Source of the DNA: Seleniivibrio sp.
GTDB lineage: Bacteria; Chrysiogenota; Deferribacteres; Deferribacterales; Geovibrionaceae
Direction of reading: 5' to 3'
DNA: 64,000 bases
Assembly (NCBI RefSeq): GCF_021209385.1
Contig: NZ_JAJOIL010000005.1
Location: forward strand, 16,877-80,876
The notes under the pieces were generated by a model. That model was not told the origin of the DNA. It searched no databases and worked only from the letters and a program-made list of their open reading frames with translations. The position numbers and the translations under genes were made by a program. Each line of letters opens with the position of its first letter. Positions within the stretch are counted from its first letter, which is position 1. Of this stretch, positions 1 through 64,000 are shown one piece after another.

Positions 1-2228
1 TTACAGAAGATGCCGGCTGTTGCAACAAAGTCCTCCGGCAGAGCTATGCAGCCTTTGGATACTTTCTTTTCTATTTCGACAAGAAACTCACCTTCAAAGC
101 CTTCGCCTTTGACCTTGACTCTGTCCTTGGCGGAGATGCCGAGTTCTTTGGCGTCTTCGACGCTGAGCTCAAGCATAGGCTCGCCGTAAACCTTGGCAAG
201 ATCGGGTGACCATCTTGTGAAAGAGCCTGAGTGGAGTCTGAGGCTGGCGGGATAAAGGAAGAATCTGCCTTTACCTTTCGCCTTGCCGTCTGTTGCAGCG
301 ACTTCACCCGCAAAGACATAAGGGTAGGAAACCACGCCGCCGTCCCAGTTTATGCCTGAGTAAAGCGGAACTTCCTTCTCTATCATGCCTCTTACGGCAC
401 TCACTTCGGCGGGAAGCTTTATTCCAAGTCCTTTTGCTATTGCGGAAACGACACAGGCATCAGTATTAACACCTTTATCAACCGCTTTTGCTATGGACTG
501 GACATGTCCCTCAAGGTTTGTGAATGAACCGCTCTTCTCTGCGAAAGTGCTTACGGGAATGTAAACATTCGCCATTGCAGCCGTTTCGCTCATGAAGGGG
601 TCTGTCACCAGCAGAAGCTCAAGCCCTGCCGCCTTGGAAGCCGATTTTGTCCAAACGGATCTCGCAGACAGGTTTTCACCCAGAACCACTACAGCCTTGA
701 ATTTGCCGGACTCAAGTCCCTGTGCAAATTCTGTGGGGCATTTGGCTCCGAATCCCATGTCAACGATACCCACTGAGTTGTTTTTAGCTTTCGCGGGAAC
801 AACTTTAACTTTCGCACAGGCTTTTTTGATATCCTGAGCGAGTTTAACGTCCGCTTTGTTATAGGGATCAAATATAACCACGGGTCTTTCGGCGTTTGTA
901 AGTTTAGCCGCCCATTCGGAATATTCGTTGGAAGCGCCCGCAACCGCAGCCGCGTAGCTTTCCATAGCCGCTCTCACCTCGTCGGGTGTGCCTGTGACGA
1001 ATTTCTTCGACACTCTTCTGAGCGCTGTATATCCGGGGTAGAACACTGCAAGGGGAGCTGTGCCTGTTCTTGCGGCGTGTCTCACTGCCAGACCGAGTAT
1101 GGGGTTTGATTCTGTTACGTCTATGTTAAGAACTGTGACGCAGTCGCTGTTCTCAACTTCTTCCAGTGTCGCTTCGGGGTTGACTTCGTTTGTCTCGGTT
1201 GAGAACAGGTTTGAAGTTCCCAGAACGTCTTTAGCAAGTTTGCCTGCAAGGAAAGCCTCTTCATTGGTCAGTCTGGGGGAGACGACAACAGCGATGGCGT
1301 CGGCGCCGGCTGTGTCTTTAACCTTTTTGAGTTTTTCCACTGCAACATCAACCGCTTCGTTAAATGATACCTTTTTGGATTCTCCGCCCGCTTTAACAAC
1401 CGCCTCAGATTCACGTTTGATGCTGTTGATAAACTCGAAACCGAAGCGTCCTTTTGCACACATATATCCGTGGTTGATGCCCTCTTCGGGGCTTTCTTTC
1501 ATACGGAAGACCTCGTTGCCTTCATAATCTATATCCACGGTACATCCGCAAGAGCAGAGTCCGCATACGGATTTGACACGGTCGAGGTTCCAAGGTCTGT
1601 TTTTGAACAGATATATCCTGTTGTTCAGTGAACCCACGGGGCATACGCTGATGCACTGTCCGCAGTATTCACAGTTCCAGGGCTGTTCAAAAGAAGTTCC
1701 TATTATTGTATCAGTGCCTCTGTTAAGGAAGCTTATTGCCTGAATGTTCACCACTTCGTCGCAGACACGAACGCAGCGTCCGCAGAGAACGCATCTGTCG
1801 ATATCCCTTTCGATGAAAGGGTTTGTATGGTCAACGGGGGTGTCGTTGGGTTTCGCATCAAAACGAACCTTAGTGACGCCCACTTCATATGTAAGATCCT
1901 GCAGAGTACACTCGCCGCCCTTATCGCAAACCGGGCAATCCAGAGGGTGATTTATAAGAAGCAGCTCGATGGCTGTCTTGCGCACTCTGGAGAGCTTTTC
2001 CGAACGGGTGACTATCTCCATCTTGTCAGTTACGGGTGTTGTACAGGCTGCCTGAAGCTTGGGGTTTCCCACCTGCTCAACAAGACAAACCCTGCATGCA
2101 CCGAAAGGATTAAGACGGGAGTCATGGCAAAGTGTCGGGATGGAGACACCCGCCTCCTTAGCGGCGTCGAGGATGAGCGTGTTGGGAGCTACCTGTACCT
2201 CTTTTCCGTCAATTTTTACAGTAACCAT
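1..2228 (-). CDS. nuoG: NADH-quinone oxidoreductase subunit G (3' end truncated by window edge)
   Basis: Reverse-strand reading from ATG at 2228: MVTVKIDGKEVQVAPNTLILDAAKEAGVSIPTLCHDSRLNPFGACRVCLVEQ..., followed by Cys-rich [Fe-S] motifs (CDRCVLCGRCVRVC, CEYCGQCISVCP) and a molybdopterin-like domain; adjacent to nuoF. Confidence 0.93.
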   Translation of the reverse strand, partial: MVTVKIDGKEVQVAPNTLILDAAKEAGVSIPTLCHDSRLNPFGACRVCLVEQVGNPKLQAACTTPVTDKMEIVTRSEKLSRVRKTAIELLLINHPLDCPVCDKGGECTLQDLTYEVGVTKVRFDAKPNDTPVDHTNPFIERDIDRCVLCGRCVRVCDEVVNIQAISFLNRGTDTIIGTSFEQPWNCEYCGQCISVCPVGSLNNRIYLFKNRPWNLDRVKSVCGLCSCGCTVDIDYEGNEVFRMKESPEEGINHGYMCAKGRFGFEFINSIKRESEAVVKAGGESKKVSFNEAVDVAVEKLKKVKDTAGADAIAVVVSPRLTNEEAFLAGKLAKDVLGTSNLFSTETNEVNPEATLEEVENSDCVTVLNIDVTESNPILGLAVRHAARTGTAPLAVFYPGYTALRRVSKKFVTGTPDEVRAAMESYAAAVAGASNEYSEWAAKLTNAERPVVIFDPYNKADVKLAQDIKKACAKVKVVPAKAKNNSVGIVDMGFGAKCPTEFAQGLESGKFKAVVVLGENLSARSVWTKSASKAAGLELLLVTDPFMSETAAMANVYIPVSTFAEKSGSFTNLEGHVQSIAKAVDKGVNTDACVVSAIAKGLGIKLPAEVSAVRGMIEKEVPLYSGINWDGGVVSYPYVFAGEVAATDGKAKGKGRFFLYPASLRLHSGSFTRWSPDLAKVYGEPMLELSVEDAKELGISAKDRVKVKGEGFEGEFLVEIEKKVSKGCIALPEDFVATAGIFC

Positions 2229-2247
2229 ACTGAGTCTCTCCTCTGCC

Positions 2248-4035
2248 TTAATCTATTGCATTGAAAGGACAGTTAACTATACATTCGCGACATTTCACGC
2301 ATTTGGATTTGTCAATGTATGCGACTGTTCCTTTTTCCCATGTGATAGCATCAACGGGACATGCTTTTTTGCAGATACCGCATTTTTTGCATCTGTCGTC
2401 AACAACAACGAACTCGATAAGTTCCGCACACTCCCTTGCGGGGCATTTTTTGTCTCTGATGTGCGCCTCATACTCGTGTCTGAAATATTTCACAGTCGTA
2501 AGTACGGGGTTTGGTGCTGTCTGACCCAGACCGCAGAGTGACGCAGTCTTGATGTCGTTACCTACTTCCAGAAGAAGATCAATATCCTCTTCCCTTCCCT
2601 GACCTGTGATGATCCTTGTAAGGATATCAAGCATGGTCTTTGTTCCGATACGGCAGGGGATACATTTGCCGCATGATTCTCTCTGGGTGAATGTAAGGAA
2701 GAAATGAGCCACGTTAACCATGCAGTTCGTTTCATCCATAACAACAACACCGCCGGAACCCATCATCGCACCTGCTGCGATGAGCGAATCGTAGTCTATG
2801 GGTGTTTCAAGGTGGTCAGGTGTAAGACAGCCGCCAGAGGGACCGCCAAGCTGAACAGCCTTGAATTTTCTCTTTTTCGGGATACCGCCGCCGACATCAA
2901 AAATGAGTTCGCGCACGGTGATACCCATAGGAACCTCAACAAGTCCGGTTGACTTAACCTTGCCTGAAAGGGCGAAGATCTTAGTACCTTTTGACTTTTC
3001 AGTACCTATGTTTGCATACCATTCGGATCCGTTAAGCAGGATGCCGGGGAGGTTTGCAAAGGTCTCAACGTTGTTAACGTTTGAAGGTTTCTGCCAGAGA
3101 CCCTTAACAGCGGGGAACGGAGGTCTGGGACGGGGCATGCCTCTTTCGCCTTCAATTGAGGCGATGAGAGCTGTTTCCTCGCCGCAAACAAACGCGCCGG
3201 CTCCTTCTTTCAGCTTCAGTTTGAAGTGGAAGTCGGTACCGAACACCTTGTCGCCAAGTATTCCTGCTGCTTCAGCATCTTTAATGGCTTTGATAACCCT
3301 TACGATGGCAAGCGGATACTCCGCACGGCAATAGATGTAACCTTCGTCGCATCCGATTGCATAACCTGCGATAAGCATACCCTCGATGACCGCGTGGGGG
3401 TTACCTTCGATTATGGAACGGTCCATGAACGCGCCTGGGTCACCTTCATCCGCGTTGCAGATAAGGTATTTGTGGTCGCCGGGGCTGTTTCGGCAGAACG
3501 TCCATTTAAGACCTGTGGGGAAACCGCCGCCCCCCCTGCCTCTGAGGCCTGACTTCTTGACTTCGTCAATAACCTGCTCAGGGGTCATGGTGAGCGCTTT
3601 TTTAATCGCTTCGTATCCGCCGAGTTTAATGTAGTCTTCAAGACTTTCGGGGTCTACACGTCCGCAATCGGCAAGAACGTAGCGTTTCTGTTTATCATAG
3701 AATTGAAAATAGTCGGCCTTTGCCGCCCACTTCTCAACAACATTACCGCCGACAATGTGTTCCTCAACTATTGTGGGAACCATTTCAGCCGAAACGTGTT
3801 CGTAAGTGACCGGTTCTTTGCCCGGGATATAAACGTCTATAAGTACATCACGGGCGCAGAGTCCTCTGCATCCTGTCTGTTTTGCGGCACAGTTGCGTTC
3901 TTTTGATTCCGCGTTTTTAAGACCTCTTTTGGCAAACTCCTGTTCCAGAGCCTCCATGACCTCATGTCCGCCGGAAGCAACACCAGCCGTACCCATACAG
4001 ACGTGTACTTCAACGTGATCTGTTGTATAACTCAT
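2248..4035 (-). CDS. nuoF: NADH-quinone oxidoreductase subunit F, with N-terminal thioredoxin-like [2Fe-2S]-type domain and C-terminal 2x[4Fe-4S] ferredoxin domain
   Basis: GLRGRGGGGFPTGLKW NADH/FMN motif, ESCGKCIPCRIGT cluster motif, C-terminal CKKCGICKKACP...CVKCRECIVNCP. Confidence 0.95.
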   Translation of the reverse strand: MSYTTDHVEVHVCMGTAGVASGGHEVMEALEQEFAKRGLKNAESKERNCAAKQTGCRGLCARDVLIDVYIPGKEPVTYEHVSAEMVPTIVEEHIVGGNVVEKWAAKADYFQFYDKQKRYVLADCGRVDPESLEDYIKLGGYEAIKKALTMTPEQVIDEVKKSGLRGRGGGGFPTGLKWTFCRNSPGDHKYLICNADEGDPGAFMDRSIIEGNPHAVIEGMLIAGYAIGCDEGYIYCRAEYPLAIVRVIKAIKDAEAAGILGDKVFGTDFHFKLKLKEGAGAFVCGEETALIASIEGERGMPRPRPPFPAVKGLWQKPSNVNNVETFANLPGILLNGSEWYANIGTEKSKGTKIFALSGKVKSTGLVEVPMGITVRELIFDVGGGIPKKRKFKAVQLGGPSGGCLTPDHLETPIDYDSLIAAGAMMGSGGVVVMDETNCMVNVAHFFLTFTQRESCGKCIPCRIGTKTMLDILTRIITGQGREEDIDLLLEVGNDIKTASLCGLGQTAPNPVLTTVKYFRHEYEAHIRDKKCPARECAELIEFVVVDDRCKKCGICKKACPVDAITWEKGTVAYIDKSKCVKCRECIVNCPFNAID

Positions 4036-4038
4036 ATC

Positions 4039-4545
4039 CTACCCCTGAAGTTCTGCATAATCCCTGAAGATCTTTCTTGCTTCTTCAGGTTTCAGGTTGC
4101 CGTATGTTTTATTGTTGATCATGATAACGGGAGCCATTCCGCATGCGCCGATACATGAAACTTCCTCAAGGGTAAACTTGAGGTCTGCGCTTGTCTCACC
4201 GTTTTTTATCCCGAATTCCTCACACACAACTTCGGAGATACGACCCGAACCCTGCACGTGGCAGGCTGTTCCTCTGCATACCCTGATGACATACTTGCCT
4301 CTGGGTTTAGTGTAAAACTGTGCATAGAAGGTAATAACGCCATAAATCTGGTGTGCTGACATATTCAGGTTGTCGGCAATCCTTTCAACAATTTCGCTGA
4401 AGAGATATCCGTATGCTTCCTGAACCTGCTGAAGAACCGGAATGGTTGCGCCTTTCCAGTCTTTGTACTTTTCGCAGATCTCGTCGCAAGCGGTAAAATC
4501 TATCTCTTTGCCTGCTGATTCTGTCTCTTTTACTTCTGTCGCCAT
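4039..4545 (-). CDS. nuoE: NADH-quinone oxidoreductase subunit E
   Basis: 168 aa; thioredoxin-like [2Fe-2S] motifs VCRGTACHVQGS and CIGACGMAPV. Confidence 0.95.
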   Translation of the reverse strand: MATEVKETESAGKEIDFTACDEICEKYKDWKGATIPVLQQVQEAYGYLFSEIVERIADNLNMSAHQIYGVITFYAQFYTKPRGKYVIRVCRGTACHVQGSGRISEVVCEEFGIKNGETSADLKFTLEEVSCIGACGMAPVIMINNKTYGNLKPEEARKIFRDYAELQG

Positions 4546-4556
4546 TATGTCACCCC

Positions 4557-5741
4557 TTACCTGTCGATTTCGCCGAGTACCACGTCGTTGGTACCGACTA
4601 TCGCAACAAGGTCAGCCAGCATGTGTCCTTTGGCCATCTTGTTCAGTGCGCCGAGGTTGACATAGGAGGGGGCTCTTATCTTCATTCTGTAAGGTCTTTC
4701 CTCTCCTTCGGAAACAAGATAGAAACCGAGTTCGCCTTTGGGCGCCTCGATACCTTGATATGTTTCGCCTTTAGGAGCCTTGAAACCTTTGGAAACGATG
4801 TAGAATCTTCTGATAAGTGCTTCCATGCGCTCGTAAACGTCTTCGTGTTTGGGCAGAGCAACTCTGGGGTCGTCAGTCATGACTTCGCCGGTTGCGGGGA
4901 TCTGCTCAAGAGCCTGCTGAAGAATTTTGTTGGATTCACGAAGCTCTTTCATTCTGACCTTGTAACGTGCGTATGTATCGCCTTCCTGCTGTACGGGAAT
5001 TTCCCATTTGAATCTGTCGTATATACCATAGGGTTCGTCGCGGCGAAGGTCGAAGTCAACACCTGAGCCTCTCATAAGGGGACCTGACGTACCGTAAGCC
5101 TGAGTATCGTCAGCGGAAAGATGTCCGATGCCGATTGTTCTCATTTTCCAGATCCTGTTGTTTGTCAGCAGGTTTTCGTATGTATCAACGTTAGCGTCGA
5201 ATCTCTCCACGAAGGATTTAAGCCTTACGAAGAAATCTTCGGGCATGTCCGCGCGTACGCCGCCGATACGGATCCATGAGCTGGTCATACGCTGACCTGT
5301 ACCCACTTCAAACATATCAAGTATCTCCTCGCGCTCACGGAAAGCGTAAAGGAAAACAGTCATCGCGCCTATGTCAAGGGCGTGTGTCGCAACCCACACA
5401 AGGTGAGAAGCAATTCTTGCCATCTCTGCGAGTATAACGCGGAGATATTCAGCCCTTTCGGGGATATTAACGTCAAAGAACTTCTCTACTGCAAGGCAGT
5501 AGGCAAGGTTATTAGAAAGAGGTGAAAGGTAGTCAAGTCTGTCTGTGAGCGGAATAACCTGGTGGTATGTTCTGTTTTCGGCAAGTTTTTCAGTGCCTCT
5601 GTGGAGGAAGCCCACATCGGGTTCCACGTTGACAATGGTCTCGCCGTCGATGTCTACCACAAGTCTCAGAACCCCGTGTGTAGAGGGGTGCTGGGGTCCC
5701 ATGTTGACGGTAATTACTTCTGAAATGTTATTATTAATCAT
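4557..5741 (-). CDS. nuoD: NADH-quinone oxidoreductase subunit D
   Basis: NMGPQHPSTHGVLRLVVDIDGE... DVGFLHRGTEKLAE; operon position. Confidence 0.97.
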   Translation of the reverse strand: MINNNISEVITVNMGPQHPSTHGVLRLVVDIDGETIVNVEPDVGFLHRGTEKLAENRTYHQVIPLTDRLDYLSPLSNNLAYCLAVEKFFDVNIPERAEYLRVILAEMARIASHLVWVATHALDIGAMTVFLYAFREREEILDMFEVGTGQRMTSSWIRIGGVRADMPEDFFVRLKSFVERFDANVDTYENLLTNNRIWKMRTIGIGHLSADDTQAYGTSGPLMRGSGVDFDLRRDEPYGIYDRFKWEIPVQQEGDTYARYKVRMKELRESNKILQQALEQIPATGEVMTDDPRVALPKHEDVYERMEALIRRFYIVSKGFKAPKGETYQGIEAPKGELGFYLVSEGEERPYRMKIRAPSYVNLGALNKMAKGHMLADLVAIVGTNDVVLGEIDR

Positions 5742-5749
5742 ATCAGTTC

Positions 5750-6247
5750 CTACCTTGAAAACTTAAGACCGAGACCTTGCTCATCAGCATTGTTGAACCA
5801 TGATCTCTCTTTAAGCGGGAAGTCTTTTCTTAAGGGGTGACCCTCGAAGAATTCGGGAAGCAGGACTCTTTTAAGATCGGGGTGACCTTCAAAGACTATG
5901 CCCATAAGGTCATACTGTTCCCTTTCCATAAGGTTTGCACCCGGCCAGATATCTGTAATAGTGGGGAACTTATTGTCCTCACCGGACAGTTTGACAAAAA
6001 CGCGCATCTTGTTCTCAATAGAGAACAGGTTGATTGTGATCTCAAACTTTTCACGTTTTTTGGGCCAGTGTACGGCAACAACGTCCACTATGTACTTGAA
6101 GGATGCTTCGTCTCTTAAAGCAGTTAAAACCGCTTTATAGGCGGCAACGTCCTTCACTCTTATGAAGTTGCACTTAAACTCCGTATAGCTGTTGAGCTTT
6201 TCGGGGAAAAGCGCTTCCAGTTTGGCTGCAAGCTGTTCAAATGTCAT
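5750..6247 (-). CDS. nuoC: NADH-quinone oxidoreductase subunit C
   Basis: ERWDLMG-like EREQYDLMGIVFEGHPDLKRVLLPEFFEGHPLRKDFPL. Confidence 0.95.
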   Translation of the reverse strand: MTFEQLAAKLEALFPEKLNSYTEFKCNFIRVKDVAAYKAVLTALRDEASFKYIVDVVAVHWPKKREKFEITINLFSIENKMRVFVKLSGEDNKFPTITDIWPGANLMEREQYDLMGIVFEGHPDLKRVLLPEFFEGHPLRKDFPLKERSWFNNADEQGLGLKFSR

Positions 6248-6256
6248 CCTTTCCTC

Positions 6257-6754
6257 CTACTTTCTCACGACTTTTTCAGTCATGATTTTCTTTTGCAGAG
6301 CAGTAATGGCATCGAAAAATGCTTCGGGTCTGGGAGGGCAGCCGGGAACATAGAAATCAACCGGAATAACCTCATCAACACCCTGTACTGTAGAATAGGT
6401 GTTATAGATTCCGCCGCTTGTTGCGCAGCTTCCGATTGCTATGACCCATTTGGGCTCAGGCATCTGCAGGTAGACCTTTCTGACGACAGGCGCCATTTTT
6501 CTGGTAACAGTTCCGGCAACCAGCATCAGGTCAGACTGACGCGGTGTCGCACGGAAAATGATACCCATTCTGTCAAGGTCGTATTTGGCAGCGCCGCAGG
6601 CCATCATTTCGATCGCGCAGCAGGCGAGACCGAACGTAACAGGCCAGATAGAGCCTTTTCTGCAGTAGTTGATCACACTGTCAACTGTCGTCGTGAGAAC
6701 GTTGTCAGGTAATTTTCTGTCAATTAAGCCCATTCTAACGCTCCTTTCTGCCAT
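6257..6754 (-). CDS. nuoB: NADH-quinone oxidoreductase subunit B
   Basis: [28 protein letters not shown] motifs. Confidence 0.97.
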
Positions 6755-7077
6755 GCGTAAAAGTAACCGAACACAAGGATTACGATGAACAGAATCATCT
6801 CGATGAGACCGAAAAGCCCGATCATGTCGAAGCTGACGGCCCAGGGGTACAGAAACACTGTCTCCACATCAAAAATAACAAACAGCATAGCGATTATGTA
6901 GAACCTGAGGTTCAGACGCTTTCTGTTTTCATCCAGCGAGGGCATTCCGCACTCATATACGCTGAATTTGACCTTTTCATATTTCGCGGGACGGACAATG
7001 GCTCCTACGAACATAATTATTATGCCGAGAGCTCCGGCCACGATAAGGAAAAGCACTATAGGCAAATATCCACTCAT
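6724..7077 (-). CDS. nuoA: NADH-quinone oxidoreductase subunit A
   Basis: 117 aa membrane protein with [45 protein letters not shown]. Confidence 0.95.
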
Positions 7078-7228
7078 ACCTCACCTCTGTATTTTGTATA
7101 CAGTATGCAGTATCTATCATGAAGCAGTAAAGGTGTCAACAAGAAACATCGTTTTAGGACTAAAAGAATCCCCGTATTGGAAGGGGGTTTGCGCGCCTGA
7201 GCCATTGTAGCGGGAGTTCAGAATAATA

Positions 7229-8137
7229 CTATAATTTAAGTCTTTTTACAAGCTCTTCAATATCTGTGGGAAGCGGCGATAGAAAAGACTTTTGAGTGTT
7301 ATCGAAAGGATCTATAAAGGACAGATGCCACGAATGCAAAGCCTGTCTTTTGATGGGCATCGCAGCGGAAATCTTGTTTCCGTATACGCTATCACCAGCC
7401 AGCGGAAAGCCCATATGAGACATGTGCACCCGTATCTGATGGGTTCTTCCGGTGTATATTTTTACCTCTGCAAGGAATGCCCCTTTTAATAATTTTAGAA
7501 CAGTGATTTCACTTTTAGCGTATTTGCCGTTTTCGTCCACAGCCATCTTTTTACGGTCTTTTTTGCTCCTTGCGATGGGAAATTCGGCTGTAAATTTCTC
7601 TGTTTTCGGATTGCCCGCACAAACGGCAAGGTATTTTTTATCCACTGTTCTATCCGCAAACATCTTTGACAGTTTCTCCCGCGCATTTCTGTTCTTCGCC
7701 ACGAGAAGAAGCCCTGAGGTGTCTTTGTCCAGACGATGCACAATGCCGGGTCTGACATCATTATCGTCTTGTATATCAAACATATAAAGCAGTCCGTTAA
7801 CCAGTGTGTCAGCATCTGTGCCGTGAGCTGGATGCACTGTCACACCTGCCGGCTTGTCGATGACTGCGTAATTATCACATTCATATACAACTGTCAGATT
7901 CATCTCCACCGGTGTCATATCCGGCATTTTTTCCGGCGGTATAACAACTATTATATTATCACCAACCCTGACCTTATATTTCTTTTCGCGCACGGCGCCA
8001 TTCACCGTAACGCTCCCCTGTTCTATGAGCTTTTCAGCATGGGAGCGTGAAATTTCCGAATTTGCTGATATGTATGCATCCAGTCTCACGGAGCTTTCAG
8101 ACGCGGTCATTGTGATTATTTGGCTATTTTCTGTCAT
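7229..8137 (-). CDS. rluD: RluA/RluD-family 23S rRNA pseudouridine synthase
   Basis: S4-like N-terminus plus PGIVHRLDKDTSGLLLVAKN and GRTHQIRVHMSHMGFPLAGDSVYG. Confidence 0.9.
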   Translation of the reverse strand: MTENSQIITMTASESSVRLDAYISANSEISRSHAEKLIEQGSVTVNGAVREKKYKVRVGDNIIVVIPPEKMPDMTPVEMNLTVVYECDNYAVIDKPAGVTVHPAHGTDADTLVNGLLYMFDIQDDNDVRPGIVHRLDKDTSGLLLVAKNRNAREKLSKMFADRTVDKKYLAVCAGNPKTEKFTAEFPIARSKKDRKKMAVDENGKYAKSEITVLKLLKGAFLAEVKIYTGRTHQIRVHMSHMGFPLAGDSVYGNKISAAMPIKRQALHSWHLSFIDPFDNTQKSFLSPLPTDIEELVKRLKL

Positions 8138-8153
8138 TTTCTCTCATCTTCAA

Positions 8154-8215
8154 AGATTGCTTCGTCAGTACTTTCCTCGCAAAGACGTCTCTGCGAGCCG
8201 CAGGTGAAGCAGTCT
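8154..8215. repeat. Dispersed imperfect palindrome, family B copy 1
   Basis: agattgcttcg...ctcgcaaagac.gtctctgcgag...gaagcagtct; outer and inner arms are complementary; similar sequence at 39730-39794. Confidence 0.75.
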
Positions 8216-8321
8216 GACTATAAATTTTCTTGACTTATATTACCCGAACGGATATAAGTTTCAACCACCTTTGTTGCGCATAGTATAAGTGCGTGACTAT
8301 TTAATCCACGAAGGAGGACAT

Positions 8322-8771
8322 ATGAACACTTACGAAACCGTATTCATCGTCCGCCCCGATCTCCAGCAGGATGAGATCGAAAAAGAGCTTGAGTTCTTCA
8401 AAGGGAACATCGAGCAGAACGGCGGAAAGATCATCAAAGTTGAGCCCTGGGGCAGAGTAACAATGGCATACGCCATCGAAAACTATGCAGAAGGCTACTA
8501 CTTCCTTATCCAGTTTGAAGCAGACATCAACTATCCCGACGAGCTTACAAAACGTTTCCGTTACAACGAGAACGTACTCAGATTCGTCATCGTTGCTATT
8601 GATGAGAAAAAATTCAAACTCAACCCCAAAAAAGACACTGGTGCTAAGCGCTATGTGAAAAAACCCGGTGCAAGAAAACCCCGCGAAGGTGAAGAGGGTG
8701 AGGAAATCGCTCCAGCTGAAGCTGAAGAGAGCGAAGAAGCAACAACTACAGAAGACTCAGCGGCTGAATAA
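8322..8771 (+). CDS. rpsF: 30S ribosomal protein S6
   Basis: MNTYETVFIVRPDLQQDEIEKEL...; SD aaggaggac upstream of ATG 8322 (the listed ORF start 8289 is an upstream extension). Confidence 0.95.
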   Translation: MNTYETVFIVRPDLQQDEIEKELEFFKGNIEQNGGKIIKVEPWGRVTMAYAIENYAEGYYFLIQFEADINYPDELTKRFRYNENVLRFVIVAIDEKKFKLNPKKDTGAKRYVKKPGARKPREGEEGEEIAPAEAEESEEATTTEDSAAE

Positions 8772-8788
8772 GCCAGCAGGAGAATACT

Positions 8789-9184
8789 ATGGGTTTCCTT
8801 AATAAAGTCATGCTGCTCGGCAATGTTACACGCAACCCCGAAGTTCGGTTCATCCCGGGGCGTGACCTGCCTGTCGCCAAATTCGGACTGGCAGTCACAA
8901 GGAAAACAAAAGACAGAGAAGAGACCTGTTTCATCGACATAGTAACTTTCGGCAAAACTGCCGAAATGTGCGGAGAATACGTTACAAAAGGTATGCCGCT
9001 GCTTATCGAAGGCAGACTCAACTACAGCACATGGGAAGCCGACGGACAGAAACGTTCCAAGCACGAGGTGGTTGCCGAAAATATCCAATTCGTCTCCAGA
9101 AGAGACAAATCGGAATATTCCGGTTCAAGTGCATTTGACGAGCCCGCATCCGGTTCCATGGACGAAGACGATATCCCATTTTAA
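8789..9184 (+). CDS. ssb: Single-stranded DNA-binding protein
   Basis: MGFLNKVMLLGNVTRNPEVRFIPG..., C-terminal acidic tip DEDDIPF. Confidence 0.96.
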   Translation: MGFLNKVMLLGNVTRNPEVRFIPGRDLPVAKFGLAVTRKTKDREETCFIDIVTFGKTAEMCGEYVTKGMPLLIEGRLNYSTWEADGQKRSKHEVVAENIQFVSRRDKSEYSGSSAFDEPASGSMDEDDIPF

Positions 9185-9196
9185 GGAGGAAAAGAA

Positions 9197-9427
9197 ATGG
9201 CTGTTGTAAGACGCAAATTTCAGCGCAGAAAAGTATGCAAATTCTGCACAGAAGCTATAGATATAGACTACAAAGATGTTAAACTGCTTCGTCAGTATGT
9301 TACAGAAAGAGGCAAAATAATGCCCCGCAGGCTCACCGGAACATGCGCAAAGCACCAGAGAGCCCTTTCAACCGCTGTTAAGACTGCAAGAGTTATCGCT
9401 CTTCTGCCTTTCAGCCTCAACAGATAA
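9197..9427 (+). CDS. rpsR: 30S ribosomal protein S18
   Basis: [48 protein letters not shown]. Confidence 0.97.
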
Positions 9428-9435
9428 TAAGGAAA

Positions 9436-9463
9436 GGGGAGGTCAAAAGCCTCCCCGTTTTTT
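9436..9463 (+). terminator. Rho-independent terminator after rpsR
   Basis: GGGGAGG-tcaaaag-CCTCCCC followed by gTTTTTT. Confidence 0.85.
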
Positions 9464-9464
9464 C

Positions 9465-10373
9465 ATGACAAAAACCATTTTATACCCACTGGCATCAGTT
9501 CTTTTTTACGCACTCCTCGCTTACTATCCGCAGTATGCGATAATCGGCGCAGTTTTCAGCCCTCTCCTTCTGCTTGTTTATCTGGGTTCTGAAAAACGGA
9601 ACAAATATTCCGACCTGATGCTTGGCGCGGCAATAGCCCTTACAGCGGGTATAAGCATCATAACCACAGGTCTTTATGTCATTTCCGTGGCATTCACGGC
9701 AGTTTTTATATTTAAATTTCTGCATAAGGGACACAGAGACATATGGTTTCCGGTGACAGTTGTACCGCTTTTGGTTTTCATAGTTATGGCGGCTATAATA
9801 TACGGTATACCCGATTATCGCAACACCCTTATCAACGTTGCCGAACAGGGTATAAAAAGTTTCATAGAAACAGTTAAGGCATCCAAAGGTCCCATGTCCA
9901 ACGACCCTTATTTCCTGAACATAGAAAAACAGAGCAGACTGGCAGCCCAGTCCGTCGTACTTATCTTCCCTGCGGTAAACTATATTCTGACCGCATTCTG
10001 CACCCACATAGCTTTCAGCCTTTACACCAAGCTTAAGCGCATAGAGATAAACAGATTCAGACTGCCCGACAACCTTGTATGGATTCTAATCCTCGGTTTC
10101 GCGCTCGTCTTTGTCAAACAAACTATGGCAAAACACGCAGGACTGAATATCATACTTATCATGATGACACTGTATGCATTTCAGGGATTCGATATAGTTT
10201 CATACTGGATGACAAAATTTAAGTTCATTCCTGTCATCAAAGCGATAATTTTTATCTTTATCTTTTCAGAACCCCCGTTTATAATCTTCATAGCCCTGCT
10301 GGGACTGTTCAGTGTATGGTTCAACCTGTACGGCAGGCAGGAGAATGATCGGGAGCAGACGCCATCAGACTGA
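9465..10373 (+). CDS. DUF2232 (YybS-like) multi-pass membrane protein
   Basis: 302 aa, about 8 hydrophobic segments; this family commonly lies downstream of rpsR. Confidence 0.7.
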   Translation: MTKTILYPLASVLFYALLAYYPQYAIIGAVFSPLLLLVYLGSEKRNKYSDLMLGAAIALTAGISIITTGLYVISVAFTAVFIFKFLHKGHRDIWFPVTVVPLLVFIVMAAIIYGIPDYRNTLINVAEQGIKSFIETVKASKGPMSNDPYFLNIEKQSRLAAQSVVLIFPAVNYILTAFCTHIAFSLYTKLKRIEINRFRLPDNLVWILILGFALVFVKQTMAKHAGLNIILIMMTLYAFQGFDIVSYWMTKFKFIPVIKAIIFIFIFSEPPFIIFIALLGLFSVWFNLYGRQENDREQTPSD

Positions 10374-11296
10374 CTAAGCTGAATGCCACCAAAGTATCTA
10401 TAGGTACTGCGGTTTTCCTTTCTGTTTTCAAGGCGGCGGTGGGGATATGGTCCGGTTCGCTGGCAGTTCTTTCATCCGCTTTTGACTCTTTGCTGGATGT
10501 AATATCCTCCACAGTGAACTACTATGCTCTTAAGGTATCAATGACTCCGCCGGACGAGAACCACCAGTACGGTCATGCTAAGTTTGAACCCCTGGCGGCT
10601 CAGATACAGTCATTCTTAATACTGTTCTCTGGTATTTATATACTTTACAAGGCTTACGGTAACTTCCATTCCGAGATGCAGATAAAAGCCGTAGGGATCA
10701 ACATAGCCGTTATGGCTCTGAGCATGGTCATAACCGCGGTTCTGGTGTATTTCCTGAAATATGCCGCTAATAAATTGCGCTCCACAGTGCTTTATGCAGA
10801 CAGCCTCCACTACCGTACTGATCTTCTCAGCGGTGCAGGGGTTCTTATAGCGCTGATTATAATAAAATTTACCGGTCTGCACATAATAGACGCTATTGTA
10901 AGTGCCGTAATTGCAGTGTATATTATCGTTTCCGCTCTCCGGCTGAACTTTCAGGTGACAAGGGAACTCTTAGATGAGACCCTTCCGGAAGAGGATATGA
11001 AGGTTGTTCAGGAGATACTGGACAGGCACAAAATAGAGATAGTCAACGTGCATAAACTGCGCACCAGAAGCGCGGGAAATCAGAAGTTCATAGACATGCA
11101 TCTTGTGCTCTACCACGGCTTAAGCCTTCAGGACGGAAACGACATCCGTACTGATATTGAAAAGCGCATTAAAAAAGGCATCAAGGGTGCCGACGTTAAC
11201 ATATATATAGAACCCTGCGACCCAGACCACTGCGACACATGCTGTGTGTGCGGCGAACAGGAACAGGATAAAAATACGAACTCAGGGAGTAACTAA
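10370..11296 (+). CDS. Cation diffusion facilitator family transporter (start codon uncertain)
   Basis: KAAVGIWSGSLAVLSSAFDSLLDVISS, CDF HxxxD-type motifs (YADSLHYRTDLLSG), C-terminal cytoplasmic domain; in-frame CDF-like N-terminus RLTKLNATKVSIGTAVFLSVF lies upstream of GTG 10439. Confidence 0.88.
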   Translation: MTKLNATKVSIGTAVFLSVFKAAVGIWSGSLAVLSSAFDSLLDVISSTVNYYALKVSMTPPDENHQYGHAKFEPLAAQIQSFLILFSGIYILYKAYGNFHSEMQIKAVGINIAVMALSMVITAVLVYFLKYAANKLRSTVLYADSLHYRTDLLSGAGVLIALIIIKFTGLHIIDAIVSAVIAVYIIVSALRLNFQVTRELLDETLPEEDMKVVQEILDRHKIEIVNVHKLRTRSAGNQKFIDMHLVLYHGLSLQDGNDIRTDIEKRIKKGIKGADVNIYIEPCDPDHCDTCCVCGEQEQDKNTNSGSN

Positions 11297-12526
11297 ATGA
11301 GCTTATTCATGGAAAACTTGATTTCCGACAGACTCGGCGGCAAGATGTTCGGCAAAGACACCACCATCTACAAGTTCGAGAAGATCAAACGTGCAAAAAG
11401 AGCTGCTGTGAAAGACAACCCGGGCGTTGAACTCATCGACATGGGCGTAGGCGAACCTGACGCTATGGCACATGATGAGGTCGTCAAAGTTCTTCAGCTT
11501 GAGGCTACAAAAAAAGAGAACAGATTCTATTCAGATAACGGCATTGACGAATTCAAACATGCAGCCGCAAACTATATGAAAAAACGTTTCGGAGTGGAGC
11601 TTGACCCCAACACACAGGTAAACCACTGTATCGGGTCAAAACCGGCTCTGGCACTGCTCCCCATCGCTCTTATCAACCAAGGCGACGTTGCACTCATGAC
11701 AGTCCCCGGCTACCCTGTTTCCGGAACAACTACAAAATATCTCGGCGGCGAAGTTTATAACCTCCCCCTGCTTCATGAAAACAACTTCCTCCCCGTGCTT
11801 GAAAATATACCTGCAGATATCCTGAAAAGAGCAAAATTCCTGTACATGAACTACCCCAACAACCCAACAGGAGCTGTTGCAACTAAGGAATTCTATGAAA
11901 AAGTAGTTAAATTCGCGAAAGAAAACGATCTTGCGGTTATCTCCGACGCAGCATACATCGAGCTTTCATACGGCGAAGAACCGTTATCGTTTCTCAGCAT
12001 AGAAGGTGCGATGGAAGTAGGCATAGAAATACACTCACTCTCTAAATCATATAACATGACTGGCTGGCGTCTCGGTTTCGTATGTGGTAACGAACATCTC
12101 GTTAAAGCATTCGCAACCGTTAAGGACAACAACGACTCAGGACAGTTCATACCGATTCAGAAAGCAGGATGCTACTGCCTTGAAAACCCGAAACTCATCG
12201 AGCATACAAAGGCTAAATACGCAAGAAGACTGAATATGCTGGCGAAAGTTCTCCGCACACACGGCTTCACCGTGAACGAACCCAAGGGAACTTTCTACCT
12301 TTACTTCGGCATCCCCAAGGCGACAGTTTCAGGTCGCAAGTTTGAAAGCGCCGAACAGTTCTGTGACTTCCTCATCAGAGAGAAGCTGATCTCATCTGTT
12401 CCGTGGGACGACGCGGGCAACTTCCTGCGCTTCTCCGTAACCTTCGACGCTCCCACGGTGGAGGCGGAAGAACGGATAGCCAAGATCATCGACGAACGAC
12501 TGGCAACAGAAAAATACATATTCTGA
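11297..12526 (+). CDS. dapL: LL-diaminopimelate aminotransferase
   Basis: MGVGEPDAMAHDEVVKVL, NYPNNPTGA, SLSKSYNMTGWRLGF (PLP lysine). Confidence 0.88.
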   Translation: MSLFMENLISDRLGGKMFGKDTTIYKFEKIKRAKRAAVKDNPGVELIDMGVGEPDAMAHDEVVKVLQLEATKKENRFYSDNGIDEFKHAAANYMKKRFGVELDPNTQVNHCIGSKPALALLPIALINQGDVALMTVPGYPVSGTTTKYLGGEVYNLPLLHENNFLPVLENIPADILKRAKFLYMNYPNNPTGAVATKEFYEKVVKFAKENDLAVISDAAYIELSYGEEPLSFLSIEGAMEVGIEIHSLSKSYNMTGWRLGFVCGNEHLVKAFATVKDNNDSGQFIPIQKAGCYCLENPKLIEHTKAKYARRLNMLAKVLRTHGFTVNEPKGTFYLYFGIPKATVSGRKFESAEQFCDFLIREKLISSVPWDDAGNFLRFSVTFDAPTVEAEERIAKIIDERLATEKYIF

Positions 12527-12530
12527 TAAG

Positions 12531-12561
12531 AGCCCCGCTAAAAAGCGGGGCTTTTTTTTTT
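12531..12561 (+). terminator. Rho-independent terminator
   Basis: AGCCCCGCT-AAAA-AGCGGGGCT followed by T-run. Confidence 0.95.
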
Positions 12562-12577
12562 CGTTACAGGGGGAGAC

Positions 12578-14146
12578 ATGAACCGACTGCTCACAGTCTT
12601 GTTCTTAATTATTTTTACGTTATTTTCGGCTAATGCAGAAAATGTAAAAATAATCCATATAAACGATACACATTCCCATCTGGACAGCACAAAGGTTGAC
12701 GATGTTTCCACAGGAGGAATGGCGAAAGCGGCTACGGTCATAAAACAGCTTAAAGCCGAAAACCCAGACGCACTCCTTCTGCATGCGGGGGATGCCGTTC
12801 AGGGAACAATTTACTATAACATGTTCAAGGGGCGCTCCGACGCTGACGTTCTGAACCCGCTTGGGTTTGATGCTATGGCGATAGGAAACCATGAGTTTGA
12901 CGACGGCGACGCACAACTCGCCTCTTTCATAGGGATGCTTAACTTTCCGGTTATAAGCGCTAACATCATCCCCGCAAAAGGGAACGTTCTTGACGGCAAA
13001 TTCAGCCCTTACATAATAAAGAACGGCATCGGCATAATAGGTGTCACTACCGTCAAAAAGACAAAACACTCCTCAAGTCCCAGCGCTGAAATAAATTTTA
13101 AAGATGAGGCAAAGAGCGTTCAGAAATATGTGAATGAGCTGAAAGCCCAGGGCATAAACAAAATAATCGTCCTCAGCCACGAAGGATATAAGAACGATAT
13201 TGAACTCGCCAAAAAGGTCACCGACATAGACATCATAGTAGGCGGCGATTCCCATACGCTTCTGGGTGAATTTAAAGATGCGGCGGGACCATACCCCACT
13301 GTTGCAGAAAACAAAAACGGCGACAAGGTTTGCATAGTTCAGGCATGGGAACACGGCAAGGTCGTGGGGTTTCTTATTGCTGATTTTGACGGCGGTAAGA
13401 TACGCGCATGCGGCGGTAAGCCCTACCTGACAGCAGTTGAGGACGACAAACAGACTGCGGAGATAGTATCAAAATATTCTTCGCAGGTACAAACACTGAA
13501 AAATTCCGTTGCAGGCGTTGCAGAAGAGGAAATAATCCACAGACGCACACCCGCAGGTGCAGACCCCTATTCCGGCTCGGAAGTTGTGCCGATAGTCGCA
13601 CAGTCCTTTTTTGAAGCCAGTAAACGGGCTGATTTCAGCATACAGAATGCCGGCGGTATCCGCATGAGTATCCCGAAAGGTGACATCACAGTGGACGACG
13701 TGTATACGATGCTACCCTTTTCCAACACTATCTTTGAAATTGAGCTTTACGGTCGCGAGGTCAAAGAACTGCTGGAAGACCAGATACAGTCTATCATAGA
13801 CAAAGGTTCTAAAGGAGGCTTTCCTTATTCATACGGTCTGCGTTACTCAATAAACGGGAAAAAACCGTATGGCGAGCGGGTAACAGACATTGAGATTAAA
13901 GACAAAAAGACCGGAAAATGGATGGCGGTTCAGGCTGACAAGCTTTATGTAGCTGCTACCAACTCGTTCCTTGCCAAAGGAAAAGACGGATATATGGTCT
14001 TTCCGAAGGTCATAAAAGCGCGCAACGCAGGCACCGACACAGGGCTTGGGTATGCCGAAACTTTCATAGAGTTTCTGCAAAGGCACAAAACCATAAAGAA
14101 ACTGCCGAAAGAGGAATATCCCATAAAAAGTTACATAGCGCCTTAA
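12578..14146 (+). CDS. Periplasmic 5'-nucleotidase/UshA-like bifunctional metallophosphatase
   Basis: Signal peptide, [25 protein letters not shown]-terminal 5_nucleotid_C features ([29 protein letters not shown]). Confidence 0.9.
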
Positions 14147-14231
14147 TCTGACCGATTCGGCACAGGTTCTGAACTGCTGTGTACTTTTCACCGCCTCTTT
14201 AAGTGATATTATGCATGAAAAGGAGGCTTAT

Positions 14232-14750
14232 ATGAGATACATAACCTTTATAATCATCACTCTGCTCGCGGTCTCTGCCTATGGTGCAGATTTCAGTGTG
14301 AGTGTCCCCACCGCAAAGAACGGCGTTTTTTCCAACGAACAGGTATTCAACGGATTCGGCTGTTCAGGAGAAAACGTCTCGCCGGAAGTGGTCTGGGAAA
14401 ACCCGCCTAAAGGTACAAAGAGCTTCGCTCTCACAGTATACGACCCAGATGCGCCCACAGGCTCAGGCTGGTGGCACTGGGTGGTAACGGACATTCCCGC
14501 AAACCTGCGCAAAATAGAAAAAGGCAAAACTCCTGTAAGCAGCGTACAGTCAGGTACTGATTTCGGCAGACCAGGATACGGAGGTCCCTGTCCTCCGGAG
14601 GGAACAAACCACAGATACATATTTACGGTAACAGCTCTCAAAGTCGAAAAACTCGGAATAGATCCGTCCTCAACTGGTGCCTTGGCAGGATTTATGATAA
14701 ACATGAACGCCATAGGAAAAGCATCGACAATCGTCAGATACGGAAGATAA
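14232..14750 (+). CDS. YbhB/YbcL (PEBP) family protein, exported
   Basis: Signal peptide; [38 protein letters not shown]. Confidence 0.9.
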
Positions 14751-14755
14751 ATTTT

Positions 14756-14778
14756 CGGGTGCGGTAAATCCGCACCCG
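14756..14778 (+). terminator. Hairpin, probable terminator
   Basis: CGGGTGCGG-taaat-CCGCACCCG; only a weak T-tract follows. Confidence 0.5.
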
Positions 14779-14804
14779 TATTATACTTTCTACTAAGGTG
14801 AAAC

Positions 14805-15608
14805 ATGAGCAGAGAGATACGTTCCAGAAAGGGCATCGGCGCTGTCGGCACCATCGTTCAGGCATGTGAGGAAACACTTTACAACCTTGCGATTGCTGAC
14901 CCCTGCGTCATAATGGTGGAGCTTGGCACCAAAAAGATGAAATCAAAGGAAAAGGGTTTTGAGATACGCTCTTCACAGGCACTCGCCATCTGGAATACGG
15001 TTTACATAGATGTCACCAACCTCAAGGCAGATGCAGGTTTTTATCAGGCATCGTGGATAGCGTGGGACAGGGAACTCATTTCCGAATACGTCCTTAAGCG
15101 CGCTGCAAAAAAGAATGATACCCGAAGAGATGTTATCCATATCCCCAAAACCGATAAAATACTGAAAGAGACATTTACGAGAGCAGCAGAAGGTATATCC
15201 GACGAATCCGTACCGGAAGAGATAGCCGCACACAGAATGATTGAACTGCTGATGGTTCTGGATGCAAAAGGAAGCTTCTCACCGCCCGGCGCAGAAGTTC
15301 CGCTTTCATGGCGTGTGCGCAAGATGCTGAACAGCGATCCGTCGTATAAATGGCGCATAGCAGATATGACCAGAGAGTTCGGTATGAGCGAGTCCACGCT
15401 CCGCCGCAGACTTGCAGAAGAGAACATTAACGTGGCAGAACTCATAACCGACGTGCGGATGTCATATGCGCTGGCACTCTTGCAGTCAACAGATATGACC
15501 GTAACCCGTATCGCGTCCGAAGCCGGCTACGACTGTGTTTCGCGCTTTACTGCACGTTTCCGAACCCGTTTCGGGTTTACCCCGTCGTCAGTCCGCGGGC
15601 AAAGATGA
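14805..15608 (+). CDS. AraC-family transcriptional regulator
   Basis: C-terminal double HTH: WRIADMTREFGMSESTLRRRLAEENINVAELITDVRMSYALALLQSTDMTVTRIASEAGYDCVSRFTARFRTRFGFTPS. Confidence 0.9.
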   Translation: MSREIRSRKGIGAVGTIVQACEETLYNLAIADPCVIMVELGTKKMKSKEKGFEIRSSQALAIWNTVYIDVTNLKADAGFYQASWIAWDRELISEYVLKRAAKKNDTRRDVIHIPKTDKILKETFTRAAEGISDESVPEEIAAHRMIELLMVLDAKGSFSPPGAEVPLSWRVRKMLNSDPSYKWRIADMTREFGMSESTLRRRLAEENINVAELITDVRMSYALALLQSTDMTVTRIASEAGYDCVSRFTARFRTRFGFTPSSVRGQR

Positions 15609-16934
15609 TATATCCATTATGCGTTCGTCGGCTGTGGTAAGCCCGCTGCGCATGCTTTCGCGTATGTAGTCCATGCCGTTATAAAAACATTTCAGCATAA
15701 CCGACAGAAGAAACCTGCCCTTCGGGGTTATCTCCGCATTATCACCATGACCGTTAACAGCTCCCAGAAGACGCAGTGCGTTATATTCTATGAAAGGTTT
15801 ATGCGCCGGATTGCCATCCAGCCCGAACATTTCCACCATCATCCTATAACGGTTTATTGCGCTTGTGCCGAATGTCACGCTCTTCGTCGCGGATGTCATA
15901 CCCTCTGATATCCTGTCTGCGTATGTTTTAAGAGAAAAAGAGTTAGCATAGAGCGTCCCGTCCAGAAAGCTGAATGCACCGGAGCCAAGCCCGACATATT
16001 CCTGATGTTCCACAACGTATTCGTCAATGTTCGTACCCGCCTCGTGTGAATAAGCCCAGGAAGTTCTCTGAATATAAGGTGCGCCCATCATCTGTGTAAT
16101 AAGCCTGTAATGACCAGCCTCGCTCTCATATCCTGCCTTTCCTAAACGTCTGCCGAATTTATGTCCGGCGAAGGGGGCATACATAAGCGGATAAAAAGTA
16201 ACCTGCTGGGGGTTCAGCTTTAAAACTGTAAAAATATCTTCCCCAAGTTCGTGTGCCGTCTGCTCAGGGAAGTTATACATCATATCTACGTTCACCACCG
16301 GAAAAAGCCTGAGAATCTCCTCTACCTTGCGATACTGTTCCTCGCCGCTGCCGAATTTCATTTTGCGTCCGATGCGCTCCAGATATTTGTCGTTAAATGT
16401 CTGTATCCCAACTGAAAGTCTGTCCACCCTGCCAACTGTATGCTCCAGATTATCAGGGTCGATATGGTTCGGATCGGTCTCAATAGAAACCTCCTTCACA
16501 TCGAAAAGCTCTTTTGCAAGGTCTATTGTCTTTGCAAGCTCTCTGGGGATCACGGTTGTTGTTCCGCCGCCAAAGCATACAGAGCTGAATTTATAACCCA
16601 GTGCGGCTGTCATACGCATTTCGCGCCGCAGAAAGCGGAAATAGTTCGCCGCTGTCTCCTCGTGGAATTTGAATCTATGAAAAGAACAATAAGGACAAAG
16701 TGTTATACAGAAAGGGATATGGATGTAGAGCATATACGATCTGCCCTCTATGGGCTTCGGAAGGGAAACTATATCCGTTTCATCGCTGAAACGCAGGTAA
16801 TACTTTACCGCCTGCTTCATCACAGCGCGGACAAGCTTTGCCGAATAGTCCCATTCAATGGCACCAGTGTCAGAATCCGGATCAAAATGTGATACAGCCT
16901 TGGAAAATGAAGTTTCTCTGGGAAAACCGCTCAA
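15588..16934 (-). CDS. HemN/HemW-type (coproporphyrinogen III oxidase-like) radical SAM protein
   Basis: YIHIPFCITLCPYCSFHRF (CxxxCxxC), FGGGTTTVIP, SVGIQTFNDKYLERIGR. Confidence 0.85.
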   Translation of the reverse strand: MSGFPRETSFSKAVSHFDPDSDTGAIEWDYSAKLVRAVMKQAVKYYLRFSDETDIVSLPKPIEGRSYMLYIHIPFCITLCPYCSFHRFKFHEETAANYFRFLRREMRMTAALGYKFSSVCFGGGTTTVIPRELAKTIDLAKELFDVKEVSIETDPNHIDPDNLEHTVGRVDRLSVGIQTFNDKYLERIGRKMKFGSGEEQYRKVEEILRLFPVVNVDMMYNFPEQTAHELGEDIFTVLKLNPQQVTFYPLMYAPFAGHKFGRRLGKAGYESEAGHYRLITQMMGAPYIQRTSWAYSHEAGTNIDEYVVEHQEYVGLGSGAFSFLDGTLYANSFSLKTYADRISEGMTSATKSVTFGTSAINRYRMMVEMFGLDGNPAHKPFIEYNALRLLGAVNGHGDNAEITPKGRFLLSVMLKCFYNGMDYIRESMRSGLTTADERIMDISSLPAD

Positions 16935-17106
16935 ATCAGCACCCTCAATAAAAAATATTTAATCGTTTGTTTTATATTAATCTCGGGTTCAAAATAAATA
17001 AAGAAAAAACATTCACAAACAAACAAAAAATTGAAGCCAGCGTGAATATTTAAATATTAATTATAACAGGTTATTTGGAAATTTTCTCAGATAAATAGAT
17101 TGGATA

Positions 17107-18441
17107 TCAGGAATAGAGCTCACGCTCAATGGTTGTGATTATAAGCTGAACCTCGCGGCTCTCCTTATATTTATCTGCTATGGAATTTACCGCGTGCAGA
17201 ACTGTTGAGTGATCCCTTCCGCCAAACATGGAACCAACCTCCTGCAATGATAGGTTGAGTTTTTCGCGCAGAAGATACATCGCCACCTGACGGGGCATAG
17301 AGATGCTTTTTGTGCGTTTTTTGGACTTCATATCAGCCAGCTTCACATTGAAATAGGATGAAACAGCCTCAATGATATTATCTGATGTGACAATCCTGTC
17401 CTTTTTCACGAGGAACTTTTCAAGTGCCTGCGTTGCAAGGTCTATGGTCACTTTGCGCTTATGGAAGCTTGAGAACGCACTCAGACGCACCAGAGCGCCG
17501 ATAAGTTCTCTGATGTTCTCCGTAACAAGGTTCTCCGCCATGAAGAACGCAACCTCCTGCGGCATGGGAAGCCCCATGAACTCCGCACGTTTGATAAGTA
17601 TAGCGGTCTTTTCCTCAACACTGGGCGGCTGAATGTCTGCTATAAGTCCCCATGAGAAACGGCTTTTCAGCCTGTCTTCCATCTCAGGAATCTCAGCAGG
17701 GGTCTTGTCGCTGGTTATGATTATCTGTTTCTGGTTGTCATACAGAGCATTGAAAGTATTGAAAAACTCTTCCGTACTCCTCTGTTTGCCGGAAAGAAAC
17801 TGAACGTCATCGAAAAGAATAAGGTCGATATTGCGGTATTTATTCTGAAATTCGTCCATCTTTTTCATACGGATGGCGTTTATCATCTCGTTTGTAAAGG
17901 TTTCACTGGTGCAGTAAAGCACCTTCATTTTCGGGAATTTCTCAAGGATACGGTTTCCCACCGCCTGCATCATGTGGGTCTTTCCAAGTCCTACACCACC
18001 ATAGATAAAAAGCGGGTTATACTGCATGAACTGCCCTTCGGAAACTGCCTGACAGGCGCTGTATGCAAATTCGTTGGAACTTCCCGCAACGAAATTTTCA
18101 AAGATATATTCCCTGTTGAGGTTATTTCCGTTCTTCGGCTGGGGTACTACTGTTCCGGAGGGTACACTGTTGCCCTCGGTCTGTGCCGGACGTTTTTCAG
18201 CGCCGACAGTAATGGAGACATCCGCCTCAACGGCAAGATTCTCCTTGAATACCTTTTTTATCTGAGGGAGGTATTTGTCTTCTACCCATTTTTTATAAAA
18301 TTTGTTCGGTGCGGTGAGTGTTATAAGGTCGCCGCGCAGCTCTGCAACAGCCAGCGGTTCAAGCCATACCTTGACTTCCTGCTCGGATATCTCCTTGCGC
18401 AGGTATTTAAGCACCTCTTCCCAGATTCCCGTTTCGTCCAT
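17107..18441 (-). CDS. dnaA: Chromosomal replication initiator DnaA
   Basis: NPLFIYGGVGLGKTHMMQAVGN, LILFDDVQFLSGK, GGRDHSTVLHAVNSI. Confidence 0.98.
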   Translation of the reverse strand: MDETGIWEEVLKYLRKEISEQEVKVWLEPLAVAELRGDLITLTAPNKFYKKWVEDKYLPQIKKVFKENLAVEADVSITVGAEKRPAQTEGNSVPSGTVVPQPKNGNNLNREYIFENFVAGSSNEFAYSACQAVSEGQFMQYNPLFIYGGVGLGKTHMMQAVGNRILEKFPKMKVLYCTSETFTNEMINAIRMKKMDEFQNKYRNIDLILFDDVQFLSGKQRSTEEFFNTFNALYDNQKQIIITSDKTPAEIPEMEDRLKSRFSWGLIADIQPPSVEEKTAILIKRAEFMGLPMPQEVAFFMAENLVTENIRELIGALVRLSAFSSFHKRKVTIDLATQALEKFLVKKDRIVTSDNIIEAVSSYFNVKLADMKSKKRTKSISMPRQVAMYLLREKLNLSLQEVGSMFGGRDHSTVLHAVNSIADKYKESREVQLIITTIERELYS

Positions 18442-18528
18442 ACTACCCTGATTACCCTGAAAAAATTGAATGAAAGAGTATTATATCAGAACCCCACAAA
18501 AATGTATACTGCAACCGAAACAAATTCA

Positions 18529-19776
18529 TCAGTTCAGTATATATACAGTTTTGGGGCCTTCAAATATCCTGGACGCCCTTTTGATGTCCTCTTTCGTGAT
18601 GTGGCGAAGTACGTCGATGTAATTCTCGAAATAGCTGCTCGAAAGCCCTACGTTCTCGAAGAAACAAGCGTACCATGCCTGTTTGGAGTTGGTCTGCGAC
18701 TCGGTGAGTATCTTGCCCAGCATATAGTTTTTAACAGCCTCAAGCTCTTCGTCTGTGAGGGTCTCTATGAAAGTCCTGTTTATCCTGTCGATTGATTCCA
18801 CCGCATCCGGAATATTTTCGGAGTTCAGCCCGATGTAAGACATAAACCTTGACCGGCAGAGTTTCGATCCGTAAGCCGAACCTACGGAATAGGCATAGCC
18901 TTTGTCTTTGCGCAGTTCGTTAAAATATCTGCTGCTCATTCCGCCGCCTAGTATGTCCGCAATGACCTTAATGGAAGGATAATCCTTATCACCTGCATCG
19001 GGAGCTGTGTAGCCTATATAAAGTTTCGCCTGTTTGGCGTTCTTGTCTTTCTCTTCAATTCGGGAATCTTTAGTTATCTCGCTTCCTTCGCATGATGGAA
19101 CGTATTCTTTTCCGGCAGGAAGCGCCGCAAAGATGGCGCGGATGCGTCCCATCTGGTCGTCTGTGAAGTTACCCGCCACAGCAAGCGTGATGTTCTTTCC
19201 TGCGAACATCTCCTTCGCATATGCCTTCATGTCTGCTTCAGTGAGGGATTCCACACTTTTAAGAGTGCCTTCGGAGGGCAGACCGTAAGGGTGTGAGCCG
19301 TATGTAGCTTTATTAAAGTTATTAAATGATCTTGATGAGGGGTTGTCTTCTGCGGAAATTATAGCCTCTTTCAGCAGATTCTTTTCACGCTTGAACACCT
19401 CGCTGTCGACAACGGGGTTGTTCAGCATTGTAGAGTAAAACCCGATAAGCTTGTCAAATTTGTCTGAAGGGATGGAGAATGAAACCTCCATGAAATCCGA
19501 ACTAGCGGATGCGGATATACTCCCGCCGTAAAACTCAACCTGTTTAAGCAGTTCGCTGCTCTTAACCCATGCCGATGTGAAAAGATCGCCCAGACCGTTA
19601 TTCTTTTCAGTCTCTCTTATGGTGCCGCCCTTAACAAAAAATACAATAGACATAGTGTTAGTATACGGGCGTTTGATCTCGATAACTCTGACACCGTTTT
19701 CCATAACAGGCTTTCCTCCGGCATAAACATAAAGCGAGCTGAACAGGCTCAGCAGACAAATTAAAAATATTCTCAT
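18529..19776 (-). CDS. Exported M16-family (insulinase/processing peptidase-like) protein, zinc motif apparently lost
   Basis: Signal peptide; M16 fold signatures (FNNFNKATYGSHPYGLPSEGTLKSVESLTEADMKAYAKEMFAGKNITLAVAGNF); HxxEH position reads DLFTSA. Confidence 0.85.
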   Translation of the reverse strand: MRIFLICLLSLFSSLYVYAGGKPVMENGVRVIEIKRPYTNTMSIVFFVKGGTIRETEKNNGLGDLFTSAWVKSSELLKQVEFYGGSISASASSDFMEVSFSIPSDKFDKLIGFYSTMLNNPVVDSEVFKREKNLLKEAIISAEDNPSSRSFNNFNKATYGSHPYGLPSEGTLKSVESLTEADMKAYAKEMFAGKNITLAVAGNFTDDQMGRIRAIFAALPAGKEYVPSCEGSEITKDSRIEEKDKNAKQAKLYIGYTAPDAGDKDYPSIKVIADILGGGMSSRYFNELRKDKGYAYSVGSAYGSKLCRSRFMSYIGLNSENIPDAVESIDRINRTFIETLTDEELEAVKNYMLGKILTESQTNSKQAWYACFFENVGLSSSYFENYIDVLRHITKEDIKRASRIFEGPKTVYILN

Positions 19777-20375
19777 ATCACAAAGACCTTGCGTCCTTCA
19801 ACCTTAAGTTTGTCAGCACAGAACAGTGCCACAGCCTCAGGGTATATTCTGTGTTCTTCTTTCAGTATACGCTCGGAGAGTGTGTGGTCATCATCATCCT
19901 GATTAACGGGTACCACCGCCTGAAGGATTATGCTTCCGTGATCCATCTCCTCATCAACGAAATGCACGGTGCATCCTGCGAATTTCACACCGTACTCGAA
20001 AGCCTGTTTCTGAGCATCCAGCCCCTTGAACGAAGGGAGAAGAGAAGGATGTATGTTGAGTATCCTGTTGCGGAACTCGCTGACGAAATAAGGTGATATG
20101 ATGCGCATGAAGCCAGCCAGACAGATAAGCTCTACACCGTTCTCTCTGAGGATACGCACCAGTTCCCTGTCATAAGCTTCGCGTCCGTCGAACTCTTTCG
20201 GGTTAACGAACACTGCGTTCAGCCCCTGTTCCCGTGCAAACTCAAGCCCCTTTGCGTCGGCTTTGTTGCTTATAACAACGGCTATCTCACCGTTTATAGC
20301 GCCTTCGTCTATTTTCTTTTTGATTGATATAAAGTTACTGCCGCGACCGGACAGAAGAACTGCTATCTTTTTCAA
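19773..20375 (-). CDS. purN: Phosphoribosylglycinamide formyltransferase
   Basis: KIAVLLSGRGSNFISI, GFMRIISPYFV...ILNIHPSLLPSFKG. Confidence 0.96.
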   Translation of the reverse strand: MKKIAVLLSGRGSNFISIKKKIDEGAINGEIAVVISNKADAKGLEFAREQGLNAVFVNPKEFDGREAYDRELVRILRENGVELICLAGFMRIISPYFVSEFRNRILNIHPSLLPSFKGLDAQKQAFEYGVKFAGCTVHFVDEEMDHGSIILQAVVPVNQDDDDHTLSERILKEEHRIYPEAVALFCADKLKVEGRKVFVI

Positions 20376-21397
20376 TTCACACCCTCAATCTCCACTTCTC
20401 CGGTGGATGTTACACTGCCTATGACAGCCGCATCGTCCAGAAGTTTGATAATTTTATCCGCTTCGGACTTTTCAACTGCAATGATAAAACCGACGCCCAT
20501 GTTGAAAACCCTGTAGAGTTCTTTGGGCGCAACACCTGACTTTTCGAGAATAAATTTATATATTTCAGGCAGTTTGAAGGTTTTCGGGTCTATTTTGCAT
20601 CCTGTGCCTTCGGGAAGCACTCTGGGTATGTTGTCGTAAAATCCGCCGCCGGTGATATGCACCATTCCTTTGATGTCGATACCTTCGGCAAGCAGTTTCA
20701 TGATATGGGGAACATATATTTTTGTGGGAATGAGAAGTGCGTTCTTAAGCTTCGTGTCGCCGTATACAACGTCGTCGGGTTTCATGCCGAGGCTGTCAAA
20801 GAACAGCTTGCGCGCCAGTGAAAATCCGTTGCTGTGCAGACCGCTGGAAGATATACCCACCAGAACGTCGCCCGCCTTTATGCGTTCGCCTGTGATAGCC
20901 TTTGGCTTGTCCAATATACCGACCGCGAATCCGGCGAGGTCGAAATCATCGCCCGCATACATTCCGGGCATCTCCGCAGTTTCGCCCCCGACGAGAGGAC
21001 AGTCGGATATGCGGCACCCTTCGGCAATACCTTTAACAACTTCCGCCATCTTCTCGGCGGAAAGTTTGCCTGTCGCCATATAATCCAGAAAGAACAGCGG
21101 TTTGGCACCAGTTACAATTATATCGTTTACACACATGGCAACAAGGTCAATCCCGACAGTGTCCAGAATATTAGTATCTATAGCCACTTTCAGTTTTGTT
21201 CCCACTCCGTCGGTTCCCGACACAAGAACGGGATGTTCCATGCCCTTCATACAGGACACATCAAAAAATCCGGCGAATCCGCCTATGCTTCCCAGCACGT
21301 TTTTATTGTATGTGGACTCGACCGTCTTTTTTATTACCGATACGAAACGGTTGCCCTCGTCAATATCAACGCCGCTTGATTTGTAATCCAGAGACAC
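20372..21397 (-). CDS. purM: Phosphoribosylformylglycinamidine cyclo-ligase
   Basis: DYKSSGVDIDEGNRFV, VSGTDGVGTKLKVA, HITGGGFYDNIPRVLP. Confidence 0.97.
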   Translation of the reverse strand: MSLDYKSSGVDIDEGNRFVSVIKKTVESTYNKNVLGSIGGFAGFFDVSCMKGMEHPVLVSGTDGVGTKLKVAIDTNILDTVGIDLVAMCVNDIIVTGAKPLFFLDYMATGKLSAEKMAEVVKGIAEGCRISDCPLVGGETAEMPGMYAGDDFDLAGFAVGILDKPKAITGERIKAGDVLVGISSSGLHSNGFSLARKLFFDSLGMKPDDVVYGDTKLKNALLIPTKIYVPHIMKLLAEGIDIKGMVHITGGGFYDNIPRVLPEGTGCKIDPKTFKLPEIYKFILEKSGVAPKELYRVFNMGVGFIIAVEKSEADKIIKLLDDAAVIGSVTSTGEVEIEGVN

Positions 21398-21406
21398 ACT
21401 CTCCCC

Positions 21407-22924
21407 CTATTTTCCTTTTACAAGTCTTTCTATCTCTTTTCTGATGGCGCGCTCCACAAGAACTGGAAGCTCCTCCTCCAGAATACGGGTTATCTTATCT
21501 GTCAGAACCTCTTTTATGGCAAATTTCAGAGTATCCTCATCAATCGCCTCGTATACTGCTTCAACAAGTTTTTCCTCGCTGATGCGTATCATGGGTTCTG
21601 GGTCTATTATCCCTTTATCTTCAATGTATTCGGGTTCTTCCTCAATATGAGGTTCAGGCTCGGCAGAAGGTTCTTCATATGCTGGCATATCAGTATGCAC
21701 ATCATCCGATTCTATCGGGTCATGCACCTGCTCTTCCATAACATCGCTGAGCGAAAGTTCCGCCTGGATATCGGTAAGAACGGTTTCAACCGTCTCGTCA
21801 AGAGCTTCTTCCGCATCGTTCAGTGTTGCGTCGGCATGTGTCACATCTTCTGAAATATGTTCTTCGTTTATACCGTCGAGGATATTGTCAAGCTCGTCCC
21901 CTTCCGGTTCATCAAGCTCGCTGAACAGATTCTCCTGTTCAGCCTCTGTCAGCTCTGTCTCCGGTTCAAGTACTACCTCAACAGTCTCTTCCGGCTCTTC
22001 CTGTTTCTCTTCTTTTTCCTCAAGCTGATCCTCATCAACCTCAATCAGTCCTTCAAACGTTTCCTGAGGTTCGGTTCCGGTCTGCTCAGGTTCATCCTCT
22101 ATAACCTCTTCCGGCTCAGGAACTGTCATTGCAAGCTCCGCAGCAAGTCTCTCTTCCTCTTTCTTTCGTTCCTCTTCCGCAAGGAGCTGGTCTTCGTCAA
22201 CCTCTATCAGCCCTTCAAACGCACTGGAAGAAGGAGCCGCCGAACGACCTATATCAGCAAGGGCATCCTCTGCCACCGACGGCATTTCCACTTTGGTCAC
22301 AGGATGCACCTGCACAGGTTCTTCAAAAACCGCTTCTTTCTGTATCTCAGGCTCTTCCTGTATTTCCGGTTCAGCCTGTACCGCTTGCTCTTCAAAAAGC
22401 TCTTCGGGAATTGTCACATCTTCAACAGTTGCGGGGAGTTCCTCCTCTTCGGGTTCCTCCTCCGTGAGCATCATCTCCATCTCTTCTGGGACGTCGGTCA
22501 TAGCCGCCGCAAGTTCTTCATCCGTGGGAGTTTCAGATATATCGAGTGTTTCATGATAGGGTGCGCTGTTGAATCCGCTTGCTATCTTTTCTTCAAGAGT
22601 TTTCGCGTCGAATGGTTTGTATATGAAATCGTCTGCGCCGACTATATGGCAAAGATTGCTGTCAAACTGGTCAAAGGCGCCTGTGAGCAGGATTATCACA
22701 ACATTTCCCGCCGCATTCCGCAGTGCCGCTATCATGTCTTTTGAAGCTATGTCGCCGAGTTTGTTGTCCAGAAGAATCAGGTCGGGTTTGTCTGTTTTTA
22801 TATGACTCAGAGCTTCTTCTTTGCTGAACACCTTGACAACATCGTATTTTTCCTTGTCCAGACAAAGGTCTATGACCCTGTGGATGGTAACGCTGTCGTC
22901 GATAAGCATTATTCTCTTCTTCAT
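21407..22924 (-). CDS. Response-regulator receiver protein with long Glu/Asp/Pro-rich linker and C-terminal PopZ-like amphipathic helix region
   Basis: MKKRIMLIDDSVTIHRVIDLCL...LILLDNKLG...LLTG...YKPFDAKTL; duplicated FEGLIEVDEDQL; C-terminus ITRILEEELPVLVERAIRKEIERLVKGK. Confidence 0.85.
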   Translation of the reverse strand: MKKRIMLIDDSVTIHRVIDLCLDKEKYDVVKVFSKEEALSHIKTDKPDLILLDNKLGDIASKDMIAALRNAAGNVVIILLTGAFDQFDSNLCHIVGADDFIYKPFDAKTLEEKIASGFNSAPYHETLDISETPTDEELAAAMTDVPEEMEMMLTEEEPEEEELPATVEDVTIPEELFEEQAVQAEPEIQEEPEIQKEAVFEEPVQVHPVTKVEMPSVAEDALADIGRSAAPSSSAFEGLIEVDEDQLLAEEERKKEEERLAAELAMTVPEPEEVIEDEPEQTGTEPQETFEGLIEVDEDQLEEKEEKQEEPEETVEVVLEPETELTEAEQENLFSELDEPEGDELDNILDGINEEHISEDVTHADATLNDAEEALDETVETVLTDIQAELSLSDVMEEQVHDPIESDDVHTDMPAYEEPSAEPEPHIEEEPEYIEDKGIIDPEPMIRISEEKLVEAVYEAIDEDTLKFAIKEVLTDKITRILEEELPVLVERAIRKEIERLVKGK

Positions 22925-23020
22925 ATAACACCCCTGACCGATTGATTCACAATTCACCGCTTCAGAAAACCTGACAAATCATGATAACATCATAATGCTG
23001 ATTAATCAACGGATTAAGGC

Positions 23021-23515
23021 TTATCTGCACTCCATTTCGGGCTTGCCGAAACGCTCGATGATACGTTTGTTCACACAGGCGGGAACAAACTGGGCAACAT
23101 CGCCTGCGTGGAGGGCAACCTCGCGTATGGTGCTTGAGCTTAAGAAGATATGCTCCTGTGTGGGCATAAGAAAAACGCTTTCACAGTCCGGATCCATGTT
23201 TCTGTTCATGAGTGCGAGCTGAAACTCAAACTCAAAGTCGCTCACAGCCCGCAGACCGCGCACAACAACGTTCGCTTTATGCTTTTTGAGAAAATTCACC
23301 AGCAGGCAGGTGAAAGGCACTACAGTTACCTGCGGCATATACGCCATGGTTTCTTTAGCCATCTCCACTCTCTCTTCCAGAGTGAACGCAGTCCCCTTTT
23401 TTTTATTCTCGGACACAGCAAGAATGACATTGCCGAACAGCTTTACCGCCCGCTCAGCAATATCCACATGACCGTTTGTCATCGGGTCGAATGTTCCGGG
23501 ATAGACTGCAATCAT
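23021..23515 (-). CDS. coaD: Phosphopantetheine adenylyltransferase
   Basis: MIAVYPGTFDPMTNGHVDIAERA; RGLRAVSDFEFEFQLALMNR; ISSSTIRE-like FLSSSTIREVA. Confidence 0.97.
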   Translation of the reverse strand: MIAVYPGTFDPMTNGHVDIAERAVKLFGNVILAVSENKKKGTAFTLEERVEMAKETMAYMPQVTVVPFTCLLVNFLKKHKANVVVRGLRAVSDFEFEFQLALMNRNMDPDCESVFLMPTQEHIFLSSSTIREVALHAGDVAQFVPACVNKRIIERFGKPEMECR

Positions 23516-24051
23516 TTGCCACCGCCGCCTGCCGCGAGATAATATATTTTCGTATCGCCGTATTTTTTCTCATTCTCTATAAAAAAGTCTGTATTTGCAA
23601 CATCAAATGGTGAACGGAAGCTCTCTTCAAATACGATTGTTCCGCCCTCTGCCAGAAGTTCTCCGTCTGCTATCATACCCAGAAGCTCCGCAGGAGCGTA
23701 TTTACCGTATGGCGGATCGATGAAGATAACGTCAAACTTTCCTGTAAGCGTCGGAAGAATTTTTATAACGTCGCCTTTTATGATATCTGTGCTGTCTTCC
23801 ATGTCTTTGATATTCTTTTTGACGAATGTAACGTCAGTATCCACAAAAACTGCCTTGTCTGCGCCGCGGCTTATCGCCTCTATACCGTATGACCCTGTTC
23901 CGCAGAAGAGGTCGAGAACATGCGCACCCTCCACAGTATCAAAAAGAACGGAAAATACAGCGTTGCGTACCTTATCCGTTGTGGGGCGAACCGACAAGTC
24001 TTTCGGCGTGAAAAGCTGCCTGCCTTTGAATGTACCGCTTATAACTCTCAA
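23512..24051 (-). CDS. rsmD: 16S rRNA (guanine966-N2)-methyltransferase RsmD
   Basis: MRVISGTFKGRQLFTPKDLSVRPTTDKVRNAVFSVL, DVIFIDPPYGKY. Confidence 0.95.
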   Translation of the reverse strand: MRVISGTFKGRQLFTPKDLSVRPTTDKVRNAVFSVLFDTVEGAHVLDLFCGTGSYGIEAISRGADKAVFVDTDVTFVKKNIKDMEDSTDIIKGDVIKILPTLTGKFDVIFIDPPYGKYAPAELLGMIADGELLAEGGTIVFEESFRSPFDVANTDFFIENEKKYGDTKIYYLAAGGGGK

Positions 24052-24997
24052 CTTCAGTTATCCTCTTGCATATTGTTCTGATGTCGGGCTTTGCGCCCTC
24101 TTTTATCTCAAGTCTGCCCTCACAGGCTTCTCTGTTATATCCGTTATAACCGTATGCAGTGTTTATATATTTCCTGTCCAGAGCCAGATTATGCCCCAAA
24201 CCTAAATATATGGCAACGGCTATTGTTTTAACCATGTCTCCGGTCGCCGGATGATACTCACCCGCGGCGATCTGCTCCTGCATACTCTCAGCGTCCTGTA
24301 AACCGATGCGGATAACCTCTATATCTTCCGCCTCAAACAGTATAAGACCATACGCACAGCGTGCCAGTGTCTCTGCCAAAGGAAGACAGACGTGTTCGCC
24401 GGACAGCCAGAGAGAATAGAGTTCCGTATCTTTCAGTACAACACATGGGTATATGCGCACATATTCAGGCTTTACACTCAGCACAGAAGTCACTGTGGCG
24501 TCGAAGCTACAAAAATTCTCGCCGTACATGCCTGTCATTATCTGTGCGGAAAGTTTTTTAATGTGTTTTTTTACCGTGTGCAGCGCTTGAATGGTCTCTT
24601 CTGAATTACATGGACGTTTATTAAGCTTAAGAACGTCATCGTCAAGACTCTGCACACCTATCTCAACTGTCTCTACACCTTTTGCCGCAGCCTCTGCCAT
24701 ATTTGCGTCGGTTACACAATCCGGGCTGGTGGAGAAACGCAACTTTTTGAAACCATAGCCGCGAGCAATAGAATAAAGCCTCTGCTGAAGCGCGTCAGGC
24801 AGACAGGTAAAGCTTCCCCCGTAGTAGGCGAGCTCATCCCAGTTATCTGATATATCAAGATATTTTCTTATCTGCTGTTCGACTGATGAAAGAATTTCAG
24901 AAGGATTCTGACCTGTAATTGAGTTTTGACTGCAATAGACGCATCTTTGTCTGCATCCGGCGAAAGGAATGAATACGGGAAGTATCCTATTTTTCAT
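23972..24997 (-). CDS. Radical SAM protein (Elp3-like domain, family found beside rnc)
   Basis: ILPVFIPFAGCRQRCVYCSQNSITGQ; ATG at 24997 gives the natural N-terminus. Confidence 0.88.
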   Translation of the reverse strand: MKNRILPVFIPFAGCRQRCVYCSQNSITGQNPSEILSSVEQQIRKYLDISDNWDELAYYGGSFTCLPDALQQRLYSIARGYGFKKLRFSTSPDCVTDANMAEAAAKGVETVEIGVQSLDDDVLKLNKRPCNSEETIQALHTVKKHIKKLSAQIMTGMYGENFCSFDATVTSVLSVKPEYVRIYPCVVLKDTELYSLWLSGEHVCLPLAETLARCAYGLILFEAEDIEVIRIGLQDAESMQEQIAAGEYHPATGDMVKTIAVAIYLGLGHNLALDRKYINTAYGYNGYNREACEGRLEIKEGAKPDIRTICKRITEVESYKRYIQRQAAFHAERLVGSPHNG

Positions 24998-25691
24998 TAC
25001 CCAGTTTCTTGAGCGCTTTTGCCGCGGCAGCTTTCTCTGCGTTCTTTTTTGTCTTTCCCTTGCCCTCTTCAGTAACAAGTCCTTCGACATGCACCCGAAC
25101 CAGAAAAATCTTGTCATGCTCGGGACCGGATTCGTCCAGAACCGTATATTCAGGCAGGGTGCCGAACTGGCGCTGGGTTATCTTCTGCAGTTCGCTTTTG
25201 GAATCTATAAAGGTGCTGTTTGAAATATCCTCGTCAATTCTTGTACCGAAATGGTCGATGATGATCTTGCGCGCTTCGTCATAACCGCCGTCAAGATAGA
25301 TGGCAGCCACCACGGATTCAAATATATCGCAGAGGAGTGATTCTTTATATTTGCCGCCGGACGCTTTTTCACCTTTGCCAAGAAGGATGTGATCCCCAAG
25401 CTCCATCTCAGTTGCGACCTTGCTCAGAAATCCTTCACTGACGAAAAAGCCCCGAAGTTTTGAGAGAAGTCCCTCGTCATAGTCCTTATATCTGTCCAGC
25501 AGATATTCCGTGACTATGAGCTGAAGAACTGCGTCGCCCAAAAATTCGAGCCGTTCATAGTTTTTGTTGTTCTTCTTCTCATGGGCGTAAGATCTGTGGG
25601 TCAGAGCCTCCAACACCACAGACCTGTCGCCAAAGCTGTAACCTAGCTTATGTTCGAGAGTTTCGAGATCCGAACTCAGCTTTTTATTCAT
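24987..25691 (-). CDS. rnc: Ribonuclease III
   Basis: [21 protein letters not shown]-terminal dsRBD ([34 protein letters not shown]). Confidence 0.97.
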
Positions 25692-26943
25692 ATCTCTTAA
25701 ATATTAATGTACCGTTTGTTCCGCCGAATCCGAACGAGTTGCTGAGAGCGTATTTGAAATCACATTTCTCAGGCTTATTGGGAACGTAGTAAAGATCGCA
25801 GTCGGGATCGGGGGTGGTATAGTTTATTGTCGGGGGGAGTATGCCTTTTTCAAGCGCCATACAGCAGTAGATAGCTTCAACGGAACCTGCCGCACCGAGA
25901 AGGTGACCTGTCATTGATTTTGTTGAGCTGATCTTCACATTTTTAGCATGATCGCCGAAAACTTTTTTAACAGCAAGAGTTTCTATCTTATCGTTAAAAG
26001 GAGTTGAAGTGCCGTGTGCGTTTATATAGCCGATGTCTTCGGGTTTAATACCTGCGTCCTCAAGTGCCGCCTGCATACATCTCATAGCGCCGTCACCTGT
26101 TTCATCGGGTGCTGTCATGTGATATGCATCGGCAGACGCGCCGTACCCTGCATATTCGCCGTAAATTTTTGCGCCTCTCGCCATAGCGTGCTCGTATGAC
26201 TCAAGAAGCATGATGCCGCAGCCTTCGCCCATAACAAAACCGTCACGGTCTGAATCGAAGGGACGTGAAGCCTTTTCGGGGTCGTCGTTTCTGCGTGAAA
26301 GTGCCTTCATATTGCCGAAACCGCCGATGGAAAGCGACGTGATGGCGCTCTCTGTGCCGCCTGCGAGCATAACGTCGGCATATCCGTGCTGAATAAGTCT
26401 TGCCGCCTCGCCCACAGAATGGGTTCCTGTTGTGCAAGCTGTAACGATGCTGTAGTTAGGTCCTTTGAATCCGAATTCAATAGATACCGCACCGCTCGCC
26501 ATGTTTATGATGGAAGTGGGGATGAAAAAGGGTGAAATCTTCTTAACGCCCTTCGCATCAAAATCTCTTGTGGTGTCTTCAATAGCTTTGAAGCCGCCGA
26601 TACCTGAACCGATGTGAGTACCGCATCTGGTGAGATCGGCCTTTTCCAAATCGAAGTTCGCCATTTTCACAGCGATAGCTGAAGCAGCGATGGCAAAAAT
26701 TACGAACTGTTCGTGCCTTTTGACAGCTTTGGGGTCTTTAACATACTGGGCGGCATCAAAATCGTCAACAACACCTGCAAACTTAACAGGGAGTTCCTCA
26801 GTGTTAAGTCTTTCAGCAGGAATATATTTGATTCCGCTCTTACCGTTCATAAGAGCATCCCAGTTTTTCTCATTTCCGCTGCCGAGGGGAGTTACAAGCC
26901 CGTAGCCTGTTACAACTACTCTTCTCTTCACAAAATCCTCCAT
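25684..26943 (-). CDS. fabF: 3-oxoacyl-[acyl-carrier-protein] synthase II
   Basis: [53 protein letters not shown]. Confidence 0.97.
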
Positions 26944-27005
26944 TTAGAAAAGGTCGGGGGGACAACCTTAACGGAAATCCCCCCTCATCTGAATTATGAT
27001 AAAAT

Positions 27006-27242
27006 TTACGCTTTTGCTTTTTCGATGTGAGAAATGGCATCGCCGACAGTTTTGATCTTTTCAGCTTCCTCATCGGGAATTTCAAGATCGAACTCTTCTT
27101 CAAAAGCCATGATAAGCTCAACAGTGTCAAGAGAGTCAGCGTCAAGGTCGTCTATGAAAGATGCGTCTTCTGTAACTGCGTCCGCATCAACATTAAGCTG
27201 CTCAACAATAATCTCTTTTACTTTAGCTGCGATATCTGACAT
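27006..27242 (-). CDS. acpP: Acyl carrier protein
   Basis: [32 protein letters not shown]. Confidence 0.98.
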
Positions 27243-27376
27243 TTTCTGTCCTCCTATGATCTCTTTAAAGAATTATCTTCTTCTCATCACATTGCATGTG
27301 TTATTTACTAAATATTGCGGCAGAAATCCAGTCATTTTAATTTCCGCCTTATATATAAGCTTCTTACGAAGCTTTA

Positions 27377-28129
27377 TCACATGTACATTCCGCCGTTGAC
27401 GTGGATTGTCTGACCTGTGATATAGTCTGATGCGGGTGACGCAAGGAACATTACGGCTTCCGCAACATCGTCCGCCTCGCCCAGTTCGCCAAGAGATATC
27501 TTCGCGAGCATTGCGTCCACAACTTCTTTGGGAAGTCCGTCTGTCATTGCGGTGCGGATGAAGCCGGGAGCAACAGCGTTAACTCTGATACCACGGCTTG
27601 CAAGTTCCTGTGCGGAAGTTTTTGTGAGACCGACCAGCCCCGCTTTGCTTGCGGAATAGTTAGCCTGTCCTGCGTTTCCTGAAAAACCTACTACGGAAGC
27701 GATGTTTACGATCTTTCCGTATCTCTTTTTCATCATGCCTTTAAGAGCGGCTTTTGTACAGATGAACGCGCCTTTAAGGTTGATGTCGAGAACTCTTTCC
27801 CACTGTTCAACCTTCATACGCATGATGAGCCCGTCCTGAGTGATCCCTGCGTTATTCACAAGGATGTCCACAGTGCCGAGTGTGCCTTCAACCTCTTTTA
27901 TCATTGCCTCAACGCTGTCCTCTTTTGAAACGTCGGCAGCAAACGCAGCTGCAACGCCGCCTTTGTCTGTGATCTCTTTAACAACAGCTTCTGCATCGGC
28001 TTTGATGTTTGCGATGTCGATATAGTTCACCGCAACTTTTGCACCCTGTGCGGCCATTTTAAGCGCGATGATACGGCCAATGCCGCTGGAAGCGCCTGTA
28101 ACCAGCGCTACTTTTCCTTCAAGTACCAT
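27377..28129 (-). CDS. fabG: 3-oxoacyl-[ACP] reductase
   Basis: LVTGASSGIGRIIA, NNAGIT, YSASKAGLVGLTK. Confidence 0.97.
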   Translation of the reverse strand: MVLEGKVALVTGASSGIGRIIALKMAAQGAKVAVNYIDIANIKADAEAVVKEITDKGGVAAAFAADVSKEDSVEAMIKEVEGTLGTVDILVNNAGITQDGLIMRMKVEQWERVLDINLKGAFICTKAALKGMMKKRYGKIVNIASVVGFSGNAGQANYSASKAGLVGLTKTSAQELASRGIRVNAVAPGFIRTAMTDGLPKEVVDAMLAKISLGELGEADDVAEAVMFLASPASDYITGQTIHVNGGMYM

Positions 28130-28131
28130 GT

Positions 28132-29046
28132 TTACTCCGGTAAATCCGCGACCTTGGAAACGTTTTCAACGGTCACGTTTTTGTCTATTTTTTTGATGAG
28201 CCCCGCAAGAACCTGTCCTGCTCCCACCTCTATGAATCTGTCCACCCCTGAGTTTACCATATTTTTTATCAGGGTTGTCCATAAAACTGCTCCGTCCACC
28301 TGTCTGCAAAGCGCATCGTAAACATCAGCAGAGTTCTTTTCTTCTTTAGCATCAACGTTATTGAACACAGGAGTGTTCAGGTCTTTTATGACTATGTTAT
28401 TTTTGAGGTAATCCGCCATCTTCTCTCTGGCGGGTCTCATGAGCGAGCAGTGGAAGGGTGCTGAAACCGGAAGCAGAAGAGCTCTTTTCGCTCCTTTTGC
28501 CTTTATCTTCTCTGAGAATTCTTCAACCGCTTCTTTATGCCCTGCAACAACTATCTGTCCGGGGCAGTTAAAGTTTGCGGGTTCAACAACCTTAACGCCG
28601 GAAACCTCTTTACAGGTTTCAACAACCGCCTCGTCGTCTATACCCATAACAGCAGCCATAGCGCCGACGCCCACAGGTACGGCGTCCTGCATGAACTTTC
28701 CTCTGTTGTGGACGGCAAGAACGCCCTCTTCAAATGTGAAGCCGCCAGCCGCAACAACCGCAGAATATTCCCCCAGAGAATGTCCGGCGAAATAATCCGC
28801 CTTAACTCTGTTTTTAAGCACTTCCCAGATACCGACACTCATTGTGAGCAGTGCGGGTTGGGTGTTGTATGTGGTTTTAAGTTCCTCTTCGGAACCTTCA
28901 AACATTATCTTTGTCAGGCTGTAGCCCAGAGCCGAATCAGCCTTATCGAAAATCGCTTTAACTTCCGGCATGGCATCATAAAAATCCTTTCCCATGCCTA
29001 CGAACTGTGACCCCTGTCCGGGGAAAACAACCGCTGTCTTACCCAT
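28132..29046 (-). CDS. fabD: Malonyl CoA-ACP transacylase
   Basis: VFPGQGSQFVGMGKDFYD, GHSLGEYSA. Confidence 0.97.
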   Translation of the reverse strand: MGKTAVVFPGQGSQFVGMGKDFYDAMPEVKAIFDKADSALGYSLTKIMFEGSEEELKTTYNTQPALLTMSVGIWEVLKNRVKADYFAGHSLGEYSAVVAAGGFTFEEGVLAVHNRGKFMQDAVPVGVGAMAAVMGIDDEAVVETCKEVSGVKVVEPANFNCPGQIVVAGHKEAVEEFSEKIKAKGAKRALLLPVSAPFHCSLMRPAREKMADYLKNNIVIKDLNTPVFNNVDAKEEKNSADVYDALCRQVDGAVLWTTLIKNMVNSGVDRFIEVGAGQVLAGLIKKIDKNVTVENVSKVADLPE

Positions 29047-29065
29047 TATATATGTCTCCTTATAT

Positions 29066-29146
29066 CTCCCCCTTTATAAAAGGGGGATTAAGGGGGATTT
29101 AATTAAGAAAATCCACCCCGACCCTCCTTTGCTAAAGGAGGGAGGG
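29066..29146. repeat. Dispersed palindromic intergenic repeat, family A copy 1
   Basis: ccccctttataaaagggggattaagggggattt...aagaaaatccaccccgaccctcctttgctaaaggaggga. Confidence 0.85.
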
Positions 29147-29152
29147 AAATAA

Positions 29153-30130
29153 TCAGAACGTAAACGCCATGCTTCCCCATGTAAGTCCGCCGCCGAATGC
29201 CGCAGACACAACGTTGTGTCCGCGCTGTATACGTCCGTCGCGTACAGCCTGATCAAGCGCCGTGGGGATAGTTGCCGCTGACGTGTTCCCATAGTTTGTA
29301 AGGTTAATTATCACCTTCTCTTTGTCAAGTCCAAGTCTCTTCGCAGCCGCGTCGATGATACGCAGATTTGCCTGATGAGGAATCATCCAGTCAATCTGGT
29401 CGGATGAAAATCCGGCAGCATCCGCCGCTTCCTGTGCCGCATCCGCCATAGCCCGCACGGCAATTTTGAACACATCGTTGCCCTTCATTTTTATCATGTG
29501 GTCGATGGCGGGTTCATTTATCATTTTTTTCAGATACTGCGATCCGAGATTGTCCTGTTTAAGAAGCTCGCCGTATTCCCCATCGGCATAGTTGAATATG
29601 CTTCTGATGCCGGGTGTGGAATCAGCAGAGACAACAGCCGCACCCGCTCCGTCACCGAAAAGGATGCATGTCGATCTGTCGCGCCAGTCAACGCATGCTG
29701 TGAGATGTTCCGCACCGATGACCAGAATATTTCTGGCACCTCCGGAGCGTATCATGCCATCAGCGACACGCACTCCGTAAAGGAAGCCTGAACATGCCGC
29801 AGCAATGTCAAACGCCATGCACGGCTTTGCGCCGAGTTTGTATTGAACTCTGCAAGCTGTTGAAGGCATTATGGTATCCGGAGAAAGTGTACCAACTATG
29901 ATGGCGTCAAGCTCGTTAGCGTTCAGCCCAGCCATTTCAAGCGCTCTCTTACCTGCTTCCGTTGCCATATCGCTGCAGGATTCTTCTTCTGCAACGTGCC
30001 TCTGCTTTATACCTGTGCGGGTTACGATCCATTCATCCGAAGTATCAAGAAATTGAGCGATATCATCATTGGTCATTATTTTAGAAGGGAAATAGGAACC
30101 GGTTCCTGTGAATCTTGAATATATACTCAT
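29153..30130 (-). CDS. fabH: 3-oxoacyl-[ACP] synthase III
   Basis: GTGSYFPSKIMTNDDI, DIAAACSGFLYG, IPHQANLRIIDAAAKRLG, NYGNTSAATIP. Confidence 0.97.
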   Translation of the reverse strand: MSIYSRFTGTGSYFPSKIMTNDDIAQFLDTSDEWIVTRTGIKQRHVAEEESCSDMATEAGKRALEMAGLNANELDAIIVGTLSPDTIMPSTACRVQYKLGAKPCMAFDIAAACSGFLYGVRVADGMIRSGGARNILVIGAEHLTACVDWRDRSTCILFGDGAGAAVVSADSTPGIRSIFNYADGEYGELLKQDNLGSQYLKKMINEPAIDHMIKMKGNDVFKIAVRAMADAAQEAADAAGFSSDQIDWMIPHQANLRIIDAAAKRLGLDKEKVIINLTNYGNTSAATIPTALDQAVRDGRIQRGHNVVSAAFGGGLTWGSMAFTF

Positions 30131-30213
30131 GCGCCACCTGAAAGTTCAGCAAAAATTAATTAGTTACCATGTCGAACTTTTCGGGAACATTGTTCCAGAA
30201 ACAGACATTTTTG

Positions 30214-31236
30214 TCAACTCGTAATACCTGTGTCTGCTTTGGGGAGGGCTTTCTCTATCTGGTCATTGAGTTTTTGCTTCGCAAGCTCATACGCCATTTT
30301 GATACTGTATTTCACAGCGGTGGAATTTGAGCTTCCGTGACCTATGATACATACGCCGTTTACCCCGAGAAGAGGTGCGCCGCCGTATGATGAGTGATCC
30401 GCCTTCTTTTTGATCCTTTTAAGCGCGGGGATCATGAAGAGAGCGCCTATTTTTGAAAGTGTGGATGAGCGTATTTCATCCTTAAGCATTTTTGAAATAT
30501 ACCAGCCTGCGGACTCGGACACCTTAAGCGCCACGTTTCCGGCAAACCCGTCAACAACTATAACGTCGGAAGTGCCTCTGAAAAGATCTTTGCCTTCGAC
30601 ATTGCCGTAAAAGTTGATGACACCGCGGTTTCCAAGTTCTGAAAGTTCTTTGAAAACCGTTTTGGTGGTCTCGTTCCCTTTAACGTCCTCTTCGCCCACA
30701 GACATAAGACCGACGGTGGGTTTCTCTTTTTCCATCACGATAGATGCATACGCACTCGCCATGATTGCAAACTGAATGTAGTTTTCAACCTTGCAGTCAA
30801 CGTTAGCACCCACGTCGCACATCACGGTATGCCCTTTAACTGTGGGCATGACAGCAGCGATGGCGGGACGGTCTATCCCGGGAAGAGTTTTCAGCACCAT
30901 TTTGGCAACAGCCATGACAGCGCCGGTGTTACCCGCACTGTAAAATGCCGCGCCGCTTCCGTCTTTCACAAGACGCAGACCTTCATGGATAGAGGAATTC
31001 CTCTTTGCCCTGATAATCTGTGAAGGAAGGTCATCCATAGTGACGACCTGATCGGCATGAACAATTTCGATATTTTTCGAGGCTTTCGGACCACAGGCAT
31101 CAAGCTCTGCTTTGACCTGTTTCTCATCCCCGACAAGGATAAGTTCAGTTCCGAATTCCTGAACAGCTATAACGGCACCCTTGACAATCTCATGCGGGGC
31201 GTAGTCTCCCCCCATGGCATCAACGACGACTTTCAT
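30214..31236 (-). CDS. plsX: Phosphate acyltransferase
   Basis: MKVVVDAMGGDYAPHEIVKGA; VDGFAGNVALKVSES. Confidence 0.97.
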   Translation of the reverse strand: MKVVVDAMGGDYAPHEIVKGAVIAVQEFGTELILVGDEKQVKAELDACGPKASKNIEIVHADQVVTMDDLPSQIIRAKRNSSIHEGLRLVKDGSGAAFYSAGNTGAVMAVAKMVLKTLPGIDRPAIAAVMPTVKGHTVMCDVGANVDCKVENYIQFAIMASAYASIVMEKEKPTVGLMSVGEEDVKGNETTKTVFKELSELGNRGVINFYGNVEGKDLFRGTSDVIVVDGFAGNVALKVSESAGWYISKMLKDEIRSSTLSKIGALFMIPALKRIKKKADHSSYGGAPLLGVNGVCIIGHGSSNSTAVKYSIKMAYELAKQKLNDQIEKALPKADTGITS

Positions 31237-31237
31237 G

Positions 31238-31420
31238 TTATATCTCTTCTTTCGCCACTACCTGTTTCTTGTTGTAATACCCGCATGAAGGACATACTCT
31301 GTGGTTGAGCTTAAGCTCGCCGCAGTTTGAGCATTTGCTGTAAGCCATTGTTGTTGCATGGTGATGGCTTCTTCTGTTGCCCTTTTTCATTCTGGAAGTT
31401 TTACCCTTCGGTACACCCAT
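31238..31420 (-). CDS. rpmF: 50S ribosomal protein L32
   Basis: MGVPKGKTSRMKKGNRRSHH...CSNCGELKLNHRVCPSCGYY. Confidence 0.97.
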   Translation of the reverse strand: MGVPKGKTSRMKKGNRRSHHHATTMAYSKCSNCGELKLNHRVCPSCGYYNKKQVVAKEEI

Positions 31421-31463
31421 TTTAATACTCCTGTATCAGAGTAGCTGTGTCATCTGCACAGCC

Positions 31464-32000
31464 TCAATTATTTTTTAATTTATCAAGTCCCGACCATCTG
31501 GGGTCGGTCACGTCTTTGCATTTACATTTGCCAAGGTTGAGGTTCTCTCCGCACTGGGGACAAAGCCCTTTGCAGTCCTCTCCGCATATCATTCTGACGG
31601 GGAGGTGAAATACAACCTCCTGACGGACTATCTCCTCGAGATTTATCTCGTCCTCTTCCACCCAGCAGACGCCCATATCGTCGTCTGTAAGCTCCGTCTC
31701 TTCTTTAACATCCTCAAGACTCTGACGCATAAGCTGTATGCCCGCGGTCTGTTTTCCGAACCCTGTCACAGGTTCCAGACATCTGGCGCAGGGCGCTTCA
31801 AAACTGTAGCTGAACTCAACATCCAGAAACAGTCCCGAATCTGTGGGGATGAGCTCCGCAGAGAAGTTCTCCACGTTAACCTTCATGTCGTCTTCGGTAA
31901 AGGCGAAGTCTCCCTCGAAATGTCCGCCTTCCGCAAGAAGTTCTTCAAAAGACAGCTTCACGATATCAACTCCTGAAAGCCCTGACCGTTTAAGGGTCAA
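31464..32000 (-). CDS. DUF177/YceD family protein
   Basis: Upstream of rpmF; ARCLEPV and CGEDCKGLCPQCGENLN motifs. Confidence 0.9.
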   Translation of the reverse strand: MTLKRSGLSGVDIVKLSFEELLAEGGHFEGDFAFTEDDMKVNVENFSAELIPTDSGLFLDVEFSYSFEAPCARCLEPVTGFGKQTAGIQLMRQSLEDVKEETELTDDDMGVCWVEEDEINLEEIVRQEVVFHLPVRMICGEDCKGLCPQCGENLNLGKCKCKDVTDPRWSGLDKLKNN

Positions 32001-32062
32001 AGAGCAACAATACTAGTCATACAAATTCTGAAAGTCAAGTTTATTTTATCGCCCTGTTCCAC

Positions 32063-32151
32063 AAGCCCCTTCAATGAAGGAGTACCAAGGGTGATTTACA
32101 TTTACTATTAAGAAAATCCACCCCAACCCTCCTTTGTTAAAGGAGGGAGAA
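32063..32151. repeat. Dispersed palindromic intergenic repeat, family A copy 2 (diverged left half)
   Basis: ...attaagaaaatccaccccaaccctcctttgttaaaggagggag. Confidence 0.8.
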
Positions 32152-32156
32152 AGTCC

Positions 32157-32459
32157 TTATTTTCGTATACCCGAATGCCCGAAACGCTCTGTGAGCACTG
32201 CCGTGACTTCCTCAAAAGCTACGCCTCTCATTTCAAGAGCAACTATCATATGATATAAATAGTCGGCAGCTTCACCTGCCACGTCTCTGTCAGTTTCGAC
32301 AAGGATAGCCTTTATAAGTTCCGCGTTCTCCTCGCCAAGTTTTTTAATTATCTTGTTGGTGCCGCCCTGCAATAGCTTACAGGTATATGATTCGTCTGAC
32401 GGATTCGCTTTTCGCTCGCGAACCACATCGACAAGTTTGCCGATTATTGATACATCCAT
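32157..32459 (-). CDS. hisE: Phosphoribosyl-ATP pyrophosphatase
   Basis: SYTCKLLQGGTNKIIKKLGEENAELIKAI...AADYLYHMIV. Confidence 0.95.
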   Translation of the reverse strand: MDVSIIGKLVDVVRERKANPSDESYTCKLLQGGTNKIIKKLGEENAELIKAILVETDRDVAGEAADYLYHMIVALEMRGVAFEEVTAVLTERFGHSGIRK

Positions 32460-32463
32460 CGCC

Positions 32464-33231
32464 TTACTCCGTTATCCTCACCGGAACGTTGCGTTCCGCA
32501 AGAAACTTTTTAACTTCGCCTACGGAATATTCCCGAAAGTGAAAAATGCTAGCAGCAAGCGCTGCGTCCGCCTTTCCCTCTGTCAGTCCGTCATATATAT
32601 GCTGAGGGTTGCCTACGCCTCCGCTGGCGATAACAGGTATTCCCACAGCCTCAGCAACGGCACGGTTAAGCCCGTTGTCATATCCGTCCTTTGTTCCGTC
32701 GCAATCCATGCTTGTAAGTAAAATCTCGCCCGAACCGAAACTCTCCATCTTCGCCGCCCATTCAAGAACGTCTATCCCCGTGGCATTTCGTCCGCCATGG
32801 GTATAGACCTCCCAGCCCTCGCCATTATGTCTGCGTTTTGCATCTATGGCAACGACGATACACTGGGAACCGAACCGGAGCGCCGCTTCTTTTACAAACT
32901 CCGGTCGATGCACAGCCGCAGTGTTTATCGACACCTTGTCCGCGCCGGAGTTCAGCAGATTTCTGATATCCTTTATCTCGCGAACGCCTCCGCCCACCGT
33001 AACAGGCATAAAAACACGTTCAGCCGTGCGTGCAACAACATCAAGAATTATGCCTCTGTTGTCTGAACTGGCTGTTATATCAAGAAAAGTAAGTTCATCT
33101 GCGCCCTGTGCGTCATATATTTCGGCAACCTCCACAGGGTCGCCGGCATCTCTGAGATTTACAAAATTCGTACCCTTAACAACCCGTCCGTCTTTAACAT
33201 CCAGACAGGGAATAATGCGTTTTGCCAGCAT
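32464..33231 (-). CDS. hisF: Imidazole glycerol phosphate synthase subunit HisF
   Basis: [33 protein letters not shown]. Confidence 0.98.
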
Positions 33232-33293
33232 AATTATACCTTTAATAATATTGTACGAAAATAATGGACTAAATAGAGAAAAGGGTCAAGAAA

Positions 33294-33950
33294 TTAAAAG
33301 TTGAGCTGAACTTCCCTGCCCTTTATGGTCAGACATCCGTCCTTCGTCATCTGTTTTATGACGCGGGACAGGTTTTCAGGGGTACTGCCCAGAAGCACAG
33401 CCAGCTCGCATCTGGGAACAGGCAGGCGGAACCGTCTGTTACGCTCCCTTTTTGAAAACTGCTCAAGGTATGCGCAAAGACGTTCCCGCGTGCCGTTCAG
33501 CGCATGGGATTCTATCAGCCCGACAAGATGCACCATATCCAATGCACACCTTTGAAGCTGGTTTTCCAGAAGCTCACTGTCCGCCATAATGAGCTTCTTT
33601 ATACAGTCCCTCTCCACCATGAGGATTTCCGAATTTTCAAGCGTCATGGCACCGAAAAGACTTTTTGTTACCACAATGCCCGAATCGCTGAGTTCACCGG
33701 GAAAAATGTACTTAATTGTTATCTCTCTGCCGTCCTCCCGTATCCTGTTCAAACGAACAAGTCCGTTCACAAGAAAACAACAGTGCGCCGAATTTTCTCC
33801 CTGCGCAAAAAGAACCTCCTGCCTTCCGTAGCGGACAAAACTGCTTTTCGACATGACAGCATCCGCAAGCGCCTTAGTATGCTTTCTGAACCTCAGACGG
33901 ACAAAATCGTCCACAGCATCTTTTTTTCCCGAAATCTTAACATGTGTCAA
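33294..33950 (-). CDS. Crp/Fnr-family transcriptional regulator (no obvious FNR-type N-terminal Cys cluster)
   Basis: cNMP-binding-like fold and C-terminal HTH RCELAVLLGSTPENLSRVIKQMTKDGCL. Confidence 0.88.
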   Translation of the reverse strand: MTHVKISGKKDAVDDFVRLRFRKHTKALADAVMSKSSFVRYGRQEVLFAQGENSAHCCFLVNGLVRLNRIREDGREITIKYIFPGELSDSGIVVTKSLFGAMTLENSEILMVERDCIKKLIMADSELLENQLQRCALDMVHLVGLIESHALNGTRERLCAYLEQFSKRERNRRFRLPVPRCELAVLLGSTPENLSRVIKQMTKDGCLTIKGREVQLNF

Positions 33951-33987
33951 TGAATCCCACCTTTATTAATGATACTAAAAATCAATA

Positions 33988-34035
33988 TCAACTGATTCGG
34001 AATTTTTGTCAACTGAAAACATACCAACAAGTATG
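33988..34035. promoter_or_regulatory. Candidate operator region between Crp/Fnr regulator and TonB receptor
   Basis: TCAACTGA direct repeats at 33988-33995 and 34009-34016 (21-bp period) plus inverted repeat CATAC-caacaa-GTATG at 34020-34035. Confidence 0.45.
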
Positions 34036-34051
34036 ATATCCGGAGGTTATT

Positions 34052-36150
34052 ATGAAGAAACTTCTGCCGGCGGCCGTTGTGCTGCTTCTGGCATCAACGG
34101 CATCTGCGGACAAAAACAGCATGATGCAGGACACCATCTATTTTGAGACGGTGAAAGTAACGGACACAGCCGTTTCGGAAGGACAAACGCTTCAGTCCAC
34201 CAGTGCGACCGTTCAGGAAAAGAAGAAGAGCAACAATATTGCGGATTTCATTGAACAGGATCCTGAAATCAGCCTTAAACGCAGGAGCGCTTTCGGCGAC
34301 AGCGGCGATATTCTCACTATAAGAGGGCAGAGCGGTCAGCGTATCATGCTGAACCTAGACGGACGCAATCTGAACTCAACAGGCGTTAACGGCGGCAACT
34401 ACATAGATTTCAACACGATCCCGCTGGATAACATCGAAAAGATTGAAATAATCAAGGGCGGAAGCAGTGCAGAATACGGGAATAACGCTATCGGCGGCGT
34501 TATCAACGCATACACAAGGCGCCCGGCAAGCGATCCGTCAATAACCTTTTACGGAACTATGGGCGGATGGAACGCAAGCGACGACTTTATGAACCTTCGG
34601 GGCAGTTATTCCCAGAAATTCGGCAATCTGGGCATCAGTCTGGGCATGAGCCGTCAGGAGGCTGACGCGTACCTCTGGAACAACGACTACCGCTCAACTC
34701 ACATAGCTCCGAAGTTATATCTCACAACACCGTGGAAAGGTGAGTTCATCGCGGGACTTGACTACACAAAAACACGCAGAGGACTGATAAAGAATAACCG
34801 CGCGTCCCTGGACCCTGATTCCGACGGATGGAGCCAGACAATAAACTCTGACTCCCCACTCTCACTCGGTGACGTATTCTCCGGCGCGCCGGTGGAAAAG
34901 CTATGTCTGTCATAGGTGAAGGCGCACACTCAAACGTCGAGAAAAAGCTATACAGCACGTCATATTCTCAGCCCATAGGAAGCAGCGTCTACTTTGAGCT
35001 GTCGGCATACAAAAACGACGAGGACAGGTCTGACATCAACTATTCCGACGGCACCGGAGGCGTTGCGGCGGGTGAACTGGTTCTGGACAGAGAGGTTGAA
35101 GTTGACAGCAGCTACGGGTACAAAGCTAAAGTTGATGCCGAATTCGGAGTGCACAATGTAATTTTCGGAGCGGAACAGAAGAACCTCAGAGGCGGCGAGA
35201 TCGACGTAAACTACGTTGCCGCAAGCTGGAAAGGCAGCATTGCCAGTTCCGATTCCGACCACAAAATATACAACACGGGCGTCTTCGTTTCCGATTCATG
35301 GAAACTCACCGACAGATTTACAATTGACCTCGGTCTGCGTTTCGACGATTACGAGGCGAGCCAGCTCAAAAGCGGAAGCAGGGTCAAATATGACGACAGC
35401 AAGGTAACGCCAAAACTCGGCGCCACATATGCACTCACTCCGTCGGACAAAATAGGAATGTTCGTCTACCAGAGCTACAGAACCCCTGTCGCAAACGAGA
35501 TGAACCACTACATTGACGGATTAAGCTATTCCATGCTGGCGGCTAAAGACCTTAAAGCGGAAACGGCAAACGCGATCGACCTTGTTTACAAGCACACTTT
35601 CGGTTCAAAAGGTTTTGCGAAAGTGTCCGCTTTTTACTATGACATTGACGATTATCTCCTTTTCGGGAGCAAACCGGACGGCACCAGCGGACGCATCGCA
35701 TATAATATTGATAACGCGAAATTCACTGGCGTAAGCACCGACGGAAGATACAACGTAACATCAAAACTCAGCCTGAACGCCGGTCTTGCATGGCAGAAAA
35801 CTGAAAAAGAGGGAGACCCCGTCGCAGATGCATATTCAGACTATGCAGACGACAAGGTTGACTACATCCCCGACTGGAAAGGTACAGCAGGCGCAAGCTG
35901 GAAATTTTCCGAAAAATTCACTCTGGACGCATCACTCAATTATGTGGGGGAGCGCAGTTACTTCTATTACGGCAAATCGCGCGAGCTTGACCCATATACA
36001 ACAGTTGATGCAGGACTGACATACGCTATGTCCGAACACACAACACTTGAGGTCTATGCGGAAAACCTGCTGAACAGAACCATAGAAGAACAGTACGGCT
36101 ACCCCACTGTAGGTCTGATACTCGGCGCAAGCGTCAAGCTGGTGTTCTGA
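34052..36150 (+). pseudogene. TonB-dependent outer-membrane receptor, reading frame disrupted near 34895-34903
   Basis: N-terminal ORF 34052-34915 carries signal peptide and plug; ORF 34903-36150 carries the beta-barrel ending in ...SVKLVF; joining with a -1 shift gives continuous receptor sequence. Confidence 0.85.
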
Positions 36151-36899
36151 TGAAAAACATGATGAATCCCGAAGCGAAATGGGACAAAAAAGCGCTTACA
36201 TATCCGAGATACACATCATCCGAGGATACATATGAAGCAAAGATCATCCGCACTCTGGAGGGTGCGGATGTCTCCTTTAAAGGGAAACGTGTTCTGGACG
36301 TAGGCTGCGGAAGCGGCAAATTCACCCTCAGAATTGCAAAAGAGGCGGCATCGGTTCTCGGCACGGACATTTCCTCCCAAATGCTCAGAATACTCCATGA
36401 GGATGCCGAAAAAGAGGGGGCGGATAATCTCCGCTCCCTCAAATGCACCTTTGACGATTTCGACCCGAAAGGCGAAAAATTCGATATCGTCTTCGCCTCC
36501 GTAACGCCCGCAGTAAGGACAGAAGAGCATTTCAGAAGGGTGACTGAACTTGCGGGAGAACGCGTCGTATACATCGGCTGGGCAGGCAGAAAAGAATCGG
36601 AAATGCTCTATGCCATATATGAAAGATGCGGCATAACACCCAAAATATTCAACGACGTTCCCGTGCTTAAAGAATGGCTGGCGAAACAGAACATCCCATA
36701 TAAAACAATACCAGTCGAAGAGACATGGGTGAGAACTTATGACCGTGCAAAGGCGGAAGCCCTCTGCATGGAAGCAATAGAGGACAATGCTTCCGGCGCC
36801 TGCATCAAAACCGTCGCGCCGCTGCTTGACACCATGGCGGGTGCGGACGGCAGAATAACAGACAGGATGCATGTCAAAATGGAGATGATAATATGGTAA
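36150..36899 (+). CDS. Class I SAM-dependent methyltransferase in metal/siderophore uptake operon
   Basis: FKGKRVLDVGCGSGKFTLRIAKEAASVLGTDIS; start ATG overlaps receptor stop (TGATG). Confidence 0.88.
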   Translation: MKNMMNPEAKWDKKALTYPRYTSSEDTYEAKIIRTLEGADVSFKGKRVLDVGCGSGKFTLRIAKEAASVLGTDISSQMLRILHEDAEKEGADNLRSLKCTFDDFDPKGEKFDIVFASVTPAVRTEEHFRRVTELAGERVVYIGWAGRKESEMLYAIYERCGITPKIFNDVPVLKEWLAKQNIPYKTIPVEETWVRTYDRAKAEALCMEAIEDNASGACIKTVAPLLDTMAGADGRITDRMHVKMEMIIW

Positions 36900-37969
36900 G
36901 GCTGCTGACTATACTTGCCCTGTCCGTATGTTTTGCAACAGCAAACGCGGACGTAACCATAACCGACATGATAGGCAGGAAGGTGAAACTTCCTGCCGGA
37001 AAAATTGAAAGAGTTATACCGCTGGCAAGCAGTATGAGCTTCATATCGTTCTTAAACGCGCAAAATATGGTGGTCGGAATTGAAAAAACAGACACAATAA
37101 ACCATGCAAAACGCACCTATGTGTATGTCAATAAGCCGATAACCGACAAACTGCCGATAATCGGCGAAGGCGGCGCGGCAAGGCGCCCGAACATAGAAGC
37201 CATGGTGGCTCTGAAACCCGACATAATATTCACTATAACAGCAGACGCTTCGGAAGCGGACATGCTCCAGCGCAAAATACGCGTTCCGGTGGTGGTACTC
37301 AGCTACGGATACACAGGGGTTGAGCTTGAAACTGTGTACAAATCTCTCCGGCTCACTGCGCAGATACTCGGCAGAAAAGAGAGAGCGGAACAGCTCATTT
37401 CGTACGTCGAGGGGCTTAAAAAAGAACTCTCATTCAGACCCAAAACCCCTGCAAAGGCATACATAGGAGCTGTTTCATATAAAGGTATCAGAGGTATAGA
37501 CAGTACGGAGGCGAACTTTCTGCCTTTCCGGCTGGCTGGCATAGCTAACACTGCGGACGCGGCGGGGCGAAAGGGTCACATTTTTCTTGAAAAAGAATAC
37601 GTCGTGATGCTGAATCCGCCTCTGGTTTTTATCGACAGCGCAGGTTTCGCCACTGCATCACAGCAGGCGGCAAAATCGCCGGAGCTTTATAAACGCCTGA
37701 ACGCTTTCAAAACCGGAAGAGCATATCTCATACCGGCTAACACCTTCTATTACATAAACATCGACCTGATGCTGTCCAATGCCTTTTTCATGGCAAAGAC
37801 GGCATATCCGGAAGCATACGCAAATCTTGATCCTGAAAAGAAAGCGGGCGAGATAATCAAAGCCTTCACAGGGCAAAACGTATTTGATGTGATCAAAAAC
37901 GATTCAGGCGGATACAAACGCATTTCACTTTCACCTGACGGATTCAAAACAGAGGAAATCAAATGGTAA
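36893..37969 (+). CDS. FecB/BtuF-type ABC transporter periplasmic binding protein
   Basis: Signal peptide; VTITDMIGRKVKLPAGKIERVIPL...IGEGGAARRPNIEAMVALKPDIIF. Confidence 0.9.
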   Translation: MVRLLTILALSVCFATANADVTITDMIGRKVKLPAGKIERVIPLASSMSFISFLNAQNMVVGIEKTDTINHAKRTYVYVNKPITDKLPIIGEGGAARRPNIEAMVALKPDIIFTITADASEADMLQRKIRVPVVVLSYGYTGVELETVYKSLRLTAQILGRKERAEQLISYVEGLKKELSFRPKTPAKAYIGAVSYKGIRGIDSTEANFLPFRLAGIANTADAAGRKGHIFLEKEYVVMLNPPLVFIDSAGFATASQQAAKSPELYKRLNAFKTGRAYLIPANTFYYINIDLMLSNAFFMAKTAYPEAYANLDPEKKAGEIIKAFTGQNVFDVIKNDSGGYKRISLSPDGFKTEEIKW

Positions 37970-38979
37970 GTCGGCTTATTTTCTGGGTTGTCCTTTCGCT
38001 ACTGCTTATAATTTTCGTTCTGTCGGCGCTGAAACATGGAGCCATAGAACGTTCGTGGGCGGATACCGCATCGGCTCTTTTCGGAGTCGGCAATGACGAA
38101 GACCTGCAATATTTCATATGGCATCTTCGGCTTCCCCGCATAGCTGCGGCACTGGCTGTGGGCGGCGCACTGTCTGTCAGCGGCGTGATACTGCAGAACA
38201 TACTCAACAACCCCCTCGCCTCCTCCTTCACCCTCGGACTTTCACAGGGCGCGGCATTCGGAGCGACCTTTTCAATAATAATTCTCGGTGCGGGAACGGG
38301 GCTGTTCGCAGGGCTTGGCAACGTCGCAATTGGCGCTTTCGCAGGTTCAATTCTTTCGGCGCTTATAATCCTGCTGTTCTCGTTCGTACGCGGTATGACA
38401 CCTCAGGGGCTGATCCTTGCAGGTGTTGCAATGTCGGCGTTCTTCAGCGCCTGTACAATGCTTCTGCAGTTCTTTTCCACAGACACACAGCTTGCGGCGG
38501 CGGTCTTCTGGACGTTCGGCGACCTTGGCAAAGGAGGCTGGAGCGAAGCCCTCACAGTGCTTATCGTAACGATGGCTGGCATACTGTTCTCTCTTCGCCT
38601 TAGCTGGAGCTACAACGCAATACAATGGGGAGAACTCTCCGCATCCGGTCTTGGCGTCGAAGTGAAAAAAATACGCATAGCGTCTCTTGCGGCGACATCT
38701 GTCATGGCGGCTTTCGCAACCGCATACTACGGTGTGATCGGTTTCGTCGGTCTTATCGCGCCGCACATGGTGCGTCTTATCTTCCGCCATTCAGGTCACG
38801 GGTTTCTTATTCCGGCATCCGCAGTTCTTGGCGGCGTTTTCCTTCTTGGTGCCGACCTTATGGGGCAGCTGATGTTCTATCCCATATCGCTCCCCGTGGG
38901 CGTGATAACCGCATTCGCGGGGGTGCCTATGTTCCTTTTCCTGCTTCTTAGGAGGTCTATGAAACATGCTAACCGCTGA
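37963..38979 (+). CDS. FecCD/BtuC-type ABC transporter permease
   Basis: WHLRLPRIAAALAVGGALSVSGVILQNILNNPLASSFTLGLSQGAAFGA; GLIAPHMVRLIFRHSGHGFLIPASAVLGGVFLLGADLM. Confidence 0.95.
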   Translation: MVSRLIFWVVLSLLLIIFVLSALKHGAIERSWADTASALFGVGNDEDLQYFIWHLRLPRIAAALAVGGALSVSGVILQNILNNPLASSFTLGLSQGAAFGATFSIIILGAGTGLFAGLGNVAIGAFAGSILSALIILLFSFVRGMTPQGLILAGVAMSAFFSACTMLLQFFSTDTQLAAAVFWTFGDLGKGGWSEALTVLIVTMAGILFSLRLSWSYNAIQWGELSASGLGVEVKKIRIASLAATSVMAAFATAYYGVIGFVGLIAPHMVRLIFRHSGHGFLIPASAVLGGVFLLGADLMGQLMFYPISLPVGVITAFAGVPMFLFLLLRRSMKHANR

Positions 38980-39715
38980 AAACCTTACTTTTAAGCTCAA
39001 GAACGGCAGAAAAATACTGGATAACGTGTCATTTTCGCTCGGCGCGGGAGAACTTTGCGCAGTTATCGGGCCCAACGGGGCGGGCAAATCCACCATGATG
39101 AAAATTGCCTGTGCCATAATGAAACCCACTGGCGGAAAGGTAACGGTAAAAGATAAAAACATATCGGGGATGAAACGCCACGAAATCGCAAAACATATAG
39201 CATACCTGCCGCAGTTCACCCACGCCGTACCCTGTACGGTTTACGATTCTGTGCTTCTGGGGCGCAAACCCCACATAAGCTGGCACCCGGGGCAAAACGA
39301 CAGAAACATCGCGGATAGAGTGATGAACGAAATGGGGATAGACTGCATGCGGGACAAATGCGTCACGGAGATATCCGGCGGCGAGTTTCAGAAAACGCTT
39401 ATAGCCCGCGCGCTTGTTCAGCAGGCGGAGATACTTATGCTGGACGAACCGATAAACCACCTGGATGTTAAAAACCAGCTCGACATCATGGACAGCATTG
39501 CAGAAATAACAAAGCGCTCAAAGCTTGCCACTCTGGTGGTCATGCACGACCTGAATCTCGCCATGCGCTACGCTGAGACCATTATGCTGATGCACAACGG
39601 AAAGATACTTTACCACGGTTGTAAGAGCGGGCTTACGGACAAACACCTTACCGAAGCCTATAGAACTGAAATAAGTATCAGACAGGTGGAGGGGAAATAC
39701 GCAGTGATATTTTAG
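38966..39715 (+). CDS. FecE/BtuD-type ABC transporter ATP-binding protein
   Basis: IGPNGAGKSTMMK Walker A, EISGGEFQKTLIARAL signature, MLDEPINHLD Walker B. Confidence 0.96.
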   Translation: MLTAENLTFKLKNGRKILDNVSFSLGAGELCAVIGPNGAGKSTMMKIACAIMKPTGGKVTVKDKNISGMKRHEIAKHIAYLPQFTHAVPCTVYDSVLLGRKPHISWHPGQNDRNIADRVMNEMGIDCMRDKCVTEISGGEFQKTLIARALVQQAEILMLDEPINHLDVKNQLDIMDSIAEITKRSKLATLVVMHDLNLAMRYAETIMLMHNGKILYHGCKSGLTDKHLTEAYRTEISIRQVEGKYAVIF

Positions 39716-39729
39716 GCGGTTGAAAAGAG

Positions 39730-39794
39730 AGATTGCTTCGCTTACGCTCGCAAAGACAAGCCGTCTCTGCGAGGGCTATTGCCCGAAGCAGTCT
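39730..39794. repeat. Dispersed imperfect palindrome, family B copy 2
   Basis: agattgcttcgcttacgctcgcaaagacaagccgtctctgcgagggctattgcccgaagcagtct; matches 8154-8215. Confidence 0.75.
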
Positions 39795-39796
39795 CA

Positions 39797-39919
39797 TTAT
39801 TTATCCGTTTTCTTCGGCTTGCAGAGCTTCTCTTTTTTGTCAGATTGCGCCCCGCATTTTGAACATTCAAACTCTTTTTCTTTGTCTTTATTAGGCTTTT
39901 CGCCGCATTTCTTGCTCAT
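39797..39919 (-). CDS. Small (40 aa) Lys/Cys-rich zinc-ribbon-like protein
   Basis: MSKKCGEKPNKDKEKEFECSKCGAQSDKKEKLCKPKKTDK*, too short for the ORF track; starts inside the 3' end of the ppk frame region. Confidence 0.6.
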   Translation of the reverse strand: MSKKCGEKPNKDKEKEFECSKCGAQSDKKEKLCKPKKTDK

Positions 39920-41943
39920 AGCTTTGCCTTCTGTGTGTAGAGCTTAAGGTTGTTCTCTATAAGATAGTCCTGATAGTTCAGTTTGTCTTTAGTTCCTTTT
40001 ACTTTTACATATTCGGAACCTTTCTGCATCCACACCTTCTGGTTGTCGCGTAGGTTCAGGTCGAGGATATTCAGCAGAAAATTTCTGCCCTCTTTCTTTG
40101 TCACTTCAAAAAAAAGCTCCACGCGCCTGTCCATGTTGCGCTCCATCCAGTCGGCGGTGCTGAAAAACACCCTCTTCTTACCGCCCGCGTGGAAATATAT
40201 GATTCGCGGGTGTTCAAGAAACCTGCCCACGATACTGCGCACGCGGATATTCTCCGTCACGCCCTTGATACCTGCCTTGATTCCGCAGATACCTCTGACG
40301 ATAAGCTCTATCTTAACTCCCGCACATGAAGCCTCAATAAGCTTGTCTATCAGCTTCTTATCTATTACGGCGTTGACTTTTACGATCATCTTCGCCTCTT
40401 TGCCCTCTTTGGCAAAGGCAATCTCTTCGTCGATAAGCTCAAGCACTTTCGGCTTTATATATTTCGGAGCGAGATAAAATCTGTTCCATGTGCCTATATC
40501 GGTGTAACCCATAAGGAAATTGAACATGGCGGCACTGTCCTTGCCAACCTCATCATCCGCAGTGATATAGTCGATATCTGTATAAATTCCCGCTGTAAAC
40601 TCGTTAAAGTTGCCTGTGGACATGTGGGAATAGCGCACGACACGCCCGCTCTCTCTGCGGACAATCATAAGGTTTTTGGCATGTATTTTAAGTCCGGCTA
40701 TGCCGTATGTGACTATACAGCCCGCCTCTTCCAGCATATTCGCCCAGTCAACGTTTCTCTCTTCGTCAAAACGTGCCTTAAGCTCAATGACAACACTGAC
40801 GTGTTTCCCGTTTTGCACCGCCCTTATAAGGCTTTCCAGAATGGTGGAATTTTTGTTTGCCCTGTAAAGAGTCATCTTTATCGCCATAACGTCAGGATCT
40901 GCGGCGGCTGTCGCCACCATTCGGGAGACCAGACCGAAATCATGAAACGGGCGGTACATTATGATATCCTGCTTTTTGATCTGCTCGAAAATATTGATAC
41001 TGCCGTCGATATAATCCGGCAGAATCGGCTTAAACGGCGGATAGCAAAGGTCGGGACGTTCCCCCGCAACGGAGAACAGCGAAGTCATATCTATTATGTC
41101 GTCGATAATGTAAACGTCGTTCTTTGAAAAATGCAGGTGAGATTCCATATGATCCAGTATCTCCTGCGGCAGACGGCTGTCGGTCTCCACGCGGCAGATA
41201 CCTCCCTTTTTACGGGATTTCAGGAAGTTCTGAATTGAAAGGAGCAGGTCGTCCGATTCCTCCTCGTCAAGTGTGAGGTCGGCATTCCGCGTGACCCTCA
41301 GCAGATAACTGTCAAGAACTTCATAGTCGGGGTAAACAATATTAAGGTATTTTGTAAGTATATCTTCCGTAAAAAGAAAATAAATCTTATCCAGTTTAAC
41401 GCGGAATATCCTGCGCAGGTTCTCCGGCAGAATGATTATTGAATGATGAACAACTCCGTCTTTTTTTATAAGCACATAAAGGCAGAGGCGCAGGTTGTGT
41501 ATGAACGGCATGGGGTTGTTTGAGGAGAGAGTCACAGGGGAAATCACAGGGTATATCTCCTCGTTGAATATCGCCTCGGTGATATCATCCAGATTAGCCG
41601 TAAGTGTGGGGGCTATCATGATACTCTCTTTCTCAAGATCCTTTTTCAGCCCTGCAAATATCTCCTGACGTAAATTGGTCAGTTCATGCGCTTTGGCGCT
41701 GATATGCTCAAGCTGTTCCTCCGGTGTGCTTCCGGATGCGTCCAGCTTCGTGTAGCCCGCTTCTATCTGGTCACGCAGACCGCCCACGCGTATCATGAAA
41801 AATTCGTCGAGGTTGGATGAGAATATGGCAAGGAATTTCAGACGCTCCAGAAGCGGAACGGAAGAGTCCACTGCCTCCATCATCACCCGCCTGTTAAACT
41901 CCAGCCAGCTAAGTTCTCTGTTTATGTATGGGCTGATACTCAT
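39916..41943 (-). CDS. ppk1: Polyphosphate kinase 1
   Basis: YINRELSWLEFNRRVMMEA; FLAIFSSNLDEFFMIRVGGL; ARFDEERNVDWANMLEEAGC; YSHMSTGNFNEFTAGIYTD. Confidence 0.97.
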   Translation of the reverse strand: MSISPYINRELSWLEFNRRVMMEAVDSSVPLLERLKFLAIFSSNLDEFFMIRVGGLRDQIEAGYTKLDASGSTPEEQLEHISAKAHELTNLRQEIFAGLKKDLEKESIMIAPTLTANLDDITEAIFNEEIYPVISPVTLSSNNPMPFIHNLRLCLYVLIKKDGVVHHSIIILPENLRRIFRVKLDKIYFLFTEDILTKYLNIVYPDYEVLDSYLLRVTRNADLTLDEEESDDLLLSIQNFLKSRKKGGICRVETDSRLPQEILDHMESHLHFSKNDVYIIDDIIDMTSLFSVAGERPDLCYPPFKPILPDYIDGSINIFEQIKKQDIIMYRPFHDFGLVSRMVATAAADPDVMAIKMTLYRANKNSTILESLIRAVQNGKHVSVVIELKARFDEERNVDWANMLEEAGCIVTYGIAGLKIHAKNLMIVRRESGRVVRYSHMSTGNFNEFTAGIYTDIDYITADDEVGKDSAAMFNFLMGYTDIGTWNRFYLAPKYIKPKVLELIDEEIAFAKEGKEAKMIVKVNAVIDKKLIDKLIEASCAGVKIELIVRGICGIKAGIKGVTENIRVRSIVGRFLEHPRIIYFHAGGKKRVFFSTADWMERNMDRRVELFFEVTKKEGRNFLLNILDLNLRDNQKVWMQKGSEYVKVKGTKDKLNYQDYLIENNLKLYTQKAKL

Positions 41944-42033
41944 ATCAAACCGACCCCCTGTATAACTATTGACATCCGGAATGCGCCGCGCATTAGGCTC
42001 GGTTACGAGGCTGACGCGGCAGTTTCAAAAAAT

Positions 42034-43551
42034 TTATTCGTAAAGGATTCTTGCTTCAAGCTCTATGGGAATACCGAACGTATCGGTGAATATTTTGCTC
42101 TTTTCGCTGAAAGCATGTTTCTCAAGGAACGCCATGCATTTACATTTTGCCTTTATGACAACCTTTCCGGTCTGTATGTCCACGTCAAAATCCTGAACAA
42201 TGTTCATATGAGATGCATCCAGCGAATCGGCTATTCTCAGTATGCTCACCAGTTTCTTAATAAGGAGCTGTTTCTCGATGGGGAAATAGTGATATTTCTG
42301 CTCAAACCACTTGTCCACGTCGCCGTTGTGCATCAGCACGAGATATGAGACGAGCTTAACCCTTTCACGCGGAAGCCCCGGAATCTGTAGAGACTGAACA
42401 AGGTAGTAAGAGTGCTGATTATGTCTGACAGAGTCGATATAATAGCCCACATCTGAAAGCACCGCCGCCGCTTCAAGTATGAATTTTTCCATTCTGCCCA
42501 GCGAGTGCAGAGGTTTTAAGGCATCAAACAGCTTCATGGAAAACCTTACCGTGGTGTCGGCATGCTGTCTGTCCATGTTGAAACGCTCGCCAAGTGCATA
42601 TACCGTGTTGCGTACGCGGGTGAAAAATCCGCGGTCGCGCACTGTCTTAGTGTGGAAAAGACTGAGCATGTGGGGGAACGACATCCGCGAAAACCGAACG
42701 TGGTCAGTGCCGATGAAGTCCATCAGTTTCAGGTACGTCACCAGCGTCGGAACAAGAACGCTTGCCTCATCCCTGCGGATATTCATAACCGTTTGTATCG
42801 TGTCTCTGGGAAGCTGTTTAACACGCTCGTACAGTTCTTCGAGCTGTTTTCTTGAGAGCATTGTCTTTTTCGGCTGAAAGATGTTCAGAAGAACGTTCAG
42901 CGATGAACCCGCACTGACGAAATATTTCAGTTTGCAACCGGCAGGAAGCGCACTTTTCATGGAATAGCACATCTTCTCGACGTACTGCTCGTAAGCCTTA
43001 TATCTTATTCTGGCGGGAATATCTCCGAAGATACGGCGAAGACGCAGCGACCCGTAAGGAAGAGCGCCTGAATAGACATTCTGTTCGTCTTTCAATATCG
43101 CCATGGCAATGTTGCCGCTGGAAATATTTGCCAACAGAACGCCGGCTTTCTCGTAATCGTCAAAATTTTCTATATCATTCTTAACACTTACAAATTTAAT
43201 ATATATTTCATCAGATGGCTGGATAACCTCAAGCTCAATGCCTGTTTCCTGACGGATATGGTTGATAAAGAAAGCCTGATTGCCCGCCTCGCGCACACCG
43301 CTGGTGCAGACGGCGGCATAGTTTTTCTTTATGCCGTATTCATCCATTTTGGTCTTGAATTTTTTCAGTATGTCGGTGGCGGCGTATACGCTTTCCAGCG
43401 AGATGTACCCTTTTGTAAATGTGTCCCTGCCCAGCCTGAAAGGCTTGATCAGATATTCAAGGGTGCGTTCCTCTCCTTTAACATATTCGCTTATGTGCAT
43501 TCTGAAGGCGCTGGCGCCTATGTTTATGGCAGCAAAGATTCCGTTCTTCAT
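42034..43551 (-). CDS. Ppx/GppA-like protein with degenerate phosphatase motifs
   Basis: AAINIGASAFRMHISEY in place of DIGSNS; NISSGN in place of DIGGGS; C-terminal HD-like HNQHSYYLVQS retained. Confidence 0.8.
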   Translation of the reverse strand: MKNGIFAAINIGASAFRMHISEYVKGEERTLEYLIKPFRLGRDTFTKGYISLESVYAATDILKKFKTKMDEYGIKKNYAAVCTSGVREAGNQAFFINHIRQETGIELEVIQPSDEIYIKFVSVKNDIENFDDYEKAGVLLANISSGNIAMAILKDEQNVYSGALPYGSLRLRRIFGDIPARIRYKAYEQYVEKMCYSMKSALPAGCKLKYFVSAGSSLNVLLNIFQPKKTMLSRKQLEELYERVKQLPRDTIQTVMNIRRDEASVLVPTLVTYLKLMDFIGTDHVRFSRMSFPHMLSLFHTKTVRDRGFFTRVRNTVYALGERFNMDRQHADTTVRFSMKLFDALKPLHSLGRMEKFILEAAAVLSDVGYYIDSVRHNQHSYYLVQSLQIPGLPRERVKLVSYLVLMHNGDVDKWFEQKYHYFPIEKQLLIKKLVSILRIADSLDASHMNIVQDFDVDIQTGKVVIKAKCKCMAFLEKHAFSEKSKIFTDTFGIPIELEARILYE

Positions 43552-45074
43552 ACCAGCCTTACGGGGAGTTTTAAAAGCTTAACAAGCATGTCCCGATTTC
43601 TTTCAAAGTCTTTTATCTCAAGGGTGATGTCCTTGTCGGATATTGGCTTTATGTCTATGGAAACGTTTGTCACGGTGATCTCAAGTCTGTCTATCAGACC
43701 CTTGTGGGTTCTGTCCAGAGCGATGGCGAGCCTTAAAAGCGCCGCAAGTTTTTCAACGCGAAGCTGCATTGCAGGCGACAGAGAGATGAATTCGTCATGG
43801 GCGACCTTCGGCATACTCTTTCTGTGATATCTGGCTATGCTGGCAATCGCCTCTATCTCCTCGTGGGTATAGCCCACAAGTTCTGAATGTTTTATCATGT
43901 AGTAAGAATGTTTATGGTGCTTTGAATAGGCTATGTGCTTGCCGATGTCGCGAAGAAGAGCCGCCGCTTCAAGCAGAGCCCAGTCACGCTCTATCAGCCC
44001 CATACGGTCTTTCAGCCCGTCAAAAAGCATTTTTGCCAGCTTCTCAACCTGAAAAGCGCCCGCCTCGTCAAAATCGAACTTATTGCCTATCTCAACAAGC
44101 CTCGAATAGCGTACTCCGTCCATGCTGTTCTGAAACGGCAGTTCGATGCCCATCTTGTTTATGGTGTCTATGGTAAGCCCTGCGCGCAGTCCTCCTGTCA
44201 GGGTATAAAATCCGTCTATTCCCGTCTCTTCCAGTATCATATCCGTCTGAATTGCTGCGGAAAGTATGATATCCGCACGTTTCTCTTCCATCCCCTCTAT
44301 CTTTATGCGCTCTTCGTTGCTCTTCATTCTGATGTCGCTGATGAATTTTTTCAGAAACTTCCGCTCAACGTATTTAACAAGGCTGTCGCGAAGATTTTTA
44401 TCCTTATAGTGGCAGATATAACCGACGTTGTTCATAGAACCGCCGGTGCATATGACCATCTCAAGCCCTCTGCCCAATTTCATCTTGTCAATGAATTCCG
44501 CGATATGCTCTTTCATTGCAAGTATCTGTGCCGATGTCGGCGGGTCGCCTTCCAGAAATTCCCGCGTGAGTCTGTTGCATCCCAGCGGAAGGCTTTTTGC
44601 CTTTTCGACATCTCCGTTTCTGACAACGGTGTATTCGGCGCTTCCGCCGCCTATATCCGTTATGAGAGCATATCTGTCTTTCAGCTCAAAGTTTGCACTC
44701 GCCGCCAGATATGTCAGCCGCGCTTCCTCCTGTCCGCTGATAACCTCGATCTTTATTCCGCATTCCTGCTCTATAATATTAAGTGTCTCGCCCAGATTGT
44801 CCGCCTCGCGGAACGCCGCAGTGGCAATGGCGCGTATTGTTCTGCACCCTTTGCTCTCGGCAAGACGCCTGACATTATTAAGTGTGTCTACAAGTATCTC
44901 TATGGTCTCTTTTGGGAAATAGCCAAGGGTGTATATGGTGTCGCCAAGACGTATCATCTCTTTGTAGTCTTCAAGGACGCGGTAGCTTTTGTCCTTAACC
45001 TCGGAAATCTGTAGGCGGAGCGAATTGCTGCCGATGTCGGCAACCGCCACCCGAACGTTGTCGTTAGATGCCAT
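43548..45074 (-). CDS. ppx: Exopolyphosphatase/GppA phosphatase
   Basis: VADIGSNSLRLQI; ISGQEEARLTYLA; ITDIGGGSAEYTV; C-terminal HD-like domain. Confidence 0.93.
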   Translation of the reverse strand: MASNDNVRVAVADIGSNSLRLQISEVKDKSYRVLEDYKEMIRLGDTIYTLGYFPKETIEILVDTLNNVRRLAESKGCRTIRAIATAAFREADNLGETLNIIEQECGIKIEVISGQEEARLTYLAASANFELKDRYALITDIGGGSAEYTVVRNGDVEKAKSLPLGCNRLTREFLEGDPPTSAQILAMKEHIAEFIDKMKLGRGLEMVICTGGSMNNVGYICHYKDKNLRDSLVKYVERKFLKKFISDIRMKSNEERIKIEGMEEKRADIILSAAIQTDMILEETGIDGFYTLTGGLRAGLTIDTINKMGIELPFQNSMDGVRYSRLVEIGNKFDFDEAGAFQVEKLAKMLFDGLKDRMGLIERDWALLEAAALLRDIGKHIAYSKHHKHSYYMIKHSELVGYTHEEIEAIASIARYHRKSMPKVAHDEFISLSPAMQLRVEKLAALLRLAIALDRTHKGLIDRLEITVTNVSIDIKPISDKDITLEIKDFERNRDMLVKLLKLPVRLV

Positions 45075-45118
45075 TGTAACTCCAAATATCCATCAGAATT
45101 TCTTCTGTCTTAAGTATA

Positions 45119-46465
45119 TCAAATTCCGAGAGATTTTTTAACCCGTTTCCTGCCCTTGCGGAATATTCTGATAAACTCCACTGCGGTTTCCCTCTCCTGC
45201 GCCTTTTTCAGCGTAAGCACGGCAAGGATATACCCGCAGGCTGTAAGAACTTTCGCGTCCTTTTCCGCATTAAGTCTCTCCTGCATATGCACACACTGCA
45301 CGGAAAGGTCGTTGTATCTGCCCAGACTGTCCTGCAAAGCCCTCAGACGGGTCAGAACATCCGCAGTGTTCTCCTCTTTTATGAACAGCGTAAAGAATTC
45401 TATGCAGTAGCGCAGTTTTTTAAACGCTATCCGAACCGAATGTATCTGTTCGGCTGGAGTGTCTGCACCAATGCCGTCTGTGATCCCTTCCGCCAGACCG
45501 AATATTTTAGCAAGCGCCTTCTTAGCCGCTTTCTTTGTATTCACAAAACCTTTGCGCCCGATATGCGCACGGGATGATATCAGCTTTTCCCAGCCCGCAA
45601 GGTCAATATTATACTCTTCCGATGTCAGAAAATTTTTCAGTTTTTCATAGCTTTCGTCCCGTTCCCATCTGAAATGTTCCCGCAGAGGCGCAAGCGCATC
45701 CTTCATCTCGTCAGGGAGCAGTTCGTCGTAACATTCAAGCTCTTCCAGATACACGTCCATGTCCCTTGCTCTGCCGGTATATCCGCCGAGGGTACGGAAA
45801 AAATTCTTATAACGCGCCTCTTCCGCATCTTCATAAACGCCTTTCAGCATAGACATTGCAGACCTTGTTCTGCGCACGGAAACACGGAAATCGTGCAGGA
45901 ACTCCGAATCGTAACCGTTTATTATGCCGTCGGTGTTCAGCCGCATTATCTTTATCAGCTCCCCGTACACAGTTTCCATGGAATCATGAAGCACGGCGGA
46001 ATCATCCGCAGCGCACTGAACCCGTGTAGTGTAGCTCATCATGGGGTCGCCTTTGCGTTTCACATATGCCAGAAGTCCTCCGCCGAAACTTTTCAGCTCT
46101 TCCATGCAGTAATGAAAAGCAAATTCGTCCTGTACCTCTGCGGTATAAACAATATATGATCCGGGAAGTGTATAGAGGATGCCTTTGATATCGTTCGCAG
46201 TGAATGAATGAACGGTTATGTCCACTGACATTTTTTCAAAGAGATGCCGCTTTTCCGATTGTCCGGAACAGTCGCCGTCTTTAACATCAGCATTGCCGTT
46301 AAAGAACACAGTGTCTTTTCCGTCACTGAAAAGCAGACATCCTGAGCGGATGAGCAGCCACTCGAAAGTGTCGTATATATTTGCCGTAAGATCTTTGTTC
46401 TTTCTGTATCTGAGCCTGAATTTTCTGTCCGATGCAGGTTTTACGTCTGAAATATAGTATGGCAT
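45119..46465 (-). CDS. CHAD domain-containing protein
   Basis: LHDFRVSVRRTRSAMSMLKGVY and second-half IHSVRIAFKKLRYCIEFF. Confidence 0.9.
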   Translation of the reverse strand: MPYYISDVKPASDRKFRLRYRKNKDLTANIYDTFEWLLIRSGCLLFSDGKDTVFFNGNADVKDGDCSGQSEKRHLFEKMSVDITVHSFTANDIKGILYTLPGSYIVYTAEVQDEFAFHYCMEELKSFGGGLLAYVKRKGDPMMSYTTRVQCAADDSAVLHDSMETVYGELIKIMRLNTDGIINGYDSEFLHDFRVSVRRTRSAMSMLKGVYEDAEEARYKNFFRTLGGYTGRARDMDVYLEELECYDELLPDEMKDALAPLREHFRWERDESYEKLKNFLTSEEYNIDLAGWEKLISSRAHIGRKGFVNTKKAAKKALAKIFGLAEGITDGIGADTPAEQIHSVRIAFKKLRYCIEFFTLFIKEENTADVLTRLRALQDSLGRYNDLSVQCVHMQERLNAEKDAKVLTACGYILAVLTLKKAQERETAVEFIRIFRKGRKRVKKSLGI

Positions 46466-46467
46466 GA

Positions 46468-46923
46468 TTAAAGCAGAGCCTTCTGCTGTATGAGGTTCAC
46501 AAGAACGCTGTCGTCTATATGGGCTATGGAACCTTTCTTAAGCTGGAGCCGCAGAGCCTTTCCGCCTGTTATGAATGATATTACTTCCGAAAGATCCGGT
46601 TCGTGTCCCACAACAGCCAGAGGCGATGCATGACGCCAGTCGGAGATCGTCTCCAGATAATCCTTTATCTTTGCTCCTGGGTTCAGACGCTCCTTAATGT
46701 CGTATTTGACACCGCATATCTCAGATATTATGGATGCCGTTTCAACCGAACGCACAGCGGCGGATGTCAGAACAGCCGCAGGTTTATCATAAATATTAAA
46801 GAAACGGGTAAAGGCTCGTTTTGCCCTGACCTTCCCTTTTTCAGTCAGCGGACGGTCAAGGTCTCTTCCCTTAAACGCCTCTCTCTCTTCCGCGTGACCG
46901 TGGCGAATCAGATAAACTATCAT
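46468..46923 (-). CDS. sixA: SixA-type histidine phosphatase
   Basis: MIVYLIRHGHAEERE, LTSAAVRSVETASII, VVGHEPDLSEVI. Confidence 0.9.
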   Translation of the reverse strand: MIVYLIRHGHAEEREAFKGRDLDRPLTEKGKVRAKRAFTRFFNIYDKPAAVLTSAAVRSVETASIISEICGVKYDIKERLNPGAKIKDYLETISDWRHASPLAVVGHEPDLSEVISFITGGKALRLQLKKGSIAHIDDSVLVNLIQQKALL

Positions 46924-47020
46924 AACTGTCCCCGCATTATGTTAATAATACAAGGATACCAGAGGGGACACCGTTATACAAGAACAGGGGCGTGTATTAA
47001 TGTCAGAAAAGTGTAAAAGA

Positions 47021-47248
47021 TTAAGACTGGCAGGAGAGTCCGTAACGGACATAGCTGCGCAGGGCGATGAGGGCGAGATCGGCGAATTTCCCGTCGCCGC
47101 TGTTAAGTGTTATCTGCTCCATGCTGTCAACGGTGAATTCGGCAACAACAGCGCCTTCGACATCTTTAACGCTGCCTTTGCCGCCTGTTATGCGAACCTT
47201 CCAGCCCGCAAACTCTATATCGCCAGTTTCAAAACTTGAAATATCCAT
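47021..47248 (-). CDS. Hypothetical protein (75 aa)
   Basis: MDISSFETGDIEFAGWKVRITGGKGSVKDVEGAVVAEFTV...; internal ATG is the more plausible start than the listed 145-aa ORF. Confidence 0.55.
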   Translation of the reverse strand: MDISSFETGDIEFAGWKVRITGGKGSVKDVEGAVVAEFTVDSMEQITLNSGDGKFADLALIALRSYVRYGLSCQS

Positions 47249-47276
47249 CCGCCTGCTCCGCGCAATAAACGAAAAC

Positions 47277-47297
47277 GGCGGTCGATGAGGACCGCCA
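47277..47297 (-). terminator. Hairpin terminator for the acetate-transporter-like gene
   Basis: On minus strand: GGCGGTC-ctcatc-GACCGCC then gTTTTcgTTT. Confidence 0.7.
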
Positions 47298-47330
47298 TTA
47301 CCGCTTTGCTTTAACACCTTTGCAAAATTC

Positions 47331-47945
47331 TTACCCGATGGGCAGAACTGTTTTTTTGTAAACTTCGTTGAGAACCTGAGCCGCGCCTGCATACATTGCA
47401 GAAAGACCGCAGAGAACTCCTTCAAATCCGGCGAATTTTTTGATGGATGCGCTTTCAAACATATCGCCTATGGCAAGAAGCATGAACAGTATCACAAGCA
47501 GGAAGAAAACAACCTGAAGAGCTTTGTTCAGCTTGAAAGTACCTATGAAAAGAATGAGAGAGAAGAAGCCCCACAGAAACAGATAAGCAGACATTGCTAC
47601 TGTGTCGGGTTTCTCAAATCCCATCTTGGGAAGGACAATTATACCAACGAGAGTAAGCCAGAAAAGTCCATATGATGTAAAGGCTACTGTGCCGAATGTA
47701 TTTTTCTTTTTCCATTCCATCATGCCGACGATTATCTGTCCGAGACCGCCGTAGAAGATACCCATTGCAAGGATTCCGCTGTCCAGCGCAAAAAGACCGA
47801 TGTTGTGCAGGTTAAGAAGAATGGTTGTCAGACCAAAACCCATAAGTCCCAGAGGAGCAGGATTTGCGGTGGAATCTGCGATAACTGTCTCCGCAATCTG
47901 TCCGAGAGCCGTGTCAGTATTCACAGCTTCAACTTTGTTGCTCAT
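47331..47945 (-). CDS. GPR1/FUN34/YaaH (SatP-like) acetate/succinate transporter
   Basis: [57 protein letters not shown]. Confidence 0.93.
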
Positions 47946-48680
47946 ATTCTACCTCCAAAGTTATAATGACCAATCATCAATAAACTTGCTTATTTCTCAG
48001 TTTATCAACCTTTGCTGATTTCTATATACAAACGGTTTTATGACAATGCAATAACTATTTATTCCGAGTGAACAAGGTTAATTAATGCTATATTATTTAA
48101 AAACATAGTTATATATTTATAACATACGCTCTATCTTTCTTATATAGGGCTTTAAATATATTGTTCAGCATACATTCATCTTTTTATGCACCGGAAATGT
48201 CCCATTAAAATTACATTATGTTCTATTTTAATTTTTTTATGTCCGATGAAAAATTTTTGCTTACCGCTGACAAAAACTATGACATATAACCCCTATTTTA
48301 CTTATTTTACGCTTATAATGAATCTGTAAACACCAATGGTTAATCATGCCGCTGACAGAAGCAGCATGACACGTTTTAAGTATAGATGCATATCATTTTT
48401 GACAGATTGCAGCAGGAAAGCAGCTATTATTAAAAAAATACAAAACTTTGTTTCTTTTATATTAATATTAAGACCGAATACAGCATACATACTTTATCAT
48501 AAATGCTATATTTACAGCTATTATTGACCTGTTTTACTGTTTATAACAGATTACTATTTACACTGTCAGAAAAACTAGAATAAATAAGCTGACTTATTTT
48601 TCATGCTGGCAGTAAGCCTTAATGTTTACCAGTTATTACACCGATCTGAACCTATAACGGTAACAATCTTCCAAAATACA

Positions 48681-48700
48681 TGTTAATAGCAGTATTAACA
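48681..48700. promoter_or_regulatory. Perfect inverted repeat, candidate operator
   Basis: TGTTAAT-agcagt-ATTAACA in long AT-rich intergenic region. Confidence 0.4.
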
Positions 48701-48870
48701 CAGATAAAACAATTTAAGGCATCAATTAAATAATACTAATTATCAGCTCTTTATACACTTCCAACATTGATTTTAAATTTTATATGATTTTTTAAAATTA
48801 AATTTTCCTGACATTCCAACTATTTCCAAACTTAAACAAACAAAAGTTAGTTCGCAAAACATTATTTATA

Positions 48871-48899
48871 TTGACACTAAAATTAATTTACGAAATAAT
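48871..48899 (+). promoter_or_regulatory. Sigma70-type promoter candidate
   Basis: TTGACA (48871-48876) - 17 nt - AATAAT (48894-48899). Confidence 0.65.
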
Positions 48900-48905
48900 C
48901 TATTC

Positions 48906-48980
48906 ATGAAAATGAACAGAACTTTCACAGAAACCTCTTTTTTCTTTTTTGGTTTCTTTTGGTGCTCAGCCTCTGAGTAG
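48906..48980 (+). CDS. Putative Phe-rich attenuation leader peptide
   Basis: ATG...TAG encodes MKMNRTFTETSFFFFGFFWCSASE*; followed by alternative hairpins and terminator. Confidence 0.55.
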   Translation: MKMNRTFTETSFFFFGFFWCSASE

Positions 48981-49011
48981 ACCGTGGAGTTCTGCACGAT
49001 AAGCTTGCAAG

Positions 49012-49045
49012 GGGCTGTGAGAACGAACTCACAGCCCTTTTTTTT
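49012..49045 (+). terminator. Rho-independent terminator within the leader (candidate attenuator)
   Basis: GGGCTGTGAG-aacgaa-CTCACAGCCC (10-bp perfect stem) + 8 T. Confidence 0.92.
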
Positions 49046-49086
49046 GGCTTGGTATCACAGTGTAAATATATAATCGGAGGTAAACG

Positions 49087-50199
49087 ATGAAAAAAACGGT
49101 AATTACGATTCTTATGCTTCTTGTCTCGGTATGCGCCTACGCCGAGATAAAGATCGGTGCTCTTCTGGCGCTCTCAGGTCCTATTTCAAACCTTGGAAAA
49201 CCCGGTCAGGAGATCATCGACGGTGTCATCGCCGAGGCAAACAAAACGAACATGCTGGGCGAAAAGATAACTGTAGTGTCCTATGATACTCAGTCGCTTC
49301 CGGACAGAGCGCAGACATATGCGAAAAAGCTCATCGCAAAGGACAGGGTTAACGTTATCGTGGGTCCCAACGGAACGGGCGAGGCGCTCTCTGTCTTAGG
49401 CGAAGCGATGTCCTCCAAAACGCCGATGATGGCATTCGCCGGAGGAACATCAGTTGTAATGCCTGTCCGCCCCTATATTTTCAAATCCCCCCAGACAACC
49501 ACAACAGCAATCGAAAAAGCTTTCAACTATCTGAAGAAAAAAGGAATAACAAAAATTGCAGTCGCAGCTGACGCAACGGGTTTCGGTCAGGACGGTCTCG
49601 ACCAGATTAATAAATATTCCAAAGGTTTTACTATCACAGGCATTGAGAAGTTCAACGCAACCGATAACGACGTGACAACACAGATGTCAAAACTGCTCTC
49701 TGCAAAACCGCAGGCGGTTGTCATCTGGACAGTGGGCAGAGCGGGCGCAATAGCTGCAAAAAGTCTCCGCGCACTCGACCCAAACATTCTTATGGTTCAG
49801 TCACACGGGATCGCGGACAACTCATACCTTAAACTGGCAGGTGCTGCCGCAGAAAACACCATCATGCCCTCGGTCAAACTGACAGTGGCATCAAGCATAC
49901 CCGCAAGCGACCCGCAGAAAAAAGCTATCGACCTTTTCGTTAAAAAATACGGCAAACTCATAGATGAAACGTCCGTACACGCAAGCTATGCATACGACGG
50001 TATAAACATTGTCCTTGCCGCCCTGAAAAAAGCTAAAGCAGAAAAAATACCTCTCCAGCAGGCGATGGAAAAGATAACCAACTTTGTCGGTGTAACAGGC
50101 GTTTACAACATGAGCAAATCTGACCACTGCGGTCTTGACCTCTCTTCAATGGTCATTGTCAAGGTGAAAGACGGCAAGTTTGTTCTCGAAGAAATGTGA
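49087..50199 (+). CDS. Branched-chain/aromatic amino-acid type ABC transporter substrate-binding protein (Liv family), copy 1
   Basis: Signal peptide; EIKIGALLALSGPISNLGKPGQEIIDGVIAEANK; SD cggagg. Confidence 0.9.
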   Translation: MKKTVITILMLLVSVCAYAEIKIGALLALSGPISNLGKPGQEIIDGVIAEANKTNMLGEKITVVSYDTQSLPDRAQTYAKKLIAKDRVNVIVGPNGTGEALSVLGEAMSSKTPMMAFAGGTSVVMPVRPYIFKSPQTTTTAIEKAFNYLKKKGITKIAVAADATGFGQDGLDQINKYSKGFTITGIEKFNATDNDVTTQMSKLLSAKPQAVVIWTVGRAGAIAAKSLRALDPNILMVQSHGIADNSYLKLAGAAAENTIMPSVKLTVASSIPASDPQKKAIDLFVKKYGKLIDETSVHASYAYDGINIVLAALKKAKAEKIPLQQAMEKITNFVGVTGVYNMSKSDHCGLDLSSMVIVKVKDGKFVLEEM

Positions 50200-50211
50200 T
50201 TTTCATATTAT

Positions 50212-50246
50212 AAAGGCTGCAGAATACACTGCGGCCTTTATTTTTT
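50212..50246 (+). terminator. Hairpin terminator between the two binding-protein genes
   Basis: AAAGGCTGCAG-aataca-CTGCGGCCTTT-aTTTTTT (one G-T wobble). Confidence 0.8.
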
Positions 50247-50256
50247 GGAGGAAAAT

Positions 50257-51369
50257 ATGAAGAAAGTTCTCATAACTACATCTGTGCTTCTTCTCAGCAT
50301 ATCTGCATATGCAGAGGTGAAGATAGGTGCGCTGCTGGCTCTTACAGGTCCCATATCTAACATCGGCAAACCCTCGCAGGAGATACTTGAAGGTGTTATC
50401 GCCGACGCGAACAAAGCAAACTTCATGGGCGAAAAGATCACCCTTGTCTCATATGACACACAGGGGATGCCCGACAAAACGATGATGTTCGCAAAAAAAT
50501 TAATAAACAAAGACAAGGTTGACGTTATCGTGGGTCCCACGTCCACAGGCGAGGCGATGTCAGTTATCGGCACCATCATGGAAGCCCAGACACCCACAAT
50601 GGGATTCGTCGGCGGAACTCCTCCTGTTGAGCCGGTACGTCAGTACATGTTCAAATCACCGCAGAAAACATCCACTGCTGTTGAAAAAACCTTCGGCTAT
50701 CTGAAAAAGAAAGGCTGGACAAAGATAGGCGTTGTTGTGGATGCAACCGGTTTCGGTCAGGACGGACTTGACCAGATAAACAAATACGCCGCCGGTTTCA
50801 CAATCACAGGCGTTGAAAAGTTCAACATGACAGACACCGACATGACAACACAGATGAAAAAGATACTGGACACAAAACCTCAGGCGATTGTGGTGTGGAC
50901 AGTGGGCAAAGCGGGTGCAGTAGCCGCGAAGAGCCTGCGCGCACTGGATAATGACATCCCGCTGATCCAGTCACACGGCATAGCGGACTTCGCATACACA
51001 AAACTTGCAGGTGCGTCTGCGGAAGGTTCAATCATGCCCGCACTTAAGATCGTCGTCGCAAAACAGCTTCCTGCGAACGATCCCCAGAAAAAGGCAATAG
51101 ACCTTTTCAACAAACGCTACGGCAAACTGATAAATGAAACCTCCGTACACGCAATTTACGCATACGACGGTATAAACCTGATGCTGAACGCTATGAAACG
51201 CGCCAAAAACGAAAAGATAAGCATCGTTCAGGCGCTGGAAACAACAAAGAATTTCGCCGGAGCAACAGGCGTTTATAACATAACAAAAACAGACCACTGC
51301 GGACTGGATATGTCCTCTCTGGTGATGGTCAGAGTTAAGAACGGTCAGTTTGTTCTTGAAGATATGTAA
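50257..51369 (+). CDS. Liv-family ABC substrate-binding protein, copy 2
   Basis: MKKVLITTSVLLLSISAYAEVKIGALLALTGPISNIGKPSQEILEGVIADANK; strongly similar to copy 1; SD ggagg. Confidence 0.9.
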   Translation: MKKVLITTSVLLLSISAYAEVKIGALLALTGPISNIGKPSQEILEGVIADANKANFMGEKITLVSYDTQGMPDKTMMFAKKLINKDKVDVIVGPTSTGEAMSVIGTIMEAQTPTMGFVGGTPPVEPVRQYMFKSPQKTSTAVEKTFGYLKKKGWTKIGVVVDATGFGQDGLDQINKYAAGFTITGVEKFNMTDTDMTTQMKKILDTKPQAIVVWTVGKAGAVAAKSLRALDNDIPLIQSHGIADFAYTKLAGASAEGSIMPALKIVVAKQLPANDPQKKAIDLFNKRYGKLINETSVHAIYAYDGINLMLNAMKRAKNEKISIVQALETTKNFAGATGVYNITKTDHCGLDMSSLVMVRVKNGQFVLEDM

Positions 51370-51374
51370 AACTC

Positions 51375-51404
51375 AACAAGGGAGGCAATCGCCTCCCTTG
51401 TTTT
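51375..51404 (+). terminator. Rho-independent terminator
   Basis: AACAAGGGAGGC-aatc-GCCTCCCTTGTT followed by TT. Confidence 0.9.
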
Positions 51405-51406
51405 AA

Positions 51407-51499
51407 GTCCCACTTTGAAAAAGGGGGATTTAGGGGGATTTTCTTTCCGGCTTTTTAAGAACAAATCCACCCCGCCACTCCTTTGCTAAAGGAGGGAGA
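51407..51499. repeat. Dispersed palindromic intergenic repeat, family A copy 3
   Basis: cccactttgaaaaagggggatttagggggatttt...aacaaatccaccccgccactcctttgctaaaggaggga. Confidence 0.85.
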
Positions 51500-51575
51500 A
51501 AATCAGCTTTTTTCTTTAAATTCTTATTTCATTAGTGTACTATCTCATTCTGTCATTAATTTTACGGTGATTCAG

Positions 51576-53318
51576 ATGGTAAACGGTTTTTTTCTCGGCA
51601 ACGAACTGATTGCTCTTGCCGCTGTTGATTCGGGAGTTAAAAGCGCATACGCATATCCCGGAACCCCTTCAAGCGAGATACTTTTAGCTTTTTCAAAATT
51701 CGCACCGGAGCGCTATGCCCAATGGTCGCTGAATGAAAAGATAGCCCTTGAGCTTGCCGCAGGCGAAGCGATATCAGGTTCCTCCACACTCTGCTGTATG
51801 AAAATGGTGGGACTCAACGTCGCCGCCGATCCGCTTTTCAGCGTGGCATACACAGGTGTTGACGGTGCGATGGTGCTTGTGTCCGCGGACGATCCGGGAC
51901 CTTACAGCAGCCAGACGGAGCAGGACAGCCGCATGTATGCCGTAAGCGCAAAAATGCCCGTTCTCGACCCGTGCAACCCGCAGGATGCTTACCGTCTGAC
52001 AATGCTTGGATATCAGATATCCGAAAAATACCGCCTTCCCGTGATGGTCAGACCCGTTATGCGCGTCTGCCATTCCCGCCAGAATTTTGAGGCTGGCGAC
52101 GTTTCCAAGGAACCGATTCATGGACAGTTCAGTAAAAATACTCCGCGCTGGGCGGCAACACCGAAATTCCGCCGCATCCTCCATGAAAAGCTTAACAAGA
52201 ACCTTGACCTGCTCGCCGCAGAGATGGCTCCTAAAATACCGGAAAAAAGATACGACATGGCTGTTGTTGCCTCAGGCTACGCATACGCCATGGCAAAAGA
52301 CGTCATAAATGAAATGAACCTTCCCTTCGACATGATAAAGGTTGATATGCCCTTCCCTCTGGACAAACAGTTTGTCATAGAGGCGGAGATGGTATACGAC
52401 CGCATCGTCGTACTTGAAGAAACCTTCCCTGTTATCGAACATAACTTTACAATAAAGACCGTGGGCAGGTTAACGGGACTTGTACCATCCGAAGGGGAAC
52501 TTACAGTGGACATCATCGCCGATATACTTTTCAAAACGGCGGGGATGACACGCAAAACCGATAAAGCCGAAATAACCACTTCCGAGACACCTGTCCAGCT
52601 CAAACCTCGCCTCTGCGCGGGATGCGGACACAGACCCGCTTTCTATGCCATGAAGCTTGCCGCTCCCAGCGGTATCTTCCCCGGAGATATAGGCTGTTAC
52701 ACTCTCGGCGTAAACCTTGACGCAGTTGACACATGCATCTGTATGGGCGCATCCGTAACTTTTGCGGAAGCAATGAAACGCTCCAACCCGGACAGACCCG
52801 TCATATGCACCATAGGCGATTCAACATTCTTCCACACAGGTGTCGCGGGACTTACAAACGCCGTGGTCAACAGCGCTCCTATAGTCGTGGCGATACTTGA
52901 CAACGAAACCACAGCCATGACAGGCTTTCAGCCTGTACCCCACAAAACAGGCAAGCTTACTATTGAGCAGGCGTGTCAGGGTGCAGGCGTCAGGCACATA
53001 GCGAAAGTTGATCCCTATAATCTGAAAAAAGGCGTTGAAGCACTCAAACAGGCGCTTGCATACGCGCATACGGATAATTCCCCCGCAGTGGTGATCTTCA
53101 CTAAAGAATGTGTCACCAAAACCCGCTATAAAAATAAAAAAATTGCTGAAATAACAGATGCATGCACCGACTGCACCATATGCTATGAAAAGTTCGAGTG
53201 TCCGGCGATATACAGAGACAAAGCGAAACGCATGGCAAAGATTGACGAAACTGCATGCGTGGGCTGTATGGTCTGTATTCAGGTATGCCCGCAGAAAGCT
53301 ATCGGGGTGAAGAAATGA
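51576..53318 (+). CDS. iorA: Indolepyruvate ferredoxin oxidoreductase, alpha subunit
   Basis: AYAYPGTPSSEILLAF, CAGCGHRPAFYAMK, CTIGDSTFFHTGVAGL, C-terminal CTDCTICYEKFECPA / CVGCMVCIQVCP. Confidence 0.95.
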   Translation: MVNGFFLGNELIALAAVDSGVKSAYAYPGTPSSEILLAFSKFAPERYAQWSLNEKIALELAAGEAISGSSTLCCMKMVGLNVAADPLFSVAYTGVDGAMVLVSADDPGPYSSQTEQDSRMYAVSAKMPVLDPCNPQDAYRLTMLGYQISEKYRLPVMVRPVMRVCHSRQNFEAGDVSKEPIHGQFSKNTPRWAATPKFRRILHEKLNKNLDLLAAEMAPKIPEKRYDMAVVASGYAYAMAKDVINEMNLPFDMIKVDMPFPLDKQFVIEAEMVYDRIVVLEETFPVIEHNFTIKTVGRLTGLVPSEGELTVDIIADILFKTAGMTRKTDKAEITTSETPVQLKPRLCAGCGHRPAFYAMKLAAPSGIFPGDIGCYTLGVNLDAVDTCICMGASVTFAEAMKRSNPDRPVICTIGDSTFFHTGVAGLTNAVVNSAPIVVAILDNETTAMTGFQPVPHKTGKLTIEQACQGAGVRHIAKVDPYNLKKGVEALKQALAYAHTDNSPAVVIFTKECVTKTRYKNKKIAEITDACTDCTICYEKFECPAIYRDKAKRMAKIDETACVGCMVCIQVCPQKAIGVKK

Positions 53319-53824
53319 TTCAGGGCGTAATTTGCGGAAAAGGCGGACAGGGTGTCATAACTCTTAATGCCATGATAGGAACTCTGGCAGCTAACATGGG
53401 AATACCTGCCGTTTCTGCGGAAACACACGGCATGGCTATGCGCGGAGGTTCAGTCGCAACATACATAAAAATAGGCGAATGTCTCAGCGCCGCAGTTGCG
53501 GAAGGTTCTGCAGATTTCATTATCAGCCTAACAAAAGACGAGGCGCTCAGAAATCTCAACTATATAAAAAAAGACGGGGTAATCATCGTAGACACGGATG
53601 AACCCTTTGACATAAGCGGAGTTAAAATAATCTCCCTGCCGGCTTCCGACATGGCGGAAAAAGAATTCGGCGGCAGGATATACGGCGGTCAGGTGCTTCT
53701 TGGCATCTTGCTCGGCTGTTTTGACGGTATTGACACCGAAAAAGCGTTGGAAATACTGGAAACAGCCCCAAAAATAAGCATCCGCGCCATAGAATACGGA
53801 GTCAGATATGCACAAACTCACTGA
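53315..53824 (+). CDS. iorB: Indolepyruvate ferredoxin oxidoreductase, beta subunit
   Basis: GVICGKGGQGVITLNAMIGTLAANMGIPAVSAETHGMAMRGGSVATYIKIG; ATGA overlap with iorA. Confidence 0.95.
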   Translation: MIQGVICGKGGQGVITLNAMIGTLAANMGIPAVSAETHGMAMRGGSVATYIKIGECLSAAVAEGSADFIISLTKDEALRNLNYIKKDGVIIVDTDEPFDISGVKIISLPASDMAEKEFGGRIYGGQVLLGILLGCFDGIDTEKALEILETAPKISIRAIEYGVRYAQTH

Positions 53825-55031
53825 CATACAGCTTTTAAAGCTTGGTACCACACTGCATCATATAAAAAAGGCGAACCCCTTCTATTTCCAAAGATACGAA
53901 ACGGACAGAATCACTTCATATGAAGACCTCACAAAAATGCCCTTCATCACGAAAGATATACTTCGTCAGGGATACCCCTTTGCGTATGCGTGTGCAGACA
54001 CAAAAAACTGTATGCGGATGCATATGTCAAGCGGTACCACAGGCAAACCTATTATAAACCCCATGACCGAAGGGGACGTTAACCAATGGGGCGAGATAAT
54101 GGCGCGCTGCTACACCACAGCAGGCGTAACCTGTGAGGACACAGTCCAGATAACCCCTTCGTTCGGGCTTTTCAACGGCGGTTTCGGCTTCCACTACGGC
54201 GCGGAAAGGCTGAAAAGCTTCATAATACCAATGGGTGCCGGACGCTCACTGCTCCAGCTCCAGTTCATAAAAGACCTTGAGACTACCTGCCTCTGCGCAA
54301 TCGCTTCCTATCCTCTGAGGCTTATTGAAGTTGCGAAACAGGAAGGCTTTAACTTTAAAGAGACGAAACTCCGCGTGGGCATATTCGGTGCTGAAACATG
54401 GACGGAAGGCATACGCAGGCGTATCGAAAAAGAGATGGGCATAGAGACGTTCGACATCATCGGCATGACAGAAACCGGCGGCGTGGGACTTGGAATAGAC
54501 TGCAAAGACCACAGCGGGATACACGTCTGGGACGACCATTATATTGTCGAGATAGTCGATCCGGAAACTGGCGAACCCCTGCCCGACGGTGTTGAAGGCG
54601 AAATGGTGGTGACAACGCTCACGCGTGAAGGTCTTCCGCTCATACGCTACCGCACGAGAGACATCACAAAAGTAATAAGCCGCGAACCCTGTAAATGCGG
54701 TCTGCATACGATGAAGATAGCCAGACTGAAAGGCAGAACGGACGACATGCTCAAGGTGAAAGGTGTAAACTTCTATCCGGCACAGATAGAATCCATACTG
54801 ATGGAATTCACCGAAATCGGTGAGGAATACCGGATAATACTTGATAAAAAGAAGGGCAAAGGGGATGTCACCCTAGCCGTTGAAACCAATACGATAACCG
54901 ACGACGCAAAAGACAGACTTGATACGAAGCTTTATGACTTCCTCGGATTCCGCGTGGACGTGCAGTATCTTAAACCGGGTACTCTGGAGCGCTCCGCAGG
55001 AAAAGCCATCAGGGTTGTTGATAACAGATAG
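53808..55031 (+). CDS. paaK: Phenylacetate-CoA ligase
   Basis: MHMSSGTTGKPIINPMTEGD; MTETGGVGLGIDCKDHSGIHVWDDHYIVEIVDPETGEPLPDG. Confidence 0.95.
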   Translation: MHKLTDIQLLKLGTTLHHIKKANPFYFQRYETDRITSYEDLTKMPFITKDILRQGYPFAYACADTKNCMRMHMSSGTTGKPIINPMTEGDVNQWGEIMARCYTTAGVTCEDTVQITPSFGLFNGGFGFHYGAERLKSFIIPMGAGRSLLQLQFIKDLETTCLCAIASYPLRLIEVAKQEGFNFKETKLRVGIFGAETWTEGIRRRIEKEMGIETFDIIGMTETGGVGLGIDCKDHSGIHVWDDHYIVEIVDPETGEPLPDGVEGEMVVTTLTREGLPLIRYRTRDITKVISREPCKCGLHTMKIARLKGRTDDMLKVKGVNFYPAQIESILMEFTEIGEEYRIILDKKKGKGDVTLAVETNTITDDAKDRLDTKLYDFLGFRVDVQYLKPGTLERSAGKAIRVVDNR

Positions 55032-55637
55032 CTATTTTGACGCTCTGGGCAGGTGATATCCGAACCGGAGCGTTATCATTCTTATACCGAACACAAGAAG
55101 TGCGCTTACGGTGGCATTCATGGCGGGAGCAACACCCACATGGTGCAGAACACAATAAAGCGCGCCGCCGACTATACATGCCGAGGCATATACCTCACGG
55201 GTGAGAACGAACGGAGTAGCGTTTATAAGCACGTCCCGTATCATCCCGCCCAGCGTTCCGGTCATCACTCCGAATATCATACTTCCCAGATACCCAACTC
55301 CCGCGTGGAGAGCTATGTTTATACCTATTACATTGAACACGCCGAGACCCAGCGCATCCATCCATACAAGCAGGTTATATGTCCGTTTGACGTGGCTGTG
55401 GAAAAGAAACACCACAAGCGCACCGGCAATGGACAGAAAAAGATAGTTCATATCGTTGAAAAGGAACGGAGGCACACGCCCCAGCATCGTGTCGCGAATG
55501 GTTCCGCCGCCCACAGCCGTAACAACGGCAAGGAAGCTTACACCGTAAAGATCGAGGTTTTTTCGTACTCCCGCAAGCGCACCGCTCACAGCGAATGCGA
55601 AGGTTCCAAGAAGGTCGAGTGCATATAAAAGCGTCAT
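55032..55637 (-). CDS. Trimeric intracellular cation (TRIC) channel/UPF0126 family protein
   Basis: DLLGTFAFAVSGALAGVRKNLDLYGVSFLAVVTAVGGGTIRDTMLG. Confidence 0.9.
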   Translation of the reverse strand: MTLLYALDLLGTFAFAVSGALAGVRKNLDLYGVSFLAVVTAVGGGTIRDTMLGRVPPFLFNDMNYLFLSIAGALVVFLFHSHVKRTYNLLVWMDALGLGVFNVIGINIALHAGVGYLGSMIFGVMTGTLGGMIRDVLINATPFVLTREVYASACIVGGALYCVLHHVGVAPAMNATVSALLVFGIRMITLRFGYHLPRASK

Positions 55638-56380
55638 TCATGATCTCCGGTTGCTGCCGCCATCACCATGTCGTTTCTGAACATCCGGCAGGCGAGATAT
55701 GAGGTCAGTATGTTGACCGCAAAGATCATATACATTACCACGAGCTGATATACAATAGCTTTCATAGGGGATACGCCAGCCATTAAAAGTCCGGCAGCAA
55801 GACCGGGGAGAAGCACCACGCCCAGTGATGCAATATTGTTCAGAACCGGAGTTACTCCTGCCCGCACAGCCGCCACCACAGAGTCTTTTGCAGCGACGTC
55901 CATATTAAGTCCCAGAGCCAGCATCCCCTGAATTGTCGGGATATTTGCCTTGCACTCAGCGCGCAATCTGTCCACGCTGATGCTGTGCGCGTTCATGCAG
56001 TTGCCGACCACCATGCCTGCAACGGGAAGGACGGCATTCATCTGCACAGGCACCGCCCCGCTCAGTATCACAGGCAGAAGCCCCAGCATTGAAGGAAGAT
56101 AAATTGATAGGAAACCGCGCACGATATGTCCGCCCTCGGTACGCGACCTGCCCTTTGCGGTATATGCGGCAAAAAAAGACATGAAAGCGGCGAAATATGT
56201 CACATGCCATACGTTTTCCAGACGGAAGATATATTCCAGAACAAGCCCCATGATAAACATCTGCACAACGGAACGAACCGCCGCAAAGCTTATGGATCTG
56301 TTCATATTCAGTCCAAGGCGGGATGAGGCAAAGATGGTAAACAGAAAAAAAGCTATAATCGCAATATATGAACCTGTCAT
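55634..56380 (-). CDS. FetB/YbbM-type (UPF0014) ABC transporter permease
   Basis: VRSVVQMFIMGLVLEYIF; VTPVLNNIASLGVVLLPGLAAGLLMAGVSPMKAIVYQLVVMYMI. Confidence 0.85.
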   Translation of the reverse strand: MTGSYIAIIAFFLFTIFASSRLGLNMNRSISFAAVRSVVQMFIMGLVLEYIFRLENVWHVTYFAAFMSFFAAYTAKGRSRTEGGHIVRGFLSIYLPSMLGLLPVILSGAVPVQMNAVLPVAGMVVGNCMNAHSISVDRLRAECKANIPTIQGMLALGLNMDVAAKDSVVAAVRAGVTPVLNNIASLGVVLLPGLAAGLLMAGVSPMKAIVYQLVVMYMIFAVNILTSYLACRMFRNDMVMAAATGDHE

Positions 56381-56531
56381 TTTTCCTACCTTTTGTTAAA
56401 AAAATCCACCATTAGTAAATACTTGATACTCAAATGTTTTTAAAAACTATGTATTGAAATACTAACAACACGCGTCTTATTATTGTATCATATATACATA
56501 ATATTGAGTCAATTTAACTGATTCACACTGA

Positions 56532-59273
56532 TTGGGGGCACCTACTATGCAGCCTCTCGCTTCTGCCGCATCGAAGAAACAGAAATATTACGATGCAGCA
56601 ATGATAATTTTTCTGTCTGCCGCCGGATACCTCGGAAACATTTTTAAATTCGAGATATTCTTTAACGTCGATTTCCTTTTCGGCAGTATAGCGGTAATGT
56701 ACGCCATCAAGCGCTACGGCAAGCTGGGCATAATCCCTGCCATCATAGCGTCGCTTTACACCTATACCCTCTGGAACCACCCGTATGCAATAATAATCTT
56801 CACGGCAGAGGCGGCATTTGTTGCTTTTACGCGCAGACGTGAAGAGGATATAATTATCCTTGATCTCATATACTGGCTGACTTTCGGAGCCGGCATGGTG
56901 TTCTTTTTCTATCATTACGTCATGGGGCTTCCGACCGAATCATCCCAGATAGTTATCCTTAAACAGAGCATAAACGGGATAACAAACGCGCTGTGCGGTT
57001 CGCTCATTTACCACGGACTTAACTATTTTCGTAAAGTATCCGGTTATAATTTCAGACGGATATCCTTCCGCCAGACATTTTTCAAAATAATCATGCTCAT
57101 CGCCGCCATACCTGCGCTTCTTTACGTTATCATCGGAGTCAAAATGCAGACGGTCGCTCTTACGGAAGGGCTTAAGGACAACCTCAACACCATATATAAT
57201 ACAGCATCCATATCATTCGGATCGCTCACAAAAGATGTTAACAAAAAAATAAGAATAATCGCCTCAATTGAAAAAGAGCACGAACAGCCGCGCATTGAAG
57301 ATAATATGAAAAGCATTCTGATGTCGTCTGACACCTTCACGGGCATAGGGTATGTTTCACCTGATATAAAACCGAGAGTGATCTACAGCAAGACATACGA
57401 CAAACTTTCTGAACACAGAAACGTCGATTTGAATAAAAATGCGATTTACAGGCAGGCAGCACGCTCCGGTAACGTTATCTTTTCAAATCTCCTGCCGAAC
57501 AGTCTTCAATATCCTCAGCAGAATACTGTTCTTGCTGTGAAAGCTTTGTTTGACGACAAGAACAAGCTGTCGGGTTATGTTCAGGGCAGTATAGATTTCA
57601 AAACAGTGGAAAATCTTCTGCGTTCTGTTTCACAGGATTCAAGGGTTCTGCTGACACTCTCAGACAGCCGCGGGAAAATCATAATCAGCACCGATCCGCA
57701 AAAATCACCCGGACAAAAACTCACCTTTCCGTCGGGTTCATTTGCGGAGGATTATGACAAAAGAGGCATTTTTCTTCTCACGCCCTGCCCGGCAGACAAC
57801 ATCTCTGTCATGACGAAATGGAAAAACGCCTTCTATATAAAGAAAGGTACTCTGGGAGATTCGGGGCTGACCCTGACGGCAATGGTTCCACTTTCCGCCC
57901 ATGTACAGCGGGTGAACGATATCGGATTCAGTGCGCTAAAAATAATATATATCATGATGATACTCTGTATTCTTGCCGCACTGTTCATAAGCAGACAGGT
58001 ATCGTTTCATCTTGAAACTCTGCGCAGATGCTCCAGCGAATTGCCTGAAATAGTCCATTCGGGCAGTAAGTTTTCAAGAATCAACTCGGTCTTCTCGGAA
58101 GTGTCCGAGCTTTCGGATAACTTTGTTAACATATCCGCTATGCTCTCCGCAAAGTTTTCAGAGCTTTCAAAACAAAAAGCTGAACTGGCTCTGATACTTA
58201 ATTCAATACCCATGATAATCTTTATGAAGGATATCAACAACAGATTTCTGAGCGGAAACAGTGAGGCGGCTAAAAAAATGAACGTTAAAGAAGAAGCTCT
58301 GGCAGGCAAAAAAGTGAGCGAACTTTTTCCGGAAATGGCAGATGACGTATATGAAAACGACACAAAGGTTATTACCACTAAAAAACCTTTGCTGGGTGTT
58401 ATACAGAACTACAAACTAAAAGACAGAACCCTCGTTGTCAAAACTGACAAAATACCTATACTCGACGAAAACGGGGATGTGGCGTATATACTGGTAATAT
58501 CAACGGACATCACGGATGAACATAAGGCGCAGGCAGAGAAGCAGCGTATGCTTGAAACCCTTTATCAGCAGGCAAAAATGGCGGAGATGGGCGCCATGAC
58601 AGCCGCTATCGCCCATCAGTGGAAACAGCCGCTTAATACTATAGCTCTGTTGACGCAGATACTGATTTCCGATGCAAAGGACGAAAGCGCCACAAAAGAA
58701 TCAATTCTGTCATCCACAGATATGATAATGAAAAACGTGGAATTTATGGTGCATACAGCTAAGGATTTCACCGAATATTTCAAAATCACAAAAGAGAAAC
58801 AAATGTTTCGCGCCTGTGAGACGATATCGGAAGTTTATACCCTTGTTGAGCCTCAATTCAGGAAACACAGCGTCACCGTTGATGTCCACGAACACGAGCA
58901 TTTCCTCATATACGGACTTCGCAACGAATTTAAACAGGTTTGTCTGAATATTCTGAACAACGCAAAAGACGCTCTTGTCGAACGGAATGTCGAAAACAAA
59001 AGGATAGACGTTTATTATGAAAATGATGACAATTTCAGAAAAATCATAGTACAGGACAACGCCGGAGGTATAGACCCGAAATTATTGCCTGATAAGGTAT
59101 TTGAGATATTCCAAAGCACAAAAGGTGAAAAAGGAACCGGGTTAGGACTTTATATAAGTAAGTCTATAATTGAGGAACATATGGGCGGAAAAATAACAGC
59201 TGAGAATTCGGATCATGGAGCAAAATTCACCATATTTCTTCCAATAGATCAGACAATTACGAAGGAGAATTGA
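56532..59273 (+). CDS. Membrane-bound sensor histidine kinase (multi-TM N-domain, Cache-like, PAS, HisKA, HATPase)
   Basis: AIAHQWKQPLNTIALLTQ H-box; DNAGGIDPKLLPDKVFEIFQSTKGEKGTGLGLYISKSIIEEHMGG. Confidence 0.92.
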   Translation: MGAPTMQPLASAASKKQKYYDAAMIIFLSAAGYLGNIFKFEIFFNVDFLFGSIAVMYAIKRYGKLGIIPAIIASLYTYTLWNHPYAIIIFTAEAAFVAFTRRREEDIIILDLIYWLTFGAGMVFFFYHYVMGLPTESSQIVILKQSINGITNALCGSLIYHGLNYFRKVSGYNFRRISFRQTFFKIIMLIAAIPALLYVIIGVKMQTVALTEGLKDNLNTIYNTASISFGSLTKDVNKKIRIIASIEKEHEQPRIEDNMKSILMSSDTFTGIGYVSPDIKPRVIYSKTYDKLSEHRNVDLNKNAIYRQAARSGNVIFSNLLPNSLQYPQQNTVLAVKALFDDKNKLSGYVQGSIDFKTVENLLRSVSQDSRVLLTLSDSRGKIIISTDPQKSPGQKLTFPSGSFAEDYDKRGIFLLTPCPADNISVMTKWKNAFYIKKGTLGDSGLTLTAMVPLSAHVQRVNDIGFSALKIIYIMMILCILAALFISRQVSFHLETLRRCSSELPEIVHSGSKFSRINSVFSEVSELSDNFVNISAMLSAKFSELSKQKAELALILNSIPMIIFMKDINNRFLSGNSEAAKKMNVKEEALAGKKVSELFPEMADDVYENDTKVITTKKPLLGVIQNYKLKDRTLVVKTDKIPILDENGDVAYILVISTDITDEHKAQAEKQRMLETLYQQAKMAEMGAMTAAIAHQWKQPLNTIALLTQILISDAKDESATKESILSSTDMIMKNVEFMVHTAKDFTEYFKITKEKQMFRACETISEVYTLVEPQFRKHSVTVDVHEHEHFLIYGLRNEFKQVCLNILNNAKDALVERNVENKRIDVYYENDDNFRKIIVQDNAGGIDPKLLPDKVFEIFQSTKGEKGTGLGLYISKSIIEEHMGGKITAENSDHGAKFTIFLPIDQTITKEN

Positions 59274-59365
59274 TATTTTATCATTTGATAAATTGAATAC
59301 TATCTGTTATAGATGTTATATCTTACGCAGTAAGACTTATTTGCTTTTTTTATTGGGAGCGCAAC

Positions 59366-62083
59366 TTGTTGAATACTGTCCGCATTAATTTTTATGCGGT
59401 TTTAGTCATAGCCATGCTCGGAACGCTTGGATATGTCTTTAACCAGAATAAACTTGAACTCTTTTTCAATGTGGATTTTCTGTTCGGCGGTTTTTTCGCC
59501 GTAATAGCCGTAAAAAGATACGGGGTATACGGGATCTTTGCCGCAGCTATTGCTTCGTTCAGCACATATTTCCTGTGGAATCACCCTTACGCAATTATAA
59601 TCTTTACCGCAGAGGCTTCAGTTCTTGCATATTTCAGCAATAAAAGCGATGACCTCGTAATAATCGACATATTATACTGGCTGACACTGGGTCTGCTGTT
59701 TGTGTTCTTTTTCTATTCGGGCGTGATGGGTCTCGGAATAAAAAATTCCGCCATCGTATATCTGAAACAGAGCATCAACGGCATATTCAATACACTTTTC
59801 GCAGTTACCGCCGGAAACTTATGGAATCTCATTTCAAAAGAGATAGGGATTAAATATGCAAAAGTATCCCTGAGATCCATAATTTTCAGCACGATCCTGT
59901 TTCTGACTGCTGTTCCGGCGCTGTTTTATATCGTTTCAAACGTGCGGCACCACTCGCAATCAATGTCAAACGATATGCAGCTTGAACTGAACTCCATGAC
60001 AAACGCAGCATCGCTCTCCACCGACAACGTTCTGCGCTCCAGCATGACAAGTCTGAACACCCTTGCGGATAATATTCAGGAATGTTTAAACGAGTCCGGC
60101 GTAAATTCTCTGGGCGAAGAAAGGATAATAACCGTTCTGCGCTCATCGGAAGCTTTCCTTGGGCTGGGCTTCATCAAAACAGACAAAACATCCGCGCCTA
60201 TATACACCTACAGCGACGGTGAACTGAAAAGGTATTACGGCAAAGACTACAGCGACCGGAATTATTATGCTCTTGCCGACAAAAGCAAAGATATCATCAT
60301 TTCGGAAGCACGCAAAAGCAACCTGCTTAACCTGAATAACTCCATACTGATATTGGTTAAAGCCGTAAAAAATGCCGATGGAAAAGTATTGGGATATGTT
60401 CAGGGCGGCATACAGTTCCAGTCTGTCTATAACCTTCTGAACACAGTATCAAAGGATTCAGGAATCTTCTTCACCCTTGCAGACAGGCAGAACAGACCCC
60501 TTGTGACTACAAACCCGCAATATCAGGGGCAAAGCATCATCCCTGCCAAAAGCACCGACGGCATAATTGAGGATTTCGGCAACGGCATAATGCAATGGAC
60601 CGTGCTGCCCAAAACCAATAAATCCGTCATGACACGATGGCAGAAGTCTTATTACATTAAATCCGTACCAATCAATTCCGACCCCAAGCTGACACTCACT
60701 GCGGAAATGCCTCTAACCTCTTATGTAGCAGATATCATTAACATGGGTCTGAATGCCCTTACAGTAACATATATAACCATAGTGCTGTCTGTGGTGCTTG
60801 CCTGGTTTGTAAGCCGCAGAACCGCATTCCACCTGAGCAGGCTGTCCTCAAGAACTGCCCACATACACGAAAACCTGCAATCCGAATCGTCAGACGGCTG
60901 GCCGAACTCCGTATTCAGCGAGATAACAGAACTCTCAACAAATTTCCGTCAGATGGAGCAAGAGCTTACAAAATATTTCAAAGAACTCAACATACAGAAG
61001 AACGAACTGGAAATAATCCTCGATTCACTGCCTATCATTATTTTCCTGAAAGATACCAGAAATTACATAACATTCGCCAATAAGACCGCTTCAAACTTTG
61101 TTTCCATCGGCAGAATAGACAAAAAACCTGTCAGCGATATCTTCCGCCACGACCACGCAAGATTCTATGCCGACGACAAAAAAGTCATGGAAACAAAGAA
61201 ACCCGTACTGAAGATAGTTCAAACCTATCCTTTTGAATCAGGAACAATTACAGTCATTACCGACAAGATCCCCCTTTTCGGAGATGACGGAAACGTTAAG
61301 TCCATTCTTGTGATCTCCAGAGACATTACGGAAGAACTCAAGGCGCAGGAAGATAAGCAGAGAACCCTTGAAATCCTCTACCAGCAGTCAAAAATGGCTG
61401 AAATGGGAGCAATGATCGGCGCCATAGCACACCAGTGGAAACAGCCGCTTAACTCCATAGCTATTCTGACACAGCTTATCGAAGCAGATGTGGAAGACGA
61501 TCAGCTATGCACAGAAACACTGATGAAAAACACTTCAATAATAATGAGCAACGTCAACTTCATGTCCCAGACGGTGAACGATTTCATAGGCTTCTTCAAA
61601 CAGGGAAAAACCAAAGAACTGTTCAAAGCCTGCGAAACCATGACGGAAATATATAATCTGCTGGACAGACAGTTTACAAAAAACAATATAGAAGTGGTGT
61701 TCCACGATCACAGACACTTTGATGTCTTCGGAATAAGAAACGAATTCAAACAGGTCTGCCTGAACATAATGAACAACGCTAAAGAAGCCCTAATAAACAG
61801 CGAAACGGAAAATAAACGCATTGATGTATATTACGAGCAGGATGATCTGATGAACAGAATCGTGATAGAGGACAACGCGGGCGGAATCCCCGAAGACCTG
61901 CTGCCGAACAAACTTTTTGAAATGTATCAAAGCACTAAGGGCGAAAAAGGAACAGGACTCGGGCTGTACATATGCAGGTCCATCATAGAAGAACATATGG
62001 GCGGACGCATCATCGCAGAAAACACTCTTACCGGGGCAAGGTTCATTATCATGCTACCTTCCGAAGAGGTTGCGATGTCCTGA
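59366..62083 (+). CDS. Paralogous membrane-bound sensor histidine kinase
   Basis: Same architecture as the preceding gene; AIAHQWKQPLNSIAILTQ; DNAGGIPEDLLPNKLFEMYQSTKGEKGTGLGLYICRSIIEEHMGG. Confidence 0.92.
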   Translation: MLNTVRINFYAVLVIAMLGTLGYVFNQNKLELFFNVDFLFGGFFAVIAVKRYGVYGIFAAAIASFSTYFLWNHPYAIIIFTAEASVLAYFSNKSDDLVIIDILYWLTLGLLFVFFFYSGVMGLGIKNSAIVYLKQSINGIFNTLFAVTAGNLWNLISKEIGIKYAKVSLRSIIFSTILFLTAVPALFYIVSNVRHHSQSMSNDMQLELNSMTNAASLSTDNVLRSSMTSLNTLADNIQECLNESGVNSLGEERIITVLRSSEAFLGLGFIKTDKTSAPIYTYSDGELKRYYGKDYSDRNYYALADKSKDIIISEARKSNLLNLNNSILILVKAVKNADGKVLGYVQGGIQFQSVYNLLNTVSKDSGIFFTLADRQNRPLVTTNPQYQGQSIIPAKSTDGIIEDFGNGIMQWTVLPKTNKSVMTRWQKSYYIKSVPINSDPKLTLTAEMPLTSYVADIINMGLNALTVTYITIVLSVVLAWFVSRRTAFHLSRLSSRTAHIHENLQSESSDGWPNSVFSEITELSTNFRQMEQELTKYFKELNIQKNELEIILDSLPIIIFLKDTRNYITFANKTASNFVSIGRIDKKPVSDIFRHDHARFYADDKKVMETKKPVLKIVQTYPFESGTITVITDKIPLFGDDGNVKSILVISRDITEELKAQEDKQRTLEILYQQSKMAEMGAMIGAIAHQWKQPLNSIAILTQLIEADVEDDQLCTETLMKNTSIIMSNVNFMSQTVNDFIGFFKQGKTKELFKACETMTEIYNLLDRQFTKNNIEVVFHDHRHFDVFGIRNEFKQVCLNIMNNAKEALINSETENKRIDVYYEQDDLMNRIVIEDNAGGIPEDLLPNKLFEMYQSTKGEKGTGLGLYICRSIIEEHMGGRIIAENTLTGARFIIMLPSEEVAMS

Positions 62084-62181
62084 CACACCATTTTCGGTAG
62101 CCCCCCAACATAGGACGCGTAATTTTTCCATTACGGGTGTATATTTATAAAACATACACACAGAGCTTATGGAGGGCATTT

Positions 62182-63651
62182 ATGCTCGAAAGTTTCAAAG
62201 AATCCGAAATCCTCTCAAAAGACCAATACACTCAGGAACTGAACAAACTCCGCACACAGCTTATCGACGCACAGTACGAATTCAAAAAATACAAAAGACC
62301 GATGATAGTCATCCTTACGGGGCTGGACGGTGCAGGCAAAGGCGAGCTTGTAAACTTTATGGCAGACATAATGGACACAAGACTTATCGAAACCTCAACC
62401 TTCTGGCAGGAAACGGACGAAGAGAGGGAACGCCCCTATTACTTCCGCTACTGGAACGCTATGCCCCCAGGCGGAAAACTGGGAATTTTTTTCAACGGAT
62501 GGTACGACAGAACAATACGCCGCGCACTGGAATCAAACGACGATCCGGAAGCTTTCGCAAGAGGTCTTGAAGAGGCGGCGGATGTTGAAAAGATGCTTGC
62601 ACAGGACGGCACGGTAATTGTCAAGATATGGGCTCATATAACCAAAAAAGAGCAAAAGAAACGCCATGACAAACTGATCAAAAAAGGGAAGCAGTCCGAA
62701 GAAATAACCAAGCGCGCCCTGTGGTATTTCAGCAAATACGAAAAGATAACCGAATGTGCGGAAGCCGCGTATAAAGCAACCCACAATGAATTTGCCCCAT
62801 GGGAGGTCATAGACTGTACGGACAGGCGCACGAGAGAGATACATTTCCTGCGGGTGATACTGGACAATATGAACCGAGCCCTGAAAGGAAATATGCCGAA
62901 AAGCAGAACTGAAAATCTGTCCGGTCTGAGTTTCCCTGACGTTCTCGGCAGTCTGAAACAGCACAAAGAGACGGATCAGAAAACTTACCGGAAAGAACTG
63001 GACGAACTTATCGACGAAATAAAGCCGCTGGCATGGGAGGCATATCAGAAATGCATCAGTACCATGATAGTCTTTGAAGGCTGGGACGCAGCAGGCAAAG
63101 GCGGCTGCATCCGCAGGCTTTTAAGAGCATTCGATATGCGTCTTTCAAAGGTAACTTCCATCGCAGCACCGACGTCGGAAGAACTTTCACGCCATTACCT
63201 CTGGCGCTTCTGGCGTCAGGTACCCCGTGCAGGTCACATCGCCATTTTCGACAGGTCGTGGTACGGCAGAGTTCTGGTGGAAAGGCTTGAAAATATTACT
63301 CCTCCCGCCGACTGGTTCCGCGGGTATTCTGAGATAAACAGCTTTGAAAAGCACCTGAGCGATCGCGGCGTACATCTGGTGAAGTTCTTCCTTCACATAA
63401 CGGACGACGAACAGCTTGAACGTTTCAAAGAGCGGCAGGAGATCCCATGGAAACAACACAAGATAACCGATGAGGACTGGCGGAACAGAGAAAAGAACGC
63501 TGAATACAAAGACGCATACAACGAGATGTTCTTTAAAACCAGTACAAAATATTCGCCATGGAAGATAATTCCGGCAAACGACAAAAAGGGCGCGCGGATG
63601 GAAGTTTTAAAGCATATAAAAGGAAGCCTGCAAAAGGTTCTGAACAAATAA
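62182..63651 (+). CDS. Two-domain PPK2-family protein (polyphosphate:AMP phosphotransferase-like)
   Basis: N-domain Walker A GLDGAGKGELVNF, C-domain Walker A GWDAAGKGGCIRRLL, FDRSWYGRVLVERLE. Confidence 0.9.
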   Translation: MLESFKESEILSKDQYTQELNKLRTQLIDAQYEFKKYKRPMIVILTGLDGAGKGELVNFMADIMDTRLIETSTFWQETDEERERPYYFRYWNAMPPGGKLGIFFNGWYDRTIRRALESNDDPEAFARGLEEAADVEKMLAQDGTVIVKIWAHITKKEQKKRHDKLIKKGKQSEEITKRALWYFSKYEKITECAEAAYKATHNEFAPWEVIDCTDRRTREIHFLRVILDNMNRALKGNMPKSRTENLSGLSFPDVLGSLKQHKETDQKTYRKELDELIDEIKPLAWEAYQKCISTMIVFEGWDAAGKGGCIRRLLRAFDMRLSKVTSIAAPTSEELSRHYLWRFWRQVPRAGHIAIFDRSWYGRVLVERLENITPPADWFRGYSEINSFEKHLSDRGVHLVKFFLHITDDEQLERFKERQEIPWKQHKITDEDWRNREKNAEYKDAYNEMFFKTSTKYSPWKIIPANDKKGARMEVLKHIKGSLQKVLNK

Positions 63652-63687
63652 GAAAGGCACGCTAACGCGTGCCTCAGACTGATGACA

Positions 63688-63726
63688 AACGCCGTATTTC
63701 GTGAGAAGTGCGGCGTTTTTTGTTTT
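63688..63726 (+). terminator. Hairpin terminator (second hairpin AGGCACGC-taac-GCGTGCCT at 63655-63674)
   Basis: AACGCCG ... CGGCGTT followed by T-run. Confidence 0.75.
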
Positions 63727-63752
63727 TGTATCTTGTTATTTCTTTTTCCGGT

Positions 63753-64000
63753 TTATATCGCATCCGAAAGCTGATTTTCATCATTTATCACGGGTATTTC
63801 AAGCATCTCTCTGAAATATATAAACAAATATGACAGCACAAGGGCTATCTTCTTCATATTCTGCACTGCCGCTGAAAGAAGGCACTGCTCAAATACTTTA
63901 CCTATTCCACGCATCCGGGCATAGCGGTGACCGTGAAGCTCCTTCGCATCCGCAAAGCTGCGCTCTACCGTCTCCTTACGCCTCCCGTATATCTTCTTAC
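63753..64000 (-). mobile_element. IS1182-like transposase, C-terminal fragment (runs off right edge)
   Basis: Reverse-strand ...KKIYGRRKETVERSFADAKELHGHRYARMRGIGKVFEQCLLSAAVQNMKKIALVLSYLF...SDAI*. Confidence 0.82.

Follow-up and report, generated by a model that had tools for sequence, protein, structure and literature searches.

Two genes for Liv-type binding proteins (SBP1 and SBP2) in the genus Seleniivibrio (Geovibrionaceae, Deferribacterales, Deferribacterota) are preceded by a promoter-like site, a short Phe-rich ORF and an intrinsic terminator. We read this unit as a ribosome-mediated transcription attenuator that would sense charged tRNAPhe and control both genes, and from comparative sequence analysis we give this reading a probability of about 0.85. 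The unit lies in a stretch of 64,000 nucleotides, hereafter the window, from a genome of 2.9 Mb in 42 contigs; coordinates are those of the plus strand of the window unless otherwise indicated. A Phe-codon transcription attenuator had been proposed for this DNA in an earlier note, and the proposal is upheld by the genus-wide occurrence of the unit, by the survival of the Phe run under sequence divergence and by the presence in the phylum of clear Trp attenuators of the same layout before trpE.

Architecture of the leader region

The unit begins with the promoter-like sequence TTGACA-N17-AATAAT (48871-48899), which matches the consensus at 11 of 12 positions and in which a 17-nt spacer separates the -35 hexamer TTGACA (48871-48876) from the -10 hexamer AATAAT (48894-48899). 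It is followed by a leader ORF of 24 codons (48906-48980) encoding MKMNRTFTETSFFFFGFFWCSASE and ending in a stop codon, with seven Phe codons (F7, F12-F15, F17 and F18) and a Trp at codon 19; the putative control codons, FFFFGFF plus Trp, occupy codons 12-19 (48939-48962). Both the promoter and the 24-codon ORF with its seven Phe and one Trp had been described previously and were recovered as such. No Shine-Dalgarno sequence was found upstream of the leader ATG at 48906. The earlier caveat that the leader would be leaderless was well taken: the ATG lies 6 nt past the end of the -10 hexamer, and this distance is 6-7 nt in each of the five genus genomes (7 nt in the one termed G001), so that the leader mRNA is probably leaderless.

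Downstream of the stop codon, a terminator stem of 13 pairs (G-U allowed) with a loop of 6 spans positions 49009-49040, and its U-tract extends to about 49045. Its 5' arm and loop are designated segment 3 (49009-49024), and segment 4, together with the U-tract, occupies 49028-49045. The terminator was previously given as a 10-bp stem at 49012-49045; its existence stands, albeit with a slightly longer stem. A Liv-type binding protein had also been placed behind it, and the start of SBP1 at 49087 was confirmed, preceded by the Shine-Dalgarno sequence GGAGG at 49076-49080. Since none of the Rfam covariance models for leaders, T-boxes or riboswitches matched the leader region, no catalogued riboswitch or T-box explains it.

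The promoter-like match alone is within chance expectation (2 found versus 3.3 expected) and the Phe count of one leader sequence is only weakly unusual. In dinucleotide shuffles, an open frame equaled or exceeded the observed number of Phe codons in 2.1% of cases for G000, 0.42% for G004, 0.18% for G001 and about 10% each for G002 and G003, percentages that are each moderate when taken singly and that are mutually dependent across these five genus genomes. The free leader RNA folds far better than shuffled sequences (z -4.84), an excess owed partly, or even in large measure, to the terminator. The strong evidence is conservation across the genus, rather than the promoter match or the Phe count. 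At the level of the window's genome, the pattern TTGAC-N17-19-NATNNT-N5-8-ATG occurs at 41 places, as compared to 20 in a reversed control, and only two of these 41 start a short ORF that has a terminator behind it, namely the Phe leader and a leader before trpE.

Conservation of the leader within Seleniivibrio

By searching 60 relatives with SBP1, we found the two SBP genes side by side in each of the five genus genomes (G000-G004); in G003 the locus is on the minus strand. Alignment of the leaders revealed that TTGACA, the -10 hexamer, the 17-nt spacing, the open Phe-rich ORF, its Phe run, TGG, TCA, the stop codon and the terminator with its U-tract are present in five out of five genomes, which represent only about three independent lineages. 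Whether the Phe ORF is conserved among orthologs was the check suggested in the earlier note, and the ORF and the Phe run proved to be kept throughout, including in the divergent G001. In the latter, whose SBP1 is 70% identical, the leader peptide is MIENNVNTLFSGFFFSFFFCFWHSDCHE; it retains its Phe-rich character and the Trp codon despite changed spacing and codon order, which argues for selection acting on the Phe codons and not on T-rich DNA. A covariance model built on the entire leader gave strong matches limited to the five genus genomes, and several weak matches elsewhere precede trpE.

The Phe leader is absent at the 55% identical SBP homologues of family f8 (L006 and L007). Upstream of the SBP gene at these two minus-strand loci, a promoter-like site with TTGAC occurs together with the palindrome TTAACC...GGTTAA, an arrangement that suggests repressor control instead of a Phe leader. 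Neither pheA, pheS, the order-wide second iorA nor the Ior orthologues of other families were found to be preceded by a Phe leader and, given its absence before pheA and pheS, Phe attenuation does not appear to be a general regulon in these organisms.

Alternative pairings of the leader RNA

When the free RNA is folded, a segment of the early ORF (segment 1, 48917-48928) pairs with positions 48984-48994 just 3' of the stop codon, and the terminator also forms. The partner belongs to segment 2 (48984-48997), a candidate antiterminator arm. Throughout the genus alignment, 89% of the cells of this 1:2 helix are paired and three pairs exhibit two-sided changes; its covariation score, which derives from five related sequences of few lineages, was reached by 4 of 500 shuffles, and the best slid version of the helix was only 51% paired. 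We regard the 1:2 helix as supported, albeit not proven, and it may play a part in termination without translation. For the terminator helix, conservation reaches 97%.

The pairings that would compete with the terminator are of a different standing. Two of them had been put forward, GTTCT(G)CAC with GTGAGAAC and CTCAGCC with GGCTGTGAG, and both can form. The former is possible in G000, with wobble in G002 and G003, and in a shorter form in G004, and is replaced in G001 by a different, co-located pairing; no two-sided (compensatory) change was detected in it on the genus alignment. Compared with shuffles, the duplex between the spacer and the terminator arm reaches a fraction of 0.17 in G000 and beats the shuffles only in G001. 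It is to be noted that the Trp leaders of the genus, described below, perform no better in this assay (about 0.15-0.17), which makes it a weak test and not contrary evidence. An alternative antiterminator pairing, CAGCC with GGCTG, could originate from the ORF end and is seen in a partial fold of G000. Candidate antiterminators can thus be drawn in all five genomes, clearly above shuffles only in G001. Of the 1:2 / 2:3 / 3:4 scheme of the earlier note, the terminator is sound, but its exact pairs did not find support and the 1:2 helix between 48917-48928 and 48984-48994 is the better one. The terminator and the general layout are directly seen, and an antiterminator is predicted.

Trp leaders of the same layout precede trpE in Deferribacterales

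Weak matches of the leader model outside the genus lay before trpE, and it is by this route that the trp leaders were found. In G009, for instance, such a match contains MKIAVNNTNVKNWWWRSTSL and is followed by a terminator. The trpE gene was identified in 25 of 31 genomes, and in 20 of these 25, the five genus genomes among them, a leader ORF containing TGGTGGTGG (Trp-Trp-Trp) is located shortly before hairpins with U-tracts. The trp leaders, which lie in the trpE upstream regions L121-L143 (for example L131 and L139), are followed by two such hairpins in series. All five genus trp leaders have a promoter-like match that places the ATG 5-6 nt past the -10, and at 15 of the 20 trp leaders the best-scoring match has an in-frame ATG 5-9 nt past the -10, a spacing of the leaderless type. 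No Rfam leader family matched the five trp leaders tested. Judged from these arrangements, with three consecutive Trp codons and terminator-type hairpins ahead of trpE in 20 of 25 genomes of the order, Deferribacterota evidently make use of ribosome-mediated attenuation.

Predicted mechanism and alternative explanations

The region upstream of SBP1 combines clustered Phe codons in a short upstream ORF (FFFFGFFW in G000, and likewise clustered across the five genomes), an intrinsic terminator between this ORF and the first gene and, as a pairing, the 1:2 helix. The following course of events would be consistent with this organization. Transcription would start with the A of the leader ATG or with a nucleotide beside it, and a ribosome would then translate the leader, translation being suggested by the conservation of the frame and by the leaderless-type start. 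When charged tRNAPhe is ample, the ribosome would reach the stop codon and cover segment 2, allowing the 13-bp terminator (49009-49045) to form and transcription to end. When it is scarce, the ribosome would stall within FFFFGFF and free segment 2 from segment 1; the freed segment 2, the end of the ORF, or both, could then pair with the terminator's 5' arm, with read-through into the SBP genes as the predicted outcome. Without any translation, the 1:2 helix would form and termination would follow. During Phe starvation the cell would in this manner capture more phenylalanine, or more aryl acids convertible to it, and the previously stated view that read-through upon Phe scarcity suits uptake fits these data.

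The same sequence could in principle arise by coincidence, as a T-rich tract ahead of a terminator that is constitutive or regulated in some other way, and with no translated leader. T-rich DNA does give Phe codons in any frame (five are found in another frame) and the ORF is devoid of a Shine-Dalgarno sequence, but the ORF, its frame and the Phe run would hardly be kept in five of five genomes, divergent DNA included, and the Phe and trp leaders would not be expected to share their promoter-to-ATG spacing; besides the trpE leader, this is moreover the sole leader of its kind in the window's genome. We therefore judge coincidence to be very improbable. A tnaC-like device, in which high free Phe would make the nascent Phe-rich peptide arrest its ribosome, block termination and induce uptake for catabolism, would account for the conserved Trp codon and the conserved ORF tail after the Phe run, and the gene content could be catabolic. 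The layout, however, equals that of the attenuators before trpE in these genomes, G001 has a rearranged Phe run, which a sequence-specific arrest peptide should not tolerate, and PaaA/PaaC-type genes are absent; we assign to it the same slight chance as to coincidence. Attenuation responding to charged tRNAPhe accordingly remains our preferred reading.

The binding-protein genes and the neighboring iorAB-paaK genes

Under the attenuator reading, SBP1 (49087-50199) would be the direct target, followed by SBP2 (50257-51369); both are Peripla_BP_6 proteins. A hairpin with a T-run separates the two genes (50210-50241), and a strong hairpin with T's, missed by the consensus scan, follows SBP2 as a possible terminator (51375-51402). 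Hairpins with differing sequences recur after the SBP genes in other genomes of the genus, and those after SBP1 and SBP2 are possibly partial terminators or 3'-end stabilizers. By profile comparison, the nearest solved relatives of SBP1 and SBP2 are 3sg0, 7ylt, 4dqd, 3uk0, 3tx6, 4jb0 and 3ukj, several of which are receptors of Rhodopseudomonas palustris whose structures were determined with aromatic acids, phenylpyruvate in the case of 4dqd. CouP, for which 3UK0 served as search model, is reported to bind ligands of the cinnamic acid type with nanomolar affinities (PMC3610893). In sequence, SBP1 and SBP2 resemble such aromatic-ligand binding proteins. No permease gene was seen beside them and, since the 14 Liv-type permease genes of the genome all lie elsewhere, with none on the window's contig, a shared permease may be their docking partner.

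Further downstream are genes for an iorA-like 2-oxoacid:ferredoxin oxidoreductase (51576-53318), an iorB-like subunit (53315-53824, counted from the second in-frame ATG) and a paaK-like aryl-CoA ligase (53808-55031). In G000, G004 and G001, the gap between SBP2 and iorA contains a strong T-tailed hairpin; in G002 and G003 it holds a repeat-like stretch, which differs from the one in the window. The repeat-like sequence AAAAAGGGGGATTTAGGGGGATTT occurs in this gap at 51418-51441 and again at 29077-29100 (chance expectation 0.00). Ahead of iorA, the noncoding stretch 51510-51575 is highly conserved in G000, G002, G003 and G004 and includes a -10-like TAGTAT; a consensus promoter scan found nothing there and iorA has no clear Shine-Dalgarno sequence. 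This stretch may be an iorA promoter that lacks a consensus -35. The iorA-iorB-paaK genes adjoin the SBP genes in five of five genus genomes and stand without them in G016, G018 and G025. On account of the hairpin, of the conserved promoter-like DNA and of this SBP-less occurrence, iorAB-paaK is probably a transcript separate from that of the SBP genes. The earlier note had the attenuator ahead of an aromatic-catabolism cluster; this part is not sustained, as the direct targets would be the two SBP genes, iorAB-paaK lies behind a hairpin and genes for aerobic phenylacetyl-CoA degradation are absent.

Regarding metabolism, PaaA/PaaC-type genes (PF05138) are absent from 9 of 9 genomes searched, each of which has one match to PF06050, a candidate gene of the benzoyl-CoA-reductase type that leaves some room for anaerobic degradation. 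Since pheA and trpE are present, the organism probably makes its own Phe and Trp. The sense of the switch, the aromatic-type SBPs and the absence of the aerobic Paa genes suit uptake or salvage over breakdown, and the iorAB-paaK enzymes could turn aryl acetates, once imported, into aryl pyruvates. Extending this, the attenuator might drive the uptake of aryl acids such as phenylacetate and phenylpyruvate, from which PaaK and Ior, working reductively, would rebuild Phe, with iorAB-paaK partly co-expressed by read-through. The similarity of the SBPs to solved aromatic-ligand receptors, the adjacency of iorAB-paaK to the SBP genes throughout the genus, the sense of the Phe switch and the lack of PaaA/PaaC-type genes speak for such a salvage. 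So does a precedent in M. maripaludis, where aryl acids reportedly feed a second aromatic amino acid pathway tied to indolepyruvate oxidoreductase (Porat et al. 2004, as cited in PMC4162585). Seleniivibrio has in common with that route an Ior-type enzyme, which in its case is encoded beside an aryl-CoA ligase and SBPs of the aromatic type, but it is a bacterium and the direction of its enzyme is hypothetical. To our knowledge, no Phe attenuator has been linked to the M. maripaludis route. The hairpin after SBP2, the promoter-like DNA before iorA, the occurrence of iorA-iorB-paaK without SBPs in G016, G018 and G025 and the presence of pheA all weigh against salvage, which we hold to be a tentative and rather doubtful extension. 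If it were nonetheless true, it would mean that a bacterium salvages an amino acid by a route that attenuation controls via a leaderless leader peptide.

Comparison with known attenuation systems

E. coli pheA and pheST are governed by Phe-codon leaders through ribosome-mediated attenuation, with read-through upon Phe-tRNA shortage. Attenuation of pheST is also mentioned in PMC1262725. The Seleniivibrio unit is similar in that a short ORF with a Phe run is soon followed by an intrinsic terminator and then by the first structural gene. It differs by belonging to another phylum, by a leader that is probably leaderless and has no Shine-Dalgarno sequence, by an added conserved Trp codon, by the lack of any Rfam leader match, and by its predicted targets, a pair of uptake receptors where E. 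coli has a biosynthetic enzyme or a tRNA synthetase.

The resemblance to the trp leaders of Deferribacterales includes the layout, the -10-to-ATG spacing, control codons at about codon 12 and a terminator about 25-35 nt past the stop codon, whereas the Seleniivibrio leader would sense Phe, has one terminator and not two serial hairpins, and is confined to one genus while trp leaders occur in most of the order. Precedents for a leaderless leader peptide are known from trpL of Sinorhizobium meliloti (PMC7298713) and ilvBNC of Corynebacterium glutamicum (PMC11857589), whose leader mRNAs begin, or are treated as beginning, at the AUG. These concern other phyla, other amino acids and biosynthetic targets, and the Seleniivibrio start is predicted from the promoter.

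A full-text search of open-licence papers retrieved no earlier report of leader-peptide attenuation in Deferribacterota, to which classic ribosome-mediated attenuation would now extend. Phe attenuation acting on uptake receptors and not on biosynthesis would offer a handle on the role of orphan aromatic-type SBPs, and the 20 trp leaders, mostly with leaderless-type spacing, make it possible to test throughout the order how attenuator leaders start.

Elsewhere in the window, the minus strand at 42034-46923 encodes, from translations inspected by eye, two Ppx/GppA-like proteins, a CHAD-like protein and an adjacent SixA-like phosphatase, and looks like a polyphosphate-related cluster.
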